This document shows, in pieces, positions 1-52,653 of a stretch of DNA of 52,653 nt. A program made the translations under genes and the position numbers. The number at the start of each line of letters is the position of its first letter. The stretch's first letter is position 1. The DNA comes from Candidatus Hydrogenedentota bacterium (GTDB taxonomy: Bacteria > Hydrogenedentota > Hydrogenedentia > Hydrogenedentales > SLHB01), in NCBI GenBank assembly GCA_016215105.1, contig JACRLJ010000016.1, forward strand, positions 1 through 52,653, in the 5' to 3' direction. A model generated the notes under the pieces. The model saw only the letters and a program-made list of their open reading frames with translations. It searched no databases and was not told the DNA's origin.

Positions 1-1104
1 GATGCTGAGAATCTTGACGTCAATGACCTGACCCTTCTCCAGCATTTCCGACGGATGCGATACCTTCTTGGTCCACGACATGTCGCTGACGTGAAGCAGG
101 CCGTCAATGCCCTCTTCAATCTGCACAAACGCGCCGTAGTCCGTCATGCTGACCACTTTGCCGTGTACCACGGTGCCTACCGGATAGCGCGATGCGGCGG
201 TGCGCCAGGGATTCTCTTGCTTCTGCTTGAGACCCAGGCTGATGCGTTCCGTCTGCGGGTCGAAATTCAACACCATCACGGAAATCTTCTGGCCCACCGA
301 AACCGCCTGCGACGGATGCTTCACGCGGCCCCACGACATGTCTGTCACGTGTAACAGACCGTCGATGCCGCCCACGTCCACAAACGCGCCGAAATCGGTA
401 ATATTCTTCACTTCACCGTCAATGATCTGGCCCACCGCGATGGTCGACAGCAAGCGGCTCTTCTCGCCCGCGCGCTGCGCTTCCAAAAGCTTGCGGCGGC
501 TGACCACCACGTTGCGGCGCCGCTTCGTCAGCTTGATGATCTTGAATTCCATCGTCTGGCCAAGGTAACGCTCGAGGTCGCCCGTCGGGCGCCAGGTCAA
601 CTGACTCGCCGGCATGAACGCGTCAATACCGATATCGACCTTCAAGCCACCCTTGACGCGGCGGACAATCTTGCCTTCGATCACGCCGTCGTTTTCATAA
701 ATCGTCTGGATGTTCGCCCAATTCTTGATGCGGTCCGCCTTGATCTTCGAGAGAATCGGCATACCTTCATCGTCTTCGGGTTCTTCCAGGAATACATCAA
801 ATTCATCGCCCACGTGTACATCCGACGCCCGCGTGAACTCTTCCATCGGAATGACGCCTTCGCTCTTGTATCCGATGTCCACGAGTACACGATCCGGTCC
901 GATTTCTACGACGCGGCCACGGACGACCTCGCCCTCCTTAAAGTTCTGAAGAGTCTCGTCATACATCGACTCCAACTCTTCCATGGAGAATTCTTCGAAT
1001 CCCTCCACAGCGTCATCCGTGAGATCGAGGTTTGCAACGGCAGACGCCGCAGCAGGTTGAGAAGCCCAGTGGGCTTCAGCCGGTTGCTTGGTTTCTTCAC
1101 TCAT
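1..1104 (-). CDS. rpsA: 30S ribosomal protein S1, 5' part (runs off the window)
   Basis: Reverse-strand reading frame of exactly 368 codons from ATG at 1104 to the window edge, with no stop. An acidic leader of about 45 residues is followed by four S1 RNA-binding repeats, at roughly residues 47-115, 130-200, 217-285 and 302-368. Repeats 3 and 4 carry the typical GLLHVTDMSWG and GLLHVSDMSW cores. The E. coli protein has six repeats in 557 residues, so about two repeats lie outside. S1 binds mRNA on the 30S subunit and helps unfold leaders during initiation. The repeat number and acidic N-terminus fit ribosomal S1 better than a single-S1 RNase or Tex. No strong Shine-Dalgarno precedes the ATG, which is common for rpsA. 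The neighbouring genes are unrelated. Confidence 0.95.
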   Translation of the reverse strand, partial: MSEETKQPAEAHWASQPAAASAVANLDLTDDAVEGFEEFSMEELESMYDETLQNFKEGEVVRGRVVEIGPDRVLVDIGYKSEGVIPMEEFTRASDVHVGDEFDVFLEEPEDDEGMPILSKIKADRIKNWANIQTIYENDGVIEGKIVRRVKGGLKVDIGIDAFMPASQLTWRPTGDLERYLGQTMEFKIIKLTKRRRNVVVSRRKLLEAQRAGEKSRLLSTIAVGQIIDGEVKNITDFGAFVDVGGIDGLLHVTDMSWGRVKHPSQAVSVGQKISVMVLNFDPQTERISLGLKQKQENPWRTAASRYPVGTVVHGKVVSMTDYGAFVQIEEGIDGLLHVSDMSWTKKVSHPSEMLEKGQVIDVKILSI

Positions 1105-1150
1105 GAGGTTTTGTACCGTCTCCACTATTGGTTTAGACACAGAGGACCCC

Positions 1151-1167
1151 TGCCGGAACGTCCGGCA
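1151..1167 (-). promoter_or_regulatory. Small hairpin in the putative rpsA leader
   Basis: Perfect inverted repeat TGCCGGA-ACG-TCCGGCA lying 47 bases upstream of the rpsA start codon. In E. coli, S1 represses its own translation through its structured leader, so an autoregulatory role is possible here. I see no convincing -35/-10 pair, so transcription of the hairpin is assumed. Confidence 0.3.
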
Positions 1168-1278
1168 GACATAGTAGACTAGCAATTATCCGGCGCCGGA
1201 GTCAAGTTTCCAACCGGCTACTAAAGGCCGAAACGCCGCGGGCCAAAGGAGTTCCGAGAAGCCGGCTCTAGCGTGGCG

Positions 1279-1640
1279 ATTCAAAATTGAAACAACGTAA
1301 CTGAACACCGCAATCGAGCGAAAACCGGGGATTGTCTCGCTTTTCGGTAGTTTGAAAAGCGTCTCTGTCCCGAGTGGCGCTAAGATAAAAGTTAAGTGCG
1401 CAAGGCTCCAAAGTAGAAGCGGCGTCCTCGCCGCTTCCGATGGCCTTCCCACTGCGTAGCGGCAGCCCCAACGCTATCCTCCTACCTGTCCAATTCGTCT
1501 ACTTTGTCCACAACGTCCACTACCCTAACTTAGCCCCATTCGTGTCTGTCCCCGCTTTTCGCGGCTGTCGCATCCAAGCATAAGATGCCATCAGCATTTT
1601 CGCTCGTTCCCGAGTTGTACTCGGGAATACGCGTGTCCAA
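1279..1640. repeat. Composite dispersed repeat, copy A
   Basis: The 572-base gap between rpsA and the next gene shows no coding sequence and is filled by modular repeats. Bases 1279-1370 match 11903-11992. A block around 1411-1458 containing GAAGCGGCGTC and CCGATGGCCTTCCCACTGCG recurs near 6067, 8240 and 8937. Bases 1542-1597 match 11982-12039. A palindrome beginning CGTTCCCGAGTTGTACTCGG (from 1605) recurs at 6151, 8341 and, in variant form, at 50030. The modules appear in different orders and with insertions between them. This looks like a nested non-autonomous element family. Confidence 0.75.
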
Positions 1641-1676
1641 AAGCTGCGCTTTGTCCTCCCCACTCCTAAGGCCCTC

Positions 1677-2321
1677 CTACTCATGCACATAAGCCCACAA
1701 ACCTACCCGCTCCAACACACCACCGTACCCGCGCGCCGGATAATTCTGCTTCGGGAAATATAAAAACTTATCCCAGTTCGGTCCACCTGCTGGGGTATCT
1801 ACGTAGATTACGAACGGGTTGCCTTTCCACGAGTCCGGGTCGGTGGCATACTTGAACTCCGGATACGCGCCCATGCCAGTTCCCGGTACGGCGTCGAGGA
1901 AATCCGGCGTCAACTCGTCCAATACCCTGGGATAGCCGCCGTGGCCCGTATGATAAGTCTCGATTGCGTCGATGAGCGCGGCGCTTCGCGAGGCGAGCCG
2001 GCGAAAAGCGTCCATCCGGACATCGTATGCATAGCTTAGGCACACCTTGGCCCCCGCAAAATACGCGATACCGCTCAACACGAGACACAGGGCCAAACCA
2101 CGCATCCGCTTTACCGCGAGCAAGGGCAAACTGGCAACTGTCGAAACCAACGCAAGCATGCCAGGAACCAATAGTAGAAGCGTCCCCCAGTTCAGAAGCG
2201 CAAGAGATCCCCCAGGGCTGACTGCCTGTTCTTGCAGATATATAGAAACACCGTTCAGCGAAAGCGAACAAAACAACGCAAGCGCCGCGAGACTTGTTGC
2301 GCGTTTCAATGTCCTAAGCAC
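1677..2321 (-). CDS. Membrane protein with pseudopilin-like C-terminal tail (paralog 1)
   Basis: 214 residues from a GTG at 2321, preceded by AAGGAAGG/ACGGAG. There are about three hydrophobic segments: residues 8-28, 42-68 and 72-95. A C-terminal soluble part of about 110 residues contains AALIDAIETYHTGHGGYP followed by LDELTPDFL and a short beta-rich end. That 'helix, then GxYPxxLxxLxPxFL' pattern resembles the region after the first helix in GspG/type IV pilin-like proteins. No N-terminal prepilin peptidase site is seen, so I do not call it a pilin. The next gene on this strand (2451-3056) is a clear paralog with the same layout, so the two probably arose by duplication. Function unknown. 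Confidence 0.7.
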   Translation of the reverse strand: MLRTLKRATSLAALALFCSLSLNGVSIYLQEQAVSPGGSLALLNWGTLLLLVPGMLALVSTVASLPLLAVKRMRGLALCLVLSGIAYFAGAKVCLSYAYDVRMDAFRRLASRSAALIDAIETYHTGHGGYPRVLDELTPDFLDAVPGTGMGAYPEFKYATDPDSWKGNPFVIYVDTPAGGPNWDKFLYFPKQNYPARGYGGVLERVGLWAYVHE

Positions 2322-2450
2322 TCCGTGACCTTCCTTGTAGGCCTATCTGGTACTGACGTTCGTGACCGAACGCCTACTCGATTCTGCACGACGTCCGTTG
2401 AAGCGCGTGCTGGACAGGCCGAGCGTTGCCGCGGACACCGCCGAGAGTTC

Positions 2451-3056
2451 TTAGCTGCGTATGTAACTTGGCCGGTTTACACAGACGATATACGGATTTC
2501 CTTTGTACCACTCGGGATTCTCCGGATTCACAACATAGGTGTACTCGGGGCAGGCTCCCATGCCCGTCGTGGGAACCGAGGGCAGGAAGTCCGGCACGAG
2601 ATCCTCAAGGTGATCCGGGTACCGTTGGCGTTGGTCGTGATACGATTCGATTGCCCGCACTAGCCCCGCACTCCGGGCCGCGAGTTGATGGAACGCCTTC
2701 GCTCGTACGTCCTTTGCAATTTGAAAGCACTCGTACGCGCCAGCCAGGTACACCATCGCGCAGGCCAAGATTATAGATGCCGCCTTCCGCGCTTGCTCGA
2801 TCCCAAAACAGGGCACGCAAACCATCGCGGCAATGACGGCTAAGAGGGCGTTGGGAGCCAAACAGAGCGCAACCAAAAACGGGTCCATGCCCCCACGTGG
2901 ACCGAGGGCCACTTTCGTTGCGAGAATGATGAGACCGTTGAGAGCGATTGAAACCACCGCCGTCGCGACGACGCACATCAACGCTACTTTCGCGAACGAC
3001 ACGCGCCGATTCGTAGCTGGCGCGCCGGAATCCGACGCTTGCGTTTCGGATGACAT
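2451..3056 (-). CDS. Membrane protein with pseudopilin-like C-terminal tail (paralog 2)
   Basis: 201 residues if started at the ATG at 3056, which has GGGGGAG seven bases upstream. The frame is open to 3110, but that start lacks such a site. Hydrophobic segments lie near residues 22-45, 52-75 and 78-100. The C-terminal half repeats the neighbour's pattern: RSAGLVRAIESYHDQRQRYP, then LEDLVPDFL, a TGMGACPE stretch (TGMGAYPE in the neighbour) and a KGNPYIV strand. It ends about 30 residues earlier than its paralog. The gene is 129 bases from its paralog, in the same direction, so the two may be co-transcribed. No family name can be assigned with confidence. Confidence 0.7.
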   Translation of the reverse strand: MSSETQASDSGAPATNRRVSFAKVALMCVVATAVVSIALNGLIILATKVALGPRGGMDPFLVALCLAPNALLAVIAAMVCVPCFGIEQARKAASIILACAMVYLAGAYECFQIAKDVRAKAFHQLAARSAGLVRAIESYHDQRQRYPDHLEDLVPDFLPSVPTTGMGACPEYTYVVNPENPEWYKGNPYIVCVNRPSYIRS

Positions 3057-3204
3057 ATCTAAATCTCCCCCAAGTTTTGTAGCGCCAGTATTGCCAATTG
3101 TGCGCGTCATCTTTGGAAAACTTCATTATAACACGGCCCCCTGCTACCTCGACGCGATCTTGAGGGCCTCTAGGGCCTCTAACAAGACCGCCTTTTCAAT
3201 CTAT

Positions 3205-3268
3205 GTAGCGCCGCCGTCTCGGCGGCTTCGGGGCGTCAGTACCGAGCCGGCGAGGACGCCGGCGCTAC
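3205..3268. repeat. GTAGCGCCG hairpin repeat
   Basis: Bounded by GTAGCGCCG (3205-3213) and its complement CGGCGCTAC (3260-3268). Inside are two smaller GC hairpins, including GCCGGCGAGGACGCCGGC. A shorter relative, GGACGGCG-AGGA-CGCCGTCC, lies at 37284-37303. It sits in a 380-base gap (3057-3437) in which I see no gene. Confidence 0.6.
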
Positions 3269-3437
3269 GAGGTCACTTTGCTGCACCAGGCTCTGTTAGA
3301 CGATCTAACCCGCGATCCCAGGTATTTCGCTTGGTTGACTAACCAGACCGTGCACAATAGAATGCCCGAGCGTTGCGGCGATTGCGCTGATTCGTGGGGT
3401 AAACGTCGGTTCAGCTCGGAAGTGGGAGGGTTTTCGC

Positions 3438-4550
3438 ATGCCAAATGAGACCGTCACTCGAAGGGAATTCGTCCAGGAGGCGGTGGCAACCGCCCTGGCG
3501 TCAACCGTCGCGCTCTCTGCCGCGGCCAGGACCGGCGGGCAAGGCAAAGTCCCGAATGAAGTGAAGCGCACCCGGAACTACAAGCCGGAAATGGAATATC
3601 GCCGGCTAGGCAAGACGGGGCTCTGGGTCTCGGCCGTCTCCCTCGGTGGCCATTGGAAACGGATCGACAAGGCGATCCAGGCGGGCGCGGAAATCGATCC
3701 CTATGAAGGGCCGAACCAAAAAGCCGATGTCGAGCCGTTCATGAAGAATCGGGACGCGGTGATTAGCCGCTGCCTCGAGGTGGGATTCAACTGTATCGAC
3801 TTTGCCGGCAATGCGGAGGCGGAAACCTACTGCAACGTGCTTGGCAAACGGCGCGAGAAGGTGTACCTGTGCTATTCGCATCCCAAGAGCGAACTGCGGG
3901 AGCCGGAAAATCGCACCGCCAAGAAACTCCTCGAGTTGTTCGAGGCCGGACTGAAACGCTGTAAGCTCGAGTACGCCGACGTGTGGCGCCTCATGGCCCT
4001 CGAGCGCGGTGGCCGCCATTCCCAGGCCGACGTGGATGCGATGATCGAGGCGCTGAACACCGCCCGCAAGAAGGGGCTGTGCCGCCATACGGGGCTATCC
4101 ACGCACGATCGCGAATGGGCCAAAACCATCATCGAGACCTATCCGGACACCATCGAGGTCCTGTGTACGCCGTACACGGCTACGTCGAAGGAGTTGCCGG
4201 AAGACAGTCTTTTCGACGCGATCCGGAAATATGACGTGGGCGTACTGGGCATCAAGCCATTCGCCAGCAACGCCATCTTCAAAGGCGACGGCGCTCCGAA
4301 CGGGCCGCACGTTGAAGAAGACAACGAGCGCGCGCGGTTGGCCATTCGCTATATTCTTTCCAACCCGGCCATTACGGCCCCCATCCCGGGTCTCGTAAGC
4401 GCCCATCAGGTTGATAACATGGTTCGCGCCATCAAGGAAAGCCGCGAGCTTGATTTGAAGGACGTAGCAAAGCTGGACGTGATCCGGAAGGACATGATGG
4501 CCCAACTGCCGGACGATCACCGGTGGTTGACAGAATGGGAATACGTCTAG
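3438..4550 (+). CDS. Tat-exported aldo/keto reductase-fold protein, degenerate active site
   Basis: 370 residues; ATG preceded by GGAGGG at 8 bases. The N-terminus carries a twin-arginine motif (TRREFV, Arg8-Arg9) and an alanine-rich hydrophobic stretch, so Tat export is expected. The mature part begins MEYRRLGKTGLWVSAVSLGG, the start of an AKR (beta/alpha)8 barrel, and runs to the end (GIKPF, PGLVSAHQVDN). Aligned by eye with the canonical YghZ-type AKR at 47962-48966, only the tetrad Asp survives (Asp121). The Tyr position is Ala126, the Lys position is Ser147 (or His148) and the His position is Met186. It is therefore either a non-catalytic AKR or an enzyme with different chemistry. It lies just upstream of a secreted tetraheme/TIM-barrel fusion, suggesting a shared periplasmic role. 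Confidence 0.85.
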   Translation: MPNETVTRREFVQEAVATALASTVALSAAARTGGQGKVPNEVKRTRNYKPEMEYRRLGKTGLWVSAVSLGGHWKRIDKAIQAGAEIDPYEGPNQKADVEPFMKNRDAVISRCLEVGFNCIDFAGNAEAETYCNVLGKRREKVYLCYSHPKSELREPENRTAKKLLELFEAGLKRCKLEYADVWRLMALERGGRHSQADVDAMIEALNTARKKGLCRHTGLSTHDREWAKTIIETYPDTIEVLCTPYTATSKELPEDSLFDAIRKYDVGVLGIKPFASNAIFKGDGAPNGPHVEEDNERARLAIRYILSNPAITAPIPGLVSAHQVDNMVRAIKESRELDLKDVAKLDVIRKDMMAQLPDDHRWLTEWEYV

Positions 4551-4551
4551 A

Positions 4552-4638
4552 GGCGCGGCCAGAAAGCCTCCGTTTACCAAAACCCTACAAAGGCGAGCAC
4601 TAGTGTTAAACAACTTACAGATGCTTTCTGGCCGCGCC
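4552..4638. terminator. Long-loop perfect inverted repeat after the AKR gene
   Basis: GGCGCGGCCAGAAAGC (4552-4567) and its exact complement GCTTTCTGGCCGCGCC (4623-4638) enclose 55 bases that include the palindrome CACTAGTG. A third partial copy, GGCTTTCTGGCCG, follows at 4651. The left arm begins right after the upstream stop codon and there is no T-run. It could be a terminator or processing hairpin, or the footprint of a small element. Confidence 0.5.
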
Positions 4639-4674
4639 GCGTCAATTAACGGCTTTCTGGCCGAACTCCTAGTG

Positions 4675-6051
4675 ATGAACACGATGAAACGGATCTTGCT
4701 CGTTGTGTGCGTGTCGTTCTTCGCCGGGCAGTGGGTGGCCAGTTCCGAAGAGGCGCCCACGGCGGCCTCACCGGGAACGGCCGCTGGCCCGAACGGCGCC
4801 GCGCCGTGGGAACCGGTGATCGCCGAATGGAAAAGCAAGAAGGACCACAAACCGGCGAGCAACTCTTACTGCTATGTATGCCATCTCAACTACCAGAAAG
4901 AGACCTTCGCGCAGAAACACAAGGCCGCAGGTGTTGGCTGCGAAACATGTCACGGCGTTTCCGACAAGCATAGCGAAGACGAGGACAACGTCACGCCACC
5001 GGATGTCATGTATCCAAAGGAAGGTATCGCCCCGTTGTGCGCCGTGTGCCATCCGAATGACGATCTGAAAAAAGGCGGAAAACACGACGCACTGTTCACC
5101 AACCCGGCCGCCGAAACGAAAGCCTGCATGGAGTGCCACGGCGAAGACCATCGCCTGAAAGTGCGTACGCGCAAATGGGACAAGCAAACCGGCAAACTGG
5201 CCTGGGATGATGGGGTGCGGATGATGAAAGAGAATCCAGGAAGCAAGTCAGAGAAAGTCGGGGGTATTTTTGCCAAAGACAATCTCGTAGCGTGGTGTAT
5301 CGTGCCGTTCGACGCAAAGAAGCGCGGGCCGGTCGAGCGGGCCGACATGCTCAAGCGGCTGGGATTCTCCAAATTCGCCTACGACTGGCGCGACGAGCAT
5401 GTCCCCTCGTTCGATCAGGAAATAGTGACGTTGAAGGAACACGGCATCGAGTTCTTCGCGTTCTGGGGGCAGCACGAAGAAATGTTCAAGCTGTTTGAAA
5501 AACACAAGATCTCGCCTCAAGTCTGGATGGTCGTTCCAAGTCCCCCGGACGGTCCACGCGAGCAGATGGTCGAAGCCGCCGCGAAACAGTTGCTTCCCCT
5601 CGTCGAACGGACCCGTCAATTGGGCTGCAAGCTGGGCCTCTATAATCACGGCGGCTGGGGTGGCGAACCCCGGAACATGGCCGCCGTGTGCGAATGGTTG
5701 CAGAAGAACGCTGGCGGCAAGCATGTCGGCATTGTCTACAACTTTCATCACGGCCATGCCGACATCGGGCAGTTCCGCGAGCTATTCGCCCTCATGAAGC
5801 CGTACCTGCTCTGCGTCAACCTCAACGGCATGAACGCCGACGCAAACCCGCTGATCCTCCCCATCGGCCAAGGCCAGCATGAGAAGGACATGATGCGGGT
5901 CGTTGTCGAGAGCGGATACAAAGGCCCCATCGGCATCCTGGGCCACAGAGCCGAAGTCGACGCCGAAGAAGCCCTCCGCCAAAACCTCGAGGGCCTCGAT
6001 AAACTCGCCCCCGAACTCCTGGGAAAACCGGTGACTGGCGCGGGAAAATAG
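4675..6051 (+). CDS. Secreted tetraheme cytochrome c fused to xylose-isomerase-like TIM barrel
   Basis: 458 residues from the ATG at 4675. An in-frame ATG at 4684 gives MKRILLVVCVSFFAG, equally good as a signal peptide. Upstream codons are open but run through the inverted repeat, so I reject the earlier start. Four CxxCH heme sites lie at about residues 66-70 (CYVCH), 89-93 (CETCH), 122-126 (CAVCH) and 151-155 (CMECH). Extra histidines nearby could be distal ligands. From about residue 200 to the end the sequence is a sugar-phosphate isomerase/epimerase barrel (PF01261-like), with YNHGGWGGEP, YNFHHGH, NLNGMN and GQGQH segments. Heme attachment requires a periplasmic location, so the barrel acts there too. 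A redox-coupled sugar transformation is inferred; no substrate can be named. Confidence 0.85.
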   Translation: MNTMKRILLVVCVSFFAGQWVASSEEAPTAASPGTAAGPNGAAPWEPVIAEWKSKKDHKPASNSYCYVCHLNYQKETFAQKHKAAGVGCETCHGVSDKHSEDEDNVTPPDVMYPKEGIAPLCAVCHPNDDLKKGGKHDALFTNPAAETKACMECHGEDHRLKVRTRKWDKQTGKLAWDDGVRMMKENPGSKSEKVGGIFAKDNLVAWCIVPFDAKKRGPVERADMLKRLGFSKFAYDWRDEHVPSFDQEIVTLKEHGIEFFAFWGQHEEMFKLFEKHKISPQVWMVVPSPPDGPREQMVEAAAKQLLPLVERTRQLGCKLGLYNHGGWGGEPRNMAAVCEWLQKNAGGKHVGIVYNFHHGHADIGQFRELFALMKPYLLCVNLNGMNADANPLILPIGQGQHEKDMMRVVVESGYKGPIGILGHRAEVDAEEALRQNLEGLDKLAPELLGKPVTGAGK

Positions 6052-6060
6052 AACCTATGG

Positions 6061-6251
6061 CCCGCCGCTTCCGATGGCCTTCCCATTGCGCGTAGGCCGC
6101 CCGGATGCCGTGTCCCCATCCGTCCCATCTGTCCTATCCGCTTTTGGACTCGTTCCCGAGTTGTACTCGGGAACGCACTTCTCTGAAAAGCTGCGCTTTG
6201 TATTAGCTTCCCCCACCAATACCCGCGCCGTAGTAAACGGGAGGGCGCTCG
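6061..6251. repeat. 191-bp direct repeat, copy B
   Basis: Matches 8251-8441 over 191 bases without gaps, with about 9 mismatches counted by eye. It contains the 25-base palindrome CGTTCCCGAG-TTGTA-CTCGGGAACG (6151-6175) and a second small hairpin AAAGC-TGC-GCTTT (6187-6199). Copies B and C bracket the gene at 6309-8018 in the same orientation. Confidence 0.85.
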
Positions 6252-6308
6252 TCCCCAACCGCCGCGTCGTTCGCCTTTGTTTGAATCCAGCCGACGCCCT
6301 GCGGAACC

Positions 6309-8018
6309 TTACCTAGCTTCACTCGGAATCTCGACGACGAAATTCATCTCTGCGTCTTTCGCGCCATCGAGGGTCACGCGATCGGCGCCGACGATCTTGC
6401 CATGACGTGACCTGTAATAGTTGGATTCGCCCGGGGACTGTTGGGCGCTGACCGACGCGGAAACCTTCGCATGGCCGGAATACAGTACGCGAAGTTCGTA
6501 CTTACCCTCGTCATCGCTCACGGCCATAATCTCGGTTGATTCGCTTTTATCCTCGTACGTGAAAGCCAGCCGTACACTGGAAAGTGGCTTTCCATCACGG
6601 TCAGTCACAACGCCCCGAAGACGACTGGGTTCGACTTGCGCGGGCAAGCGAATAATGACGTTCTTCCGGAACTCTCCGGGAGTCAAAGGGCCCACCGTTG
6701 CCGTTCCTCTGCGGCCAAGAGCGTCGGTAACCTGAAGCGTATAAGTTGCGCCAACCCCGTCCAAATGCGGCAATACGAATCGCCCGTCTTTTTGGGTCAA
6801 TGCGGGATGATGCAACTGCAACTTCCCAAGGGGGGTGTATTCCACGTACTTTGCGGAAATGGGTTTGCCATCCGCGCTGATTGCGCGTCCGCTGATAGCA
6901 CACCCCTTCACGGCTTTGAACTCGATAATCTGATCCACGGGCTTCCCCTGCACTCGACGCAATGGGACCATACCACCCTCGATATACAGCGTCGGGTCTC
7001 TGGGGAGAGCGAAATAACAGCCGCCGTCCGATTCTCGGGCATCGAGTGAGAAACGACCGTCGCTATTCGTTTTCCCGGCTCGATGGGCGCAGGATAGGTC
7101 AGCACTGCTATTTCGTACGATCTCGGCTTTCACTGGTTGACCGGTCAGCGCATTGACAACGCGGCCTTGAACCGTAAAGGTAGGTATTATCGTGGGCGCC
7201 AGTGTCACCGTTACCCCCGTGATCAAGGGCTTGTCGGCCCGAATCCTGACCTCGCCCGACAGAGATTTGCCTTCTATTTGGGCCGACGCGGACACATGTT
7301 CTGCGGGATCGTATGAACGGGCGCAGCGGGTCAGTCGGAAATGGCCGTTCTGATCGGTACTCACGGGGGCCATCCGATAGGGTCCCGCATATACCTTGGC
7401 GCCGGCTACGGGCTTGCCTTCAGGATCCAGCACAACTCCTTCGATTTCTGTGCCGGGTTTCAGGGGCAGGTCAAACACCGGGGTGTCGAAGGCAACGTGT
7501 TCGACGGTCCATGCGTAGCCTTCCTTGGTGAAGGCGAGTCCGGGATCGTAGCCAAGTCCGAAATTGGGGACGGTGATTTGACCGTGCTCATCCGTGACGC
7601 CGGCGGGCAGGCAGCCGTCCGCGAGAACTAGCGCCCCGGGCACATGGGTATTCACTCGAATGGTCCGACCGACGCCGATTTTTACGACAACCTTCGGGTG
7701 GTGCGAATTGAAGTCCTGGATTCGGAACCAACCGCCGAGCTCGCCAGCCCTCACCCGCGCGAAGACTTGACCGGCCGTTCTGTTTTGAAAAGTCACACGG
7801 CCGTCCGTGTCGGTCACCGCTTGTTCATCTGGCTGCAGCTCGGTAAAGCGAGGACCGCAGTTCCAGTCTACGCAGTGGACCTCTGCGCCAGGAACCGGCT
7901 TATTGTTCGGGTCATGAACGGTGATGGTGACCGGCGCCCGCGGTAGGTTCTCGAACTGGGCGTAACCTTCTAGTGAAAGGATGAGCGCTAGCGCCGCAAG
8001 CGTGACGAGGAGTTTCAT
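6309..8018 (-). CDS. Secreted multi-domain carboxypeptidase-regulatory-like (Ig-fold) protein
   Basis: 569 residues from the ATG at 8018, with a signal peptide MKLLVTLAALALILSLEG. A longer frame to 8060 would put the signal peptide inside. At least five copies of the CarboxypepD_reg-like pattern 'GxVxDxxGKPVxGAxV' are visible: near the N-terminus (HDPNNKPVPGAEV), then VLDPEGKPVAGAKV, VVNALTGQPVKAEI, AISADGKPISAKYV and VTDRDGKPLSSVRL. There is no catalytic domain; the whole protein is a string of beta-sandwich modules, usually associated with binding or spacing at the cell surface. It stands alone between two 191-bp direct repeats and ends 58 bases from copy B. The ligand is unknown. Confidence 0.8.
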   Translation of the reverse strand: MKLLVTLAALALILSLEGYAQFENLPRAPVTITVHDPNNKPVPGAEVHCVDWNCGPRFTELQPDEQAVTDTDGRVTFQNRTAGQVFARVRAGELGGWFRIQDFNSHHPKVVVKIGVGRTIRVNTHVPGALVLADGCLPAGVTDEHGQITVPNFGLGYDPGLAFTKEGYAWTVEHVAFDTPVFDLPLKPGTEIEGVVLDPEGKPVAGAKVYAGPYRMAPVSTDQNGHFRLTRCARSYDPAEHVSASAQIEGKSLSGEVRIRADKPLITGVTVTLAPTIIPTFTVQGRVVNALTGQPVKAEIVRNSSADLSCAHRAGKTNSDGRFSLDARESDGGCYFALPRDPTLYIEGGMVPLRRVQGKPVDQIIEFKAVKGCAISGRAISADGKPISAKYVEYTPLGKLQLHHPALTQKDGRFVLPHLDGVGATYTLQVTDALGRRGTATVGPLTPGEFRKNVIIRLPAQVEPSRLRGVVTDRDGKPLSSVRLAFTYEDKSESTEIMAVSDDEGKYELRVLYSGHAKVSASVSAQQSPGESNYYRSRHGKIVGADRVTLDGAKDAEMNFVVEIPSEAR

Positions 8019-8250
8019 ATGGAATCCCCAGAACCACCTTTTCCCATATTCTATGCCCAAGAACAGAGTTTAGTTGCATCGCAGGCATATATGAGTCAGT
8101 CTATCATGGCAATTCTGTGCGACGACAGAAGAATACAGGGGACGCTACCCAGATCAAAGTTCGCTCTAATTGGATACTCTGAAAGAGTTACATAGGAAAT
8201 ACCGTTACGAACGGCGTCAAGCGCAGGAGGTCCCAAAGTAGAAGCGGCGT

Positions 8251-8441
8251 CCCGTCGCTTCCGATGGCCTTCCCATTGCGCATAGGCCGCCCCAATGCCG
8301 GGTCCCCATCCGTCCCATCTGTCCTATCCGCTCTTGGACTCGTTCCCGAGTTGTACTCGGGAACGCACTTCTCTAAAAAGCTGCGCTTTGTATTAGCTTC
8401 CCCCACCTACACCCGCGCCGTAGTAAACGGGAGGGCGCTCG
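8251..8441. repeat. 191-bp direct repeat, copy C
   Basis: Partner of the 6061-6251 copy, with the palindrome at 8341-8365 and the second hairpin (AAAGC-TGC-GCTTT) shortly after. The 1,539-base stretch 8019-9557 has no intact gene. It holds this repeat, a preceding block (8152-8250) that resembles 8740-8940, an antitoxin relic, two hairpins and otherwise unassigned sequence. Confidence 0.85.
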
Positions 8442-8461
8442 CCGAGCAAGCCATGCGCCGC

Positions 8462-8691
8462 TCACGAGGCTACCCTGAGTTGGGCCTGCTTGCGGGATTT
8501 TGGTTTTGGTCGAACGACGACCTCGACATCCCGGCCAGGCGCATTGAGAAAGCGGAACAGGCGATCGGTCGAAAACCCTGAGAGACGCCCACAGACGAGC
8601 GCCGACACTTTCGCTTGATCGACGCCGAGCAGCTTCGCCGCCTCGACCTGAGTGAGGCGCCGCTGTTCTCGCTGAAGGCGAGGAATATCAC
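8462..8691 (-). pseudogene. C-terminal remnant of an XRE/HigA-like antitoxin
   Basis: Reading the reverse strand from about 8691 to a TGA at 8462-8464 gives an open frame with a helix-turn-helix core: LQREQRRLTQVEAAKLLGVD, then QAKVSALVCGRLSGFS, TDRLFRFLNAPGRDVEVVV and a basic tail. This is the pattern of small XRE-family antitoxins of the HTH_37 type that accompany RelE/HigB-like toxins. There is no in-frame start codon. The frame runs upstream into a GC hairpin (8694-8739), as if the 5' end was lost when that element inserted. No toxin gene is recognisable on either side. The identification rests on the HTH pattern only. Confidence 0.65.
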
Positions 8692-8693
8692 AG

Positions 8694-8739
8694 CCCTGGG
8701 TAGGCCGCCGAAGGCTTTGCGAAGGCGGCCTACCCAGGG
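8694..8739. repeat. REP-like hairpin
   Basis: Perfect 16-base arms CCCTGGGTAGGCCGCC (8694-8709) and GGCGGCCTACCCAGGG (8724-8739) around a 14-base loop. It abuts the truncated end of the antitoxin relic. Confidence 0.7.
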
Positions 8740-9006
8740 ATCAAAGCCCGCCCTGATTGGCTACTCTGAAAGAGTTACATAAAGAATCCCCCGCTACGAA
8801 CGGCATCAAGATGAAGAGGTTCCTAGCCATCTTAGTGACATTTGTGTCTATCCCCCCTTCTCGCGGCTTCGGCGGTTTGAAAAGCCGGTCTGTCCCGAAT
8901 GGCGCCGAGTCAAGCGCACGAGGTCCCAAAGTAGAAGCGGCGTCCCGCCGCTTCCGATGGCCTTCCCACTGCGCATAGGCCGCCCCAAAGCCGTATCCCC
9001 ATCTGT
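8740..9006. repeat. Composite dispersed repeat, copy D
   Basis: Bases 8740-8810 (TACTCTGAAAGAGTTACATA and flanks) parallel 8152-8212. After about 100 bases of sequence specific to this copy (with TTTGAAAAGCCGGTCTGTCC, a module also seen in copies A and E), homology resumes at GGTCCCAAAGTAGAAGCGGC and continues to CCCATCCGCTTTT. A short open frame at 8757-8978 runs through the repeat and is unlikely to be a gene. Confidence 0.7.
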
Positions 9007-9024
9007 CCCATCCGCTTTTCTTTG

Positions 9025-9054
9025 CTTCTTTCTTTTCCCGTGAAAAGAAAGAAG
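9025..9054. other. AT-rich perfect hairpin
   Basis: CTTCTTTCTTTTC (9025-9037), loop CCGT, then GAAAAGAAAGAAG (9042-9054). The pure pyrimidine/purine arms stand out in GC-rich DNA. There is no T-run after it and no gene nearby to terminate. Confidence 0.5.
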
Positions 9055-9557
9055 AATCTGCAGTAACCCCAAATAAAGCACTCGAGCGTCCAAACAGCGA
9101 AAATCCCGCTATGGCGCTATTCGCCATTCTGTAATCTGATCTACCCTCGTTTAGCCAAGTTGGCCCCCCTCATCCCGCAACTAATCAGCGCTAATCGCCA
9201 GCCTTTACCGTTCCCGTCAACTGAGCATCCCTCGTTTGACAATTCAGCGCCCGCCTCCGTGCCTTCCAGAAGCTTCTCTGTGCGATCTTGGACGCAGCCG
9301 CTTCATCGCATCTGTAAACCGATCTCCCCTCGTTTCGCGTCCTCTCACCCCGCCCTTCCCGTCGGCCAACCCGAAACAACTGACCCTTATATATGGGGAC
9401 CTTCCGCGACGCGCCGTTGATGGCTCGCGTGTTCGCGGTACCCGTATCGCCGTCGCGCTGAATCTTCACCCGGCGGCAGAGGCTTGAGGCGCGGTTGTGC
9501 GGACACTACACTGGATACGTTGTCATCAAACGCGTTGGAGCGGGGACAGGTTCAATC
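9055..9557. other. Gene-free stretch upstream of the GH92 gene
   Basis: No supported coding sequence, RNA gene or repeat recognised. The short frames lack ribosome-binding sites and resemble nothing known to me. The GH92 promoter should be in the last part, but I cannot point to clear -35/-10 boxes. Confidence 0.4.
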
Positions 9558-11894
9558 ATGAAACGATTCTTCAAATGGGTTGGCATTATCCTGGGGATTC
9601 CCCTGGCGATTCTGATCGTCGGATTGCTGGCCTTCTACAACTACTACCACCACATCGTCAGCGCGAAACCGGGAAACTTGGCGGTGAAGGCCGCGCCGGG
9701 AAAAATGGGGGAGTTGGTGGACCCCTTCATCGCGACCGGCGGGTTCTCGTGGATGTGTGGTCATGACACCCCGGCGGCGACCACACCGTTTGGGATGGTG
9801 CGGCTCGGACCAGACACACGCTCGATTCTGCTGAATGAAACCGGGAACAACCGCTCGGGCTATTTCTACGGGGACAACAAGATCATCGGGTTCAGTCACA
9901 CGCGGTTGGTGGGCGCGGATGCGTTCGAGGGCGGCTGCTTCCGCGTGTTTCCGACGATTGAGCCGCGGGCAGAGTGGGCGCGGGGCAAGGATCGGTTTGC
10001 GGCGTTCTCCCACAAGGACGAACTCGCGTTCCCGGGCTACTACGGGGTGCAACTGCCCAAGGACCAGATTCTGGTCGAACTGACCGCGACCCCGCATGTT
10101 GGTCTGCACCGGTGTACGTTTCAGAAGGACGCCGCGCCGCATCTGATCATGGACGTCACGAGCGTGTTTGAGAAGAAGCGCTGCGAGGACGGCGCCGTAA
10201 CGGTATTGCCGGCGGCGAAGGAGCTGGAAGGCAAGGTCCGAACCTTTGGAACGTTCTCCGGACGCTACGGCGGGTTGGACGTGTACTTTGTGGCGCGGTT
10301 CAACCGTCCGTTTGCCGCACACGGGACGTGGACCGGTAAGGACTTCAAACCCGGCGCGAGTGACGCCTTCGGGAACGACATCGGCGTGGACCTGACGTTC
10401 GCGAACGAAGGCGTGGGCCAAACGGTCGAGATGCGGTTGGCGCTGTCGTGCGTCAGTATCGAAAACGCGCGGAAGAACTTGGAGGCTGAGGTGGGGGAGA
10501 GGCCGTTCGACGACGTGTTGCCCACCACCAAGGCGGCGTGGGAAAAACGTCTGTCGCTCATTCGCGTCCGGGGCGGGACGGACCGCGAGCGGCGCATCTT
10601 CTACACGTCGCTCTACCATGCGTTTCAGATGCCGACCGTGTTCACGGATGTGAACGGTGAATACATGGGGTTTGACCGCGCGGTCCACAAGGCCGACGGC
10701 TTCGTCTATTACACGGATTTCTCGCTGTGGGACTCATTCCGCACGGTGCATCCGCTATACAACCTGATCGCGCGCGCCGAGCAGCGGGACATGATGGTGT
10801 CGCTGGTCGAGATGGCGAAAGCCGGCGGCTGCCTGCCGCGCTGGCCATCCGGCTGCGGCTATACGAACTGCATGCTGGGCACACCTGCGGACATCGCGGT
10901 GTCGGAGGCGTACCAAAAGGGCATCCGCGATTTTGACGTCGAAACGGCCTACCAGGCGATGCGGCAGACCGGTCTGACCGGCAAGCCGCCCACGTCCAAG
11001 TTTGCCGGACGCGACGGGTTGGACGCTTATCTGAAGCATGGCTATTGTCCCTCGGACGTGACGCGGCGGTCGGCCGCGGCGACACTGGAGTACGCCTACG
11101 AGGACTACGCCATCTCGTTGTTGGCCGCGGCGCTCAAGAAAGGCAGCGACGCCACATTGTTCGCCAATCACGCGGCGGCGTATCGGAACGTGTGGAATCC
11201 GGAGTCGCAGCACTTCGAACCCAAAGACAGCGCGGGCAACTTCCCGAAAGACCGCAATCCGCTGGTGTTGACCTATACCGACTTCAACGAGAAGTACAGC
11301 ACCGGCTACGTCGAAGGCAGCGGCGAGCAATGGCGCTGGGCCGTGCCGTTCGATGCTCCAGGCCTGATTGCGCTATTCAAAAGCCCTGCGTATTTTGTCA
11401 GTGAGTTGGAAAAGTACTTCGAGAAGTCGAATCGAACCTTGGGCTGGTGGAATCCGGGACCGTATTATTGGCACGGCAACGAGCCCTACATCCACGCCGC
11501 GTACTTGTTCAATGCGGCGGGCCGTTCCGACCTCACGCAGAAATGGGTCCGCTGGATACTCGAAACCAAGTACAGCGACGACTACGTCGGCCTCGACGGC
11601 AACGACGACGGCGGCACATTGTCGGCGTGGTACGTGTTCAGCGCGCTGGGCTTCTATCCCATCGCGGGGACAACTTGGTATCAACTGGGCTCGCCATTGT
11701 TCGACAACGCGGAGATCCAAATCGGCGACGCGGTGCTGAAGGTGATCGCCGAAGACAACAGTCCGGCCAACGTTTACGTGCAAAAAGTGACGTTGAACGG
11801 CGCCGTGCTGGACCGCACGGCCTTCACCCACGACGAAATCGCCAAAGGCGGTGAACTGATATTCAAGATGGGACCAAAGCCGGCAGGGCGATAG
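9558..11894 (+). CDS. GH92 family alpha-mannosidase-like glycosidase, membrane-anchored
   Basis: 778 residues from the ATG at 9558. An uncleaved-looking N-terminal helix (about residues 5-27, VGIILGIPLAILIVGLLAFY) suggests anchoring in a membrane with the enzyme outside the cytoplasm. The body is full-length GH92: GELVDPFIATGG, ATTPFGMVRLGPDT and GFSHTRLVG at the start of the N-domain. Further on come SLWDSFRTVHPLY, YVEGSGEQWRW (Glu586 is a likely equivalent of the family acid) and GNEPYIHAAYLFN, and near the end LDGNDDGGTLSAWYVFSALG (Asp680/683/684 supply the likely base region). GH92 enzymes are Ca2+-dependent exo-alpha-mannosidases, mostly alpha-1,2. No other glycan gene is adjacent, so the natural substrate is open. 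Confidence 0.92.
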   Translation: MKRFFKWVGIILGIPLAILIVGLLAFYNYYHHIVSAKPGNLAVKAAPGKMGELVDPFIATGGFSWMCGHDTPAATTPFGMVRLGPDTRSILLNETGNNRSGYFYGDNKIIGFSHTRLVGADAFEGGCFRVFPTIEPRAEWARGKDRFAAFSHKDELAFPGYYGVQLPKDQILVELTATPHVGLHRCTFQKDAAPHLIMDVTSVFEKKRCEDGAVTVLPAAKELEGKVRTFGTFSGRYGGLDVYFVARFNRPFAAHGTWTGKDFKPGASDAFGNDIGVDLTFANEGVGQTVEMRLALSCVSIENARKNLEAEVGERPFDDVLPTTKAAWEKRLSLIRVRGGTDRERRIFYTSLYHAFQMPTVFTDVNGEYMGFDRAVHKADGFVYYTDFSLWDSFRTVHPLYNLIARAEQRDMMVSLVEMAKAGGCLPRWPSGCGYTNCMLGTPADIAVSEAYQKGIRDFDVETAYQAMRQTGLTGKPPTSKFAGRDGLDAYLKHGYCPSDVTRRSAAATLEYAYEDYAISLLAAALKKGSDATLFANHAAAYRNVWNPESQHFEPKDSAGNFPKDRNPLVLTYTDFNEKYSTGYVEGSGEQWRWAVPFDAPGLIALFKSPAYFVSELEKYFEKSNRTLGWWNPGPYYWHGNEPYIHAAYLFNAAGRSDLTQKWVRWILETKYSDDYVGLDGNDDGGTLSAWYVFSALGFYPIAGTTWYQLGSPLFDNAEIQIGDAVLKVIAEDNSPANVYVQKVTLNGAVLDRTAFTHDEIAKGGELIFKMGPKPAGR

Positions 11895-11902
11895 TGTAGT
11901 GG

Positions 11903-12039
11903 TTCGAAATTGAAGCAACTCAACTGAACACCGCAATCGAGCGAAAACCGGGGACTGACTCGCTTTTCGGCAGTTTGAAAAGTGTGTCTGTCCCCGCTTT
12001 TCGCGGCTTTCGCGTTCAAGTATAAGACGCCATCAGCAT
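11903..12039. repeat. Composite dispersed repeat, copy E
   Basis: Begins TTCGAAATTGAAG and contains CTGAACACCGCAATCGAGCG, CTCGCTTTTCGGCAGTTTGA and TATAAGACGCCATCAGCAT. It equals the two outer parts of copy A (1279-1370 and 1542-1597) joined at TCTGTCCCC. Copy A therefore carries an insertion here, or copy E a deletion. Confidence 0.7.
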
Positions 12040-12096
12040 AACTCACTGCGCTAGTGCCCTGCATTACATCCAGGTTGTCATCGCAGTAGAGGCAGC

Positions 12097-13248
12097 CTAG
12101 TTCGACGTCTTCTGCAGGACGTAATACTTGGGTTGTTGTCCACGGATGGTGACATCGCCGCTGAGCCACGGTAGAAACAGATAGACTTGGCCGTTGAGCG
12201 TCTTGACTTCGTATCGGGCGCGAATTTGACTTTGCTTGTCCGTGATCCAGCCGTCTTTCCAGGTCACAGGAAGTGAGGTGGCGCCGTTCTCGAAACAACG
12301 CAATTCCTTGAGGAAGAGATCGCCGGGAAAGGCCTTCGCTCCCGGCGTGAAGCGTTCCGCCCGGTCGACAAAATCGACGCTGCGCCAGACTCCAGCCAAA
12401 TACATGGCGTTAGATGGCGGAATCGTGGGCGCGGAGTCAGGTGTAGCAAGCTGTTGCGCCGGTTCGGGTGAGACGGCGCCGCGTTTCAGAACGTAGTACT
12501 TCGGCTGTTGCCCCCGTGTGGTGACGTCACCGCTAAGCCACGGCCAGAACAGGTAGATCTCGCCGTTGAGCGTCTTCACCTCGTATTGAGCGCGAATTTG
12601 GCTTTGTTTGTCCGTGATCCAACCGTCTTTCCAGGTCACAGGAAGCGACGTGTCACCGTTTTCAAGACAATGCAGTTCCTTCAGGAAGAGATCACCGGTA
12701 AAGAACTTCGCTCCCGGTTTGAAGTTCTCGACGTGTTCAACGAAGTCCACGCTATGCCAGTCTCCCGCTAAGTACAAGGGATTTGACGCGGCAACAGTGG
12801 CTCTAGAGTCTGATGGCGGCGAAACGCGGATCGAATAATCCTGCCCGCGTCCCGGACGCTGTTCCCACACCATGAACGCGATGCCCAGTGTTACCAGCAC
12901 ACCAGCGACTATAGGCAGAGCTATCCACTTGGTCGATGAATTCCGGGAGGGGGTAGCATCCGGCTCCGTCCAGGGCTTATCGAGGTAGGGTTCAGTCCAC
13001 GGATCGGCAGGGTCCTTGCCAGTCCAGGAGTGTGCGACTTCCACGGGCGAGCCGAGGGTGGCGAGTATGCGCTGAAGATCGGGCTCGGTAATGAGGGAGT
13101 TGCCGGAGCCGTCGGCGAGATTGGTTACGTGATTTCGGAGATCGTCAACCACTTCCGCTGTGTCCACCGACTGCCCTTGCAGCAGCGCGTTGACTTGGTT
13201 CAGATAGGCTTCGAGGCATTTGTGTGCGTCGTTGGTCCAGGTCGTCAT
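12097..13248 (-). CDS. HAAS-like membrane protein with two tandem extracellular repeats
   Basis: 383 residues; the ATG at 13248 overlaps the stop of the upstream PadR gene as ATGA, indicating translational coupling. Residues 10-75 look like a HAAS-type alpha-helical domain (LNQVNALLQG, DLQRILATLGSPVEVAHSW), common in proteins encoded next to PadR regulators. One transmembrane helix lies at about 107-128. Two copies of a domain of about 96 residues follow (158-254 and 282-380), each with SVDFV, GDLFLKEL, LPVTWKDGWITDKQSQIRA, WLSGDVT and RGQQPKYYVL. The repeats are offset by exactly 372 bases and are very similar in DNA, so the duplication is recent. The repeat resembles a C-terminal module I associate with BlaR1-like sensors; that is from memory. 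Likely an envelope sensor. Confidence 0.75.
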   Translation of the reverse strand: MTTWTNDAHKCLEAYLNQVNALLQGQSVDTAEVVDDLRNHVTNLADGSGNSLITEPDLQRILATLGSPVEVAHSWTGKDPADPWTEPYLDKPWTEPDATPSRNSSTKWIALPIVAGVLVTLGIAFMVWEQRPGRGQDYSIRVSPPSDSRATVAASNPLYLAGDWHSVDFVEHVENFKPGAKFFTGDLFLKELHCLENGDTSLPVTWKDGWITDKQSQIRAQYEVKTLNGEIYLFWPWLSGDVTTRGQQPKYYVLKRGAVSPEPAQQLATPDSAPTIPPSNAMYLAGVWRSVDFVDRAERFTPGAKAFPGDLFLKELRCFENGATSLPVTWKDGWITDKQSQIRARYEVKTLNGQVYLFLPWLSGDVTIRGQQPKYYVLQKTSN

Positions 13249-13604
13249 GCTTCCCCTTCCTTCATCGGTTGCCGGAGGCGTTGGATGCCGCCGCTCAGAG
13301 TATCCCAATGGTTGTTCATCATTCGCCAGCAGCGGAGTCCTTCCGCGGTCAGACTGTAGTATTTGCGTGCGGGACCTTGAGGCGATTCTTCGAGGCGGGC
13401 CTGAAGCAGCCCCATCTTTCGCATCCGCGACAACAGCGGATAGATGGAGCCTTCGGCGATGCCAAGGCCGGGAATCTCGATCAGCCGCTTGACGAGATCG
13501 TAGCCGTAGAGTTCTTCGTTGGCGAGCATGTTGAGGATACACAGCTCAATGAGGCCGCGCCGCAGTTGCGTGACCCAATTGTCAACGTTAAAGGTTTCGA
13601 GCAT
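13245..13604 (-). CDS. PadR family transcriptional regulator
   Basis: 119 residues from the ATG at 13604, with GGGGAT upstream; longer starts would extend into the promoter. The winged-helix PadR pattern is complete: RRGLIELCILNMLANEELYG, YDLVKRL, AEGSIYPLLSRMRKMGLL, RKYYSLTAEGLRCW. PadR proteins repress genes for membrane or stress proteins and release DNA on binding a ligand or partner. The four-base overlap with the HAAS-like gene gives the usual PadR-HAAS layout, in which the membrane protein may control the regulator. A clean promoter sits upstream at 13638-13666. Autoregulation is likely by analogy, but I see no symmetric ATGT/ACAT operator. Confidence 0.9.
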   Translation of the reverse strand: MLETFNVDNWVTQLRRGLIELCILNMLANEELYGYDLVKRLIEIPGLGIAEGSIYPLLSRMRKMGLLQARLEESPQGPARKYYSLTAEGLRCWRMMNNHWDTLSGGIQRLRQPMKEGEA

Positions 13605-13637
13605 GCGCTTTATCCCCGGTTTCCGAATTCTGGCTAC

Positions 13638-13666
13638 AGTATACCACATGCTACCATTCGTTGCAA
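13638..13666 (-). promoter_or_regulatory. Sigma70-like promoter of the PadR-HAAS operon
   Basis: Reverse strand: TTGCAA (13666-13661), a 17-base spacer, then TATACT (13643-13638), about 35 bases before the PadR start codon. Confidence 0.7.
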
Positions 13667-13721
13667 GCTAGTTGTTGGTTCATGAAGAAGGTTCGATCGA
13701 ATGGCGGCCAGCATAATGATC

Positions 13722-13752
13722 TTGACCACTTACGAGAAGGTAAGTATACTTA
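13722..13752 (+). promoter_or_regulatory. Promoter with overlapping palindromic operator for the VapBC-type pair
   Basis: TTGACC (13722-13727), a 17-base spacer, and TATACT (13745-13750). The -10 box lies inside the perfect 12-base palindrome TAAGTATACTTA (13741-13752). A second arm pair, ACTTAC/GTAAGT (13728-13733 and 13740-13745), lies in the spacer. This is the expected place for antitoxin autorepression. Confidence 0.7.
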
Positions 13753-13797
13753 GTACGTATTCATATTCTAATTACATACCAGGACAAGGAGCATGGC

Positions 13798-14019
13798 ATG
13801 AAAGCTATTGTCGCCGAGCGCGGGCAGGTCACGATCCCGAAAGAAATTCGCGAGCGTCTTGGTATTACGTCCAAGACAGTGCTGGACTTCCACGAGGAAA
13901 ACGGGCGACTCATCGCGGTGAAGGTCGCACAAGACGATCCCATTGCGCGGGTCATGGGATGCCTGACGCTGGACAAGCCGACGGATGAGATTGTGCGTGA
14001 ACTGCGAGGGGAAGCGTGA
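13798..14019 (+). CDS. vapB: AbrB/MazE-type (VapB) antitoxin
   Basis: 73 residues; AAGGAG lies just upstream of the ATG at 13798. The N-terminal 45 residues are a swapped-hairpin AbrB domain (KAIVAERGQVTIPKEIRERL, then a hydrophobic VLDFHEENGRLIAV strand pair). The C-terminal 25 residues (LDKPTDEIVRELRGEA) would be the toxin-neutralising tail. The stop overlaps the toxin start as GTGA, so the two are translationally coupled. The protein is expected to bind the palindrome over its own promoter, alone and with the toxin. Confidence 0.9.
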   Translation: MKAIVAERGQVTIPKEIRERLGITSKTVLDFHEENGRLIAVKVAQDDPIARVMGCLTLDKPTDEIVRELRGEA

Positions 14020-14423
14020 TCACCGCAGTAGATACCAACGTATTGATTGATTTGTTTCGTGATACTCCGGACTTCGGACGCTTGGCGGCGGAAGCAGTCC
14101 GGCGATGCATGCAAGAAGGGCGTCTGGTGGTCTGCGACATCGTGTGGGCGGAACTTGCTGGCGTATTCCCGTCCGTGAGGACACTTGAGGACACGATGGA
14201 ACGGCTCCAGGTGGATCTCCTCGCAATGGAGCCTGCGGCGGCGGCTCTGGCCGGGGAGACGTGGCGGCGTTACCGCGCCCAAGGCGGGGGCCGCGAACGA
14301 ATGGTCGCTGATTTTCTGATCGCGGCGCACGCAATGGCGCAGTGCGACCGCCTGCTGAGTCGCGATAGGGGATTCTTTCGGAACTACTTCCCAAGACTGA
14401 GCGTGATCGATCCTTCAGGGTAA
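14016..14423 (+). CDS. vapC: PIN-domain (VapC-type) toxin ribonuclease
   Basis: 135 residues starting at a GTG inside the antitoxin's stop (GTGA). It is a complete PIN domain: Asp6 (AVDTNVLID), Glu46 (VWAELAG), Asp99 (VADFLIAAHA) and Asp117 (LLSRDRGFFRNYFP) form the Mg2+-binding acidic cluster. VapC enzymes are site-specific endoribonucleases cutting tRNA or rRNA, held inactive by VapB. All acidic residues are present, so the toxin looks functional, unlike the other toxin-antitoxin relics in this window. Confidence 0.92.
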   Translation: MITAVDTNVLIDLFRDTPDFGRLAAEAVRRCMQEGRLVVCDIVWAELAGVFPSVRTLEDTMERLQVDLLAMEPAAAALAGETWRRYRAQGGGRERMVADFLIAAHAMAQCDRLLSRDRGFFRNYFPRLSVIDPSG

Positions 14424-14548
14424 GTATGTCAGGATAGAGCTTCAGTTCTCTGTCGAAATGCGGGTTGGTTGCGCCGGAACAGCAATCTCCGGGACGCGAC
14501 GCACTCCGAGCCGCTCGGCGGATCCCAAAGACTAGGAGTCGAATAGTC

Positions 14549-16705
14549 GTGACGTCAAAACCGAAGGCGGATGCGCCCAAGCCAAGCGACACTGAGGGTG
14601 TCTCCCTGTTCACGATCGCCATGAGGGTAGCGGTGACGGGCCAACTCGTGGCCTTTCTCCTCTTGTTTCTGGCCGTGGTTGCTACCCCAGTTTCCGCGCG
14701 CCTAATCGGAGGGCTATGCGGGGCCGATGCGGTTTGGCGGTTGAGCCTGATGGCCGGGCTTCTTTCGCTTGTCCGCTGCTGGATCGCCGAGATTATCGAA
14801 CGTTTCGATCAGGACGAAACGAAGACGCCCGATACGGCCGGCGCGGCCGAATGGGCGGTGCGGTGGTACCGTTTCGGTTTAGTTTGTTTCTTTCTTATCT
14901 CGTTAAACGCATTCACCTGGGGGCTGCAGCGGCCGGATTATTGGGGGCTGGTATCCGGGCATGACCAGCCGGAGTACTTTGCCTACCTCCACTCCTGGGT
15001 CTTTGATCACGACCTGAATTTTCAAAATGAGTATGACCGAATAGCACAGAATCCCGAAGACCTCATGGATAGGTCGGAGTCACCGCCCAAGGCAGTCAAC
15101 GTTGCTCCAATCGGCGCCCCGGTCTTGTGGCTGCCGTTCTATCTTGCGACCCATGCCGCGGTCCATGTTCTGCGGTGGTTCGGCCTGGAAAGCCCGGCAG
15201 ACGGTCTGTCCAGTCCGTACGCCACCGGAGTCGCCTTTGGAAATCTGGCGCTAGTTTGGTTCGGTATGTTTCTGGTCTGGGAAAGCGCCCGAAAGTTCAG
15301 TTCCGCTCGATCGGCCTTTTTCACGATAGCGCTATTGTGGTTGGCCACACCCCTTTCTTGGTACATCGTCGATGAGGCGTGGATGTCACACGGTTGCGCC
15401 TTCTTCACCGGCGCCTTGGTTCTCTATCTGTGGTCGAAAGGCCCTGAGAACCGGTCTGCGGCGGGTTGGGCGGCGCTAGGGGGCGCGGTGGGTCTTGCAG
15501 CGCTCGTACGGCCGAGCGAGGCCGCTCTGGTCATCGTGCTGGCGGCAGACGCGGCCGTCCTGGCGCGAACACGTCCGTACGTGTCCTTGCGATACCTCGG
15601 CCTTGGCGAAGCTTGCATGGCGGGCGTCTTTTCGCTCCAGTTGATGACCTGGTATTGCATGAGTGGTCTTAGCCAACCGCCAGGCTCGCCCATGATGTGG
15701 GCGCATCCCGCAATCTTGCTGACGCTGTTTTCCGCGCGGCACGGGCTGTTTTCCTGGCACCCCGCGGCGTGGCTAGGTATTCTCGGCGTGCCCTTGCTGT
15801 GGCGGCGATCGCCGCGGGTCGCGGTCACGACAGGATTTGTGCTCGCCCTCTCGCTCTACATAAACGCGTCCATCGCCGACTGGTCGGCCGGTGTTTCTTT
15901 CGGCGCGCGCAGGCTAATTGCCACGCTGCCATTCATGGCGCCGGGTATCGCTGCCGCGGGATCGTGGGGGGTGGCGACCGTGCGGAAGCGCCCCTGGACA
16001 CTGGCTACGGCCGGTGTGGTGGCCTTGGCAATGTACAACCAAATGCTACTCACTCAGTTTCGCGAACACTGGTTCAATCCGGGCGATGCGATATCCTTTC
16101 GGAACGTATGGGCTACCGGCGGAATGCTCTTCCAGGCCCGGTTTGGCCACCCGTTTTCGTACCCGGCCAATTTGTTGTTTGCCGCCCGCAATGGTACGGG
16201 CCCAGCGCAATACGACATCCTTGCGTCGGCGCGCCCAAGCGAACTCACCATCAATGCGGCGGGGCCGGACTTGCAGAATTTTCTCGGAAAAGGTTGGGAG
16301 GCCCCCCACCGTAACTGGTACGCGCCCAACGCGTATGTTGTCGCGGAACAATCCGAGTGTGCGCTGCTGCTTCCGCTGGAACGCGGTCGTAAGTACAGCG
16401 TAATTGTCCAACTCACGCCTCCCCCTAATCGCGGGCGGCCGCAAACTGTCTCCATTACGTTGAACGGCGCGGAATATGGCAGAGTCACGCTCGAACAAGC
16501 CGCGGGCAAGAACGTCGAAGTTGTAGTAAGCGGCGACCGTGCAATCGAAGGCCTGAATGTCTTGGGAATGTCGTTTTCGAGTGTCACGACGGTACCACTT
16601 GGTCCGCCAGGAGGCGCCGTTGAACGAGGTCTGACGGTAAAGACTCGTCATGACCAGCCGTGCGCCGCGTTCCTGACCCGTCTCACCGTGCGCCGGCTGG
16701 AATGA
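14549..16705 (+). CDS. Polytopic GT-C-like membrane protein
   Basis: 718 residues from a GTG at 14549, chosen because AGGAG stands 10 bases upstream; an open TTG at 14465 lacks such a site. A short hydrophilic leader precedes about 11-12 hydrophobic segments up to residue 500. The first extracytoplasmic loop (after about residue 130) has SGHDQPEYFAYLHSWVFDHD and NEYDRIAQNP, the acidic-loop layout of GT-C transferases that use lipid-phosphate sugars (GT39/PMT-like). The last 200 residues are a soluble, beta-rich domain. It may glycosylate or ligate at the outer membrane-facing side. The family assignment is by topology and loop pattern only. Another GT-C-like protein is at 37776-39725, without clear sequence similarity. 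Confidence 0.65.
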   Translation: MTSKPKADAPKPSDTEGVSLFTIAMRVAVTGQLVAFLLLFLAVVATPVSARLIGGLCGADAVWRLSLMAGLLSLVRCWIAEIIERFDQDETKTPDTAGAAEWAVRWYRFGLVCFFLISLNAFTWGLQRPDYWGLVSGHDQPEYFAYLHSWVFDHDLNFQNEYDRIAQNPEDLMDRSESPPKAVNVAPIGAPVLWLPFYLATHAAVHVLRWFGLESPADGLSSPYATGVAFGNLALVWFGMFLVWESARKFSSARSAFFTIALLWLATPLSWYIVDEAWMSHGCAFFTGALVLYLWSKGPENRSAAGWAALGGAVGLAALVRPSEAALVIVLAADAAVLARTRPYVSLRYLGLGEACMAGVFSLQLMTWYCMSGLSQPPGSPMMWAHPAILLTLFSARHGLFSWHPAAWLGILGVPLLWRRSPRVAVTTGFVLALSLYINASIADWSAGVSFGARRLIATLPFMAPGIAAAGSWGVATVRKRPWTLATAGVVALAMYNQMLLTQFREHWFNPGDAISFRNVWATGGMLFQARFGHPFSYPANLLFAARNGTGPAQYDILASARPSELTINAAGPDLQNFLGKGWEAPHRNWYAPNAYVVAEQSECALLLPLERGRKYSVIVQLTPPPNRGRPQTVSITLNGAEYGRVTLEQAAGKNVEVVVSGDRAIEGLNVLGMSFSSVTTVPLGPPGGAVERGLTVKTRHDQPCAAFLTRLTVRRLE

Positions 16706-16742
16706 CGTCGCGGGCGAAATGACATTGTGGCGATCGACTCCT

Positions 16743-17162
16743 TCAGGGGGCTGCAGTGTCGGATTCGTCCCCGCGGTCTTGTTCGCTCTCCGGTTCGGGT
16801 TGCAGATTACGCAGCGGATTGAAGGGCGACTCCTTCCAAAGGCGTAGCGCTTCGGCGCAGTGCCATGAAGAATCGAGCATGAAACTCTCCACGCCATCCC
16901 GGATTTCCTCAGCGGAGAATTCTTCCGGGTAAAGGAGCAACGCGACAAGGAAGGCGGCGTCCGCGTTGCAGTTCACAAGATGAAAACCGATTCGATCGAG
17001 TTTGACGATATCGTAGACGTCCGAGCCCGCGCCGCCCTCTTCGAGTGCAGAAGTTATGAGCGAATTTCTACCGGCAGGATAATGCTCCCCGCGAAGGACG
17101 TTCGCGCGATCCCCGGCGATCCGTTGAAAGATTGACTGAACCTTTTCATGAACGTCTGCCAT
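16743..17162 (-). CDS. Hypothetical acidic protein
   Basis: 139 residues; GGAGGG lies nine bases upstream of the ATG at 17162, which supports a real gene. It is predicted cytosolic and mostly helical, with no signal or membrane segment. The middle (DAAFLVALLLYPEEFSAEEI) is amphipathic and the C-terminus is strongly acidic. I recognise no family. It lies between convergent and divergent neighbours and has no operon partner. Confidence 0.6.
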   Translation of the reverse strand: MADVHEKVQSIFQRIAGDRANVLRGEHYPAGRNSLITSALEEGGAGSDVYDIVKLDRIGFHLVNCNADAAFLVALLLYPEEFSAEEIRDGVESFMLDSSWHCAEALRLWKESPFNPLRNLQPEPESEQDRGDESDTAAP

Positions 17163-17291
17163 GGAATTCGTCCCTCCGTATGAACGTGGGTCACACAGGC
17201 GCCAGAATAGGCCGCGCCAATTGACGAATCAACGTCCTCGTATGTTGTAGAATGTCCGTCGCTGCGGGCGCCCCGCAAGGAGGGAGTTGTC

Positions 17292-18368
17292 ATGAGCCAC
17301 GATGATGTTTCAAGACGGTCATTTCTCAACACTACTGCAACAGGAATTGCGCTGGCCTCGGGGGCGGCGGCATTGACGCCGCAGGCGGTGACGGCCGCAG
17401 CGGCGCCCGAAAGCGCGCCGGCGAAGCCGGGAAGTCAGCGCCTGTCTATGGAGGCGCTGAAGAAATGGGAATCGTTGGGCTATGGGATGTTCATTCATTT
17501 TGGGATGAGCACATTCGTGGGCGCGGAACTCCCGGATGGCAAAGCGCCGGCGTCGACCTACGCGCCCGACAAGTTGGACGTGGACCAGTGGGTCTCGGTG
17601 GCGCGCGATGCGGGGATGAAGTACATCGTGCTTACCTCGAAACACGTCGCCGGACACTGCCTCTGGCCAAGCAAGCACACGGACTACACCGTGGCCAAGA
17701 GCGGCAACACCACGGACGTGATCGAAGCGTTTGTGAAGTCGTGTGAGAAGCGGGGTGTGCTGCCGGGGTTCTATTATTGTTCCTGGGACAACCACAACCG
17801 GTTTGGCAGCCGGACGTGGTCGGACCGTAAAGAGGATGGCCCGTTCTATACCACCTCCGTCTACCAGACCTTTCAGACGGCGCAGTTGACGGAGTTGCTA
17901 ACGCAGTACGGACCGATCGCGGAAACGTGGATTGATATTCCGGGCTTGCTGGGACGCGGCTATCGCACCTTCCTATACCAATACCTGGCGTCGCTGCAGC
18001 CCAATACCGTCATCATGATGAACAGCGGGATCTCGAGCGGCGACAAGTACGACGTCGAATACGCGTGGCCGTCAGACCTGATCGCCATCGAACGGTCGCT
18101 GCCGCCGGATGCCGGTCACAGCCGTATGCGGACTATCGAGGGAAAGGAGTACTACATGCCCGGCGAGGTGTGCGATCCGATCGGCAAGGAATGGTTCTAT
18201 GTCGACGGCGACGTTCCGCGGCCCGCAGCGGAGCTGGCGAAACAATTCGAGTCGTGCCGCGCCCGCGGGGTGAACCTGCTCCTGGATGTGCCGCCCGACA
18301 AGCACGGCGTGATTCCGGAAGCGAGCGTAAAGGCGCTGCTTCAATTGCGCAAGGACGCGAAGATTTGA
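17292..18368 (+). CDS. Tat-exported alpha-L-fucosidase (GH29)
   Basis: 358 residues; AAGGAGGG precedes the ATG. A Tat signal (SRRSFLNTTATGIALASGAA) targets it to the periplasm or beyond. The mature part is a GH29 catalytic barrel: GYGMFIHFGMSTF, MKYIVLTSKHVAGHCLW, GVLPGFYYCSWDNHN and ETWIDIP. In the last, Asp215 fits the family's nucleophile position. It is shorter than GH29 enzymes that carry a C-terminal beta-sandwich; only the barrel is present. It removes terminal L-fucose with retention. The gene starts a same-strand cluster with three DUF4838 proteins, so fucosylated glycans are the likely target of the cluster. Confidence 0.9.
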   Translation: MSHDDVSRRSFLNTTATGIALASGAAALTPQAVTAAAAPESAPAKPGSQRLSMEALKKWESLGYGMFIHFGMSTFVGAELPDGKAPASTYAPDKLDVDQWVSVARDAGMKYIVLTSKHVAGHCLWPSKHTDYTVAKSGNTTDVIEAFVKSCEKRGVLPGFYYCSWDNHNRFGSRTWSDRKEDGPFYTTSVYQTFQTAQLTELLTQYGPIAETWIDIPGLLGRGYRTFLYQYLASLQPNTVIMMNSGISSGDKYDVEYAWPSDLIAIERSLPPDAGHSRMRTIEGKEYYMPGEVCDPIGKEWFYVDGDVPRPAAELAKQFESCRARGVNLLLDVPPDKHGVIPEASVKALLQLRKDAKI

Positions 18369-18523
18369 CGGGGTGACGCACCGTGGCGGGCGCTTCGTGC
18401 GGCCGCGATGGGCTTGGTGCTGTGCTGTTACGGTGGGAATGCGGGCCGGTGCGGGGTAGATTCCTCGCGTCACTCGGATGGACACGTTGGGCAGGTCTTG
18501 GATTGCGAAGACGGGAGAGAATC

Positions 18524-21031
18524 ATGCGCGCACTTTTTTGTCTCAGTCTGGTGGTGTTGGCCGGAGCGACCGGGTCTGCCGCTGAAAAGGGCGGAAAAAT
18601 CGAGGCGTCGGCGCTGAAAAAGTGGGTCATTGTGGTGGCGCCGGACGCTATTCCCAGCGAGAAGTTCGCCGCGGAAGAGTTTCAGGGGCTAGTCAAGCAG
18701 TGTACCGGCCTGGACCTGGCCATCAGCAATACGCCGGCGAATAAGCGCGCCATCCTCATCGGCCTCGGCGCGCAAGGTAAGACGAAAGCCATAACGGCGG
18801 ACAGTATTGCCAAGCTTGGCGACGAAGGACTGTCCATTGCAGTCGAGCGCAACGTCATCCGCATCGCAGGAGGGCAGCCGCGGGGAACCTTGTATGGCGT
18901 GTACGAGTTCTTCGAGCGGTACTTTGGCGTGCGATTTCTCACGTACGACCACACCCACATTCCGCCCGACGCCGCTCAACGGACCATCCCGCTGGAAAGC
19001 TATTCCTACACGCCGCCGCTGTCGTTCCGGTACAGCTACTACACCGAGAACCGTGAGCATCATGAGTTCGCGACGCGGCTTCGCGTCAATACCGTTTCCA
19101 CCGAGGAGAAACTGGGCGGGGTGACGCCGCAGAACCTGATCAACCACAGTTTGTTTCGCTGGGTCACGGTCGAGAAATACGGCAAGACCCACCCGGAGTA
19201 TTTTGCCTTGGTAGACGGCGAACGCAAGCTTGATGTGAGAGGGGGTGGCCCCGAAGTCTGCGTGACGAATCCGGAAGTCGTGGACATCGTGACCGAGGGC
19301 GTGCTGAAAGACCTGGACGCGAATCCCAAGCTGCGCAATATCAGCGTCAGCCAAAATGACAACGATCAATACTGCCATTGCCCAGCGTGCGAAGCAATCA
19401 ACCAGCGCGAGGGTACGCCCATGGGCTCGCACCTTGCGTTCGTGAATGCGGTGGCGGAGCGGGTTGAGAAAAAGTATCCGGATGTGAAGATTGGAACTCT
19501 AGCCTATTGGTACACGCGCAAGGCGCCGAAAACCATCGTGCCGCGCAAGAATATGCAGATTCAGTTGTGCAGCATCGAGTGCTGCACGCTGCATCCCGTC
19601 AACGACCCGAACTGTGTGAAGAACCGCGAATTCTATCAGGACATGATGGCATGGAAAGCTGTCTGTAACGACATCTGGATTTGGAACTACAACACGAATT
19701 TCGCTATCTACGACCTGCCATTCCCGAATCTGCGCGTGATCGCGCCCAATGTGCGGTGCTTCGTCGAGAACAACGCCCATGGCATCTTCATGCAGGCCAA
19801 CGCGGGTGGCAACGCCGGCGAGATGAGCGATCTGCGCAATTATGTGATGTCGCGCTGCCTGTGGGACCCGAAGTCGGACGGGGCGGCGCTGGTGAAGGAG
19901 TTCTGCGGGCTTCATTACGGCAAGGCGGCCGAGCCGATTCTGGACTACCTCACGATGTTGCACGACAACGCGGAGGCGAAAGGCGTGCATCCGGGGTGTT
20001 TTCCCAAGCCGCAGGAAGTCGGCCTTACCCCGGAAATCGCGGTGAAGTCGCTGAAGTATTTCAAACGGGCGGTGGAACAGGCTGATGACGATCTCGTGCG
20101 AAAGCGTGTCGAGAAGGCCTCCATTTGCGCGTACAATGCGGCCGTGATGATGGCGCCGGGGACGTGGAAGTACGAGAACGGATACTGCCGCCTGACGGTT
20201 CCCGATGAACTGAAGGGCATGAGTACTCGATATGTGGAGCTGTGCAGGACGTACAAGATGTCCGCCGTATCCGAAGGTGGCGATTCCGGGCCTTACCTGG
20301 AGGAAGTCGCGCAGCGCGAGGCGGGTTATCCCGCGGAATGCCTGGAGAATGACGTCTGGAGACTGGTCATTCTGCCGGAGCGGAACGCCAAGCTCGTAAG
20401 CATGTTCTATAAGCCCGCCAAGAAGGAATTGCTGGTGGCGATGACCCACGGTGACATTTTGCGGGGCACACACAAGGAACTCATCATGAAAGGCGCCAAG
20501 AAGGGGACTTCGCCCAAGTTCGAAGTGATCAAGCGCGCCCCGTTTACGCTGCAGGCGGCGTTGGAGAACGGAATGAAGCTAGAGCGAATTATCGCCTTGA
20601 CTTCGGATGGCGCCATCAAATTTAGATCGAGGCTGACCAATGGCGCCGCGGACCCGGCGGTGTATCAGTTCAAGGCCCATCCGGAGTTCGACCCCGGCAG
20701 CATTTCGGACAAGTCCGAAGTGGTATCGGCGTATGTGAAGAGCGGCGGTGTGTGGACAATAGTCAACAAGAACTGGAAGTTGGACACGGGGCCTGGCTTG
20801 GCGCTATTGAAGGACGGCAAGGACAGCGCCTTTGCGTTCTACAGTCATGAGGCGCATTTTGGCGTGCAGGTGAGTTATCAACCCAAACAGATTGATCGCC
20901 CCTATCTATCGTGGTGGCCGGAGTGGCCACAGATGAATCTCGAAGTCATTAGCCTCGCGAAGGAGTTGAAGACGGGCGAATCACTCGGCCTTGAGTATCA
21001 ATTCCGTTACCTGGCGGATGCGCCGAAGTAA
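18524..21031 (+). CDS. Secreted DUF4838 glycosidase-like protein, tandem copy 1
   Basis: 835 residues from the ATG at 18524 (signal peptide MRALFCLSLVVLAGATGSAA; GGGAGAG upstream). Three parts can be read. Residues 25-165 form an N-domain like that before alpha-glucuronidases (PSEKFAAEEFQGLVKQCTG, PRGTLYGVYEFFERYFGVRF). Residues 190-500 are DUF4838, with SQNDNDQYCHCPACEAINQR (Cys284, Cys286, Cys289), TLAYWYTRKAPKTI and NAHGIFMQANAGGNAGEMSD. The last 220 or so look like a galactose-mutarotase-type beta-sandwich. DUF4838 is a presumed glycoside hydrolase in polysaccharide clusters; its substrate is unknown to me. Copies 2 and 3 follow at 158 and 54 bases. Confidence 0.85.
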   Translation: MRALFCLSLVVLAGATGSAAEKGGKIEASALKKWVIVVAPDAIPSEKFAAEEFQGLVKQCTGLDLAISNTPANKRAILIGLGAQGKTKAITADSIAKLGDEGLSIAVERNVIRIAGGQPRGTLYGVYEFFERYFGVRFLTYDHTHIPPDAAQRTIPLESYSYTPPLSFRYSYYTENREHHEFATRLRVNTVSTEEKLGGVTPQNLINHSLFRWVTVEKYGKTHPEYFALVDGERKLDVRGGGPEVCVTNPEVVDIVTEGVLKDLDANPKLRNISVSQNDNDQYCHCPACEAINQREGTPMGSHLAFVNAVAERVEKKYPDVKIGTLAYWYTRKAPKTIVPRKNMQIQLCSIECCTLHPVNDPNCVKNREFYQDMMAWKAVCNDIWIWNYNTNFAIYDLPFPNLRVIAPNVRCFVENNAHGIFMQANAGGNAGEMSDLRNYVMSRCLWDPKSDGAALVKEFCGLHYGKAAEPILDYLTMLHDNAEAKGVHPGCFPKPQEVGLTPEIAVKSLKYFKRAVEQADDDLVRKRVEKASICAYNAAVMMAPGTWKYENGYCRLTVPDELKGMSTRYVELCRTYKMSAVSEGGDSGPYLEEVAQREAGYPAECLENDVWRLVILPERNAKLVSMFYKPAKKELLVAMTHGDILRGTHKELIMKGAKKGTSPKFEVIKRAPFTLQAALENGMKLERIIALTSDGAIKFRSRLTNGAADPAVYQFKAHPEFDPGSISDKSEVVSAYVKSGGVWTIVNKNWKLDTGPGLALLKDGKDSAFAFYSHEAHFGVQVSYQPKQIDRPYLSWWPEWPQMNLEVISLAKELKTGESLGLEYQFRYLADAPK

Positions 21032-21189
21032 ATGCCGGAAGTTCGTGGGGACACAATGTTCTGAATTGCGAACAGTTCAGACGATAGGGCGAAGACGCGG
21101 CGCCGTTCTGCGCGCTAGCGCGGCGGTCTCGCATCATGACCTTTGGTAGCCATTGGGCCGCGGGTCCATAGGGAGAAAGGTGGTCGAAT

Positions 21190-23706
21190 ATGCGCACGTG
21201 TGTCTATCTCAGTTTGATCGTCATGGCGGGTCTCTCGGCGTCTGCCGCGGAAAAGGGCGGAAAAATCGAGGCTTCGGCGATGAAGAAGTGGGTCATCGTG
21301 GTGGCGCCGGACGCGATTCCGAGCGAGAAATACGCCGCCGAAGAATTCCAGGCGCTGTTCAAACAATGCACGGGGGCGGACTTGAAGATCGCCAACGCCA
21401 CCCCGAGGAAACGCGCCATTCTCATCGGCCTCGGCGCGCAAGGTAAGACGAAAGCCATAACGGCGGATAGTATTGCCAAGCTTGGCGACGAAGGGTTGTC
21501 CATTGTGGTCGAACGCAACGTCATCCGCATCGCCGGAGGGCAGCCGCGCGGGACCCTGTACGGCGTATACGAATTCTTCGAGCGGTACTTTGGCGTGCGA
21601 TTTCTGACCCACGACCACACCTACATTGCGCCGGACGCCGGCTCGAGGACGATTCCGCTTGAAACGCATACGTACACGCCGCCACTCTCGTTCCGGTACA
21701 GCTTCTATACCGAAAACCATGAGCATCACGAATTTGCGACGCGGCTACGCGTCAATACGGTTTCAACCGAGGAGAAACTCGGCGGGGTGACGCCGCAGAA
21801 CTTGATCAACCACAGTTTGTTTCGCTGGGTCACGGTCGAGAAATACGGCCAGTCGCACCCGGAGTATTTTGCCTTGGTGAACGGCGAACGCAAGCTCGAG
21901 GTCGGCGGTGGCGGCCCCGAAGTGTGCGTGACGAATCCGGAAGTTGTGGACATCGTGACCGAGGGCGTGCTGAAGGACCTGGACGCGAATCCCAAGTTGC
22001 GCAACATCAGTGTCAGCCAAAATGACAACGACCAATACTGCCATTGCGCCACGTGTGAAGCCATCAACCAGCGTGAGGGCACGCCGATGGGCTCGCACCT
22101 GGCGTTCGTGAATGCGGTGGCGGAGCGCGTCGAGAAGAAGTACCCGGACGTGAAGATCGGGACCTTGGCGTATTGGTATACGCGCAAGGCGCCGAAGACC
22201 ATCGTCCCGCGCAAGAATATGCAAATTCAGTTGTGCAGCATCGAGTGCTGCACGCTGCATCCCATCAACGACCCGAACTGCGCCAAGAACCGCGAGTTCT
22301 ATCAGGACATGATGGCATGGAAGGCCATCTGCAACGACATCTGGATCTGGAACTACAACACCAATTTCAGCAACTACGATCTGCCGTTTCCGAATCTGCG
22401 CGTCATCGCGCCCAATGTGCGCTTCTTCGTCGAGAACAACGCTCATGGCATCTTCATGCAGGCGAACGCCAGCGGGAACGCGGGCGAGATGAGCGACTTG
22501 CGTAATTATGTAATGTCGCGCTGTCTTTGGGACCCGAAGTCGGACGGGGCGGCGCTGGTGAAGGAGTTCTGTACGCTGCACTACGGCAAGGCGGGCCAGC
22601 CCATCCTGGATTACCTCACCATGCTGCACGACAACGCCAATGCTATGGGTGTGCATCCGGGGTGTTTTCCAAAGCCGCAAGAAGTGGGCCTTACGCCGGA
22701 TATTGCGCAGAAGGCGCTGAAGTATTTCCAGCAGGCTTCGTCCGTAGCGGATGACGACACGGTACGGAAGCGCGTCGAAAAGGCGTCCATCTGCGCTTAC
22801 AAGGCCGGAGTCATGATGGTACCGGGAAAGTGGAGTTATGAAGACGGGGCTTGCCGCTTCTCGGTCCCTCAAGAGTGGAAAGGGGTCAGCGCCCGGTATG
22901 TCGAACTGTGCAAGACGTATAACATGTCGTCGGTTTCCGAGGGTGTAGGCTCCGGTCCATACCTCGAGGACATCAAACAGCGCGACGCGGATTATCCCGC
23001 CATGTGCCTGGAAAACGCGGTCTGGAACTTGATTGTGCTGCCGGAACAAAACGGCAAGATTGTAAGCATGTTCAACAAGCCCGCGAAAAGGGAACTGGTG
23101 GCGGGAATGACTCACGGGGACATATTGCACGGCACGCATGAGGAGCTAATCCTAAAAGGGGTTCAGGATGGCGCCGCCACAAAGTTTACCGGGACCTCAA
23201 AGGGAACTGCGCTGGAGTTGGCGGCGGCACTTTCGGACGGCACAACGTTTGTACGCCGCATCGCGTTGCGACCCAATCAGCCGGACGTGATCTCGTTTGA
23301 TTCGACTCTGACCCATCGGGGTTCGCAGCCCGTGAAGTACCAGTTCAAGTCGCGTCCTGAGTTCGTTCCTGCGAGCAGATCGGACAAGCCCGAAGTCGTG
23401 GGGGCGTATGTGAAGAGCGGCGGCGTCTGGAAACTATTTAATCGTGGTTGGAAGGGCGACACGGGACCGGACCTGGAACTGTTGAGGCAGGGGAAAGACG
23501 GGGTGTTCAGTTTCTACAATCATGAGGCCCATTTCGGCGTGCAGGTGAACTACGCGCCGAAGCAAGTTGATCACCCTTACGTATGGTGGTGGCCCGACTG
23601 GCCGCAGATTAATCTGGAGATCTTCACGCCGCTGAGGGAGCTTAAGCAGGGCGAGGCGATGAAACTCGAATACCAAATCCGCTACTTGGCCGATGCTCCG
23701 AAGTGA
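21190..23706 (+). CDS. Secreted DUF4838 glycosidase-like protein, tandem copy 2
   Basis: 838 residues; signal peptide MRTCVYLSLIVMAGLSASAA, with GGGAGAAAGG upstream. The domain order is the same as in copy 1. Over the first 550 residues it is nearly identical to copy 1, with stretches of DNA unchanged for tens of bases (for example around 21421-21490 against 18760-18830). The C-terminal sandwich is clearly more diverged (TKFTGTSKGTALELAAALSD against the equivalent region of copy 1). That contrast suggests either gene conversion keeping the N-terminal two-thirds alike, or specialisation of the C-terminal module. The Cys cluster is kept as QYCHCATCEAINQR. Confidence 0.85.
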   Translation: MRTCVYLSLIVMAGLSASAAEKGGKIEASAMKKWVIVVAPDAIPSEKYAAEEFQALFKQCTGADLKIANATPRKRAILIGLGAQGKTKAITADSIAKLGDEGLSIVVERNVIRIAGGQPRGTLYGVYEFFERYFGVRFLTHDHTYIAPDAGSRTIPLETHTYTPPLSFRYSFYTENHEHHEFATRLRVNTVSTEEKLGGVTPQNLINHSLFRWVTVEKYGQSHPEYFALVNGERKLEVGGGGPEVCVTNPEVVDIVTEGVLKDLDANPKLRNISVSQNDNDQYCHCATCEAINQREGTPMGSHLAFVNAVAERVEKKYPDVKIGTLAYWYTRKAPKTIVPRKNMQIQLCSIECCTLHPINDPNCAKNREFYQDMMAWKAICNDIWIWNYNTNFSNYDLPFPNLRVIAPNVRFFVENNAHGIFMQANASGNAGEMSDLRNYVMSRCLWDPKSDGAALVKEFCTLHYGKAGQPILDYLTMLHDNANAMGVHPGCFPKPQEVGLTPDIAQKALKYFQQASSVADDDTVRKRVEKASICAYKAGVMMVPGKWSYEDGACRFSVPQEWKGVSARYVELCKTYNMSSVSEGVGSGPYLEDIKQRDADYPAMCLENAVWNLIVLPEQNGKIVSMFNKPAKRELVAGMTHGDILHGTHEELILKGVQDGAATKFTGTSKGTALELAAALSDGTTFVRRIALRPNQPDVISFDSTLTHRGSQPVKYQFKSRPEFVPASRSDKPEVVGAYVKSGGVWKLFNRGWKGDTGPDLELLRQGKDGVFSFYNHEAHFGVQVNYAPKQVDHPYVWWWPDWPQINLEIFTPLRELKQGEAMKLEYQIRYLADAPK

Positions 23707-23760
23707 GCATCGAGACTCTTGCCGGGGACCTTGGCGGCTTGCCAGGAAAGGTGGTTGAGA

Positions 23761-26289
23761 ATGCGTGTATTTGTTTGTATCTCTCTAGTGTCGCTCGCGA
23801 GCGTTGTGGCGGCGGCCTCTGATAAGGGCGCGGGAATTCCCGCCACAGAACTGAAAGACTGGGCCATTGTCGTGGCGCCGGACGCCATTCCGAGCGAGAA
23901 GTCTGCGGCGGAAGAGTTCCAATCTCTGTTCAAACAATGTACGGGGACGGATTTGAGGATAGTCGACAGGCCGGCAAAGAAACGCGCCGTGCTTATCGGT
24001 ATCGGGGCGCAGGGGAAGTCCGAGGCCGCGACTCCGGAGTCTGTCGAAAGGCTAGGTGACGAAGGGCTGTCCATAGTCGTCGAACGGAATGTCATCCGGA
24101 TTGCGGGCGGGCGCCCGCGCGGGATCTTGTACGGCGTGTACGAGTTCTTCGAGCGGTACTTCGGCGTGCGTTTCCTGACGCACGACCACACGCATATTCC
24201 TCCCGGCGCCGGACAGACGGTCATTCCGCTCGATATCTTCAGCTACGTTCCGCCATTCTCATTCCGATGCGCCTCGTACAAAGAGAACTCAGATCACCCG
24301 GACTTCGCCGCGCGGCTTCGCATGAACACCTTTTCGCGTGACGAGAAGCTCGGGGGGGCGACTCCACAAAATCTTATCAGTCACTCGTTTCTCCATCAGA
24401 TCAGCGCCGATGAATATGGCAAGACGCACCCCGAGTACTTTGCGCTGGTGGAAGGAGTTCGCAAGCTCGATGTCTCCGGTATCTCGGGCCGGACGGAATC
24501 CCAACCGTGCGTGACGAACCACGACGTTCTGGACATCGTGACGGCCAATGTGTTGAAACAATTGGACGCGAGCCCAGGGATGCGCAACATCAGTGTAAGT
24601 CAGAACGACAACGACGAGTACTGCCATTGCCCGGCGTGCGAAGCCATCAATCAGCGCGAGGAAACGCCGATGGGGGCACATTTGGCGTTCGTGAACGCCG
24701 TGGCGGAGCGCGTCGAGAAGAAATATCCCCGCGTGAAGGTGGGTACGTTGGCGTACGCCTATACGCGCAAGGCGCCAAAGACGATCAAGCCGCGTCCAAA
24801 CGTGCAAATCCAACTGTGCAGCATCGAGTGCTGCACGCTGCATCCGATTGACGATCCGGACTGTCCGAAGAACCGAAAGTTCTTTCAGGACGTGATGGCG
24901 TGGAAAGCAATCTGCAATGACGTTTGGATGTGGAATTACAACACGGACTTCTCCTATTACGACTTGCCGTTTCCGAACTTGCGCGCCATCGCGCCCAATG
25001 TGCGGTTCTTCGCCGAGAACAACGCAAAGGGCGTGTTCATGCAAACCAACGGACAAGGCAACGCGGGTGAGATGTGCGACCTCCGCAACTACGTGATCGC
25101 ACGATGTTTGTGGAACCCGCGCCAAGATGGCTGGGCCTTGGTGAACGAGTTCTGCGCGCTGCACTACGGAAACGCGGGCCCGCCTATTCTGGACTACCTT
25201 GAGATGCTGCATGACACCACCGAGGCCTCGGGAAGTCATCCGGATTGCTATCCGACTCCTGAAGTGGTGGGGCTGACGCCGGAGATTTCGCGCAAAATAC
25301 TCGGCTATTTCGACCAGGCGCTGGCGCTGGCCGATAGCGACGCCGTTCGGGCGCGAGTCGAAAAAGCGTCCATCTGCGCGTACCGGGCGGTGCTCACCAC
25401 CGTGGCGAGACCCTGGCGATACGAGGACGGCGTCTGCCGGGTGGACATTCCTGCCGGCATGCGCGGCGTTCCGAGCCGCTATGCGGCGCTGTGCAAGACT
25501 TACGGAATGTCCATGTCGGCTGAGAACGTGCCGGTCGAAGTCTACTTGGAACAGGTAAAGCGATTCGATACCGGCTATCCGGCCGTAAAGATCGAGAATA
25601 GCGTCTGGCGGTTGCTTGCCCTTCCGGAAGAGGACGGGAAGATTGTAAGCATGTTCCACAAGCCTACAGGGCGGGAATTGCTGGCCGCAACGACGCATCC
25701 CGATATACTGAGGGGAACGCACGAGGATCTGTTTCTCACGGGTTTGAAGAAGGGCACACCGTTGAAATACACGGCCACGGTCAAGGATTCGAGGTTGGAA
25801 CTCCGGCTTCCGTTGGGGAATGACGCCACGTTTGTGCGGCGCGTAGAACTAAAATCAAGCAGGCCCAACACGATCTTCTTCGAGAGTACGTTGACCAACT
25901 GTGGAGCGGAGCCGGCCACGTATCAATTCAAGGCCCATCCCGAGTTCAACCCGGCGAGCACGTCGGACAAGCCGGAAGTAATCGCCGGGTACGTTAAGAA
26001 CGCCGGAAGCTGGACGCAGTTCAATCGTGGATGGCACAGGGAGACCGGGCCGGACCGGGACCTATTGCGGCAGGCGAAAGACGGGGCGTTTGCGTTCTAT
26101 AGTCACGAAGCGCGTTTTGGCGTGCAAGTGAACTACCGGCGGAGTCAACTTGAGTACCCATATTTTTGGTGGTGGCCTGATTGGCCGCAGGTTAACCTCG
26201 AGCTGTTCACTCCGAAAAAGGAATTGAAGAAGGGCGAGGCGATGACGCTCACCTATGAGGTCCGGTACTTGGCGGAAGTGCCGAAGTAG
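23761..26289 (+). CDS. Secreted DUF4838 glycosidase-like protein, tandem copy 3
   Basis: 842 residues from the ATG at 23761 (signal peptide MRVFVCISLVSLASVVAAAS, AGGAAAGG upstream). It has the same three-part layout, but is more diverged throughout than copies 1 and 2 are from each other. It has a short insertion (SGISGRTESQPCVTN) and changes such as TNGQGNAGEMCDLRNYVIAR. The CHCPACEAINQRE motif and the FFERYFGVRFLTHDHTHIPP end of the N-domain are preserved. It was probably the first to split off. It is the last gene on this strand before a convergent radical SAM gene 30 bases away. Confidence 0.85.
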   Translation: MRVFVCISLVSLASVVAAASDKGAGIPATELKDWAIVVAPDAIPSEKSAAEEFQSLFKQCTGTDLRIVDRPAKKRAVLIGIGAQGKSEAATPESVERLGDEGLSIVVERNVIRIAGGRPRGILYGVYEFFERYFGVRFLTHDHTHIPPGAGQTVIPLDIFSYVPPFSFRCASYKENSDHPDFAARLRMNTFSRDEKLGGATPQNLISHSFLHQISADEYGKTHPEYFALVEGVRKLDVSGISGRTESQPCVTNHDVLDIVTANVLKQLDASPGMRNISVSQNDNDEYCHCPACEAINQREETPMGAHLAFVNAVAERVEKKYPRVKVGTLAYAYTRKAPKTIKPRPNVQIQLCSIECCTLHPIDDPDCPKNRKFFQDVMAWKAICNDVWMWNYNTDFSYYDLPFPNLRAIAPNVRFFAENNAKGVFMQTNGQGNAGEMCDLRNYVIARCLWNPRQDGWALVNEFCALHYGNAGPPILDYLEMLHDTTEASGSHPDCYPTPEVVGLTPEISRKILGYFDQALALADSDAVRARVEKASICAYRAVLTTVARPWRYEDGVCRVDIPAGMRGVPSRYAALCKTYGMSMSAENVPVEVYLEQVKRFDTGYPAVKIENSVWRLLALPEEDGKIVSMFHKPTGRELLAATTHPDILRGTHEDLFLTGLKKGTPLKYTATVKDSRLELRLPLGNDATFVRRVELKSSRPNTIFFESTLTNCGAEPATYQFKAHPEFNPASTSDKPEVIAGYVKNAGSWTQFNRGWHRETGPDRDLLRQAKDGAFAFYSHEARFGVQVNYRRSQLEYPYFWWWPDWPQVNLELFTPKKELKKGEAMTLTYEVRYLAEVPK

Positions 26290-26319
26290 GGGCGGCGAGG
26301 GCGATGCGACTCGGAAATT

Positions 26320-27141
26320 TCAGCTTGTGAAGGCGTCGGCTGCGGCGGGCAGAGATTGTCCCGAGGAATACGCGGCGACTTGGGGCTGCGGGCGCGACCA
26401 TACTTCGCTGCCTATTTGAATGGCCTCGCGGTGGTACCAGTAGAAATCCACGGTGCGCGAATGAAACATGTCGCGGCGTTTGTAGACGAGTAAGCCCGGA
26501 TTCCGTTGTTTCACTTCGGCGCACGCGGTCTGGTAGGCGTCCTCGCAGATGTCCAAGCTGCCGGCGTTCTTTCTGCCGCCGCGTCCTTGCGGGATGAACT
26601 TGTACAAGTGCCAGGCGTGCAACTGTCCGCCGGATTGTGAGTATTGGGCTAGGAGATCCGCGATTGCAGGAAGCGCACCGATGTTCTGCGCGGTGACGAC
26701 GGTTGAGATCGTGACGGACTTTCTGGCCGTCCTGAGGCGGGCCATTCGTTCAAGTATGACGCTGTGGTGCCGGTCTTGATAGTGGCGTAGTTCGTTATGG
26801 GTGGACGCGTCGGCGGCGTCCAGGGGGAGCACGTAGCGATCGATACTGGGGATATTCTCGAAGTTCTCGGGAAGCATTGTCCCGTTCGTGCCGACCTGGA
26901 CGAAGAAGCGGCGCGCCTTGGCTTCTCGCGTGAGCTCGATGAGGCTGTGACGCCAGGTAAAGGGCTCACCGCCGCCGAGAACGACGGTGTCCACGCGGTG
27001 CGTCCGAAGCAAGTCGAGTAACCGCAGGGCCTGATCGAAACGCATGGCGGAAAACGAATTCTCCGTCACGCAGAACGTGCAAGTCATATTGCATCCGGGA
27101 TGCAGAAAGAGCACCGCAATTGGTGGCATATTTGAATTCAT
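26320..27141 (-). CDS. Radical SAM protein, function unknown
   Basis: 273 residues. The [4Fe-4S]/SAM motif CNMTCTFC (Cys17, Cys21, Cys24) and the GGGEP motif (residues 56-60) are intact, followed by a TNGTMLP strand and an LPLDAADASTHNELR segment typical of the half-barrel. The C-terminal part (LHAWHLYKFIPQGRGGRKNA) has no SPASM-type cysteine cluster, so it does not resemble a sulfatase-maturation enzyme. An alternative start is Met5. It converges on the DUF4838 cluster with a 30-base gap. Whether it is functionally linked is unknown. MoaA-like and viperin-like identities were considered, but I see no defining residues. Confidence 0.8.
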   Translation of the reverse strand: MNSNMPPIAVLFLHPGCNMTCTFCVTENSFSAMRFDQALRLLDLLRTHRVDTVVLGGGEPFTWRHSLIELTREAKARRFFVQVGTNGTMLPENFENIPSIDRYVLPLDAADASTHNELRHYQDRHHSVILERMARLRTARKSVTISTVVTAQNIGALPAIADLLAQYSQSGGQLHAWHLYKFIPQGRGGRKNAGSLDICEDAYQTACAEVKQRNPGLLVYKRRDMFHSRTVDFYWYHREAIQIGSEVWSRPQPQVAAYSSGQSLPAAADAFTS

Positions 27142-27346
27142 GAGACCAGCGGTATCCTTTCTTCTGAGACCTCAACGCCGCTGGTTAAGGCTAGCAGATG
27201 TTACGTGCGGTGGCAAACAGGCTATCGAGCGCGTATCCGGTGTTTGATGCGGCCACCGTCTCGTGCCATGATAACGACACGCAGCGCATTCAGCTTTCGG
27301 GCCAAATGCGGCCGGGACATAGGAAGAAACGATCGAGGAGAATGTC

Positions 27347-29137
27347 GTGAACCGCTTGTTCAAACGCCGCTGTGTCTTCTTGGTTCTAGTTGCGGTCTCT
27401 TACGCGTCCGTCTTGGCGGCGCGTGCGGACCTTAGCGTATCAGACGCGATGGACAGCGTGGTGACGCGCTTGTACGGCACGATGACACCGGACCAACTGG
27501 ACAAGTTGGACGACGCAGCAGTTCGCAAGATTCTCACGGAGGACGAAAAGAAGGCGTTCGCGACGAAATTCTGGGAATTCGATGTGAACGTGCCTGTGGT
27601 CGTTTCGGTGATGCACGAGGTCACGCAAGCAGTAACGCCCTTCTGGCTTGCGGACTCGGGGTTCAAGAAGACCGAGATGCGCGTTCGCAATGAAGAGATG
27701 GAATTCGAGGTGTGGCAGAAGGCCTTCAACGCGGGGCACATCGGCTTGGGCGTCAACGGGTTCGATAAGCATCGTCCGCAATATTTCGTGTGCGTGGGCC
27801 CGCAGCAGGCGGATGCGAAGGTGGAGTTGACTCATTTTTCTCCCGCGGGTCAGAAAACGGTCGAGATGCGCGTGGGCGCAACAACCTACCACGATTGGAC
27901 GGAGCTGGTATTGACGAAGGTCCCGGACGAGTTGAAGGGGCAGGTCCTGCTTCAGACAATTCGCGGGCGCGCCAGGGAAGCGCATCTGATCGGGGCGTTC
28001 CGAAGGACACCCTATCCCTCATCGGACAAGGCCGACCAAGTGGTTCTGACGTGGAGTGATGAGCCGCGCACGACCCAAACGATTCAGTGGCGGACCAACA
28101 CGACCGTGGACGCTGGAATCGTGCGTTACCGGGAGAAGAACGTCACCGGGGCGGCTTGGATAGAGGCTGCCGCGGATAAGACGAAGATCGAAGATAGGCT
28201 GCTGGCGAATGATCGCTATATCCATCATTTCACCGCGACGCTGACGGGGCTGAAACCGGCCACTGCCTACGAGTACACCGTGGGCCCCGCCGCGGACGTG
28301 CAGCGCACAGCTCCCTCGGAATTCATCACCGCTCCCGAAGGGCCCGCTCCGTTCACTTTTGTGTGGATGAGCGATACGCACAACGCCCCGGAAAGCGCCA
28401 AGACGTTGGCCAGCATCCTTGAACGCGACCCAAAGACAGCGTTCCTGACCATTTCGGGCGACCTCGTGGGGACGGGCCAGTACCGTGACGATTGGGACAA
28501 GCTAATCGGACAGTCATCGGAGTTCTTTAGGCAGCGCCCTCTGGCGCCGTCGATGGGCAATCACGACACGATTGACGGATTGGGCGCAGGGATGTATCTG
28601 GGGCTGTTCGGGCTGCCCACGAACGGGGCCAAGAAGGTCGAACCGGAGCGATCGTATAGTTTTCGCTATGGGAATGCGTTGTTTCTCGTACTCGACGCGA
28701 CCGCGGTGGTGGAAGACCAAACCGCATGGCTCGAAGAGCAACTGGCGCGCACTGATGCGACCTGGAAATTCGCGATCTTCCATTTCCCGCCGTACGCGCC
28801 GGACGACGATTACCCCGATATCCGGCGTGAGTGGTGTGCGTTGTTCGACAAATATCACGTGGACTTTGTCCTGGCCGGTCACGTGCATTACTACGAGCGG
28901 ACGTATCCGTTGAAGGATGGCAAGCGGGTCAATGCGCCAGCGGATGGCACGGTCTACCTTATTACAGTCGCTGTAAAGGGGCGTCCGCGACGCGAGCGAA
29001 AGCCGGACTATGCCGAAGTGGTGGACTTCTCGGGCACGCCGCTCTATCAGGTCTTTACGATCGACGGAAACCGGCTGGTGACGCGTTCCTGCGATCAAGA
29101 GGGCAAGGTGCGGGACGAACTGGTAGTACAGAAGTAG
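27347..29137 (+). CDS. Secreted purple-acid-phosphatase-like metallophosphoesterase
   Basis: 596 residues from a GTG with GAGGAG upstream; signal peptide to about residue 28. Residues 30-210 are an unassigned N-terminal region, and 225-325 form a fibronectin-III-like domain (TWSDEPRTTQTIQWRTN) as in purple acid phosphatases. The catalytic metallophosphoesterase domain follows: SDTH (Asp343, His345), SGDLVGTG (Asp372), GNHD (Asn405, His406), a HFPPY histidine and GHVHYYER. All usual metal ligands are present. It should hydrolyse phosphate esters in the periplasm or outside; the substrate is unknown. It precedes kdsB by 56 bases on the same strand, but a shared role is not evident. Confidence 0.85.
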   Translation: MNRLFKRRCVFLVLVAVSYASVLAARADLSVSDAMDSVVTRLYGTMTPDQLDKLDDAAVRKILTEDEKKAFATKFWEFDVNVPVVVSVMHEVTQAVTPFWLADSGFKKTEMRVRNEEMEFEVWQKAFNAGHIGLGVNGFDKHRPQYFVCVGPQQADAKVELTHFSPAGQKTVEMRVGATTYHDWTELVLTKVPDELKGQVLLQTIRGRAREAHLIGAFRRTPYPSSDKADQVVLTWSDEPRTTQTIQWRTNTTVDAGIVRYREKNVTGAAWIEAAADKTKIEDRLLANDRYIHHFTATLTGLKPATAYEYTVGPAADVQRTAPSEFITAPEGPAPFTFVWMSDTHNAPESAKTLASILERDPKTAFLTISGDLVGTGQYRDDWDKLIGQSSEFFRQRPLAPSMGNHDTIDGLGAGMYLGLFGLPTNGAKKVEPERSYSFRYGNALFLVLDATAVVEDQTAWLEEQLARTDATWKFAIFHFPPYAPDDDYPDIRREWCALFDKYHVDFVLAGHVHYYERTYPLKDGKRVNAPADGTVYLITVAVKGRPRRERKPDYAEVVDFSGTPLYQVFTIDGNRLVTRSCDQEGKVRDELVVQK

Positions 29138-29193
29138 CCTCGCAATGACGGATGGGAATGGGTGGCGTATTTCTGCTTCGAGGATCGAAACGA

Positions 29194-29952
29194 ATGAGTA
29201 AGCCGCGTGTAGCGGGACTAATCCCCGCGCGATATGGATCTACCAGGCTGCCAGGAAAGGCGCTCGAACTCATACGCGGCAAACCGATGATTCAGCGCGT
29301 GTACGAGCGCTGTCAGAAGTCCGAGGTGTTGGACGTCGTGGCCGTGGCCACGGATGACAAACGAATTGCCGATGCCGTGCGCGCCTGGGGTGGCGAAGCA
29401 ATTATGACAGCGGCGGAGCATCCGAGCGGCACGGATCGTCTGGCGGAGGCCGTACGCGCAATTGAAGCGGACATCGTGGTCAACATTCAGGGTGACCAGC
29501 CATTCATTAACCCGGTGATGATCGACGAGGCGGTGCAGCCGCTTATCGAGGAGGAGTCGGTGGAGATGTCCACCGTGATCCATCCTATCCACCGGACTGA
29601 GGACTTGGAGAACGTGGGCGTAGTGAAAACCGTGGTGGATCGCGTGGGCAACGCGCTGTATTTTTCGCGGTCGCTCATACCGTATCCGCGCCAGGCCGTC
29701 CCGCACACGGTGTACGAGCACGTCGGGCTGTATGTCTACCGCAAGGACTTCCTGATCAAACTGGCCGCGCTTCCGCCTACCATACTCGAGCAGGTGGAAT
29801 CGTTGGAGCAGTTGCGCGTTCTTGAATACGGGTACCGAATCCGGTGCGTGGAAACGCGCTGCGCGGACCATGAGTTCAGCGGCTTTAGTGTGGACACGTT
29901 GGAGGATCTACAGCGCGCGGAGGCGATGTTGCGCGAACGCGGCTTAGCGTGA
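29194..29952 (+). CDS. kdsB: 3-deoxy-manno-octulosonate cytidylyltransferase (CMP-Kdo synthetase)
   Basis: 252 residues from the ATG at 29194 (MSKPRVAGLIPARYGSTRLP), with GAGGAT upstream; an in-frame start at 29152 would add an unlikely leader. Diagnostic KdsB stretches: PARYGSTRLPGKAL, VATDDKRIADAV, SGTDRLAEAV, NIQGDQPFI, ALYFSRSLIPYPR and EHVGLYVYRKDFL. It activates Kdo with CTP for lipid A-core assembly in the cytoplasm, which implies an LPS-type outer membrane. kdsA, kdsC and kdsD are not nearby; the next genes are an unknown split gene and an SSS transporter. The Kdo assignment is stronger than NeuA, because the SRSLIPYPR and VESLEQLRVLE features match KdsB. Confidence 0.92.
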   Translation: MSKPRVAGLIPARYGSTRLPGKALELIRGKPMIQRVYERCQKSEVLDVVAVATDDKRIADAVRAWGGEAIMTAAEHPSGTDRLAEAVRAIEADIVVNIQGDQPFINPVMIDEAVQPLIEEESVEMSTVIHPIHRTEDLENVGVVKTVVDRVGNALYFSRSLIPYPRQAVPHTVYEHVGLYVYRKDFLIKLAALPPTILEQVESLEQLRVLEYGYRIRCVETRCADHEFSGFSVDTLEDLQRAEAMLRERGLA

Positions 29953-29974
29953 GAATTCGCGCTGGGAGGGAATT

Positions 29975-30505
29975 ATGCAAATTGACCGGACGGCGATTGA
30001 AACTATCGCGCAACAACTCGAGCCGGAAATGCGGTCCCGGGCCGAAGCGGCGGCGGACAAGATTGTCGAAATCAAGAACCGCGGCGGCAAAGTGGCCGTT
30101 GTCACCGGGAGCGGACCGAACATCCATGAAGGCGTGACCACGCTGATCGCCGAATTGATGCGCCTCGGTATTGTGGACGCGGTCACCACAAGCTCTGCGG
30201 TGGTCGCGCACGAAATGGGCGGGACGCTGGACAAGGTAAAGCGCTGTGATGGCGTTGCCTTGGGACTCGACCCGAAGATCCTTCCTAAAGGCGGCGAGTT
30301 TGAGTTGACGTTGATGAGCGACGCGGATCTCGAGGCCATTGCGCGCGACATGCCCCTTGATTGCGGGTTGATTGGTGAGCTTCGCGCCGCCGAGGGCAAA
30401 ACGATCATCAAGGCCGCGGGTAATCTTGGCTACCCGATGGGCCTGTGGCTGGAACACTTCTCGTGGGAAAGGCCGCCGGCCTGGGGGCCGACGAGCGCAC
30501 AATGA
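29975..30505 (+). CDS. Conserved protein of unknown function, N-terminal part (apparent frameshift)
   Basis: 176 residues with GGGAGGGAATT before the ATG. It is soluble and Rossmann-like: GGKVAVVTGSGPNIHEGVTT, then LIAELMRLGIVDAVTTSSAV and a long conserved-looking run to AAGNLGYPMGL. After about residue 157 the frame turns into tryptophan/proline-rich sequence and stops. The frame one base back continues sensibly as LLVGKAAGLGADERTMIG and runs to 31140. I read 29975-31140 as one gene of about 385 codons broken by a single-base change, or an assembly error. The helix-strand pattern faintly recalls deoxyhypusine-synthase-type folds, but I do not assign it. Confidence 0.65.
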   Translation: MQIDRTAIETIAQQLEPEMRSRAEAAADKIVEIKNRGGKVAVVTGSGPNIHEGVTTLIAELMRLGIVDAVTTSSAVVAHEMGGTLDKVKRCDGVALGLDPKILPKGGEFELTLMSDADLEAIARDMPLDCGLIGELRAAEGKTIIKAAGNLGYPMGLWLEHFSWERPPAWGPTSAQ

Positions 30506-31140
30506 TCGGCATCGGAGCCAAGAAAGGCCTGCCGGTACTGGTGACCATTCCTCAATTGGTGGGCGGCGCCATGGTCGGTCTGTGCATCGGCGACAGCATC
30601 AGCCTGACCGGGCGGGCATCGCGCGTCGCTCGAATGCTCGACAGCGCGGAGCTAATCATCGAGTCCGCCGTCGCGCTCACGCAGGAGATTCACGACGGTC
30701 CGTTCGAGACCTACACCGGCCACGGCCTGTGGTCCGCGTGGCAGGGACACTACACCTACAGCCTCGAAGGCAAAACTCTGGTGCGCATCGACCTTGATCC
30801 CAACCTGGAGACGGTGTGCCGCATCGAACGCGAAGGACGCGCCGTGCAGGCCGCCATCGCTGACGGCCTGCCCAAAACCAAGATGTTCAACGTCCCGTTC
30901 CGTATGGAGATGTCCGGCTTCGCCCGGCACGAGGGCAGCACGGCAATCATCGGCGATCTTGGCGTGGTATGGCCTGTCATGGCGCTGCGCGCGGCTGACC
31001 GGCTGGGCGTCGAGCTTGAGTTTATGTCCTATCCGCAGCAGACGGAACAAGGGCAGGCGATGCGCGAGGCGATTGTGCGGGACGTGAGGCCGCTGTCGCG
31101 GCAGAAGATGCTCAACGCGCTGGCCGCGCGAAAGGTCTGA
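30445..31140 (+). CDS. Conserved protein of unknown function, C-terminal part (apparent frameshift)
   Basis: Open from a TAA at 30421; the first start is a GTG at 30445 with no ribosome-binding site. It overlaps the upstream reading frame by 61 bases. The 231 residues include IGIGAKKGLPVLVTIPQLVG, a LCIGDSISLTGRASRVARML helix and HEGSTAIIGDLGVVWPV. It is soluble, mixed alpha/beta, and contiguous in character with the preceding gene. No canonical -1 slippery heptamer is in phase in the overlap, so programmed frameshifting is not supported. If it is truly separate, it would be a second subunit translated by coupling. The SSS transporter starts five bases after its stop. Confidence 0.65.
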   Translation: MAGTLLVGKAAGLGADERTMIGIGAKKGLPVLVTIPQLVGGAMVGLCIGDSISLTGRASRVARMLDSAELIIESAVALTQEIHDGPFETYTGHGLWSAWQGHYTYSLEGKTLVRIDLDPNLETVCRIEREGRAVQAAIADGLPKTKMFNVPFRMEMSGFARHEGSTAIIGDLGVVWPVMALRAADRLGVELEFMSYPQQTEQGQAMREAIVRDVRPLSRQKMLNALAARKV

Positions 31141-31145
31141 GCCGA

Positions 31146-32735
31146 ATGGGCGAACTGCGCGCGTTGGACATTGCCATCGTTGTGGTGTACTTCGCGGGCA
31201 TGACCCTGATGGGGCTGTATTCGGCGCGACGGGCGACGAACACCGAAGGGTATTTCGTCGGCAATCGTTCCTATCCGGGATGGCTTATCGGCATTTCGCT
31301 GTTTGGGACGACAATCAGCTCGATTACGTTTGTCGGCTATCCCGCCGACGCCTACAAGACCGCGTACCTGCGCTATCTGATTTGTTTGATGCTTCCCGTA
31401 GGGGTATTCATTGCGGCGCGCCTATTCGTTCCTTTCTTCCGGCGCGGAAAGATCACATCGGCGTTCCAGTATTTGGAAGGGCGGTTCGGGCCGAAGACGC
31501 GCGTGTACGCCGCGAGCGTGTTCATCATCGCGCAGTGTATACGTCTCAGCCTGATTCAATATCTGGTGGCGCTGCTCATGAACAAGATTACTGGTTGGGA
31601 CGTTACGGTTTGCATTCTACTGGGTGGCGTCGTCACGGCCTTCTACACCGTTGCGGGGGGCATTGACGCGGTGATTTGGACGGACTTTGTGCAGTCGGTG
31701 ATCTTGACCCTTGGCGGCCTGGCGATTCTGGTGGTGGTTATCGTGAAGTTGCCCGGCGGACTTGGGCAGGTGTTTTCGGTGGCGGCCGCGGACCACAAGT
31801 TCATGCTGGGCGATCTGGATATGGCGGACGGCAAGTTGCATCCCGCGCCGTGGGGTTTCGCGCTCGACCACAAGACCGTCTTGATGATGCTGGTGGTGGG
31901 TCTGTTTCAGTGGCTGGGCGAATACAGCAGCAACCAGGAGGTCATTCAAAAATACTGCGCGTCCAAAAGCGCCGCCGACGCGCGCCGGGCGATGTGGATC
32001 TGTTGCGCGTGCTGCGTTCCGACGTGGGGGTACTTCATGTTTCTTGGCACGAGCCTGTACGCGTTTTATCAGGTGTTTCCCGACACGATGGCGCGCGAGA
32101 TGCTGACGGGCGTGCGCAAGGCCGAGGAGATCCTGCCCTACTTCGTCACCACGCAGGTACCGCAAGGGCTGTCCGGAGGCGTCATCGCGGCGGTGCTCGC
32201 CGCGGCCATGTCATCAATGTCGTCCGCAATGAATTCGATTTCGGCGGTGGCGATCACGGATGTGTACAAGCGCCATCTGGCGCCCGACCGCGATGACCGC
32301 CATTACTTCCTGACCGCGAAATGGGTGACCGTGGCGAGTTCAATCTTCATGATCGGCGGCGCCTACGGACTCGTGCGCGCGGAAACCAAAACGCTGCAGC
32401 ATCTCTCGACGGAATTCGCATCAATCATCGCCGGCGGCCTGGTAGGTTTGTACATGCTGGGATTCTTCACCACGAAAGGCGATGGTCGCGCGGTAGGTGT
32501 GGGCATTGCGTTCGCCGTGGCGTTCTCGGCGTTGATTTCGTTCGTCGGCTTGGGATGGACGCCTCCCGGCGTGACCCAGTTCGTCAAGGCCCACTTCGAT
32601 GACTATTACACCGGTGTAGTGGGTAACGTTGGCATGTTTGTGTTGGGATACGCCATATCTTGCGTCGTGCGGAGGCCAGACCGCGACCTCACCAATATGA
32701 CGGTGTGGACACAAGACAAAACACCGCTGGATTGA
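31146..32735 (+). CDS. Sodium:solute symporter (SSS family)
   Basis: 529 residues with about 13 hydrophobic helices. SSS signatures: TNTEGYFVGNRSYPGWLIG early, AFYTVAGGIDAVIWTDFVQS in the middle and AMSSMSSAMNSISAVAITDV (the serine-rich Na+ site helix) later. It imports sugars, sialic acids, amino acids or similar with Na+. The sequence alone does not tell which. It begins five bases after the unknown split gene and is followed head-to-tail by a convergent redoxin-sialidase gene eight bases away. Sialic-acid-type or other nonulosonic sugars are therefore a possible cargo; inference only. Confidence 0.9.
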   Translation: MGELRALDIAIVVVYFAGMTLMGLYSARRATNTEGYFVGNRSYPGWLIGISLFGTTISSITFVGYPADAYKTAYLRYLICLMLPVGVFIAARLFVPFFRRGKITSAFQYLEGRFGPKTRVYAASVFIIAQCIRLSLIQYLVALLMNKITGWDVTVCILLGGVVTAFYTVAGGIDAVIWTDFVQSVILTLGGLAILVVVIVKLPGGLGQVFSVAAADHKFMLGDLDMADGKLHPAPWGFALDHKTVLMMLVVGLFQWLGEYSSNQEVIQKYCASKSAADARRAMWICCACCVPTWGYFMFLGTSLYAFYQVFPDTMAREMLTGVRKAEEILPYFVTTQVPQGLSGGVIAAVLAAAMSSMSSAMNSISAVAITDVYKRHLAPDRDDRHYFLTAKWVTVASSIFMIGGAYGLVRAETKTLQHLSTEFASIIAGGLVGLYMLGFFTTKGDGRAVGVGIAFAVAFSALISFVGLGWTPPGVTQFVKAHFDDYYTGVVGNVGMFVLGYAISCVVRRPDRDLTNMTVWTQDKTPLD

Positions 32736-32743
32736 CACGCCAG

Positions 32744-34315
32744 TCAGTTCGGCCGTTCGAGCTGGGTCAGCCATCCTTCGTTGAAGGTTACGTGCTTAAT
32801 AGCAAAGCGGCGGAACGTGTAGGTGATGTGGATCATGCCGTCCGACGTTTGGAGCAGGCAGGGATAGGAGTACTCGCCCTGCTCTTTGTTCGGCTCCAAT
32901 TCGATGATCTTTTCGTCCTTCCAGGTCTTGCCTTCGTCTTCCGATTGGTGGATGGCGAGGGTGGCGCGATCTTCGTTGTCGTTGTCGTTGTGCGCCACCA
33001 AGAGGCGTCCGCTCTTCAGGCGAATCATGCATATTGCCGAACTGGGGCACTTGAGCGTGGTCGGTACCGTCTTGCTCCACGTGACTCCGGCGTCACGCGA
33101 CTCACTCGACACGATGAAGGGCATATTCCGGCCGTAGGCCAAGAGGCTCCCGTCGTTTCGCTGGACAAGGGTCATTTGCTCGCCCTTGGCGAACAGGCCG
33201 CCGACGCGCGACCACGTGGTCCCGTCGGCGCCGAGACGGGCGAGGACGCTCCCGCTTTCAGTCTTCGTGTCTATGCTCATGGGCAACACAAAAGCGCCGT
33301 CCTTGAGCGTGATGGGCGGATTGCGCGGCAACCACCCGAACGTGTCTTTCCACTCGCGGTCCTCGCTCCAGGTCACGCCGCCGTCCGAGGAATTGCGTAT
33401 CATGAGCCGGCACTGGTCCCAGCCCGTGCCGCGGCGCGTGGGACGGCTGCCTTCCATGCGGCCCCAGATGATCCAGAGTCGGTCTTTCGGGTCGCGGAAG
33501 ATAATGGCGTTTCCGGGCGGCATGTCCGGATTCTGGATAAGCGGTTTCGGCGTAGACCAGAACCGCTCGCCTTTCTTGAGGCGGGAGAGAAATAACGCTT
33601 GATCGTCGGCGGACTCGAAGCTGCCGCCATACCACAGGCAGAGCAGATCGCCGTTCGGCGCCTCGGCAATGGTCGAGCAATGGTGCGTTGTTGCGCCCGG
33701 GATTTCCGTGAACACGAGTTCCGACGAAAACGCGATGGAACTGAAGAGGGCCTCGACATCGCGTTTCGGGCCGGGACGGTCAATGGGCGTGCCCTGAACC
33801 GGTGTCTCGGCGGCGGTGGTGATGGCTTTGCCTGCGAGCAGCGCGAGGGCCGCGGGTTTCAGTCCCTCGATGTCGCCATGGTAGACGAGTTTCCCTTCGT
33901 GATTGATGAGGTAGTATTCGGGCGTGACCTTGGCCCCGAATTGCTTGGCGGCCGCTCTGGAGGGATCGCGATGAACCGGAAACACGACACCACGGCGCTG
34001 GCAATACGTGCTAATCTCTTCCCCGCTCTCGTCCGGATTCGAAAACACGCCGACGATGACCATTTCCTCTTTGTCGTCCGCGCGATGCAATTCACGGAGC
34101 GCCGCAAGCTGCGCCAGCGTCGCGTCGCAACGGGTCGACATGAACACAACCACCGTCGCCTTATGCTCGGCGTAATTCTTCATCACCCGGGGATGGCCGC
34201 TGAGGGTCGTCATGGAGACCGGTCCCACCGCGCCTCCGAGTTCGATGGCGTTGGCCATTAGCGTTCCTCCGAATAGTAGCCCGCAGAGTAGTGTGACAAG
34301 TCTAGACAATGTCAT
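32744..34315 (-). CDS. Secreted redoxin-sialidase fusion protein
   Basis: 523 residues from the ATG at 34315 (GGAG nine bases upstream); signal peptide MTLSRLVTLLCGLLFGGTLMANA. Residues 25-175 are a thioredoxin-fold redoxin domain: TVVVFMSTRCDATLAQLAAL, then VTPEYYLINHEGKLVYHG. Only Cys63 of the usual CxxC remains (CDAT). Residues 195-523 are a sialidase-type beta-propeller: TTHHCSTIAEAPNGDLLCLW and three Asp-box motifs (SSDGGVTWS, SRDAGVTWS, SEDEGKTW). Canonical GH33 enzymes carry an arginine triad and a Tyr/Glu pair, which I cannot map with certainty, so activity is open. A redox domain joined to an exo-glycosidase propeller is unusual. It converges on the symporter gene. Confidence 0.85.
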   Translation of the reverse strand: MTLSRLVTLLCGLLFGGTLMANAIELGGAVGPVSMTTLSGHPRVMKNYAEHKATVVVFMSTRCDATLAQLAALRELHRADDKEEMVIVGVFSNPDESGEEISTYCQRRGVVFPVHRDPSRAAAKQFGAKVTPEYYLINHEGKLVYHGDIEGLKPAALALLAGKAITTAAETPVQGTPIDRPGPKRDVEALFSSIAFSSELVFTEIPGATTHHCSTIAEAPNGDLLCLWYGGSFESADDQALFLSRLKKGERFWSTPKPLIQNPDMPPGNAIIFRDPKDRLWIIWGRMEGSRPTRRGTGWDQCRLMIRNSSDGGVTWSEDREWKDTFGWLPRNPPITLKDGAFVLPMSIDTKTESGSVLARLGADGTTWSRVGGLFAKGEQMTLVQRNDGSLLAYGRNMPFIVSSESRDAGVTWSKTVPTTLKCPSSAICMIRLKSGRLLVAHNDNDNEDRATLAIHQSEDEGKTWKDEKIIELEPNKEQGEYSYPCLLQTSDGMIHITYTFRRFAIKHVTFNEGWLTQLERPN

Positions 34316-34503
34316 GGGTATGCGCTCCAAGTGTTACTTTTGCGACACGCTGATCGTGCCACGCCCGACAACGCGGCGCCATGTGGTTCCCTGCGCATTC
34401 ACGGTACGAGACTCTCTCTCGTTACGCCGTGCTGGCCTGACCGCGCCTTTCTTCCTCAAATCCTTTACCTTTCACTGGTGTCTGACCGCGCCTATATGTG
34501 ATG

Positions 34504-35412
34504 TTACTTTGGTAGGACCTCAAAAATCGGAGAAAGGGAATCGCAGTCCTTGGCTGGCTTGAAATATACAGCATTGGCGCCTTCTTGCCGAAGGAACGAT
34601 CCGCGCTTGTCGTACGAGCAACGAAATCGCATAGAAGAAAGCGCACTGCGTCCTGCTGCCGCCGCGTCACCAGAGACAACTGAGAAGTTGTCCAGAACTA
34701 CTTCGTTCTGCAATTCATGAATGGACCATGAACCTTTCCAGTGAAGCTCGGTCAGTGTCGGGTAAGAAAGACGATCCAGGAAACATTCCGAGTTCTTCGT
34801 AAGTCTGAGGACCTCGATTCCCTTTTCAATGGCGGCCAGGTAGTTGCCTTCCACAATATGGAATTGTTCCCCGCTAACCACAAGTTCATTTTCACTACGG
34901 CCTCGTTCTAGCAGAGTCGGCAATGACGGAGGAACCTTTGGAATTCCAAAGTAGGTATCAGCATTCAACCTGATCACTGGAACACCCCGGGAAACACTCA
35001 TGATCATCCCTGATGAGTAATAAGTTGTCCATTCGGCTGATTCGCTATTGGGATCGGGACCGAAATGAGCAGCGGCTCCGGTATCAAAGTGCTGGGGCGG
35101 CGGAAACCAGTCAACTAACGTCAACTTACCTTGTTGGAAATACCACGGTCCATTAGCTCGCACTACCGTGCCGTTATCAAGTCGAATGATCGCTTCCTCG
35201 TACCTGCCATCGCTATTAAGACTCAACATGGCCCCCCCAACCGCACAAAACATGCTATAAACTCCAGGCACTGCGGCGGACTCGGGGGACCGGTTGCACC
35301 CAATAGCCAGGACTAGGGGAAGCAGAATGCATAAAGCTCTCACCCACCCATCGCTGCACGCAACTATCGTTAATATCCTCTTACCCCTGTGGGATTCAGG
35401 ACCCCGTTCCAT
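34504..35412 (-). CDS. Putative lipoprotein, unknown function
   Basis: 302 residues from the ATG at 35412, chosen for GGAG eight bases upstream. A later GTG at 35343 would give a more compact signal peptide. A hydrophobic stretch, LCILLPLVLAIGC, ends in a lipobox cysteine. The remainder is beta-rich, without recognisable motifs (VPGVYSMFCAVGGAMLSLNS near the start of the mature part; SYDKRGSFLRQEG near the end). The 188-base gap to the upstream-lying redoxin-sialidase start (34316-34503) holds no gene. Function unknown. Confidence 0.65.
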   Translation of the reverse strand: MERGPESHRGKRILTIVACSDGWVRALCILLPLVLAIGCNRSPESAAVPGVYSMFCAVGGAMLSLNSDGRYEEAIIRLDNGTVVRANGPWYFQQGKLTLVDWFPPPQHFDTGAAAHFGPDPNSESAEWTTYYSSGMIMSVSRGVPVIRLNADTYFGIPKVPPSLPTLLERGRSENELVVSGEQFHIVEGNYLAAIEKGIEVLRLTKNSECFLDRLSYPTLTELHWKGSWSIHELQNEVVLDNFSVVSGDAAAAGRSALSSMRFRCSYDKRGSFLRQEGANAVYFKPAKDCDSLSPIFEVLPK

Positions 35413-35625
35413 CGCATTCTCCAAAATGCTTCGCTTTGACTTCTATCCTGACTCCACTCGATCCAATCCATACAAACGGTACGCCGCCAGCCGGGCCAGA
35501 ATCAACGCGGGACGGAACTGGCTTGCGTATCAATGCCCCGCCGCTACGCAACCGTTCCTCGCGGTGAGCCAATAGCGTTACGGCAGCCGACAAGGTATAC
35601 TGATAGCGAGCATGAGATCAGGCGC

Positions 35626-35997
35626 ATGAAATCACGTGTATATGTTGACACCTCGGTCTTGAGCGCGCTCTACGACGCGCGGCAACCGGACCGTCAATTC
35701 CTCACGCGTGAATTCTGGGAGCGTCGAGAACAATTTGAGCTTGGAAGTTCGAGGCTTTGTGAGGACGAGTTGCGCCATGCTACGGATGAGCAACTCCGGA
35801 ACAACGTCCTGCAATTGCTGCAGGAACTGTCCCTCGTTGACGTATCCGACGAGGCACGATTGCTCGCCCAGTCATATGTTGCCCGCGGAGCCTTTTCGTC
35901 CGCGATGTTGAACGATGCAACTCACGTCGCAACTGCCGTACTGAATCGGTTTGAGATACTGGTGTCGTGGAACTTTCGCCACTTGGTGAATCGCTGA
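35626..35997 (+). CDS. PIN-domain toxin, truncated by an in-frame TGA
   Basis: 123 residues from the ATG at 35626 (MKSRVYVDTSVLSALYDARQ). PIN features are Asp8 in the first strand, a FWERREQFELGSSRLCEDEL core with acidic residues, and Asp97 in MLNDATHVATAVLN followed by EILVSWNFRHLVNR. The reading ends there at TGA (35995-35997). The same frame stays open for another 25 codons to 36073-36075 and encodes RRAMVQAINADLGLPSVEIL and APPEI. That is the expected tail of this PIN subfamily, which usually ends '...HIxN...I..V....G.....I.TPEEL'. A single CGA-to-TGA change would explain it. The catalytic part is complete, so residual function is possible. Confidence 0.8.
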   Translation: MKSRVYVDTSVLSALYDARQPDRQFLTREFWERREQFELGSSRLCEDELRHATDEQLRNNVLQLLQELSLVDVSDEARLLAQSYVARGAFSSAMLNDATHVATAVLNRFEILVSWNFRHLVNR

Positions 35998-36086
35998 CGC
36001 CGGGCGATGGTGCAGGCGATCAATGCCGACTTGGGATTGCCCTCCGTGGAAATCCTGGCGCCGCCGGAAATCTGAGGGTAAGAGCG

Positions 36087-36314
36087 ATGACATACTTCGA
36101 CTACCAATCAACGGCTCGCGAGGCGGGTATACCGGATGACGTCTTGGCCGCATGGCGGGCCGGTTTCGAACGAGAGTATCCCCAGGATGCTATGATGCTC
36201 GAGCTTCGCCTCCTTCGGGCGTGTCAAGCCGCGCGTGGCGGAGACGACCAGCGCAAGCGGGTTGTTCAAGCTCTGGAGGAAGAGTTTCGGCTTCTCGACA
36301 AGATGCCTGCCTGA
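36087..36314 (+). CDS. Small protein, possible partner of the PIN toxin
   Basis: 75 residues; GAGGG is eight bases before the ATG at 36087, just 12 bases after the extended end of the PIN gene. The sequence is acidic and helical (MTYFDYQSTAREAGIPDDVL at the start, VVQALEEEFRLLDKMPA at the end), with no DNA-binding motif that I can name. Position and size fit an antitoxin or accessory protein of the PIN gene, though antitoxins more often come first. Family unknown. Confidence 0.6.
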   Translation: MTYFDYQSTAREAGIPDDVLAAWRAGFEREYPQDAMMLELRLLRACQAARGGDDQRKRVVQALEEEFRLLDKMPA

Positions 36315-36365
36315 GCACTGCGGCACACTAACGACTGGCCGGCCTGCGCGGCAAGGGGGTACACG

Positions 36366-37214
36366 ATGATTTCAAAAGGGCGGTTTTTGAACATCCTGCG
36401 GCGGGCCGCCGTCGTGGTGGCCATTTCGTTGACCTTGTTTTCCGTTGTCTTCTACTATCAACAAGGCGTTCTCATCTTCCAAACAGAGCGCGAGCTCACG
36501 CGCGATCCCAGCGCGCTGGGATGGGCCTTCGAGGACGTATCGCTTCCCGTGATGGGCGAGACCACTCACGGCTGGTTCATGCCGCTGGAGAGCGCGCGCG
36601 GCGTCGTGCTATTTTGTCACGGCAACGGCGGGAACGTGGCGATGCATCTCGACGGGACGCGGCTGTTCCGTGCGCTCGGGTATTCGACGCTCACTTTCGA
36701 CTATGGCGGCTACGGCCGCAGCACCGGCAGGCCATCCGAGACTCGGATGTACGCGGATAGCTTGGCGATGTGGACGTACGTTACCGAGACCCGGCGAATT
36801 CCCGCGAATCACATTATCATCTGGGGTCAGTCCTTTGGCGGCGCCGCGGCGTGCGATCTCGGCGCGCGCGTGCAGCCTGCGGCAGTTGTCCTGGAGAGCA
36901 CGTTCTTATCCATGGCCGATTGCGTGTTCGGGGAACGCTGGGCACTCCCTGGGGATTGGTTGTTGCGCTATCACTTCCGCAACGTGGACAAGGTCGGGCG
37001 AATTCACGCCCCCCTGCTCGTCATTCACAGCCCAGATGACACGCTGTTCCCGATACGTCATGGCCGTGGGCTTTACGAGCGCGCGAATGACCCTAAGCGC
37101 TTCATCGAAAAGCGCGGCGACCATTACGACACGGCGATACCCAATAAGCGCCTTCCCGAAGACGTGAAGAAGTTCCTCGAGCCGCTTCTGGTGGACGCGG
37201 CGGAAGCGTCGTAA
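36366..37214 (+). CDS. Membrane-anchored alpha/beta hydrolase (BEM46/ABHD13-like)
   Basis: 282 residues. An N-terminal helix (VVVAISLTLFSVVFYYQQG) is followed by an alpha/beta-hydrolase fold: LFCHGNGGN (oxyanion region), FDYGGYGRS, the nucleophile elbow GQSFGG with Ser156, the acid in HSPDDTLFP (Asp224/225) and the base in KRGDHYDT (His253). The pattern 'QxxLIFxP...G.WF.P...VVLFCHGNGGN' is that of the Bem46/ABHD13 serine-hydrolase group, whose substrates are mostly unknown. The catalytic triad is complete. It has no obvious operon partner. Confidence 0.85.
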   Translation: MISKGRFLNILRRAAVVVAISLTLFSVVFYYQQGVLIFQTERELTRDPSALGWAFEDVSLPVMGETTHGWFMPLESARGVVLFCHGNGGNVAMHLDGTRLFRALGYSTLTFDYGGYGRSTGRPSETRMYADSLAMWTYVTETRRIPANHIIIWGQSFGGAAACDLGARVQPAAVVLESTFLSMADCVFGERWALPGDWLLRYHFRNVDKVGRIHAPLLVIHSPDDTLFPIRHGRGLYERANDPKRFIEKRGDHYDTAIPNKRLPEDVKKFLEPLLVDAAEAS

Positions 37215-37373
37215 CGAATCGATCTGTCGATAGGCTGTCTAGCAAGTTAAGAGGGTCTAGCAGAAGCCTTGGCGACGATACGTGGACGGCGAGGACGCCG
37301 TCCCTCCCGTTCGATCCGGCACAGGTTTAGTTAAAGGGTCCGAGGCAGGCAAGCTAGTTTTGCCAGATATTAT

Positions 37374-37387
37374 CGTACTATTGTACG
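37374..37387. promoter_or_regulatory. Inverted repeat upstream of the RHH-like gene
   Basis: CGTAC-TATT-GTACG, ending 29 bases before the ATG at 37417. This is the right size and place for an autoregulatory operator of a ribbon-helix-helix protein. I see no unambiguous -35/-10 pair. Confidence 0.45.
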
Positions 37388-37416
37388 TAAAGGTGTTAGA
37401 AACTCGGAGTAAGGAA

Positions 37417-37722
37417 ATGGGAACAGTCAAGAGAACCTATGCGCTTCCCGAGGAAATCGTGACGCGATTTGAACAGTCGGTGGCTCCGAGACGGCGGAGT
37501 TCGGTGCTTGCCAAAGTGATGCAGCAATGGATGGCGGAACAGGAACGAGGGGAGCTTACGGAGCGCGTCGTCGAAGGGTGCCGTGAGATGGCGGACACTT
37601 ACCTTGAACTGGAGCGCGATTTTCACTTGTTGGAGGAGGAGGCCGATCGTGAAATCCCGATTGGCTGGGAGGACATACGCCCTCCCAGCCATGCAGCCGC
37701 ACGTTTAGTTCTTCCCGACTAG
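37417..37722 (+). CDS. Orphan ribbon-helix-helix-like antitoxin
   Basis: 101 residues from the ATG at 37417, with GGAG/AAGGAA upstream. The N-terminus MGTVKRTYALPEEIVTRFEQ, followed by RRRSSVLAKVMQQWMAEQE, has the strand-helix-helix look of CopG/RHH antitoxins. The acidic C-terminal half (ELERDFHLLEEEADREIP, then GWEDIRPPS) would be the toxin-binding part. No toxin gene follows: the next gene, 54 bases on, is on the other strand. It is either an orphan regulator or the remnant of a toxin-antitoxin pair. RHH identity is judged from pattern only. Confidence 0.7.
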   Translation: MGTVKRTYALPEEIVTRFEQSVAPRRRSSVLAKVMQQWMAEQERGELTERVVEGCREMADTYLELERDFHLLEEEADREIPIGWEDIRPPSHAAARLVLPD

Positions 37723-37775
37723 ATATCCCATGCGAGGGAAAACGGATCAGAAATGTAGCGTTCCAGAACTGCGCG

Positions 37776-39725
37776 CTACATCTTTTCTACAATCCTATAG
37801 AGGGAACCGCCGGGTTCTCTTAGAACACAGGGCAGTTGTAGGGTGAGGCCGACGGGGGCGTAGACGTAGCTGAACTGGTAGGTGTTTGCCAGCGCTTGCC
37901 ATTCTTCGGGTGTTCGCGCGGTCCAGCGTTCTTGCCAGGATGGGCCCGGGGTTGGGCGCTGGTCGTAGTGGATACCGTAGAGGTCGGCGAAGATGCGGAC
38001 TTGCGCGGAGAATAGGCTGGGCATGTAGGCGATCTTGATGGCGTCGGCATCGCCGATGGAGCAATGGCCGGTACGTGTGGGGAATATGAGGTCAGCGGGG
38101 CCGCCCAGCAAGATCGCGGAGTCTTGGCCTTGTTCGGCGAGATAGCGCGTGACAGCGCGGTCAAATTCGGATAGCGGAAGTGTTGTGCGTTGGCGCCATT
38201 GGCCGTAGGTCATGGTGAGAAGCAGCACGGCACAGCAGACATACGCAATAGCGGGGCGGGCCAGCCACATACCGCGCAGCGCGCCGGCGTTTGCGTGAGA
38301 CACTTCACGGTGAAGCAGGTACTGCATCACAGCGAATCCTGCCACGGCGCACGCGGCGCCGAAGTGGTGAATCCACCCGACCACGCCGAGCGTGATAAGG
38401 CCGAGCGCAGCGTGGACCATGCGCGGGCGCGCATGATCGAATGCACGCAACTGCGCTGCAAACGCCGCGCCGCAGAGCGCCAAGAACACACCGTCACCGG
38501 GTTCGATGTAGCGTTTGTAGAGGGTATCCTGCGCGAACGCTCCAAAGACGGGCTTCACGACTTCGAAGAGCAAGACCAAGCCGACAAACATGGCGCCGGA
38601 TACATATGCGCGCTGATTGCGTTTCTGCGCGCCGCATAGCAGCGCGATGGTCAGGGGTGTCAAGATGAGGGCGGCGTGGTTGATTAGCCGGTAGGGAATC
38701 CAGGCAGTGAACACGAAGGGCGTGCTTGGTCCGAGCGTGCACTGTACCGCGATTGTGCCGTAGATGATCGCGGCGACCGTAAACGCGTACACCGCCAATG
38801 CGGCGCGTGGTCCCATGCGTTTCTCGCTGCGCCACTCGGTCCAGGCGGCGCCAGCCGTGAGCAGCATCGCAACGATTAGTGCGAGGTGGCCATTGCCATC
38901 GTTCGGGCCAATGGGCACGCGCCGGTGCGGGTCGTAGTACGCGATGAACGTCCGCCACGCCTCGGCGGTCTCGGCGTCGAAGGCGTAGGGCCCAGACGCC
39001 GGCAACGGCACGGCAAATCGCTGCACGATCAACCAGAACGCGGCGGTAATCGCCAGACCGCCGAGTCCACCGGCCAGCATGGACGTCCACGCACGGCGTT
39101 CGCCTCGCCAGTAACACACCACGAGCGCCAGACCGGCCAACGGCAGCAATTGCGGTAGCTGCCCCAAGTGAACGCACGGCATAACGCCGAGCATGAGCCC
39201 CGCGACGGCCATGCGGCGGGTCATGATTGCGCAAAGCGCCAGCAGCGCCCAGGCCGTGCCCACCTGTCCGTAGGAGAAGACCCCGGGAAACACCATGAGC
39301 GGGTAGACGTTGTCGAAGCTGACATGGACGTGCAGCAGGATGAGCAGCGCCGCGACGTGTCCCGCGACCGCCCGCCGCGCGAGCCGCGCGCCCAGTAGGA
39401 AGGCCGGGACCACCGCTGATGCAAGAAACAACACGTTGTGCAGGCCGTTGAAGAAGACCAAATTCGGCCACAGGCGCCACAACGCCGTCGCGGCGTAGGT
39501 TTGGCCGCTGAAACTGTTGTGGAGAAAGATGTAGGTAGGGTGATTCACAGGGTAGTGAATCTGACCGAGGAAGATCCGCGCGTCCTCGTAGCTCTCATCC
39601 CACTGTACGCCGCGCAGGGCGATCATTAGGATGCAGAACGCAAGCCAGAAGAAGATTCCCCAGCGCAACTGACGGTCGAGTGCGGAGTCAGGCGTCTCGT
39701 CGAGGTTATCCGCGGGCTTCAGCAT
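37776..39725 (-). CDS. Polytopic GT-C-like membrane protein
   Basis: 649 residues; AGGGGG before the ATG at 39725. About 12-13 transmembrane helices. The first periplasmic loop has an acidic WDESYEDARIFLGQIHYPVN stretch, where GT-C transferases keep their catalytic Asp/Glu. The C-terminal 140 residues are soluble (AILLGGPADLIFPTRTGHCS). Use of a lipid-linked sugar donor is plausible but not shown. It lies divergent from the GH50 gene. The N-terminal region differs from the other GT-C-like protein at 14549-16705. Confidence 0.65.
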   Translation of the reverse strand: MLKPADNLDETPDSALDRQLRWGIFFWLAFCILMIALRGVQWDESYEDARIFLGQIHYPVNHPTYIFLHNSFSGQTYAATALWRLWPNLVFFNGLHNVLFLASAVVPAFLLGARLARRAVAGHVAALLILLHVHVSFDNVYPLMVFPGVFSYGQVGTAWALLALCAIMTRRMAVAGLMLGVMPCVHLGQLPQLLPLAGLALVVCYWRGERRAWTSMLAGGLGGLAITAAFWLIVQRFAVPLPASGPYAFDAETAEAWRTFIAYYDPHRRVPIGPNDGNGHLALIVAMLLTAGAAWTEWRSEKRMGPRAALAVYAFTVAAIIYGTIAVQCTLGPSTPFVFTAWIPYRLINHAALILTPLTIALLCGAQKRNQRAYVSGAMFVGLVLLFEVVKPVFGAFAQDTLYKRYIEPGDGVFLALCGAAFAAQLRAFDHARPRMVHAALGLITLGVVGWIHHFGAACAVAGFAVMQYLLHREVSHANAGALRGMWLARPAIAYVCCAVLLLTMTYGQWRQRTTLPLSEFDRAVTRYLAEQGQDSAILLGGPADLIFPTRTGHCSIGDADAIKIAYMPSLFSAQVRIFADLYGIHYDQRPTPGPSWQERWTARTPEEWQALANTYQFSYVYAPVGLTLQLPCVLREPGGSLYRIVEKM

Positions 39726-40048
39726 GGCGCCCCCTAGCTAACCAGCAACCACCGGCAAATCCGGCGGCACGAAGAAGGCGGCCCCCAAAGGGCGGCTAGG
39801 CGTTTCACTCGGTGCGCAGGCCTTCCATTAGTTAGCTGGAATGGCGGAACCGGCGAATTGGCGATGACCGTGAGACAGGTTTCCATGACCCGGTGATCAT
39901 CGCACAGCCCCTGCTGAAACACAATACGCGCACGGGGCAGACACAGCTCTCCAGCGCCATCCTGTGCGTGTGGAACTTTTTTGCGCGACTCCCTATTGTA
40001 TACGCGGCTACGTATGTCTGGCGTGGCAAACGGAGGAGGAGAGGGTCC

Positions 40049-42160
40049 ATGGGTGATGTCCTAGTAGCGGCGTGCGCATTCCTGGGGACGTTGGCGGCAA
40101 CCGGATCCGCAGTGGCCCCAGACGAAACCGCAGTGGAATTGTTCGACGCCGCTGCCTTGCCGACGAACTTGGTCCAGAATAGCGCCACTGCGTCGCTAGC
40201 GCCTGTTGGCGCCGGACACGGCTTGCGGGTCGAATTCCAGAAAGCGGACTGGCCCAACGTCTATTTCAAGGCCCCCCACGGTGTGTGGGACTGGACCGAG
40301 TACCTCGGAATCGCCGTCGACATTCAGAATCCCGGGACGGAACCGGTCGATGTGTGCTGCCGTGTAGACAATGAGGGCGCGGACGGCATGAAGGCGTGCA
40401 ACACCGGCAAGACGACCATACGTCCTGGCGAAACGCAAACGTTCTCGACGTACTTCAACGTCGCGAGCGGCAAGTCGGAGCGGTTCTGGGGGATGCGCGG
40501 TGTGCCGGGCAAAGTGATGCGGAGTTCGGGGCCTCCATTGGATCGCGCGAAGATCGTCGCGTTCCAGTACTTCCTTCCCACGCCCCAACATCCGCAAGTT
40601 CTTGTTCTGAGCAATATCCGTGTATTCGGAAAAGGAAAGGCGCTCGAGGAGATCGAGAAGTTGCCGTTTGTGGACAAGTACGGCCAGTACAACGGTGCCG
40701 ACTGGCCTGGAAAACTGAAGAGCGCGCACGACTTCAAGAAATGGTCAAAGGCGGAAAAAGCTGCGCTCGATACAACGCCCGCGCTGGCCGGACGCGACTC
40801 ATACGGCGGCTGGGCCGATGGTCCAACGCTTGAGGCCACCGGCTGGTTTCGCTCGCAACAGGTAAACGGCAAGTGGTGGCTGGTCACGCCAGACGGTCAC
40901 TTGTTCTTTTCCGCGGGCATGGATTGCGTCGGCACGTCAGACTCGACGTTCATCACCGGCCGCGACGGATGGTTTGCATCAATTCCCAAGGAGACCTCGA
41001 AAAACAAGGCGCTCTTCGGCCAGGTCGATGGCGTGCACAGCATGGCCGAGGCGATCGACGGGAAGGGAAAGATATTCAACTTCTACAAGGCCAATCTGGA
41101 ACGCAAGTACGGCAAGGACTGGGCCGCGAAGTGGCGCGAAACCACGGTCGCGCGCTTGCAGGCCTGGGGCTTCAACACCATCGCCAACTGGTCGCAGCAG
41201 GACGTCGCCGACGTAGGCAAGATGCCGTTTACGGCCACCGCGGGAATCGGCGGCAATTTCCGCCGCGTCGAAGGGGGCAGCGGCTATTGGGGAAGGATGT
41301 CCGATCCCTTCGATCCGAGTTTCCTGATCGCGGCCGAGTCGAGTCTGGCGCCGGTTACGGAGAAGTACGGCAAGAATCCCATGTGCATCGGATATTTCGT
41401 CGATAACGAGTTGTCGTGGGGAAGCGCGAACGGTCACGCGATCGCCGAATGGGTTCTTAATAGTCCGCCGGACCAGCCGTGCCGGGCGGCGCTCGTGGCG
41501 CGCCTCAAGGAGCGCTATCCCGCCATCAGTGACGTGAACCGGGTGTGGGCCACGAACGCGCCGGACTGGGACGCGTTGCGCGCGCCCGGCAATCCCAACG
41601 CCGCGTGCGCAAAAGATCTCGACGAGTTCATTTACCTGTTTGCCCGCCGCTATTTCGATACGGTCAACGCGGCGCTCAAGCGCCACGCGCCGCACCAACT
41701 GTATCTTGGATGCCGCTTTGCCGGGCCGCCGTGCAAGATGGTCACCCGCGCGTGCGCGGAAGTGGCCGATATCGTCAGCTTCAACCTTTATCAGCGTGCG
41801 ATCAACGCGGCGGACTGGACCGGGCCCAATGACTTGGGCAAGCCCCTGATTATCGGCGAATTCCATTTCGGCGCGCTGGACCGCGGTATGTTTCACCCAG
41901 GGCTTGTTGAAACGAAAGATCAAAACGAGCGCGCGGCAAGCTACAAACTCTACGTCGAGAGCGTGGTAGATTGCCCCGCGTTTGTCGGCTGCCACTGGTT
42001 CCAGTACGTGGACGAGCCGATCACGGGGCGCTACTTCGATGGCGAAAACTACAACATCGGATTTGTGACTGTCGTGGATCAGCCCTATCCGGAGATGGTG
42101 TCTAAGGCCAAAGAAGCCCACGCGGCTACGTACGCTCGGCGTTACCTCGGCACAAAGTAG
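40049..42160 (+). CDS. Secreted GH50 (beta-agarase family) glycosidase
   Basis: 703 residues from the ATG at 40049, with GGAGGAGAGG upstream; signal peptide MGDVLVAACAFLGTLAATGS. Residues 30-195 form a carbohydrate-binding-like beta-sandwich. The stretch LPFVDKYGQYNGADWPGKL marks the start of the GH50 catalytic region, and VNGKWWLVTPDGHLFFSAGM follows. The acid/base Glu454 is in GYFVDNELSW, and the nucleophile Glu604 is in PLIIGEFHFGALDRGMFHPG. Both are in the usual GH50 order and spacing. Known GH50 members are beta-agarases, mostly from marine bacteria, cutting agarose or agaro-oligosaccharides. The true substrate here may be another galactan. No other agar gene is adjacent. Confidence 0.88.
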   Translation: MGDVLVAACAFLGTLAATGSAVAPDETAVELFDAAALPTNLVQNSATASLAPVGAGHGLRVEFQKADWPNVYFKAPHGVWDWTEYLGIAVDIQNPGTEPVDVCCRVDNEGADGMKACNTGKTTIRPGETQTFSTYFNVASGKSERFWGMRGVPGKVMRSSGPPLDRAKIVAFQYFLPTPQHPQVLVLSNIRVFGKGKALEEIEKLPFVDKYGQYNGADWPGKLKSAHDFKKWSKAEKAALDTTPALAGRDSYGGWADGPTLEATGWFRSQQVNGKWWLVTPDGHLFFSAGMDCVGTSDSTFITGRDGWFASIPKETSKNKALFGQVDGVHSMAEAIDGKGKIFNFYKANLERKYGKDWAAKWRETTVARLQAWGFNTIANWSQQDVADVGKMPFTATAGIGGNFRRVEGGSGYWGRMSDPFDPSFLIAAESSLAPVTEKYGKNPMCIGYFVDNELSWGSANGHAIAEWVLNSPPDQPCRAALVARLKERYPAISDVNRVWATNAPDWDALRAPGNPNAACAKDLDEFIYLFARRYFDTVNAALKRHAPHQLYLGCRFAGPPCKMVTRACAEVADIVSFNLYQRAINAADWTGPNDLGKPLIIGEFHFGALDRGMFHPGLVETKDQNERAASYKLYVESVVDCPAFVGCHWFQYVDEPITGRYFDGENYNIGFVTVVDQPYPEMVSKAKEAHAATYARRYLGTK

Positions 42161-42259
42161 CGCCGAATGCCTGAGTCCTTCGAGGCGTCGGGACTAACGT
42201 GACTCCCAATGGCCCGCCGACTCTGTAGCAAGGTTGTGTTCAATAGAGGCAGGATCCCA

Positions 42260-42304
42260 ATTCCCCTGCAAAATGATACCGCAGGTACCATTCTGCGAGG
42301 GAAT
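42260..42304. other. Long near-perfect hairpin with 3-base loop
   Basis: Arms 42260-42280 and 42284-42304 are 21 bases each. They differ at four positions, all of which would still form G-U or A-C style pairs on one RNA strand. It lies in the 291-base gap between the GH50 and DUF2161 genes, which otherwise holds no gene. It may be a terminator-like RNA structure or a decayed miniature element. Confidence 0.5.
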
Positions 42305-42451
42305 TTCACGCAATGGTGTTCCAAATTGGCCTATTTGTCGAAAATGGAGCCGCTCGAATTCGAAATTGCGAGTTGGCTATTACCTGTCGAGTACGATGCG
42401 CCGATATAATCTTTGCTCAATCGTACGCCGTCGATTCTGACACCGGTGGTT

Positions 42452-43204
42452 ATGGCGAAGAAACGCAAGCAGAGTACCTCGATCAAAGAGACCGACCTCT
42501 ACCGGCCGGTCCGGGACTACCTCATCGCGCAGGGGTACACGGTGCGGGCGGAAGTACACGACTGCGACGTGACGGCGACCAAGGATGGCGAACTCATCGT
42601 GATCGAACTGAAACGCGCGTTCAACCTCGATCTACTGTTGCAGGCAACGGCGCGGCAGCGCGCGGCGGATTCGGTGTATGTGGCGATACCACGTCCAGCG
42701 TCGCTGGCCCGCCGTACGGGTTGGCAGAGCATGAAACACGTATTGCGCCGCCTCGAATTGGGTCTCATCTTGGTAGCGCTGGACACGCCGAAACCTTCAA
42801 TCGAGATCGTGTTTCATCCGTTGCCCTACGAGCGGAAGAAGAATCGCGGGAAGAAGCGGGCCATCCTTCACGAGATATCCCAACGGTCGGGTGACTTCAA
42901 CGAAGGCGGAAGCAATCGGCGCGCGCTGATGACCGCGTACCGGGAGGCGGCGATTCGTATCGCCTGCTATCTTGAAACCCTCGGTCCGATGGCGCCGCGC
43001 GCGCTGCGCGAGTTGGGAACGGGCGCAAAAACCCTGTCGATTCTCGCGAGCAATTACTACGGATGGTTTGAACGAGTCGAGCGCGGCGTGTACGCCGTGA
43101 AAGCGTCCGCGGCGGCCGAGCTGGTCAATTACCCGGAACTGGTCCAGCGTTTTCGAGACGAGCTTCCACGCGAGACGCCGGGATTGCCTGCGCCTGAGTC
43201 TTGA
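42452..43204 (+). CDS. DUF2161 family PD-(D/E)XK nuclease-like protein
   Basis: 250 residues from the ATG at 42452. The N-terminal basic stretch MAKKRKQSTSIKETDLYRPV leads into the PD-(D/E)XK core: DCDVTATKDGELIVIELKRA (Asp37/39, Glu52, Lys54) and LLLQATARQRAADSVYVAI. The C-terminal half (ALRELGTGAKTLSILASNYY, then GWFERVERGVY) is a winged-helix-like region known from DUF2161/COG5482 proteins. Members are predicted phosphodiesterases of unknown role. The last 80 bases overlap, antisense, the 3' end of the gene on the other strand. No restriction-modification or defence partner is nearby. Confidence 0.85.
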   Translation: MAKKRKQSTSIKETDLYRPVRDYLIAQGYTVRAEVHDCDVTATKDGELIVIELKRAFNLDLLLQATARQRAADSVYVAIPRPASLARRTGWQSMKHVLRRLELGLILVALDTPKPSIEIVFHPLPYERKKNRGKKRAILHEISQRSGDFNEGGSNRRALMTAYREAAIRIACYLETLGPMAPRALRELGTGAKTLSILASNYYGWFERVERGVYAVKASAAAELVNYPELVQRFRDELPRETPGLPAPES

Positions 43205-45029
43205 GCCACGCGGCCCTGCCGCCGTGAGGCACGAGCGGGGGCGACGGCGCGTCGAACCACTTCTGAGGCAAGTGCGTGTCCAGCATGTCGCGCACCGGGA
43301 AACCTTCGGTGAACATCGTTCGCAGGTAACTGGGCTCGGGCTCCCATCGAGGCAAGGAACGATAGTACGCCTCGCGGCGATACGATTCCGCCATCGCAAT
43401 GGCGCTGCCGTTCGGCACGGGTGTCACCGTGTCCGGCGCGGAACCGGCCTCGGGGCTTCCTGGCTTCGCGCCCCAACGCAGTTCAGGCGGATGATTCGGA
43501 TCGAACGACAAGTCGAGGAGACGCTTCTCCACTTCGAGCAGCGTAAGCCGGACAGGCTTTCCCGCAGTGTTGGCGTACTCGAAAGAAAGCGCGCCCAGAG
43601 CGCGATTCTTGGCGTGTAACACCGCCCCCGCCAGGTCGGCGCGGGTCCACACAGCGTGCGGATTGAGCCCTTCGAGATTGATCTCATCCGCCTTCGTATC
43701 GAACAGCGCGATTGCCGAATCCAACCGGTCAGCCAAGGAAAAGTACTTCGCGCGGATCCCCGCATCGGCCAGCGCCGTTGAATAGGCGCCCCAGGCGCCG
43801 CCCGCCGTAAACACATTCGCATTCGAAGAGTCTTCCGGAAACGGTATCGGCCCCGTGTCCGACACGTGACGCCAGCCTTCCTGCACCTGCCGTTCGCGAT
43901 CCTCGAGCAGCGCCCGCATTTCGTCCGCGAACGCCGCGAGATCGGCGTCAACGTTTACGCGCGCATTCGTACGCATGCGTAGACGGACAAACTGTTCAAA
44001 ATCGCTGACGCGCGCGCCTCCCGCTTCAACCGATTTCTTCTCGGTGATTGCTTCGAGAGCGTCGTACTGGTCGGTGGCGAAGCCAAACTCCCGCATTTCG
44101 TCGTCCGTGCGTTGACGAACGCGCTTGACCAGGCCCGTGGAGTCGGCCTCTGCAATGGGCCAACGAAATACCCGGAACCCTCGGTAACACCCTGCATACT
44201 CGTGTCCCTGCGCCGAGGACTGTTTCGGAGTCAAGCCCGACACGGCGTTGAATCCATTAAACGCGTAAATGTTGCGGGTTTCCGAAGTAGTCGCGTCGAT
44301 GAAACGGGGTTCGCCATCGGAAGTGACTTTGGCCAGAATCAGAACGTGGCCGTCAAGGTAGTACATACAGCCGGGAATCAAATATGCCGGTGATATCGCG
44401 ACGGGCAGGGTATCGGACAGCGCCGCGCCGTTACATCCAAGTTCGACGCGAAAGTTCCCCGTGCAGACTCCGGTAAGGGCGTCGAGAATGAAGCCTTCCG
44501 GCGAGCTGCTGTCAATCGAGCTTGCGCTGCCTGTGGGTACGGTGTAACTCGCAGTGCGCACGTCGCCGCCATCCGCGGCGCGCACGTAACTCACCGTCCA
44601 CGGCAAGGCGCGCCGGTACGCGTAGTAGGTACTGAGCGCGACCGTGAGCTTCGCGCAGTCCACCACACGGTGCGCGGCGCGGATCGTTTCCACCTCCAAT
44701 TGCGGGTTGCAGCCGTCCCCGGCGAACTCGGGACGCAATAGCAAATTCATGTCCGGTTGCGTCAGCACGCGTTCGAGTTTTGCGAGACGCTGTTCGCGGG
44801 TCCCTTCCGACTTCATTTCGTAGATGTGTTGAATCCACTCCCCGTAATGGCGCGTTTCGGCGGCGTTCCACTGACGGTGAATTGGCCACGCGCCGCGGTC
44901 TGAATGCAAGGTGGGTGGATTGGGATCCAAGGCATTGGCGGCAGCGCCAACAAGAACGAAACACACCACGCACGTAGCTCGACGGAACGCGTCGCGAAGA
45001 CGGGCCGGAGCAGTTTTCCGATAGTTCAT
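43125..45029 (-). CDS. Secreted cysteine-peptidase-like protein, paralog 1
   Basis: 634 residues; a signal peptide or N-terminal anchor covers about residues 14-34. An HSDRGAWPIHRQWNAAETRH motif is followed by helical sequence. The pattern DCAKLTVALSTYYAYRRALP (Cys125), then YYLDGHVLILAKVT (His228) and PRFIDATTSETRN (Asp245), resembles the Cys-His-Asp order of papain/NlpC-type folds. This is a pattern judgement, not a confirmed family. The C-terminal 200 residues share LSFDPNHPPELRWGA and MFTEGFPVRDMLDTHLP with the next gene. The ATG overlaps the stop of paralog 2 (ATGA), so the two form a coupled operon. Confidence 0.65.
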   Translation of the reverse strand: MNYRKTAPARLRDAFRRATCVVCFVLVGAAANALDPNPPTLHSDRGAWPIHRQWNAAETRHYGEWIQHIYEMKSEGTREQRLAKLERVLTQPDMNLLLRPEFAGDGCNPQLEVETIRAAHRVVDCAKLTVALSTYYAYRRALPWTVSYVRAADGGDVRTASYTVPTGSASSIDSSSPEGFILDALTGVCTGNFRVELGCNGAALSDTLPVAISPAYLIPGCMYYLDGHVLILAKVTSDGEPRFIDATTSETRNIYAFNGFNAVSGLTPKQSSAQGHEYAGCYRGFRVFRWPIAEADSTGLVKRVRQRTDDEMREFGFATDQYDALEAITEKKSVEAGGARVSDFEQFVRLRMRTNARVNVDADLAAFADEMRALLEDRERQVQEGWRHVSDTGPIPFPEDSSNANVFTAGGAWGAYSTALADAGIRAKYFSLADRLDSAIALFDTKADEINLEGLNPHAVWTRADLAGAVLHAKNRALGALSFEYANTAGKPVRLTLLEVEKRLLDLSFDPNHPPELRWGAKPGSPEAGSAPDTVTPVPNGSAIAMAESYRREAYYRSLPRWEPEPSYLRTMFTEGFPVRDMLDTHLPQKWFDAPSPPLVPHGGRAAWLKTQAQAIPASRVEARLENAGPVPGN

Positions 45030-47101
45030 CGCGTGCTCCCGCGGACGGCGGAGCGGCTGGGCGGTTCAAGGAACGTGGACTTTCCGCCGCTGTAGGGGGC
45101 CTGGCTCTGCGGGGTAGATGTGGTTGTGCTCAGTTTTTCCGGAGCAGCTTTGACGCTCGCGATGGCGGGTTGTGGCGTGACAATCCATTTCCCCACTTGA
45201 GCGTCGAGTTTGTCGCGTATGGGAAACCCCGTGGTAAACATGTTGGTCAGGCAACTTACATCGGTCTCGCGTTCGCCGAGACAGCGGTAGTAGGCCTCCC
45301 ACTTGTAGGCGTCTTCCATGGCGACTCGTGCGCCATCGGGCGTGGGCGTATAGGTATTCGGAGCCAATGCGCGTTCTTCGCTGCCAATTGGCGCGCCCCA
45401 GCGCAGTTCCGGCGGATGATTGGGATCAAAGGACATATCGTACAGCCTCTGCTCGATATCAAGCAGGGTGAGATGCACTTTTCCGCCTTTCGAATTGGTG
45501 TAGGTCATACCGCATTCCTCGAAGATTCGCTTCTTTTCGGCGAGGAAGGCCTTCGCCAGATCGGACTGGCTGTGTACATTGTACTTATCCAGACCGGCGA
45601 GATCGAGGAACTGAGGTATCACCCCGTACATGCGAATGGCGTATTCGAGCCAATCCGCAAGATAGAAATACTTGTTGCGCCGGTCCACGTCAGACGAGGG
45701 GGAACTCCACGCCTCCCAGCGCCCGTTCGCCTGAAAGATATTTTCGTCGGTTCTGTTTTCGGGGTATACAATCGGCCCGTTGGAGCGGACTTCTCTCCAG
45801 GCGTCCTGGACGAATAGTTCTCGGGTGGTGTACGCTTCGAGTATCTCATTCGCATACGCCTCCATGAATTTCAACGGCGTGATCCGGTCGACCGATTTCA
45901 TGCGGAGCCGGATGAAGTCATGAAGGCTTTGTGCTTGGAGAGCGCCTTCAGTGATGTAGTGTTTGTCGGTGATCTCCCGTGCGATGTCGTATTCTTCGGT
46001 GGAAAAACCGAACTCCTTCATCTCCTCGTCGGTGCGGCGGCGCACCTGCAATACCAAACCGCTGGCGTCCGTAATCGCAATGGGATAGCGCAAGACTCGA
46101 AGGCCCTGGAAGCATCCGTTCCATTCGGACTCGGGGCCGGTCCCGCGAGGCGTGATTCCGGTTACCGTGTTCATGCCGTTGTAGCTGAAGATATCGCGGG
46201 TCGCGGTGGTGCTGCAGTTGAGGAAACAGAGTTCGCCGTATTCGGTAACCCTCGACAGGAGCAGGCAATGACCATCGACGTAGTTGATACAGCCCGGCGT
46301 GAGGTAGGTTCGGTTAATGGCGACTGGTACGGTGTCGGAAAGCCCAGCGTTCTTACCGTCGATATTGACGCGGTAGTTGCCGGAAATGAATCCACCGACC
46401 GCGGCCATAAAGAATGCTCCCGGCGAGCCGGAGGTGAAGCTGTTAACGCATCCCACCGGGGTGTTCGATTCCGAGGTGCGGATGTCACCGTGTCCGGACG
46501 CGACGGCGCTTGTCATCCAAGGCAGCCCGCGGCGGTAGGCGTAATACGCGGGCATGAAAGCCGTGAACTTGGCGCAATCCATCAAGCCGTGCATAGTGCG
46601 GATGACGCCGGGCGAGAGCTGCGGATTCGAACCCTCGCCCCGGAAAGTGGTGTCCTCCAAGAGGTTCATTTCGGGGTCGGTGAGTACACGCTCGAGTTTG
46701 GCCGTCCGTTGCTCCACGCTCCCGCGGGTCTTCATTTCAAAGACGTGCTCGACCCACTGCGCATAGTGCAGAGTTTCGTCGCGCGTCCACTGCCGGCGTA
46801 TTGGCCACGCGCCAGAAGCGGAATGGATACTGGGCGGGTTTATCCCAGTATTCGCACTTGTCCGAATACTTCCGGCGTTGGAGCCGCTCACGACATAATT
46901 GCGGCCCTGAATGATCGCTCCGGCCGGTTTCTGATCTTCGGCCCACACTACCGCTAGTGCCGTCCAGACGACAAGAACCGCGCGGAAGGCGCGCGGCGGC
47001 GCATGAAAGGTGGCCTTCCTGGGCTGGTTCTGGATTAGGTATACAGAGTCTGACCGCATGATCGACACTATTCTACCCGATTTTCCCCGGCGATACGTCA
47101 T
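45026..47101 (-). CDS. Secreted cysteine-peptidase-like protein, paralog 2
   Basis: 691 residues from the ATG at 47101, which has GGAG six bases upstream. The ATG at 47059 would bring the hydrophobic stretch (RAVLVVWTALAVVWA) nearer the N-terminus, and the frame is open to 47212. The architecture is the same as paralog 1: SASGAWPIRRQWTRDETLHY, LMDCAKFTAFMPAYYAYRRG (Cys176), YVDGHCLLLSRV (His278), CFLNCSTTATRD and FDPNHPPELRWGA. The third residue of the putative triad is Asn295 here rather than Asp. It is first in the pair and translationally coupled to paralog 1. Natural partner and substrate are unknown. Confidence 0.65.
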   Translation of the reverse strand: MTYRRGKSGRIVSIMRSDSVYLIQNQPRKATFHAPPRAFRAVLVVWTALAVVWAEDQKPAGAIIQGRNYVVSGSNAGSIRTSANTGINPPSIHSASGAWPIRRQWTRDETLHYAQWVEHVFEMKTRGSVEQRTAKLERVLTDPEMNLLEDTTFRGEGSNPQLSPGVIRTMHGLMDCAKFTAFMPAYYAYRRGLPWMTSAVASGHGDIRTSESNTPVGCVNSFTSGSPGAFFMAAVGGFISGNYRVNIDGKNAGLSDTVPVAINRTYLTPGCINYVDGHCLLLSRVTEYGELCFLNCSTTATRDIFSYNGMNTVTGITPRGTGPESEWNGCFQGLRVLRYPIAITDASGLVLQVRRRTDEEMKEFGFSTEEYDIAREITDKHYITEGALQAQSLHDFIRLRMKSVDRITPLKFMEAYANEILEAYTTRELFVQDAWREVRSNGPIVYPENRTDENIFQANGRWEAWSSPSSDVDRRNKYFYLADWLEYAIRMYGVIPQFLDLAGLDKYNVHSQSDLAKAFLAEKKRIFEECGMTYTNSKGGKVHLTLLDIEQRLYDMSFDPNHPPELRWGAPIGSEERALAPNTYTPTPDGARVAMEDAYKWEAYYRCLGERETDVSCLTNMFTTGFPIRDKLDAQVGKWIVTPQPAIASVKAAPEKLSTTTSTPQSQAPYSGGKSTFLEPPSRSAVRGSTR

Positions 47102-47273
47102 CGTCGTCTCCGAAACGATTCGGTTGACTCCGCCGCCCGAGGACGTATACGCTATGCGCCGTCTATTCAGGAGCGCCCTTGGCCGCCGGCCGGGGGGAGA
47201 AGAACGGGTCATGAGCCGAAAGGCGGCGACAGAACGCCGTCATCCCGGCAGCTAACGAAAGGAATTGCTTGTA

Positions 47274-47768
47274 ATGAAGAAAGGACTGATTCTTGGTATT
47301 ACCCTCATCGCGTTCGCGTTTGTGGGGATCGTCGGGTGCGGGCAGGCCACGTCAGGCCCGGAAGTAAAGGCGCAGGATCCCAAGACCGACGCGCACAAGT
47401 CGGCCGCGCCCAAGGCCGAAGCGCCGAAGCCTGAAGCGCCGAAACCCGCCGCGGCTCCTGCGGCCCCATCTGCCGCGCCGTCCACGCCAGCGCCCGCTAC
47501 GACTCCCGCGTCCATACCGCCGGCGACACCTGCGCCTGCTGGCGCCGCGATAACAGCGCAAAGCATTGTAGGCACGAGCTGGGAAGCCGGCCCCTACAAG
47601 CTTACGTTTAACGCGGACGGCAAGCTCAAGGTGAACGACGCGATCGACGGAACGTGGTCCATTGAAGGGACCAAACTCAAGATCGAAGCGGCGGGACAAA
47701 AGATCGAAGCGGATATCGAGGGAGACAAGCTCACCTATAACGGCTCTCCGCTGGTCAAGAAGTCGTAG
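47274..47768 (+). CDS. Small lipoprotein with Pro/Ala-rich linker
   Basis: 164 residues from the ATG at 47274 (AAAGGAA nine bases upstream). A lipoprotein signal peptide ends VGIVGC. Residues 30-100 are a Lys/Pro/Ala-rich linker (APKPEAPKPAAAPAAPSAAP) that could span the periplasm or peptidoglycan. The last 65 residues form a small beta-rich domain (GTSWEAGPYKLTFNADGKLK, DGTWSIEGTKLKI), like those in lipocalin- or META-type small lipoproteins. Function unknown. A strong hairpin follows the gene. Confidence 0.75.
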   Translation: MKKGLILGITLIAFAFVGIVGCGQATSGPEVKAQDPKTDAHKSAAPKAEAPKPEAPKPAAAPAAPSAAPSTPAPATTPASIPPATPAPAGAAITAQSIVGTSWEAGPYKLTFNADGKLKVNDAIDGTWSIEGTKLKIEAAGQKIEADIEGDKLTYNGSPLVKKS

Positions 47769-47797
47769 TCGCGTGCGCGTACAATCGAGTTAAGTCG

Positions 47798-47835
47798 GCG
47801 GCCACGCGGGGACAAATCGTCCCTCGCGTGGCCGC
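47798..47835 (+). terminator. Strong GC hairpin after the lipoprotein gene
   Basis: Stem GCGGCCACGCG (47798-47808)/CGCGTGGCCGC (47825-47835) plus GGGAC/GTCCC inside, with one bulged T. A weakly T-rich stretch, TTCGTTCCTT, follows. A plausible intrinsic terminator. Confidence 0.7.
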
Positions 47836-47961
47836 TTCGTTCCTTCGCTCCATTTGCTGATAACCCCTAATATGACCCGAGTCGGGGCGAATGGGAGGGC
47901 GGCTGTCCCCAGCCGCCGGGGCTTAGGCACGACGTCTTGTCAGGAACTCTAAGGAGGTGCC

Positions 47962-48966
47962 ATGGCGTTTCATCCCGACCGTTACACCACGATGCAGTAC
48001 CGCCGCAGCGGCCGCAGCGGGCTAATTCTGCCCGCCGTGTCGCTTGGTATGTGGCACAACTTCGGCACGCGCGCGGACCACGAGAACTGCCGCGCCATGA
48101 TGCGGACCGCGTTTGACCTCGGGATAACGCATTTTGACCTGGCCAACAACTATGGCCCCGAACCGGGAAGCGCGGAAGAGCGCACAGGACGCATCTTGCG
48201 CGAGGATTTCGGAGCCCACCGGGATGAACTCATCATTTCCAGTAAAGCGGGCTACCGGATGTGGCCGGGCCCATACGGAGAGTGGGGCAGTAAGAAATAT
48301 CTCGTGGCGAGCCTCGATCAATCCTTGAAACGGCTTGGCCTTGACTACGTGGACATCTTCTATTCGCACCGTCCGGACCCGAATACTCCGCTCGAAGAAA
48401 CACTCGGCGCGCTCGACCTAGTTGTCCGGCAGGGCAAAGCGCTATACGCAGGGGTGAGCAGCTACCGCGGGGCGTACTTCGTGCGCGCGGCGGAATGTGC
48501 AAGACAGCATGACTGGGCGCCGATCACGATTCATCAGCCGAACTATAACCTGTTCGACCGTTGGATCGAATCCGACCTTCTGCAACATACCGAGTCGTAC
48601 GGCGCCGGTGTTATCGTCTTTTCGCCCTTGGCGCAGGGAATGCTCACGTCGAAGTATCTCGATCCCGCCAATCCAATTCCGAAGGAATCCCGCGCGGCCG
48701 ATCCGGATGGGTTTCTTCAACCCGAACAGGTGACCAAAGAGCGAATCGAGCGCGCCCGGAAACTGGCCCCGTTGGCGGAATCGCGCGGTCAAACGCTAGC
48801 GCAATTGGCGATTGCGTGGACGCTGCGCGATCCCCGCGTGACCAGCGCTCTGATCGGAGCGCGCACTCCGGCGCAAATCACGGATTGCGTTGGCGCCCTC
48901 AAGAATCTGAGTTTCAGCTCGGAAGAATTGGCGCGTATCGACGAGATTTGTCCGCAGCGTGGGTGA
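47962..48966 (+). CDS. yghZ: YghZ-type aldo/keto reductase (glyceraldehyde-3-phosphate reductase-like)
   Basis: 334 residues; AAGGAGGT stands four bases before the ATG. The sequence closely follows the E. coli YghZ/AKR14 pattern: RYTTMQYRRSGRSGLILPAV, SLGMWHNFG, THFDLANNYGPEPGSAEERT, IISSKAGYRMWPGPYGEWGS and FYSHRPDPNTPLEETLGALD. The catalytic tetrad is intact (Asp59, Tyr64, Lys95, His136), unlike the exported AKR at 3438-4550. YghZ reduces L-glyceraldehyde-3-phosphate and other aldehydes with NADPH, in detoxification. No signal peptide, so cytoplasmic. It stands 63 bases before the glycosyltransferase gene. Confidence 0.9.
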   Translation: MAFHPDRYTTMQYRRSGRSGLILPAVSLGMWHNFGTRADHENCRAMMRTAFDLGITHFDLANNYGPEPGSAEERTGRILREDFGAHRDELIISSKAGYRMWPGPYGEWGSKKYLVASLDQSLKRLGLDYVDIFYSHRPDPNTPLEETLGALDLVVRQGKALYAGVSSYRGAYFVRAAECARQHDWAPITIHQPNYNLFDRWIESDLLQHTESYGAGVIVFSPLAQGMLTSKYLDPANPIPKESRAADPDGFLQPEQVTKERIERARKLAPLAESRGQTLAQLAIAWTLRDPRVTSALIGARTPAQITDCVGALKNLSFSSEELARIDEICPQRG

Positions 48967-49029
48967 AACAGGCCGGGGCGCCGCGAAGGAATTTAACTGC
49001 GCGTATCGCGCGAGTACAATGAAGACCTA

Positions 49030-49983
49030 ATGTCAGACCAGAAACCCACCACGATTACCGTGCTTATCCCGGTGTATAACGAATGCGGCACGCTTGAACC
49101 GCTTGTCGAGGGGATTACTCACAGTCTCTCGGGGATGCGCCATCGTATCTTGTTTGTAGACGACGGCAGTACGGACGGTTCCTACGAACAACTGTGCGCG
49201 TTGCGCGAGCGGTTCGATACCATAGACCTAATCAAATTCCGGCGCAATTTCGGGAAGTCCGCCGCGCTGGCGGCCGGATTCGCCCGGGCCGAAGGCGATC
49301 TGCTGTTCACCATGGACGCCGATCTTCAGGACGATCCCAAGGAGATTCCGCGATTCATTGAAAAGCTGAACGAGGGCTACGACCTCGTTTCCGGGTGGAA
49401 AGCCGTCCGCCACGACCCCTGGAACAAGACCTTTCCATCGAAGGTCTACAATGCGATTGTTGAACGTCTCACCGGCCTTACGATTCACGATGTGAATTGC
49501 GGATTCAAGCTGTACCGCATGGAAGTCGTCAAGCAATTACGAATCTACGGTGACCAGCACCGCCTCATTCCCGTGTACGCCGCAAGCCTTGGCTACCGGA
49601 TCGGCGAGATAACAGTCGAGCATCACCCGCGAACCTATGGAATGTCGAAATACGGATTCAAGCGATTCTCGCGCGGCGCTCTCGATCTCGCGACCGCGAT
49701 CTTCCTCACCCACCATCTATTCACGCCCGGACACTTCTTCGGCCGAGTGGGCGTGATCCTGGGAGGCCTCGGCGGCCTAAGCCTGCTCGTCGCGGCGCTG
49801 GGATTGTGCGTGAAGTCCCACCTCGTCCTCGCCGTCTTGGCCATCGCAGGGGTAGTGCTCATCGTTGGCGGGTTGCTAGCGGCGGGACTGGGTCTCTGCA
49901 CGGAACTCGCGCTGCGCCAATTTGTAGATCCGGCGCCATACGCCTACATTTCAGAAGAGCGCGTCAAACGCAACGACACATAA
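49030..49983 (+). CDS. Family 2 glycosyltransferase (GtrB/DPM1-like)
   Basis: 317 residues. GT-A domain: TVLIPVYNECGTLEPLVEGI, FVDDGSTDGS and FTMDADLQDDPKEIPRFIEK (the DxD-type site), then NCGFKLYRMEVV, HRLIPVYAASLGYRIGEITV and HHPRTYGMSKYGF. Two C-terminal transmembrane helices (about residues 230-255 and 258-285) are typical of polyprenyl-phosphate glycosyltransferases. These transfer glucose, mannose or a similar sugar to undecaprenyl phosphate on the cytoplasmic face. It would supply the lipid donors that the GT-C-like proteins in this window need, though they lie at a distance. Confidence 0.88.
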   Translation: MSDQKPTTITVLIPVYNECGTLEPLVEGITHSLSGMRHRILFVDDGSTDGSYEQLCALRERFDTIDLIKFRRNFGKSAALAAGFARAEGDLLFTMDADLQDDPKEIPRFIEKLNEGYDLVSGWKAVRHDPWNKTFPSKVYNAIVERLTGLTIHDVNCGFKLYRMEVVKQLRIYGDQHRLIPVYAASLGYRIGEITVEHHPRTYGMSKYGFKRFSRGALDLATAIFLTHHLFTPGHFFGRVGVILGGLGGLSLLVAALGLCVKSHLVLAVLAIAGVVLIVGGLLAAGLGLCTELALRQFVDPAPYAYISEERVKRNDT

Positions 49984-50029
49984 AGTTCTGCCCCTCCTCT
50001 CCGCAAGTTCTTCCTTTCGTAATCCGACT

Positions 50030-50080
50030 CGTTCCCAAGTTGTACTTGGGAACGCGCATGCCTGAAAAGCGGTGCTTTGT
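50030..50080. repeat. Two-hairpin REP-like element, variant copy
   Basis: CGTTCCCAAG-TTGTA-CTTGGGAACG (50030-50054), followed by AAAGC-GGT-GCTTT. Compared with the copies at 6151 and 8341, one stem base pair is changed on both arms (G-C to A-T) and the second loop differs while its stem is kept. It lies in a 171-base gap between convergent genes. Confidence 0.75.
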
Positions 50081-50154
50081 ATTTCCCGCAAGTTTTCCAC
50101 GTCATCTTCCGCTTCTAATTCGTATTTCGTAATTCGTAATTCTTTATCTACCAC

Positions 50155-50586
50155 CTACGCCGCGTTCTTCCGCCGCCGGTTCTGGAATAGGGTCATGCCA
50201 ATAAACACCCCCCGGAAGACCAGCATCCCCGCCACCGCGCCCAACAAGCCGTACGTATGGACGCGATCAATCGCGTAAGCCGCGCCAAACGCAACCGCAT
50301 AAATCACCATGCGAACCCCCATCCACTCGAATATCGTTCGTTGCAGCCGTTCCTTCGGAACCGACGCAATCGTTTCGAGACGCCGCTGCATGAGCCACAG
50401 TCCCAGCGCGCCCGATGCGCCTCCCAAGACAATCCCCGCCGCCACGATTTCGCTTCTCCAGCCAGCCGCCAGCGCGCACGCCAAGGCAATCCCCAGTGAC
50501 CATCCCACGGCGCGCCGCGTAGCGCGCCTTATTTCACCCGTATTCGCCAATGCGCCGGCTCCATCGTGGTTGCAGTCTATCGCCAC
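50155..50586 (-). CDS. Small membrane protein, AtpI-like
   Basis: 143 residues from a GTG at 50586. Four hydrophobic segments (VGWSLGIALACALAAGW, AAGIVLGGASGALGLWL, VRMVIYAVAFGAAYAID, LLGAVAGMLVFRGVFIG) separated by short charged loops, with a basic C-terminus (QNRRRKNAA). The layout resembles ATP synthase subunit I (AtpI), a c-ring assembly factor normally encoded first in the atp operon. No atp genes lie downstream, so the assignment is tentative. It faces the divergent deacetylase gene. Confidence 0.55.
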   Translation of the reverse strand: MAIDCNHDGAGALANTGEIRRATRRAVGWSLGIALACALAAGWRSEIVAAGIVLGGASGALGLWLMQRRLETIASVPKERLQRTIFEWMGVRMVIYAVAFGAAYAIDRVHTYGLLGAVAGMLVFRGVFIGMTLFQNRRRKNAA

Positions 50587-50649
50587 GCTAGCAGCGTATC
50601 CCTGGCGGGTTCAAGTATGGAGCAGCCCCCGTGTTGAACCGATAGGCAA

Positions 50650-51603
50650 ATGGTCCCTAGAATCTGGCTTATGGACACTGAAAGGAAAACGGTGGCGCGA
50701 ACGGGCCTCATATACGACGAAGCGATGCTTCGGCACGATACCGGGACTGGTCATCCGGAACGCCCCGCGCGGTTGGACGCGGTACATCGAGCGCTGGATA
50801 AGGCCGCGCTCGACCTGCAATCCATACCGTTTAGTGTGGCGGACCGCGCCGACCTTCTCCGCGTGCATACCGAGGCGTATGTTGCTACCGTCGAACGCAT
50901 GTGCGCAGCGGGAAGCGGGTATCTCGATCCGGACACGCCCGTGGTTGCCGCGTCTTGGAAGGCCGCGCTGCTCGCAGCGGGCGGGTCTATCGCGGCATGC
51001 CGGGCTGTCTTGGACAAGACTATCGACAACGCGTTCTGCGCGATCCGGCCGCCGGGCCACCATGCCGAGGCCGATCACGCCATGGGGTTCTGCCTGTTCA
51101 ACAACGTCGCCATCGCCGCGCGCTGGCTCCAACGTCAAGGCGGTGTGAAGCGGGTGGCCATCGTGGATTGGGATATTCACCACGGCAACGGCACGCAGCA
51201 CACCTTCTATGAGGACGACTCGGTTTATTACGTGAGCCTGCATCAGCATCCCCTGTACCCCGGAACCGGGCGGGCGAGTGAGCGCGGGAGGAACAACACC
51301 AACCTCAATCTTCCTTTTCCGCCAGGGACACCGCCGGAGGCCTGGGTCGAGGCGGTCGATGCCAAGGTAATGCCCGAGCTGAAACGCTTTGAGCCAGATT
51401 TCCTGCTGATATCGAGCGGATTCGATGCGCATCACGATGATCCTCTCGGCAGCCAGCGTCTCGAAGCCGTGCACTACGCGGAAATGACGCGCCTCGTCCG
51501 TTCGCTTGCCGATGGGCGTATCGTGTCATTGCTGGAAGGCGGCTACAATCTGAACGCCCTCGCCGAATCGGCCACTGCCCACGTTCGCGCGCTGCGGTCG
51601 TAG
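50650..51603 (+). CDS. Class II histone-deacetylase-like (acetoin utilisation/APAH family) deacetylase
   Basis: 317 residues from the ATG at 50650; the ATG at 50671 is an alternative, and neither has a strong ribosome-binding site. The arginase-fold deacetylase pattern is complete: HPERPARLDAVHRALDKA, RPPGHHAEADHAMGFCLFNN (catalytic His137/138), DWDIHHGNGTQHTFY (zinc ligands Asp175 and His177), SSGFDAHHDDPLG (zinc ligand Asp259) and LLEGGYNLNALAES. Bacterial members deacetylate proteins, polyamines or small molecules. Cytoplasmic. No acetoin or polyamine genes are nearby. Confidence 0.88.
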   Translation: MVPRIWLMDTERKTVARTGLIYDEAMLRHDTGTGHPERPARLDAVHRALDKAALDLQSIPFSVADRADLLRVHTEAYVATVERMCAAGSGYLDPDTPVVAASWKAALLAAGGSIAACRAVLDKTIDNAFCAIRPPGHHAEADHAMGFCLFNNVAIAARWLQRQGGVKRVAIVDWDIHHGNGTQHTFYEDDSVYYVSLHQHPLYPGTGRASERGRNNTNLNLPFPPGTPPEAWVEAVDAKVMPELKRFEPDFLLISSGFDAHHDDPLGSQRLEAVHYAEMTRLVRSLADGRIVSLLEGGYNLNALAESATAHVRALRS

Positions 51604-51801
51604 CAGACGGCCCTTGCCGGGTAAGATTGGGCGATTCGTGGTCGATCACGCACGAGCCGGAAGCGCCGTCCGGTAATGGAAGCGCCGGTCAAATTGTAGA
51701 TTGACTGCGCAAGATTCAGGCATGGCGGATATGGCGGAACTTGGCCTGGGATGATACGATATGCGAAGCGGCCCGCTTTGAGGGGACCGGGAGTTGGAAC
51801 T

Positions 51802-52653
51802 ATGAATTTGATGATGCGGCGCCGTATTCCATTCGTGGCGTTTCTCTTGGCAATGTTGTATGCGCCGTGGGCGTTTTCCCAAGCCAAGACCGAGTCGTAT
51901 GTCTTTGACCGAATGTGGCCAACCCTATCGCAGCCATGGTATTTCAACGAGCCCTACGCGTTGGCGACGGACACCTCCGGGAATGTCTACGTCGCCGACA
52001 CGCAGAATCATCGCGTCCAGAAATTCTCATCCACCGGCGCCTTTGCGACAAGGTGGGGCGCCCTCGGTCAGTCCAACGGCCAGTTTGACACGCCTTCCGG
52101 GATAGCGGTGGATAGCGCCGGCGCAGTGTACGTGAGCGACTCCAGGAACAACCGTATCCAGAAGTTCACGTCAGCCGGTGTGTATCAGACATCCTGGGGA
52201 AGCAGCGGGACTGGTGACGGCCAATTCAGCTATCCGTTTGGCGTTGCCGTGGACACCGCGGCCGCGATGGTGTACGTGGCTGACTATAACCACAATCGGA
52301 TTCAGAAATTCACGTCGAGCGGGGCGTTTGTCACTTCCTGGGGATCCTTTGGCTCGGCGACGGGACAGTTCGCGCTGCCTTCCGGTGTCGCAGTGGACGA
52401 CACCGGCAATGTCTACGTGGCGGACAAGGGCAACAATCGTGTCCAGAAGTTTGACTCCGCGGGCGCGTTTCAAACCGCGTGGGGAGGCGCGGGCGCCGCA
52501 CAAGGACTGTTCGCCAATCCGTATGGCGTGTGCTTCGCCTCGGGAAGCATCTATGTAGCGGACACGGATAACAATCGCGTCCAGAAGTTCAACACCGCGG
52601 GAGTGTTTCAAGCAGAGTGGGGCAGTCTTGGCAATAGTCTTGGCCAGTTCGAC
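51802..52653 (+). CDS. Secreted NHL-repeat beta-propeller protein, 5' part
   Basis: 284 codons from the ATG at 51802 (GGGAG upstream) to the window edge without a stop. The signal peptide MRRRIPFVAFLLAMLYAPWA (after MNLM) should be cut near FSQA. The mature part is a run of NHL repeats of about 45 residues: ALATDTSGNVYVADTQNHRV, GIAVDSAGAVYVSDSRNNRI, GVAVDTAAAMVYVADYNHNR, GVAVDDTGNVYVADKGNNRV and GVCFASGSIYVADTDNNRVQ. Each ends in QKF followed by a GQF-type turn. The propeller is exported and likely binds protein or glycan, or acts as a scaffold. What follows the repeats lies outside the window. Confidence 0.88.
   Translation, partial: MNLMMRRRIPFVAFLLAMLYAPWAFSQAKTESYVFDRMWPTLSQPWYFNEPYALATDTSGNVYVADTQNHRVQKFSSTGAFATRWGALGQSNGQFDTPSGIAVDSAGAVYVSDSRNNRIQKFTSAGVYQTSWGSSGTGDGQFSYPFGVAVDTAAAMVYVADYNHNRIQKFTSSGAFVTSWGSFGSATGQFALPSGVAVDDTGNVYVADKGNNRVQKFDSAGAFQTAWGGAGAAQGLFANPYGVCFASGSIYVADTDNNRVQKFNTAGVFQAEWGSLGNSLGQFD

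Follow-up and report, generated by a model that had tools for sequence, protein, structure and literature searches.

The textbook picture of aldo-keto reductases (AKRs) is that of NAD(P)H enzymes, for the most part cytoplasmic, with their active sites at the C-terminal ends of the strands. Among the closest described systems to the locus studied here is LacABC of Caulobacter, in which the oxidoreductase is a GMC flavoprotein and LacB a cytochrome c. LacABC carries out the periplasmic oxidation of lactose to 3'-ketolactose, which a DUF1080 protein has been proposed to hydrolyse (PMC9007349). A sugar-phosphate-isomerase-like TIM barrel, in turn, acts as a 3-keto-glycoside beta-eliminase (PMC10628242). 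The 52,653 nucleotides analysed here (the window) make up an entire contig of the 6.7-Mb genome (171 contigs, 95% complete) of a Candidatus Hydrogenedentota bacterium. On its plus strand it encodes an exported AKR-fold protein (3438–4550) and, about 125 bases further on, a secreted protein in which a tetraheme cytochrome domain is fused to a sugar-isomerase-like barrel (4675–6051). As in LacABC, the protein has a cytochrome partner, and DUF1080 and sugar epimerase genes lie nearby in relatives; sugar oxidation is our proposal for the present locus. The two systems differ in that the protein here has an AKR fold whereas that of LacABC is a GMC flavoprotein, and in that the LacABC cytochrome belongs outside the present tetraheme family. 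The scan of flanking genes, part of which carry annotation, turned up no GMC gene. By analogy, we file the module as one that would work like a cytochrome-linked periplasmic sugar dehydrogenase, but with an oxidoreductase of another fold. Among open-licence papers, searched for AKRs with multiheme cytochromes in planctomycetes, we found no description of such a pairing, which is a weak sign of novelty, and nothing relevant on a periplasmic D-tagatose epimerase with a cytochrome. To place the locus, 68 genomes of its phylum (67 of them relatives), which is classed apart from the Planctomycetota, were compared with a sample of 392 Planctomycetota genomes, using profiles and alignments for the AKR (A1), the tetraheme cytochrome (A2, 15 sequences) and the barrel (A4).

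The exported AKR-fold protein

The first part of the locus contains the following features.

3438–4550, plus strand: exported AKR-fold protein of 370 aa, from a family with a putatively rebuilt active site; PF00248 (Aldo_ket_red), E=4.4e-17
3438–3530, plus strand: twin-arginine leader of the AKR (TRREF and a hydrophobic stretch), from the sequence
4551–4674, plus strand: intergenic gap, with 22-nt inverted repeats at 4552–4573/4617–4638 and 4547–4568/4651–4672

The N-terminus of the AKR, MPNETVTRREFVQEAVATALASTVALSAAA, bears a twin-arginine motif of which R8, R9 and F11 are invariant in the alignment of 18 family members (18/18). PF10518 matches orthologs weakly, TatC is encoded in the window's genome, and export of the AKR-fold protein by Tat is predicted from the motif. 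The AlphaFold model of the protein (pLDDT 87) has AKR14A1/YghZ as its best PDB match (4aub; Foldseek E=1.9e-15), with L-galactose dehydrogenases also among the structural matches; both are likewise among the best matches by profile. Pfam and Foldseek thus place the protein in the Aldo-keto reductase superfamily with its (beta/alpha)8 fold, and the earlier note, which had described a Tat-signal AKR beside a secreted cytochrome–barrel protein, is borne out in this respect. Searches against plasmids and viruses gave no match for the AKR.

We aligned the window protein and 17 relatives with two canonical AKRs. Three of the four residues of the catalytic tetrad Asp-Tyr-Lys-His are lost in the family and only Asp (D121) is kept: in the full-length members Tyr is absent because its loop is deleted, Lys is replaced by Ser (Asp in one member) and His by Thr, Met or other residues. 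The same alignment shows Ile at the position of the nicotinamide-stacking aromatic residue and the loss of the phosphate-loop Arg. AKR14A1 and the L-galactose dehydrogenases share the fold but are NAD(P)-dependent and carry the full tetrad, whereas the present family keeps Asp only and is exported. As far as the alignment can tell, the replacement of several cofactor-contact positions argues against NAD(P)H-dependent carbonyl reduction. The label 'degenerate AKR' that the window protein had been given earlier is therefore apt as a property of the whole family, since the tetrad is lost in all full-length members. H72, W183, R184, H223 and K273 are invariant in the family, R225 is nearly so, and in the model these new invariant residues sit at or beside the C-terminal ends of the predicted strands. 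Because they are found at the barrel mouth despite the loss of the tetrad, we read the family as having a putatively remade active site, not as decay or a dead gene. A decaying pseudogene was ruled out by the occurrence of the same losses in all full-length members, the new invariants and the intact frames. Tat exports folded, cofactor-loaded proteins, and the protein might accordingly be an ordinary exported NAD(P)-dependent aldo-keto reductase that holds its cofactor tightly, as glucose-fructose oxidoreductase does, with the cytochrome being unrelated. The AKR fold and the retained D121 would fit this explanation, but the absence of Tyr, Lys and His from the full-length members, together with the strong pairing with the cytochrome documented below, makes it very improbable.

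The cytochrome–barrel protein

The second gene of the pair comprises the following features.

4675–6051, plus strand: cytochrome–barrel protein of 458 aa in one uninterrupted frame, with a Sec-type leader, four CxxCH motifs and a barrel; from the frame and Pfam
4675–4749, plus strand: Sec-type signal peptide, recognised by eye, MNTMKRILLVVCVSFFAGQWVASS
4828–5226, plus strand: tetraheme c3-like domain; PF13435, PF14537, PF09699
4870–4884, 4939–4953, 5038–5052 and 5125–5139, plus strand: CxxCH motifs, residues 66–70, 89–93, 122–126 and 151–155
5209–5262, plus strand: fusion junction, with the cytochrome C-terminus DGVRMM and then the linker KENPGSKSEKVG into the mature barrel start; from comparison with the separate genes
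5263–6048, plus strand: xylose-isomerase-like TIM barrel of a subfamily with replaced metal ligands; PF01261 (AP_endonuc_2), E=1.2e-7

The open reading frame extends upstream to a GTG at 4603, and a start at the ATG at 4675 yields the signal peptide. Multiheme Pfam matches cover residues 55–163; the families scoring on the tetraheme domain are Cytochrome_C554, Cytochrom_c3_2 and Paired_CXXCH_1, with PF13435 and PF09699 above the gathering threshold and PF14537 just below it. In the A2 alignment the four CxxCH motifs and three invariant His residues (82, 99, 159) are conserved across the 15 sequences, which rules out chance CxxCH matches, and the three His are plausible distal heme ligands. With CxxCH motifs and putative distal ligands in an exported protein, the domain has the marks of a multiheme c-type cytochrome, and cytochrome c assembly proteins are encoded in the genome. 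The AlphaFold model of this part, which contains no heme, was set aside for its low confidence (pLDDT about 45). In having four CxxCH motifs and conserved distal His within about 110 residues the domain resembles the c3_2/c554-type tetraheme cytochromes (small tetraheme cytochrome, the N-domain of flavocytochrome c3), but its partners are different: it is joined to sugar-type domains, and an AKR-fold protein takes the place of the flavin domain.

The second half of the protein is an eight-stranded PF01261 barrel: the family matches residues 283–443 with 32.1 bits against a cut-off of 31.1, and the model has eight strands and a pLDDT above 90 over the barrel. The earlier observation of four CxxCH motifs fused in frame to a xylose-isomerase-like barrel thus holds, Pfam and AlphaFold/Foldseek being in agreement over a single frame. 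PDB structures matching the barrel include D-tagatose 3-epimerase (E=9.6e-10), the 3-keto-D-glucoside 4-epimerase YcjR and the 3-keto-beta-glucopyranoside-1,2-lyase AL1. Its subfamily shares their fold but is secreted, and has Tyr/Asn/Asn/Leu at the positions aligned with their divalent-metal ligands Glu/Asp/His/Glu. Because the four canonical ligands are replaced in its family, isomerase activity of the fused barrel cannot be assumed. The barrel is 47–58% identical to 13 relatives of a well-defined secreted family (67% mean column identity in A4). Elsewhere in the window's phylum this family occurs alone or N-terminally in proteins of about 1200 residues, two of which were examined and contain PQQ dehydrogenase, Laminin_G and cytochrome c domains. 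Planctomycetota have it either alone or as part of proteins of about 1450–1550 residues, one of them with a cupredoxin domain at its C-terminal end; a Spirosoma member is encoded in a SusCD-type operon together with Gfo/Idh, GH140 and ThuA genes. With fusions to PQQ dehydrogenase with cytochrome c, to cupredoxin and to the tetraheme domain, members of the family are linked to periplasmic electron carriers of at least three kinds. In a tree, the window's barrel clusters with free-standing barrels, one of them from the planctomycete genome that also carries the closest AKR–cytochrome pair, and the nine-row group containing them has a support of 98/96.

The fusion itself was seen only in the window's genome; it was found in none of the 67 relatives (0/67) and in none of the Planctomycetota (0/392). 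As other genomes of the phylum have neither the AKR nor the fusion, the latter is ruled out as an inherited trait of the phylum, and we regard it as a lineage-specific variant of a conserved module. Its confinement to one genome would also be expected from an assembly join of two genes, and cytochrome and barrel are indeed separate genes in relatives, as the earlier note had foreseen for such an artefact. Against a join, the junction is in frame and falls exactly between the domain ends: an orthologous cytochrome (L091) ends a few residues past DGVRMM, and standalone barrels start at the junction point after their own leader, which the fused barrel lacks. Moreover, no repeat was found at the junction, the window's genome has neither domain in a second good copy, and codon-position GC is alike in both halves. 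An assembly join is thus highly unlikely.

Pairing with the cytochrome and sugar-type neighbours

The closest pair was found in a Planctomycetota MAG (G068), where an AKR 68% identical to that of the window is followed after 74 bases by a free-standing tetraheme protein of 211 residues, which is 51% identical to the window's domain and lacks the barrel. Of the 392 Planctomycetota genomes, 11 have the AKR family; all of these also have the tetraheme family, which is present in one further genome (Fisher p=1.6e-20, with genomes counted as independent and kinship uncorrected). In 18 of the 20 loci whose downstream flank is intact, from 10 of the 11 genomes, the cytochrome is the AKR's downstream neighbour on the same strand; 8 of these 18 are paralogs in one genome (G228) and hence not independent. 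Two AKR loci have no cytochrome (L074, L084), and six cytochrome loci have no AKR (L046, L131, L133, L134, L135 and L130, the last on a short contig). Within the 68 genomes of the window's phylum, no AKR was found outside the window's own genome, and the tetraheme cytochrome was found in one other (G042), fused to a 3-keto-disaccharide-hydrolase domain (L046). Because of the adjacency in 18 of 20 loci and the nearly identical phylogenetic profiles, the view that AKR and tetraheme cytochrome form a real two-gene module, found in two bacterial phyla, is supported. The neighbourhood survey thereby upholds the pairing suggested earlier from a single locus, for which a lack of neighbouring copies in any relative would have been fatal. 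The module has no close kin within the phylum of the window: the nearest relatives of its AKR and cytochrome both come from a Planctomycetota MAG, which makes a transfer between the phyla likely.

The near one-to-one pairing also bears on the idea that the AKR-fold protein has no redox function and is a sugar isomerase, lyase or sugar-binding protein on a recycled scaffold, with the cytochrome serving another periplasmic oxidoreductase. Such a role would account for the missing three of four catalytic residues, the change of the stacking aromatic to Ile and the lost phosphate-loop Arg; it would leave the pairing across genomes unaccounted for, and the new invariant residues point to a specific active site. 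We consider it unlikely.

Sugar-type enzymes recur around the module, although the counts carry no background rate and sugar genes are common in these genomes. According to Pfam, the cytochromes of L081 and L083 carry a fused 3keto-disac_hyd (DUF1080) domain, and a profile built from these two domains detected it fused to the cytochrome in L079 and L082 and as a separate frame between AKR and cytochrome in L086 and L102. A xylose-isomerase-like barrel is encoded directly upstream of the AKR in five loci (L079, L081, L082, L083, L089) and one gene off in L103. These five barrels keep the Glu/Asp/His/Glu metal site, and that of L082 is D-tagatose-3-epimerase-like by comparison with the PDB (1e-43), also matching 3-keto-D-glucoside 4-epimerase. 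Other neighbours in relatives are glycoside hydrolases and one sulfatase. The L077 cytochrome carries a fused domain of NapC/NirT, a quinol-dehydrogenase family (PF03264, 2.4e-24), which links the module to the membrane.

Proposed function of the module

The explanation we favour, at about an even level of confidence, is a periplasmic sugar oxidoreductase module wired to c-type hemes. The AKR-fold protein, exported folded by Tat, would carry out two-electron redox chemistry on a sugar-type carbonyl or hydroxyl in its rebuilt mouth (H72, D121, W183-R184, H223-D224-R225, K273). The tetraheme cytochrome, with which it would interact physically, would link these electrons to the respiratory chain, its likeliest role being that of acceptor in sugar oxidation, and the electrons would ultimately pass via quinone or other periplasmic cytochromes. 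The fused barrel may handle the keto-sugar by binding, epimerisation or elimination, a job that in relatives would fall to separate exported D-tagatose-3-epimerase-like barrels or 3-keto-disaccharide-hydrolase domains. Weighing against this explanation, the residues on which NAD(P)H-dependent hydride transfer relies are missing from the AKR, and the metal ligands from the barrel; the unpaired AKR and cytochrome loci, the share of G228 paralogs among the adjacent loci and the abundance of sugar-enzyme genes in these genomes also count against it. The earlier note had proposed sugar chemistry coupled to electron transfer: the recurring sugar-type partners and the paired genes speak for this, but coupled isomerase activity does not stand, the metal ligands being replaced, and overall that interpretation is partly supported.

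As to the direction of electron flow, we incline to oxidation, given the catabolic sugar enzymes in the neighbourhood, the working precedent of LacABC with DUF1080 and the ability of a sugar-isomerase-like barrel to cleave 3-keto-glycosides. NapC-type partners usually run from quinol outward, and on this ground the NapC fusion in L077 would favour the reductase direction. The module would then be a periplasmic respiratory reductase in which quinol feeds NapC-type and tetraheme cytochromes, and the AKR-fold protein reduces a sugar-derived or other carbonyl as terminal acceptor. The tetraheme domain scores with PF14537 and PF13435, a type known from cytochromes feeding periplasmic reductases such as flavocytochrome c3. 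There is, however, one NapC fusion only, and the other neighbours (sugar epimerases, DUF1080, glycoside hydrolases, sulfatase) are more typical of catabolic oxidation, so that we judge a respiratory reductase to be rather improbable.

A bolder reading is offered tentatively, as something short of an even chance. The AKR scaffold may here carry a nicotinamide-independent redox enzyme, an exported lineage without NAD(P)H chemistry whose remade mouth (His72, Asp121, Trp183-Arg184, His223-Asp224-Arg225, Lys273) would shuttle electrons between sugars and a tetraheme cytochrome dedicated to it, the latter having sugar-processing domains joined to it. The AKR–cytochrome pair probably exchanges electrons with sugars outside the cytoplasm. 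If this is true, a conserved, exported, tetrad-less AKR family with a multiheme cytochrome as its partner would carry AKR chemistry over to the respiratory chain. It would represent a further type of oxidoreductase in the periplasmic keto-sugar pathways that are coming to light in PVC bacteria and Bacteroidota, and the module would also provide a concrete, testable role for some of the many unassigned cytochromes of Planctomycetota and related uncultured groups.

Tetraheme neighbours in one planctomycete genome

Eight members of the family of exported, degenerate AKR-fold proteins, 5 of them strong and 3 more distant, are encoded in a small Planctomycetota genome (2.9 Mb; loci L076, L077, L079, L081, L083, L102, L103 and L104), and a tetraheme neighbour was found beside all eight. 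At two of these loci, a DUF3800 gene lies directly upstream of the AKR-cytochrome pair, the assignment being based on Pfam for one gene and on likeness of the first residues for the other:

L103, 6764-7648, DUF3800 gene
L104, 1748-2629, DUF3800 gene

The intergenic gap and other genes of the window

Between the AKR and cytochrome genes of the window (4547-4672), we observed three copies of a 15-mer resembling GCGCGGCCAGAAAGC. Together they make up 22-nt inverted repeats (chance expectation in the window, 0.33). Elsewhere in the window are:

18383-26289, tandem array of three large proteins of 838-882 aa; DUF4838 and GH67N-like domains are present in all three
47962-48966, second, canonical AKR, YghZ-like (PF00248, 4.5e-71)

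The second AKR retains the complete Asp-Tyr-Lys-His tetrad and provides a useful contrast to the degenerate AKR of the window.

Barrel and AKR relatives in other surroundings

A member of the window's barrel family is found on a Spirosoma oryzicola plasmid, where it is annotated only as 'TIM barrel protein':

NZ_CP089540.1 (locus L165), 6923-7840, barrel protein

Its surroundings form a cluster with SusCD, epimerase, Gfo/Idh, GH140 and ThuA. At locus L074 (4201-8181 and 8535-9659), where the AKR family member has no cytochrome neighbour, a GH106 alpha-L-rhamnosidase adjoins it, which hints at the type of substrate.
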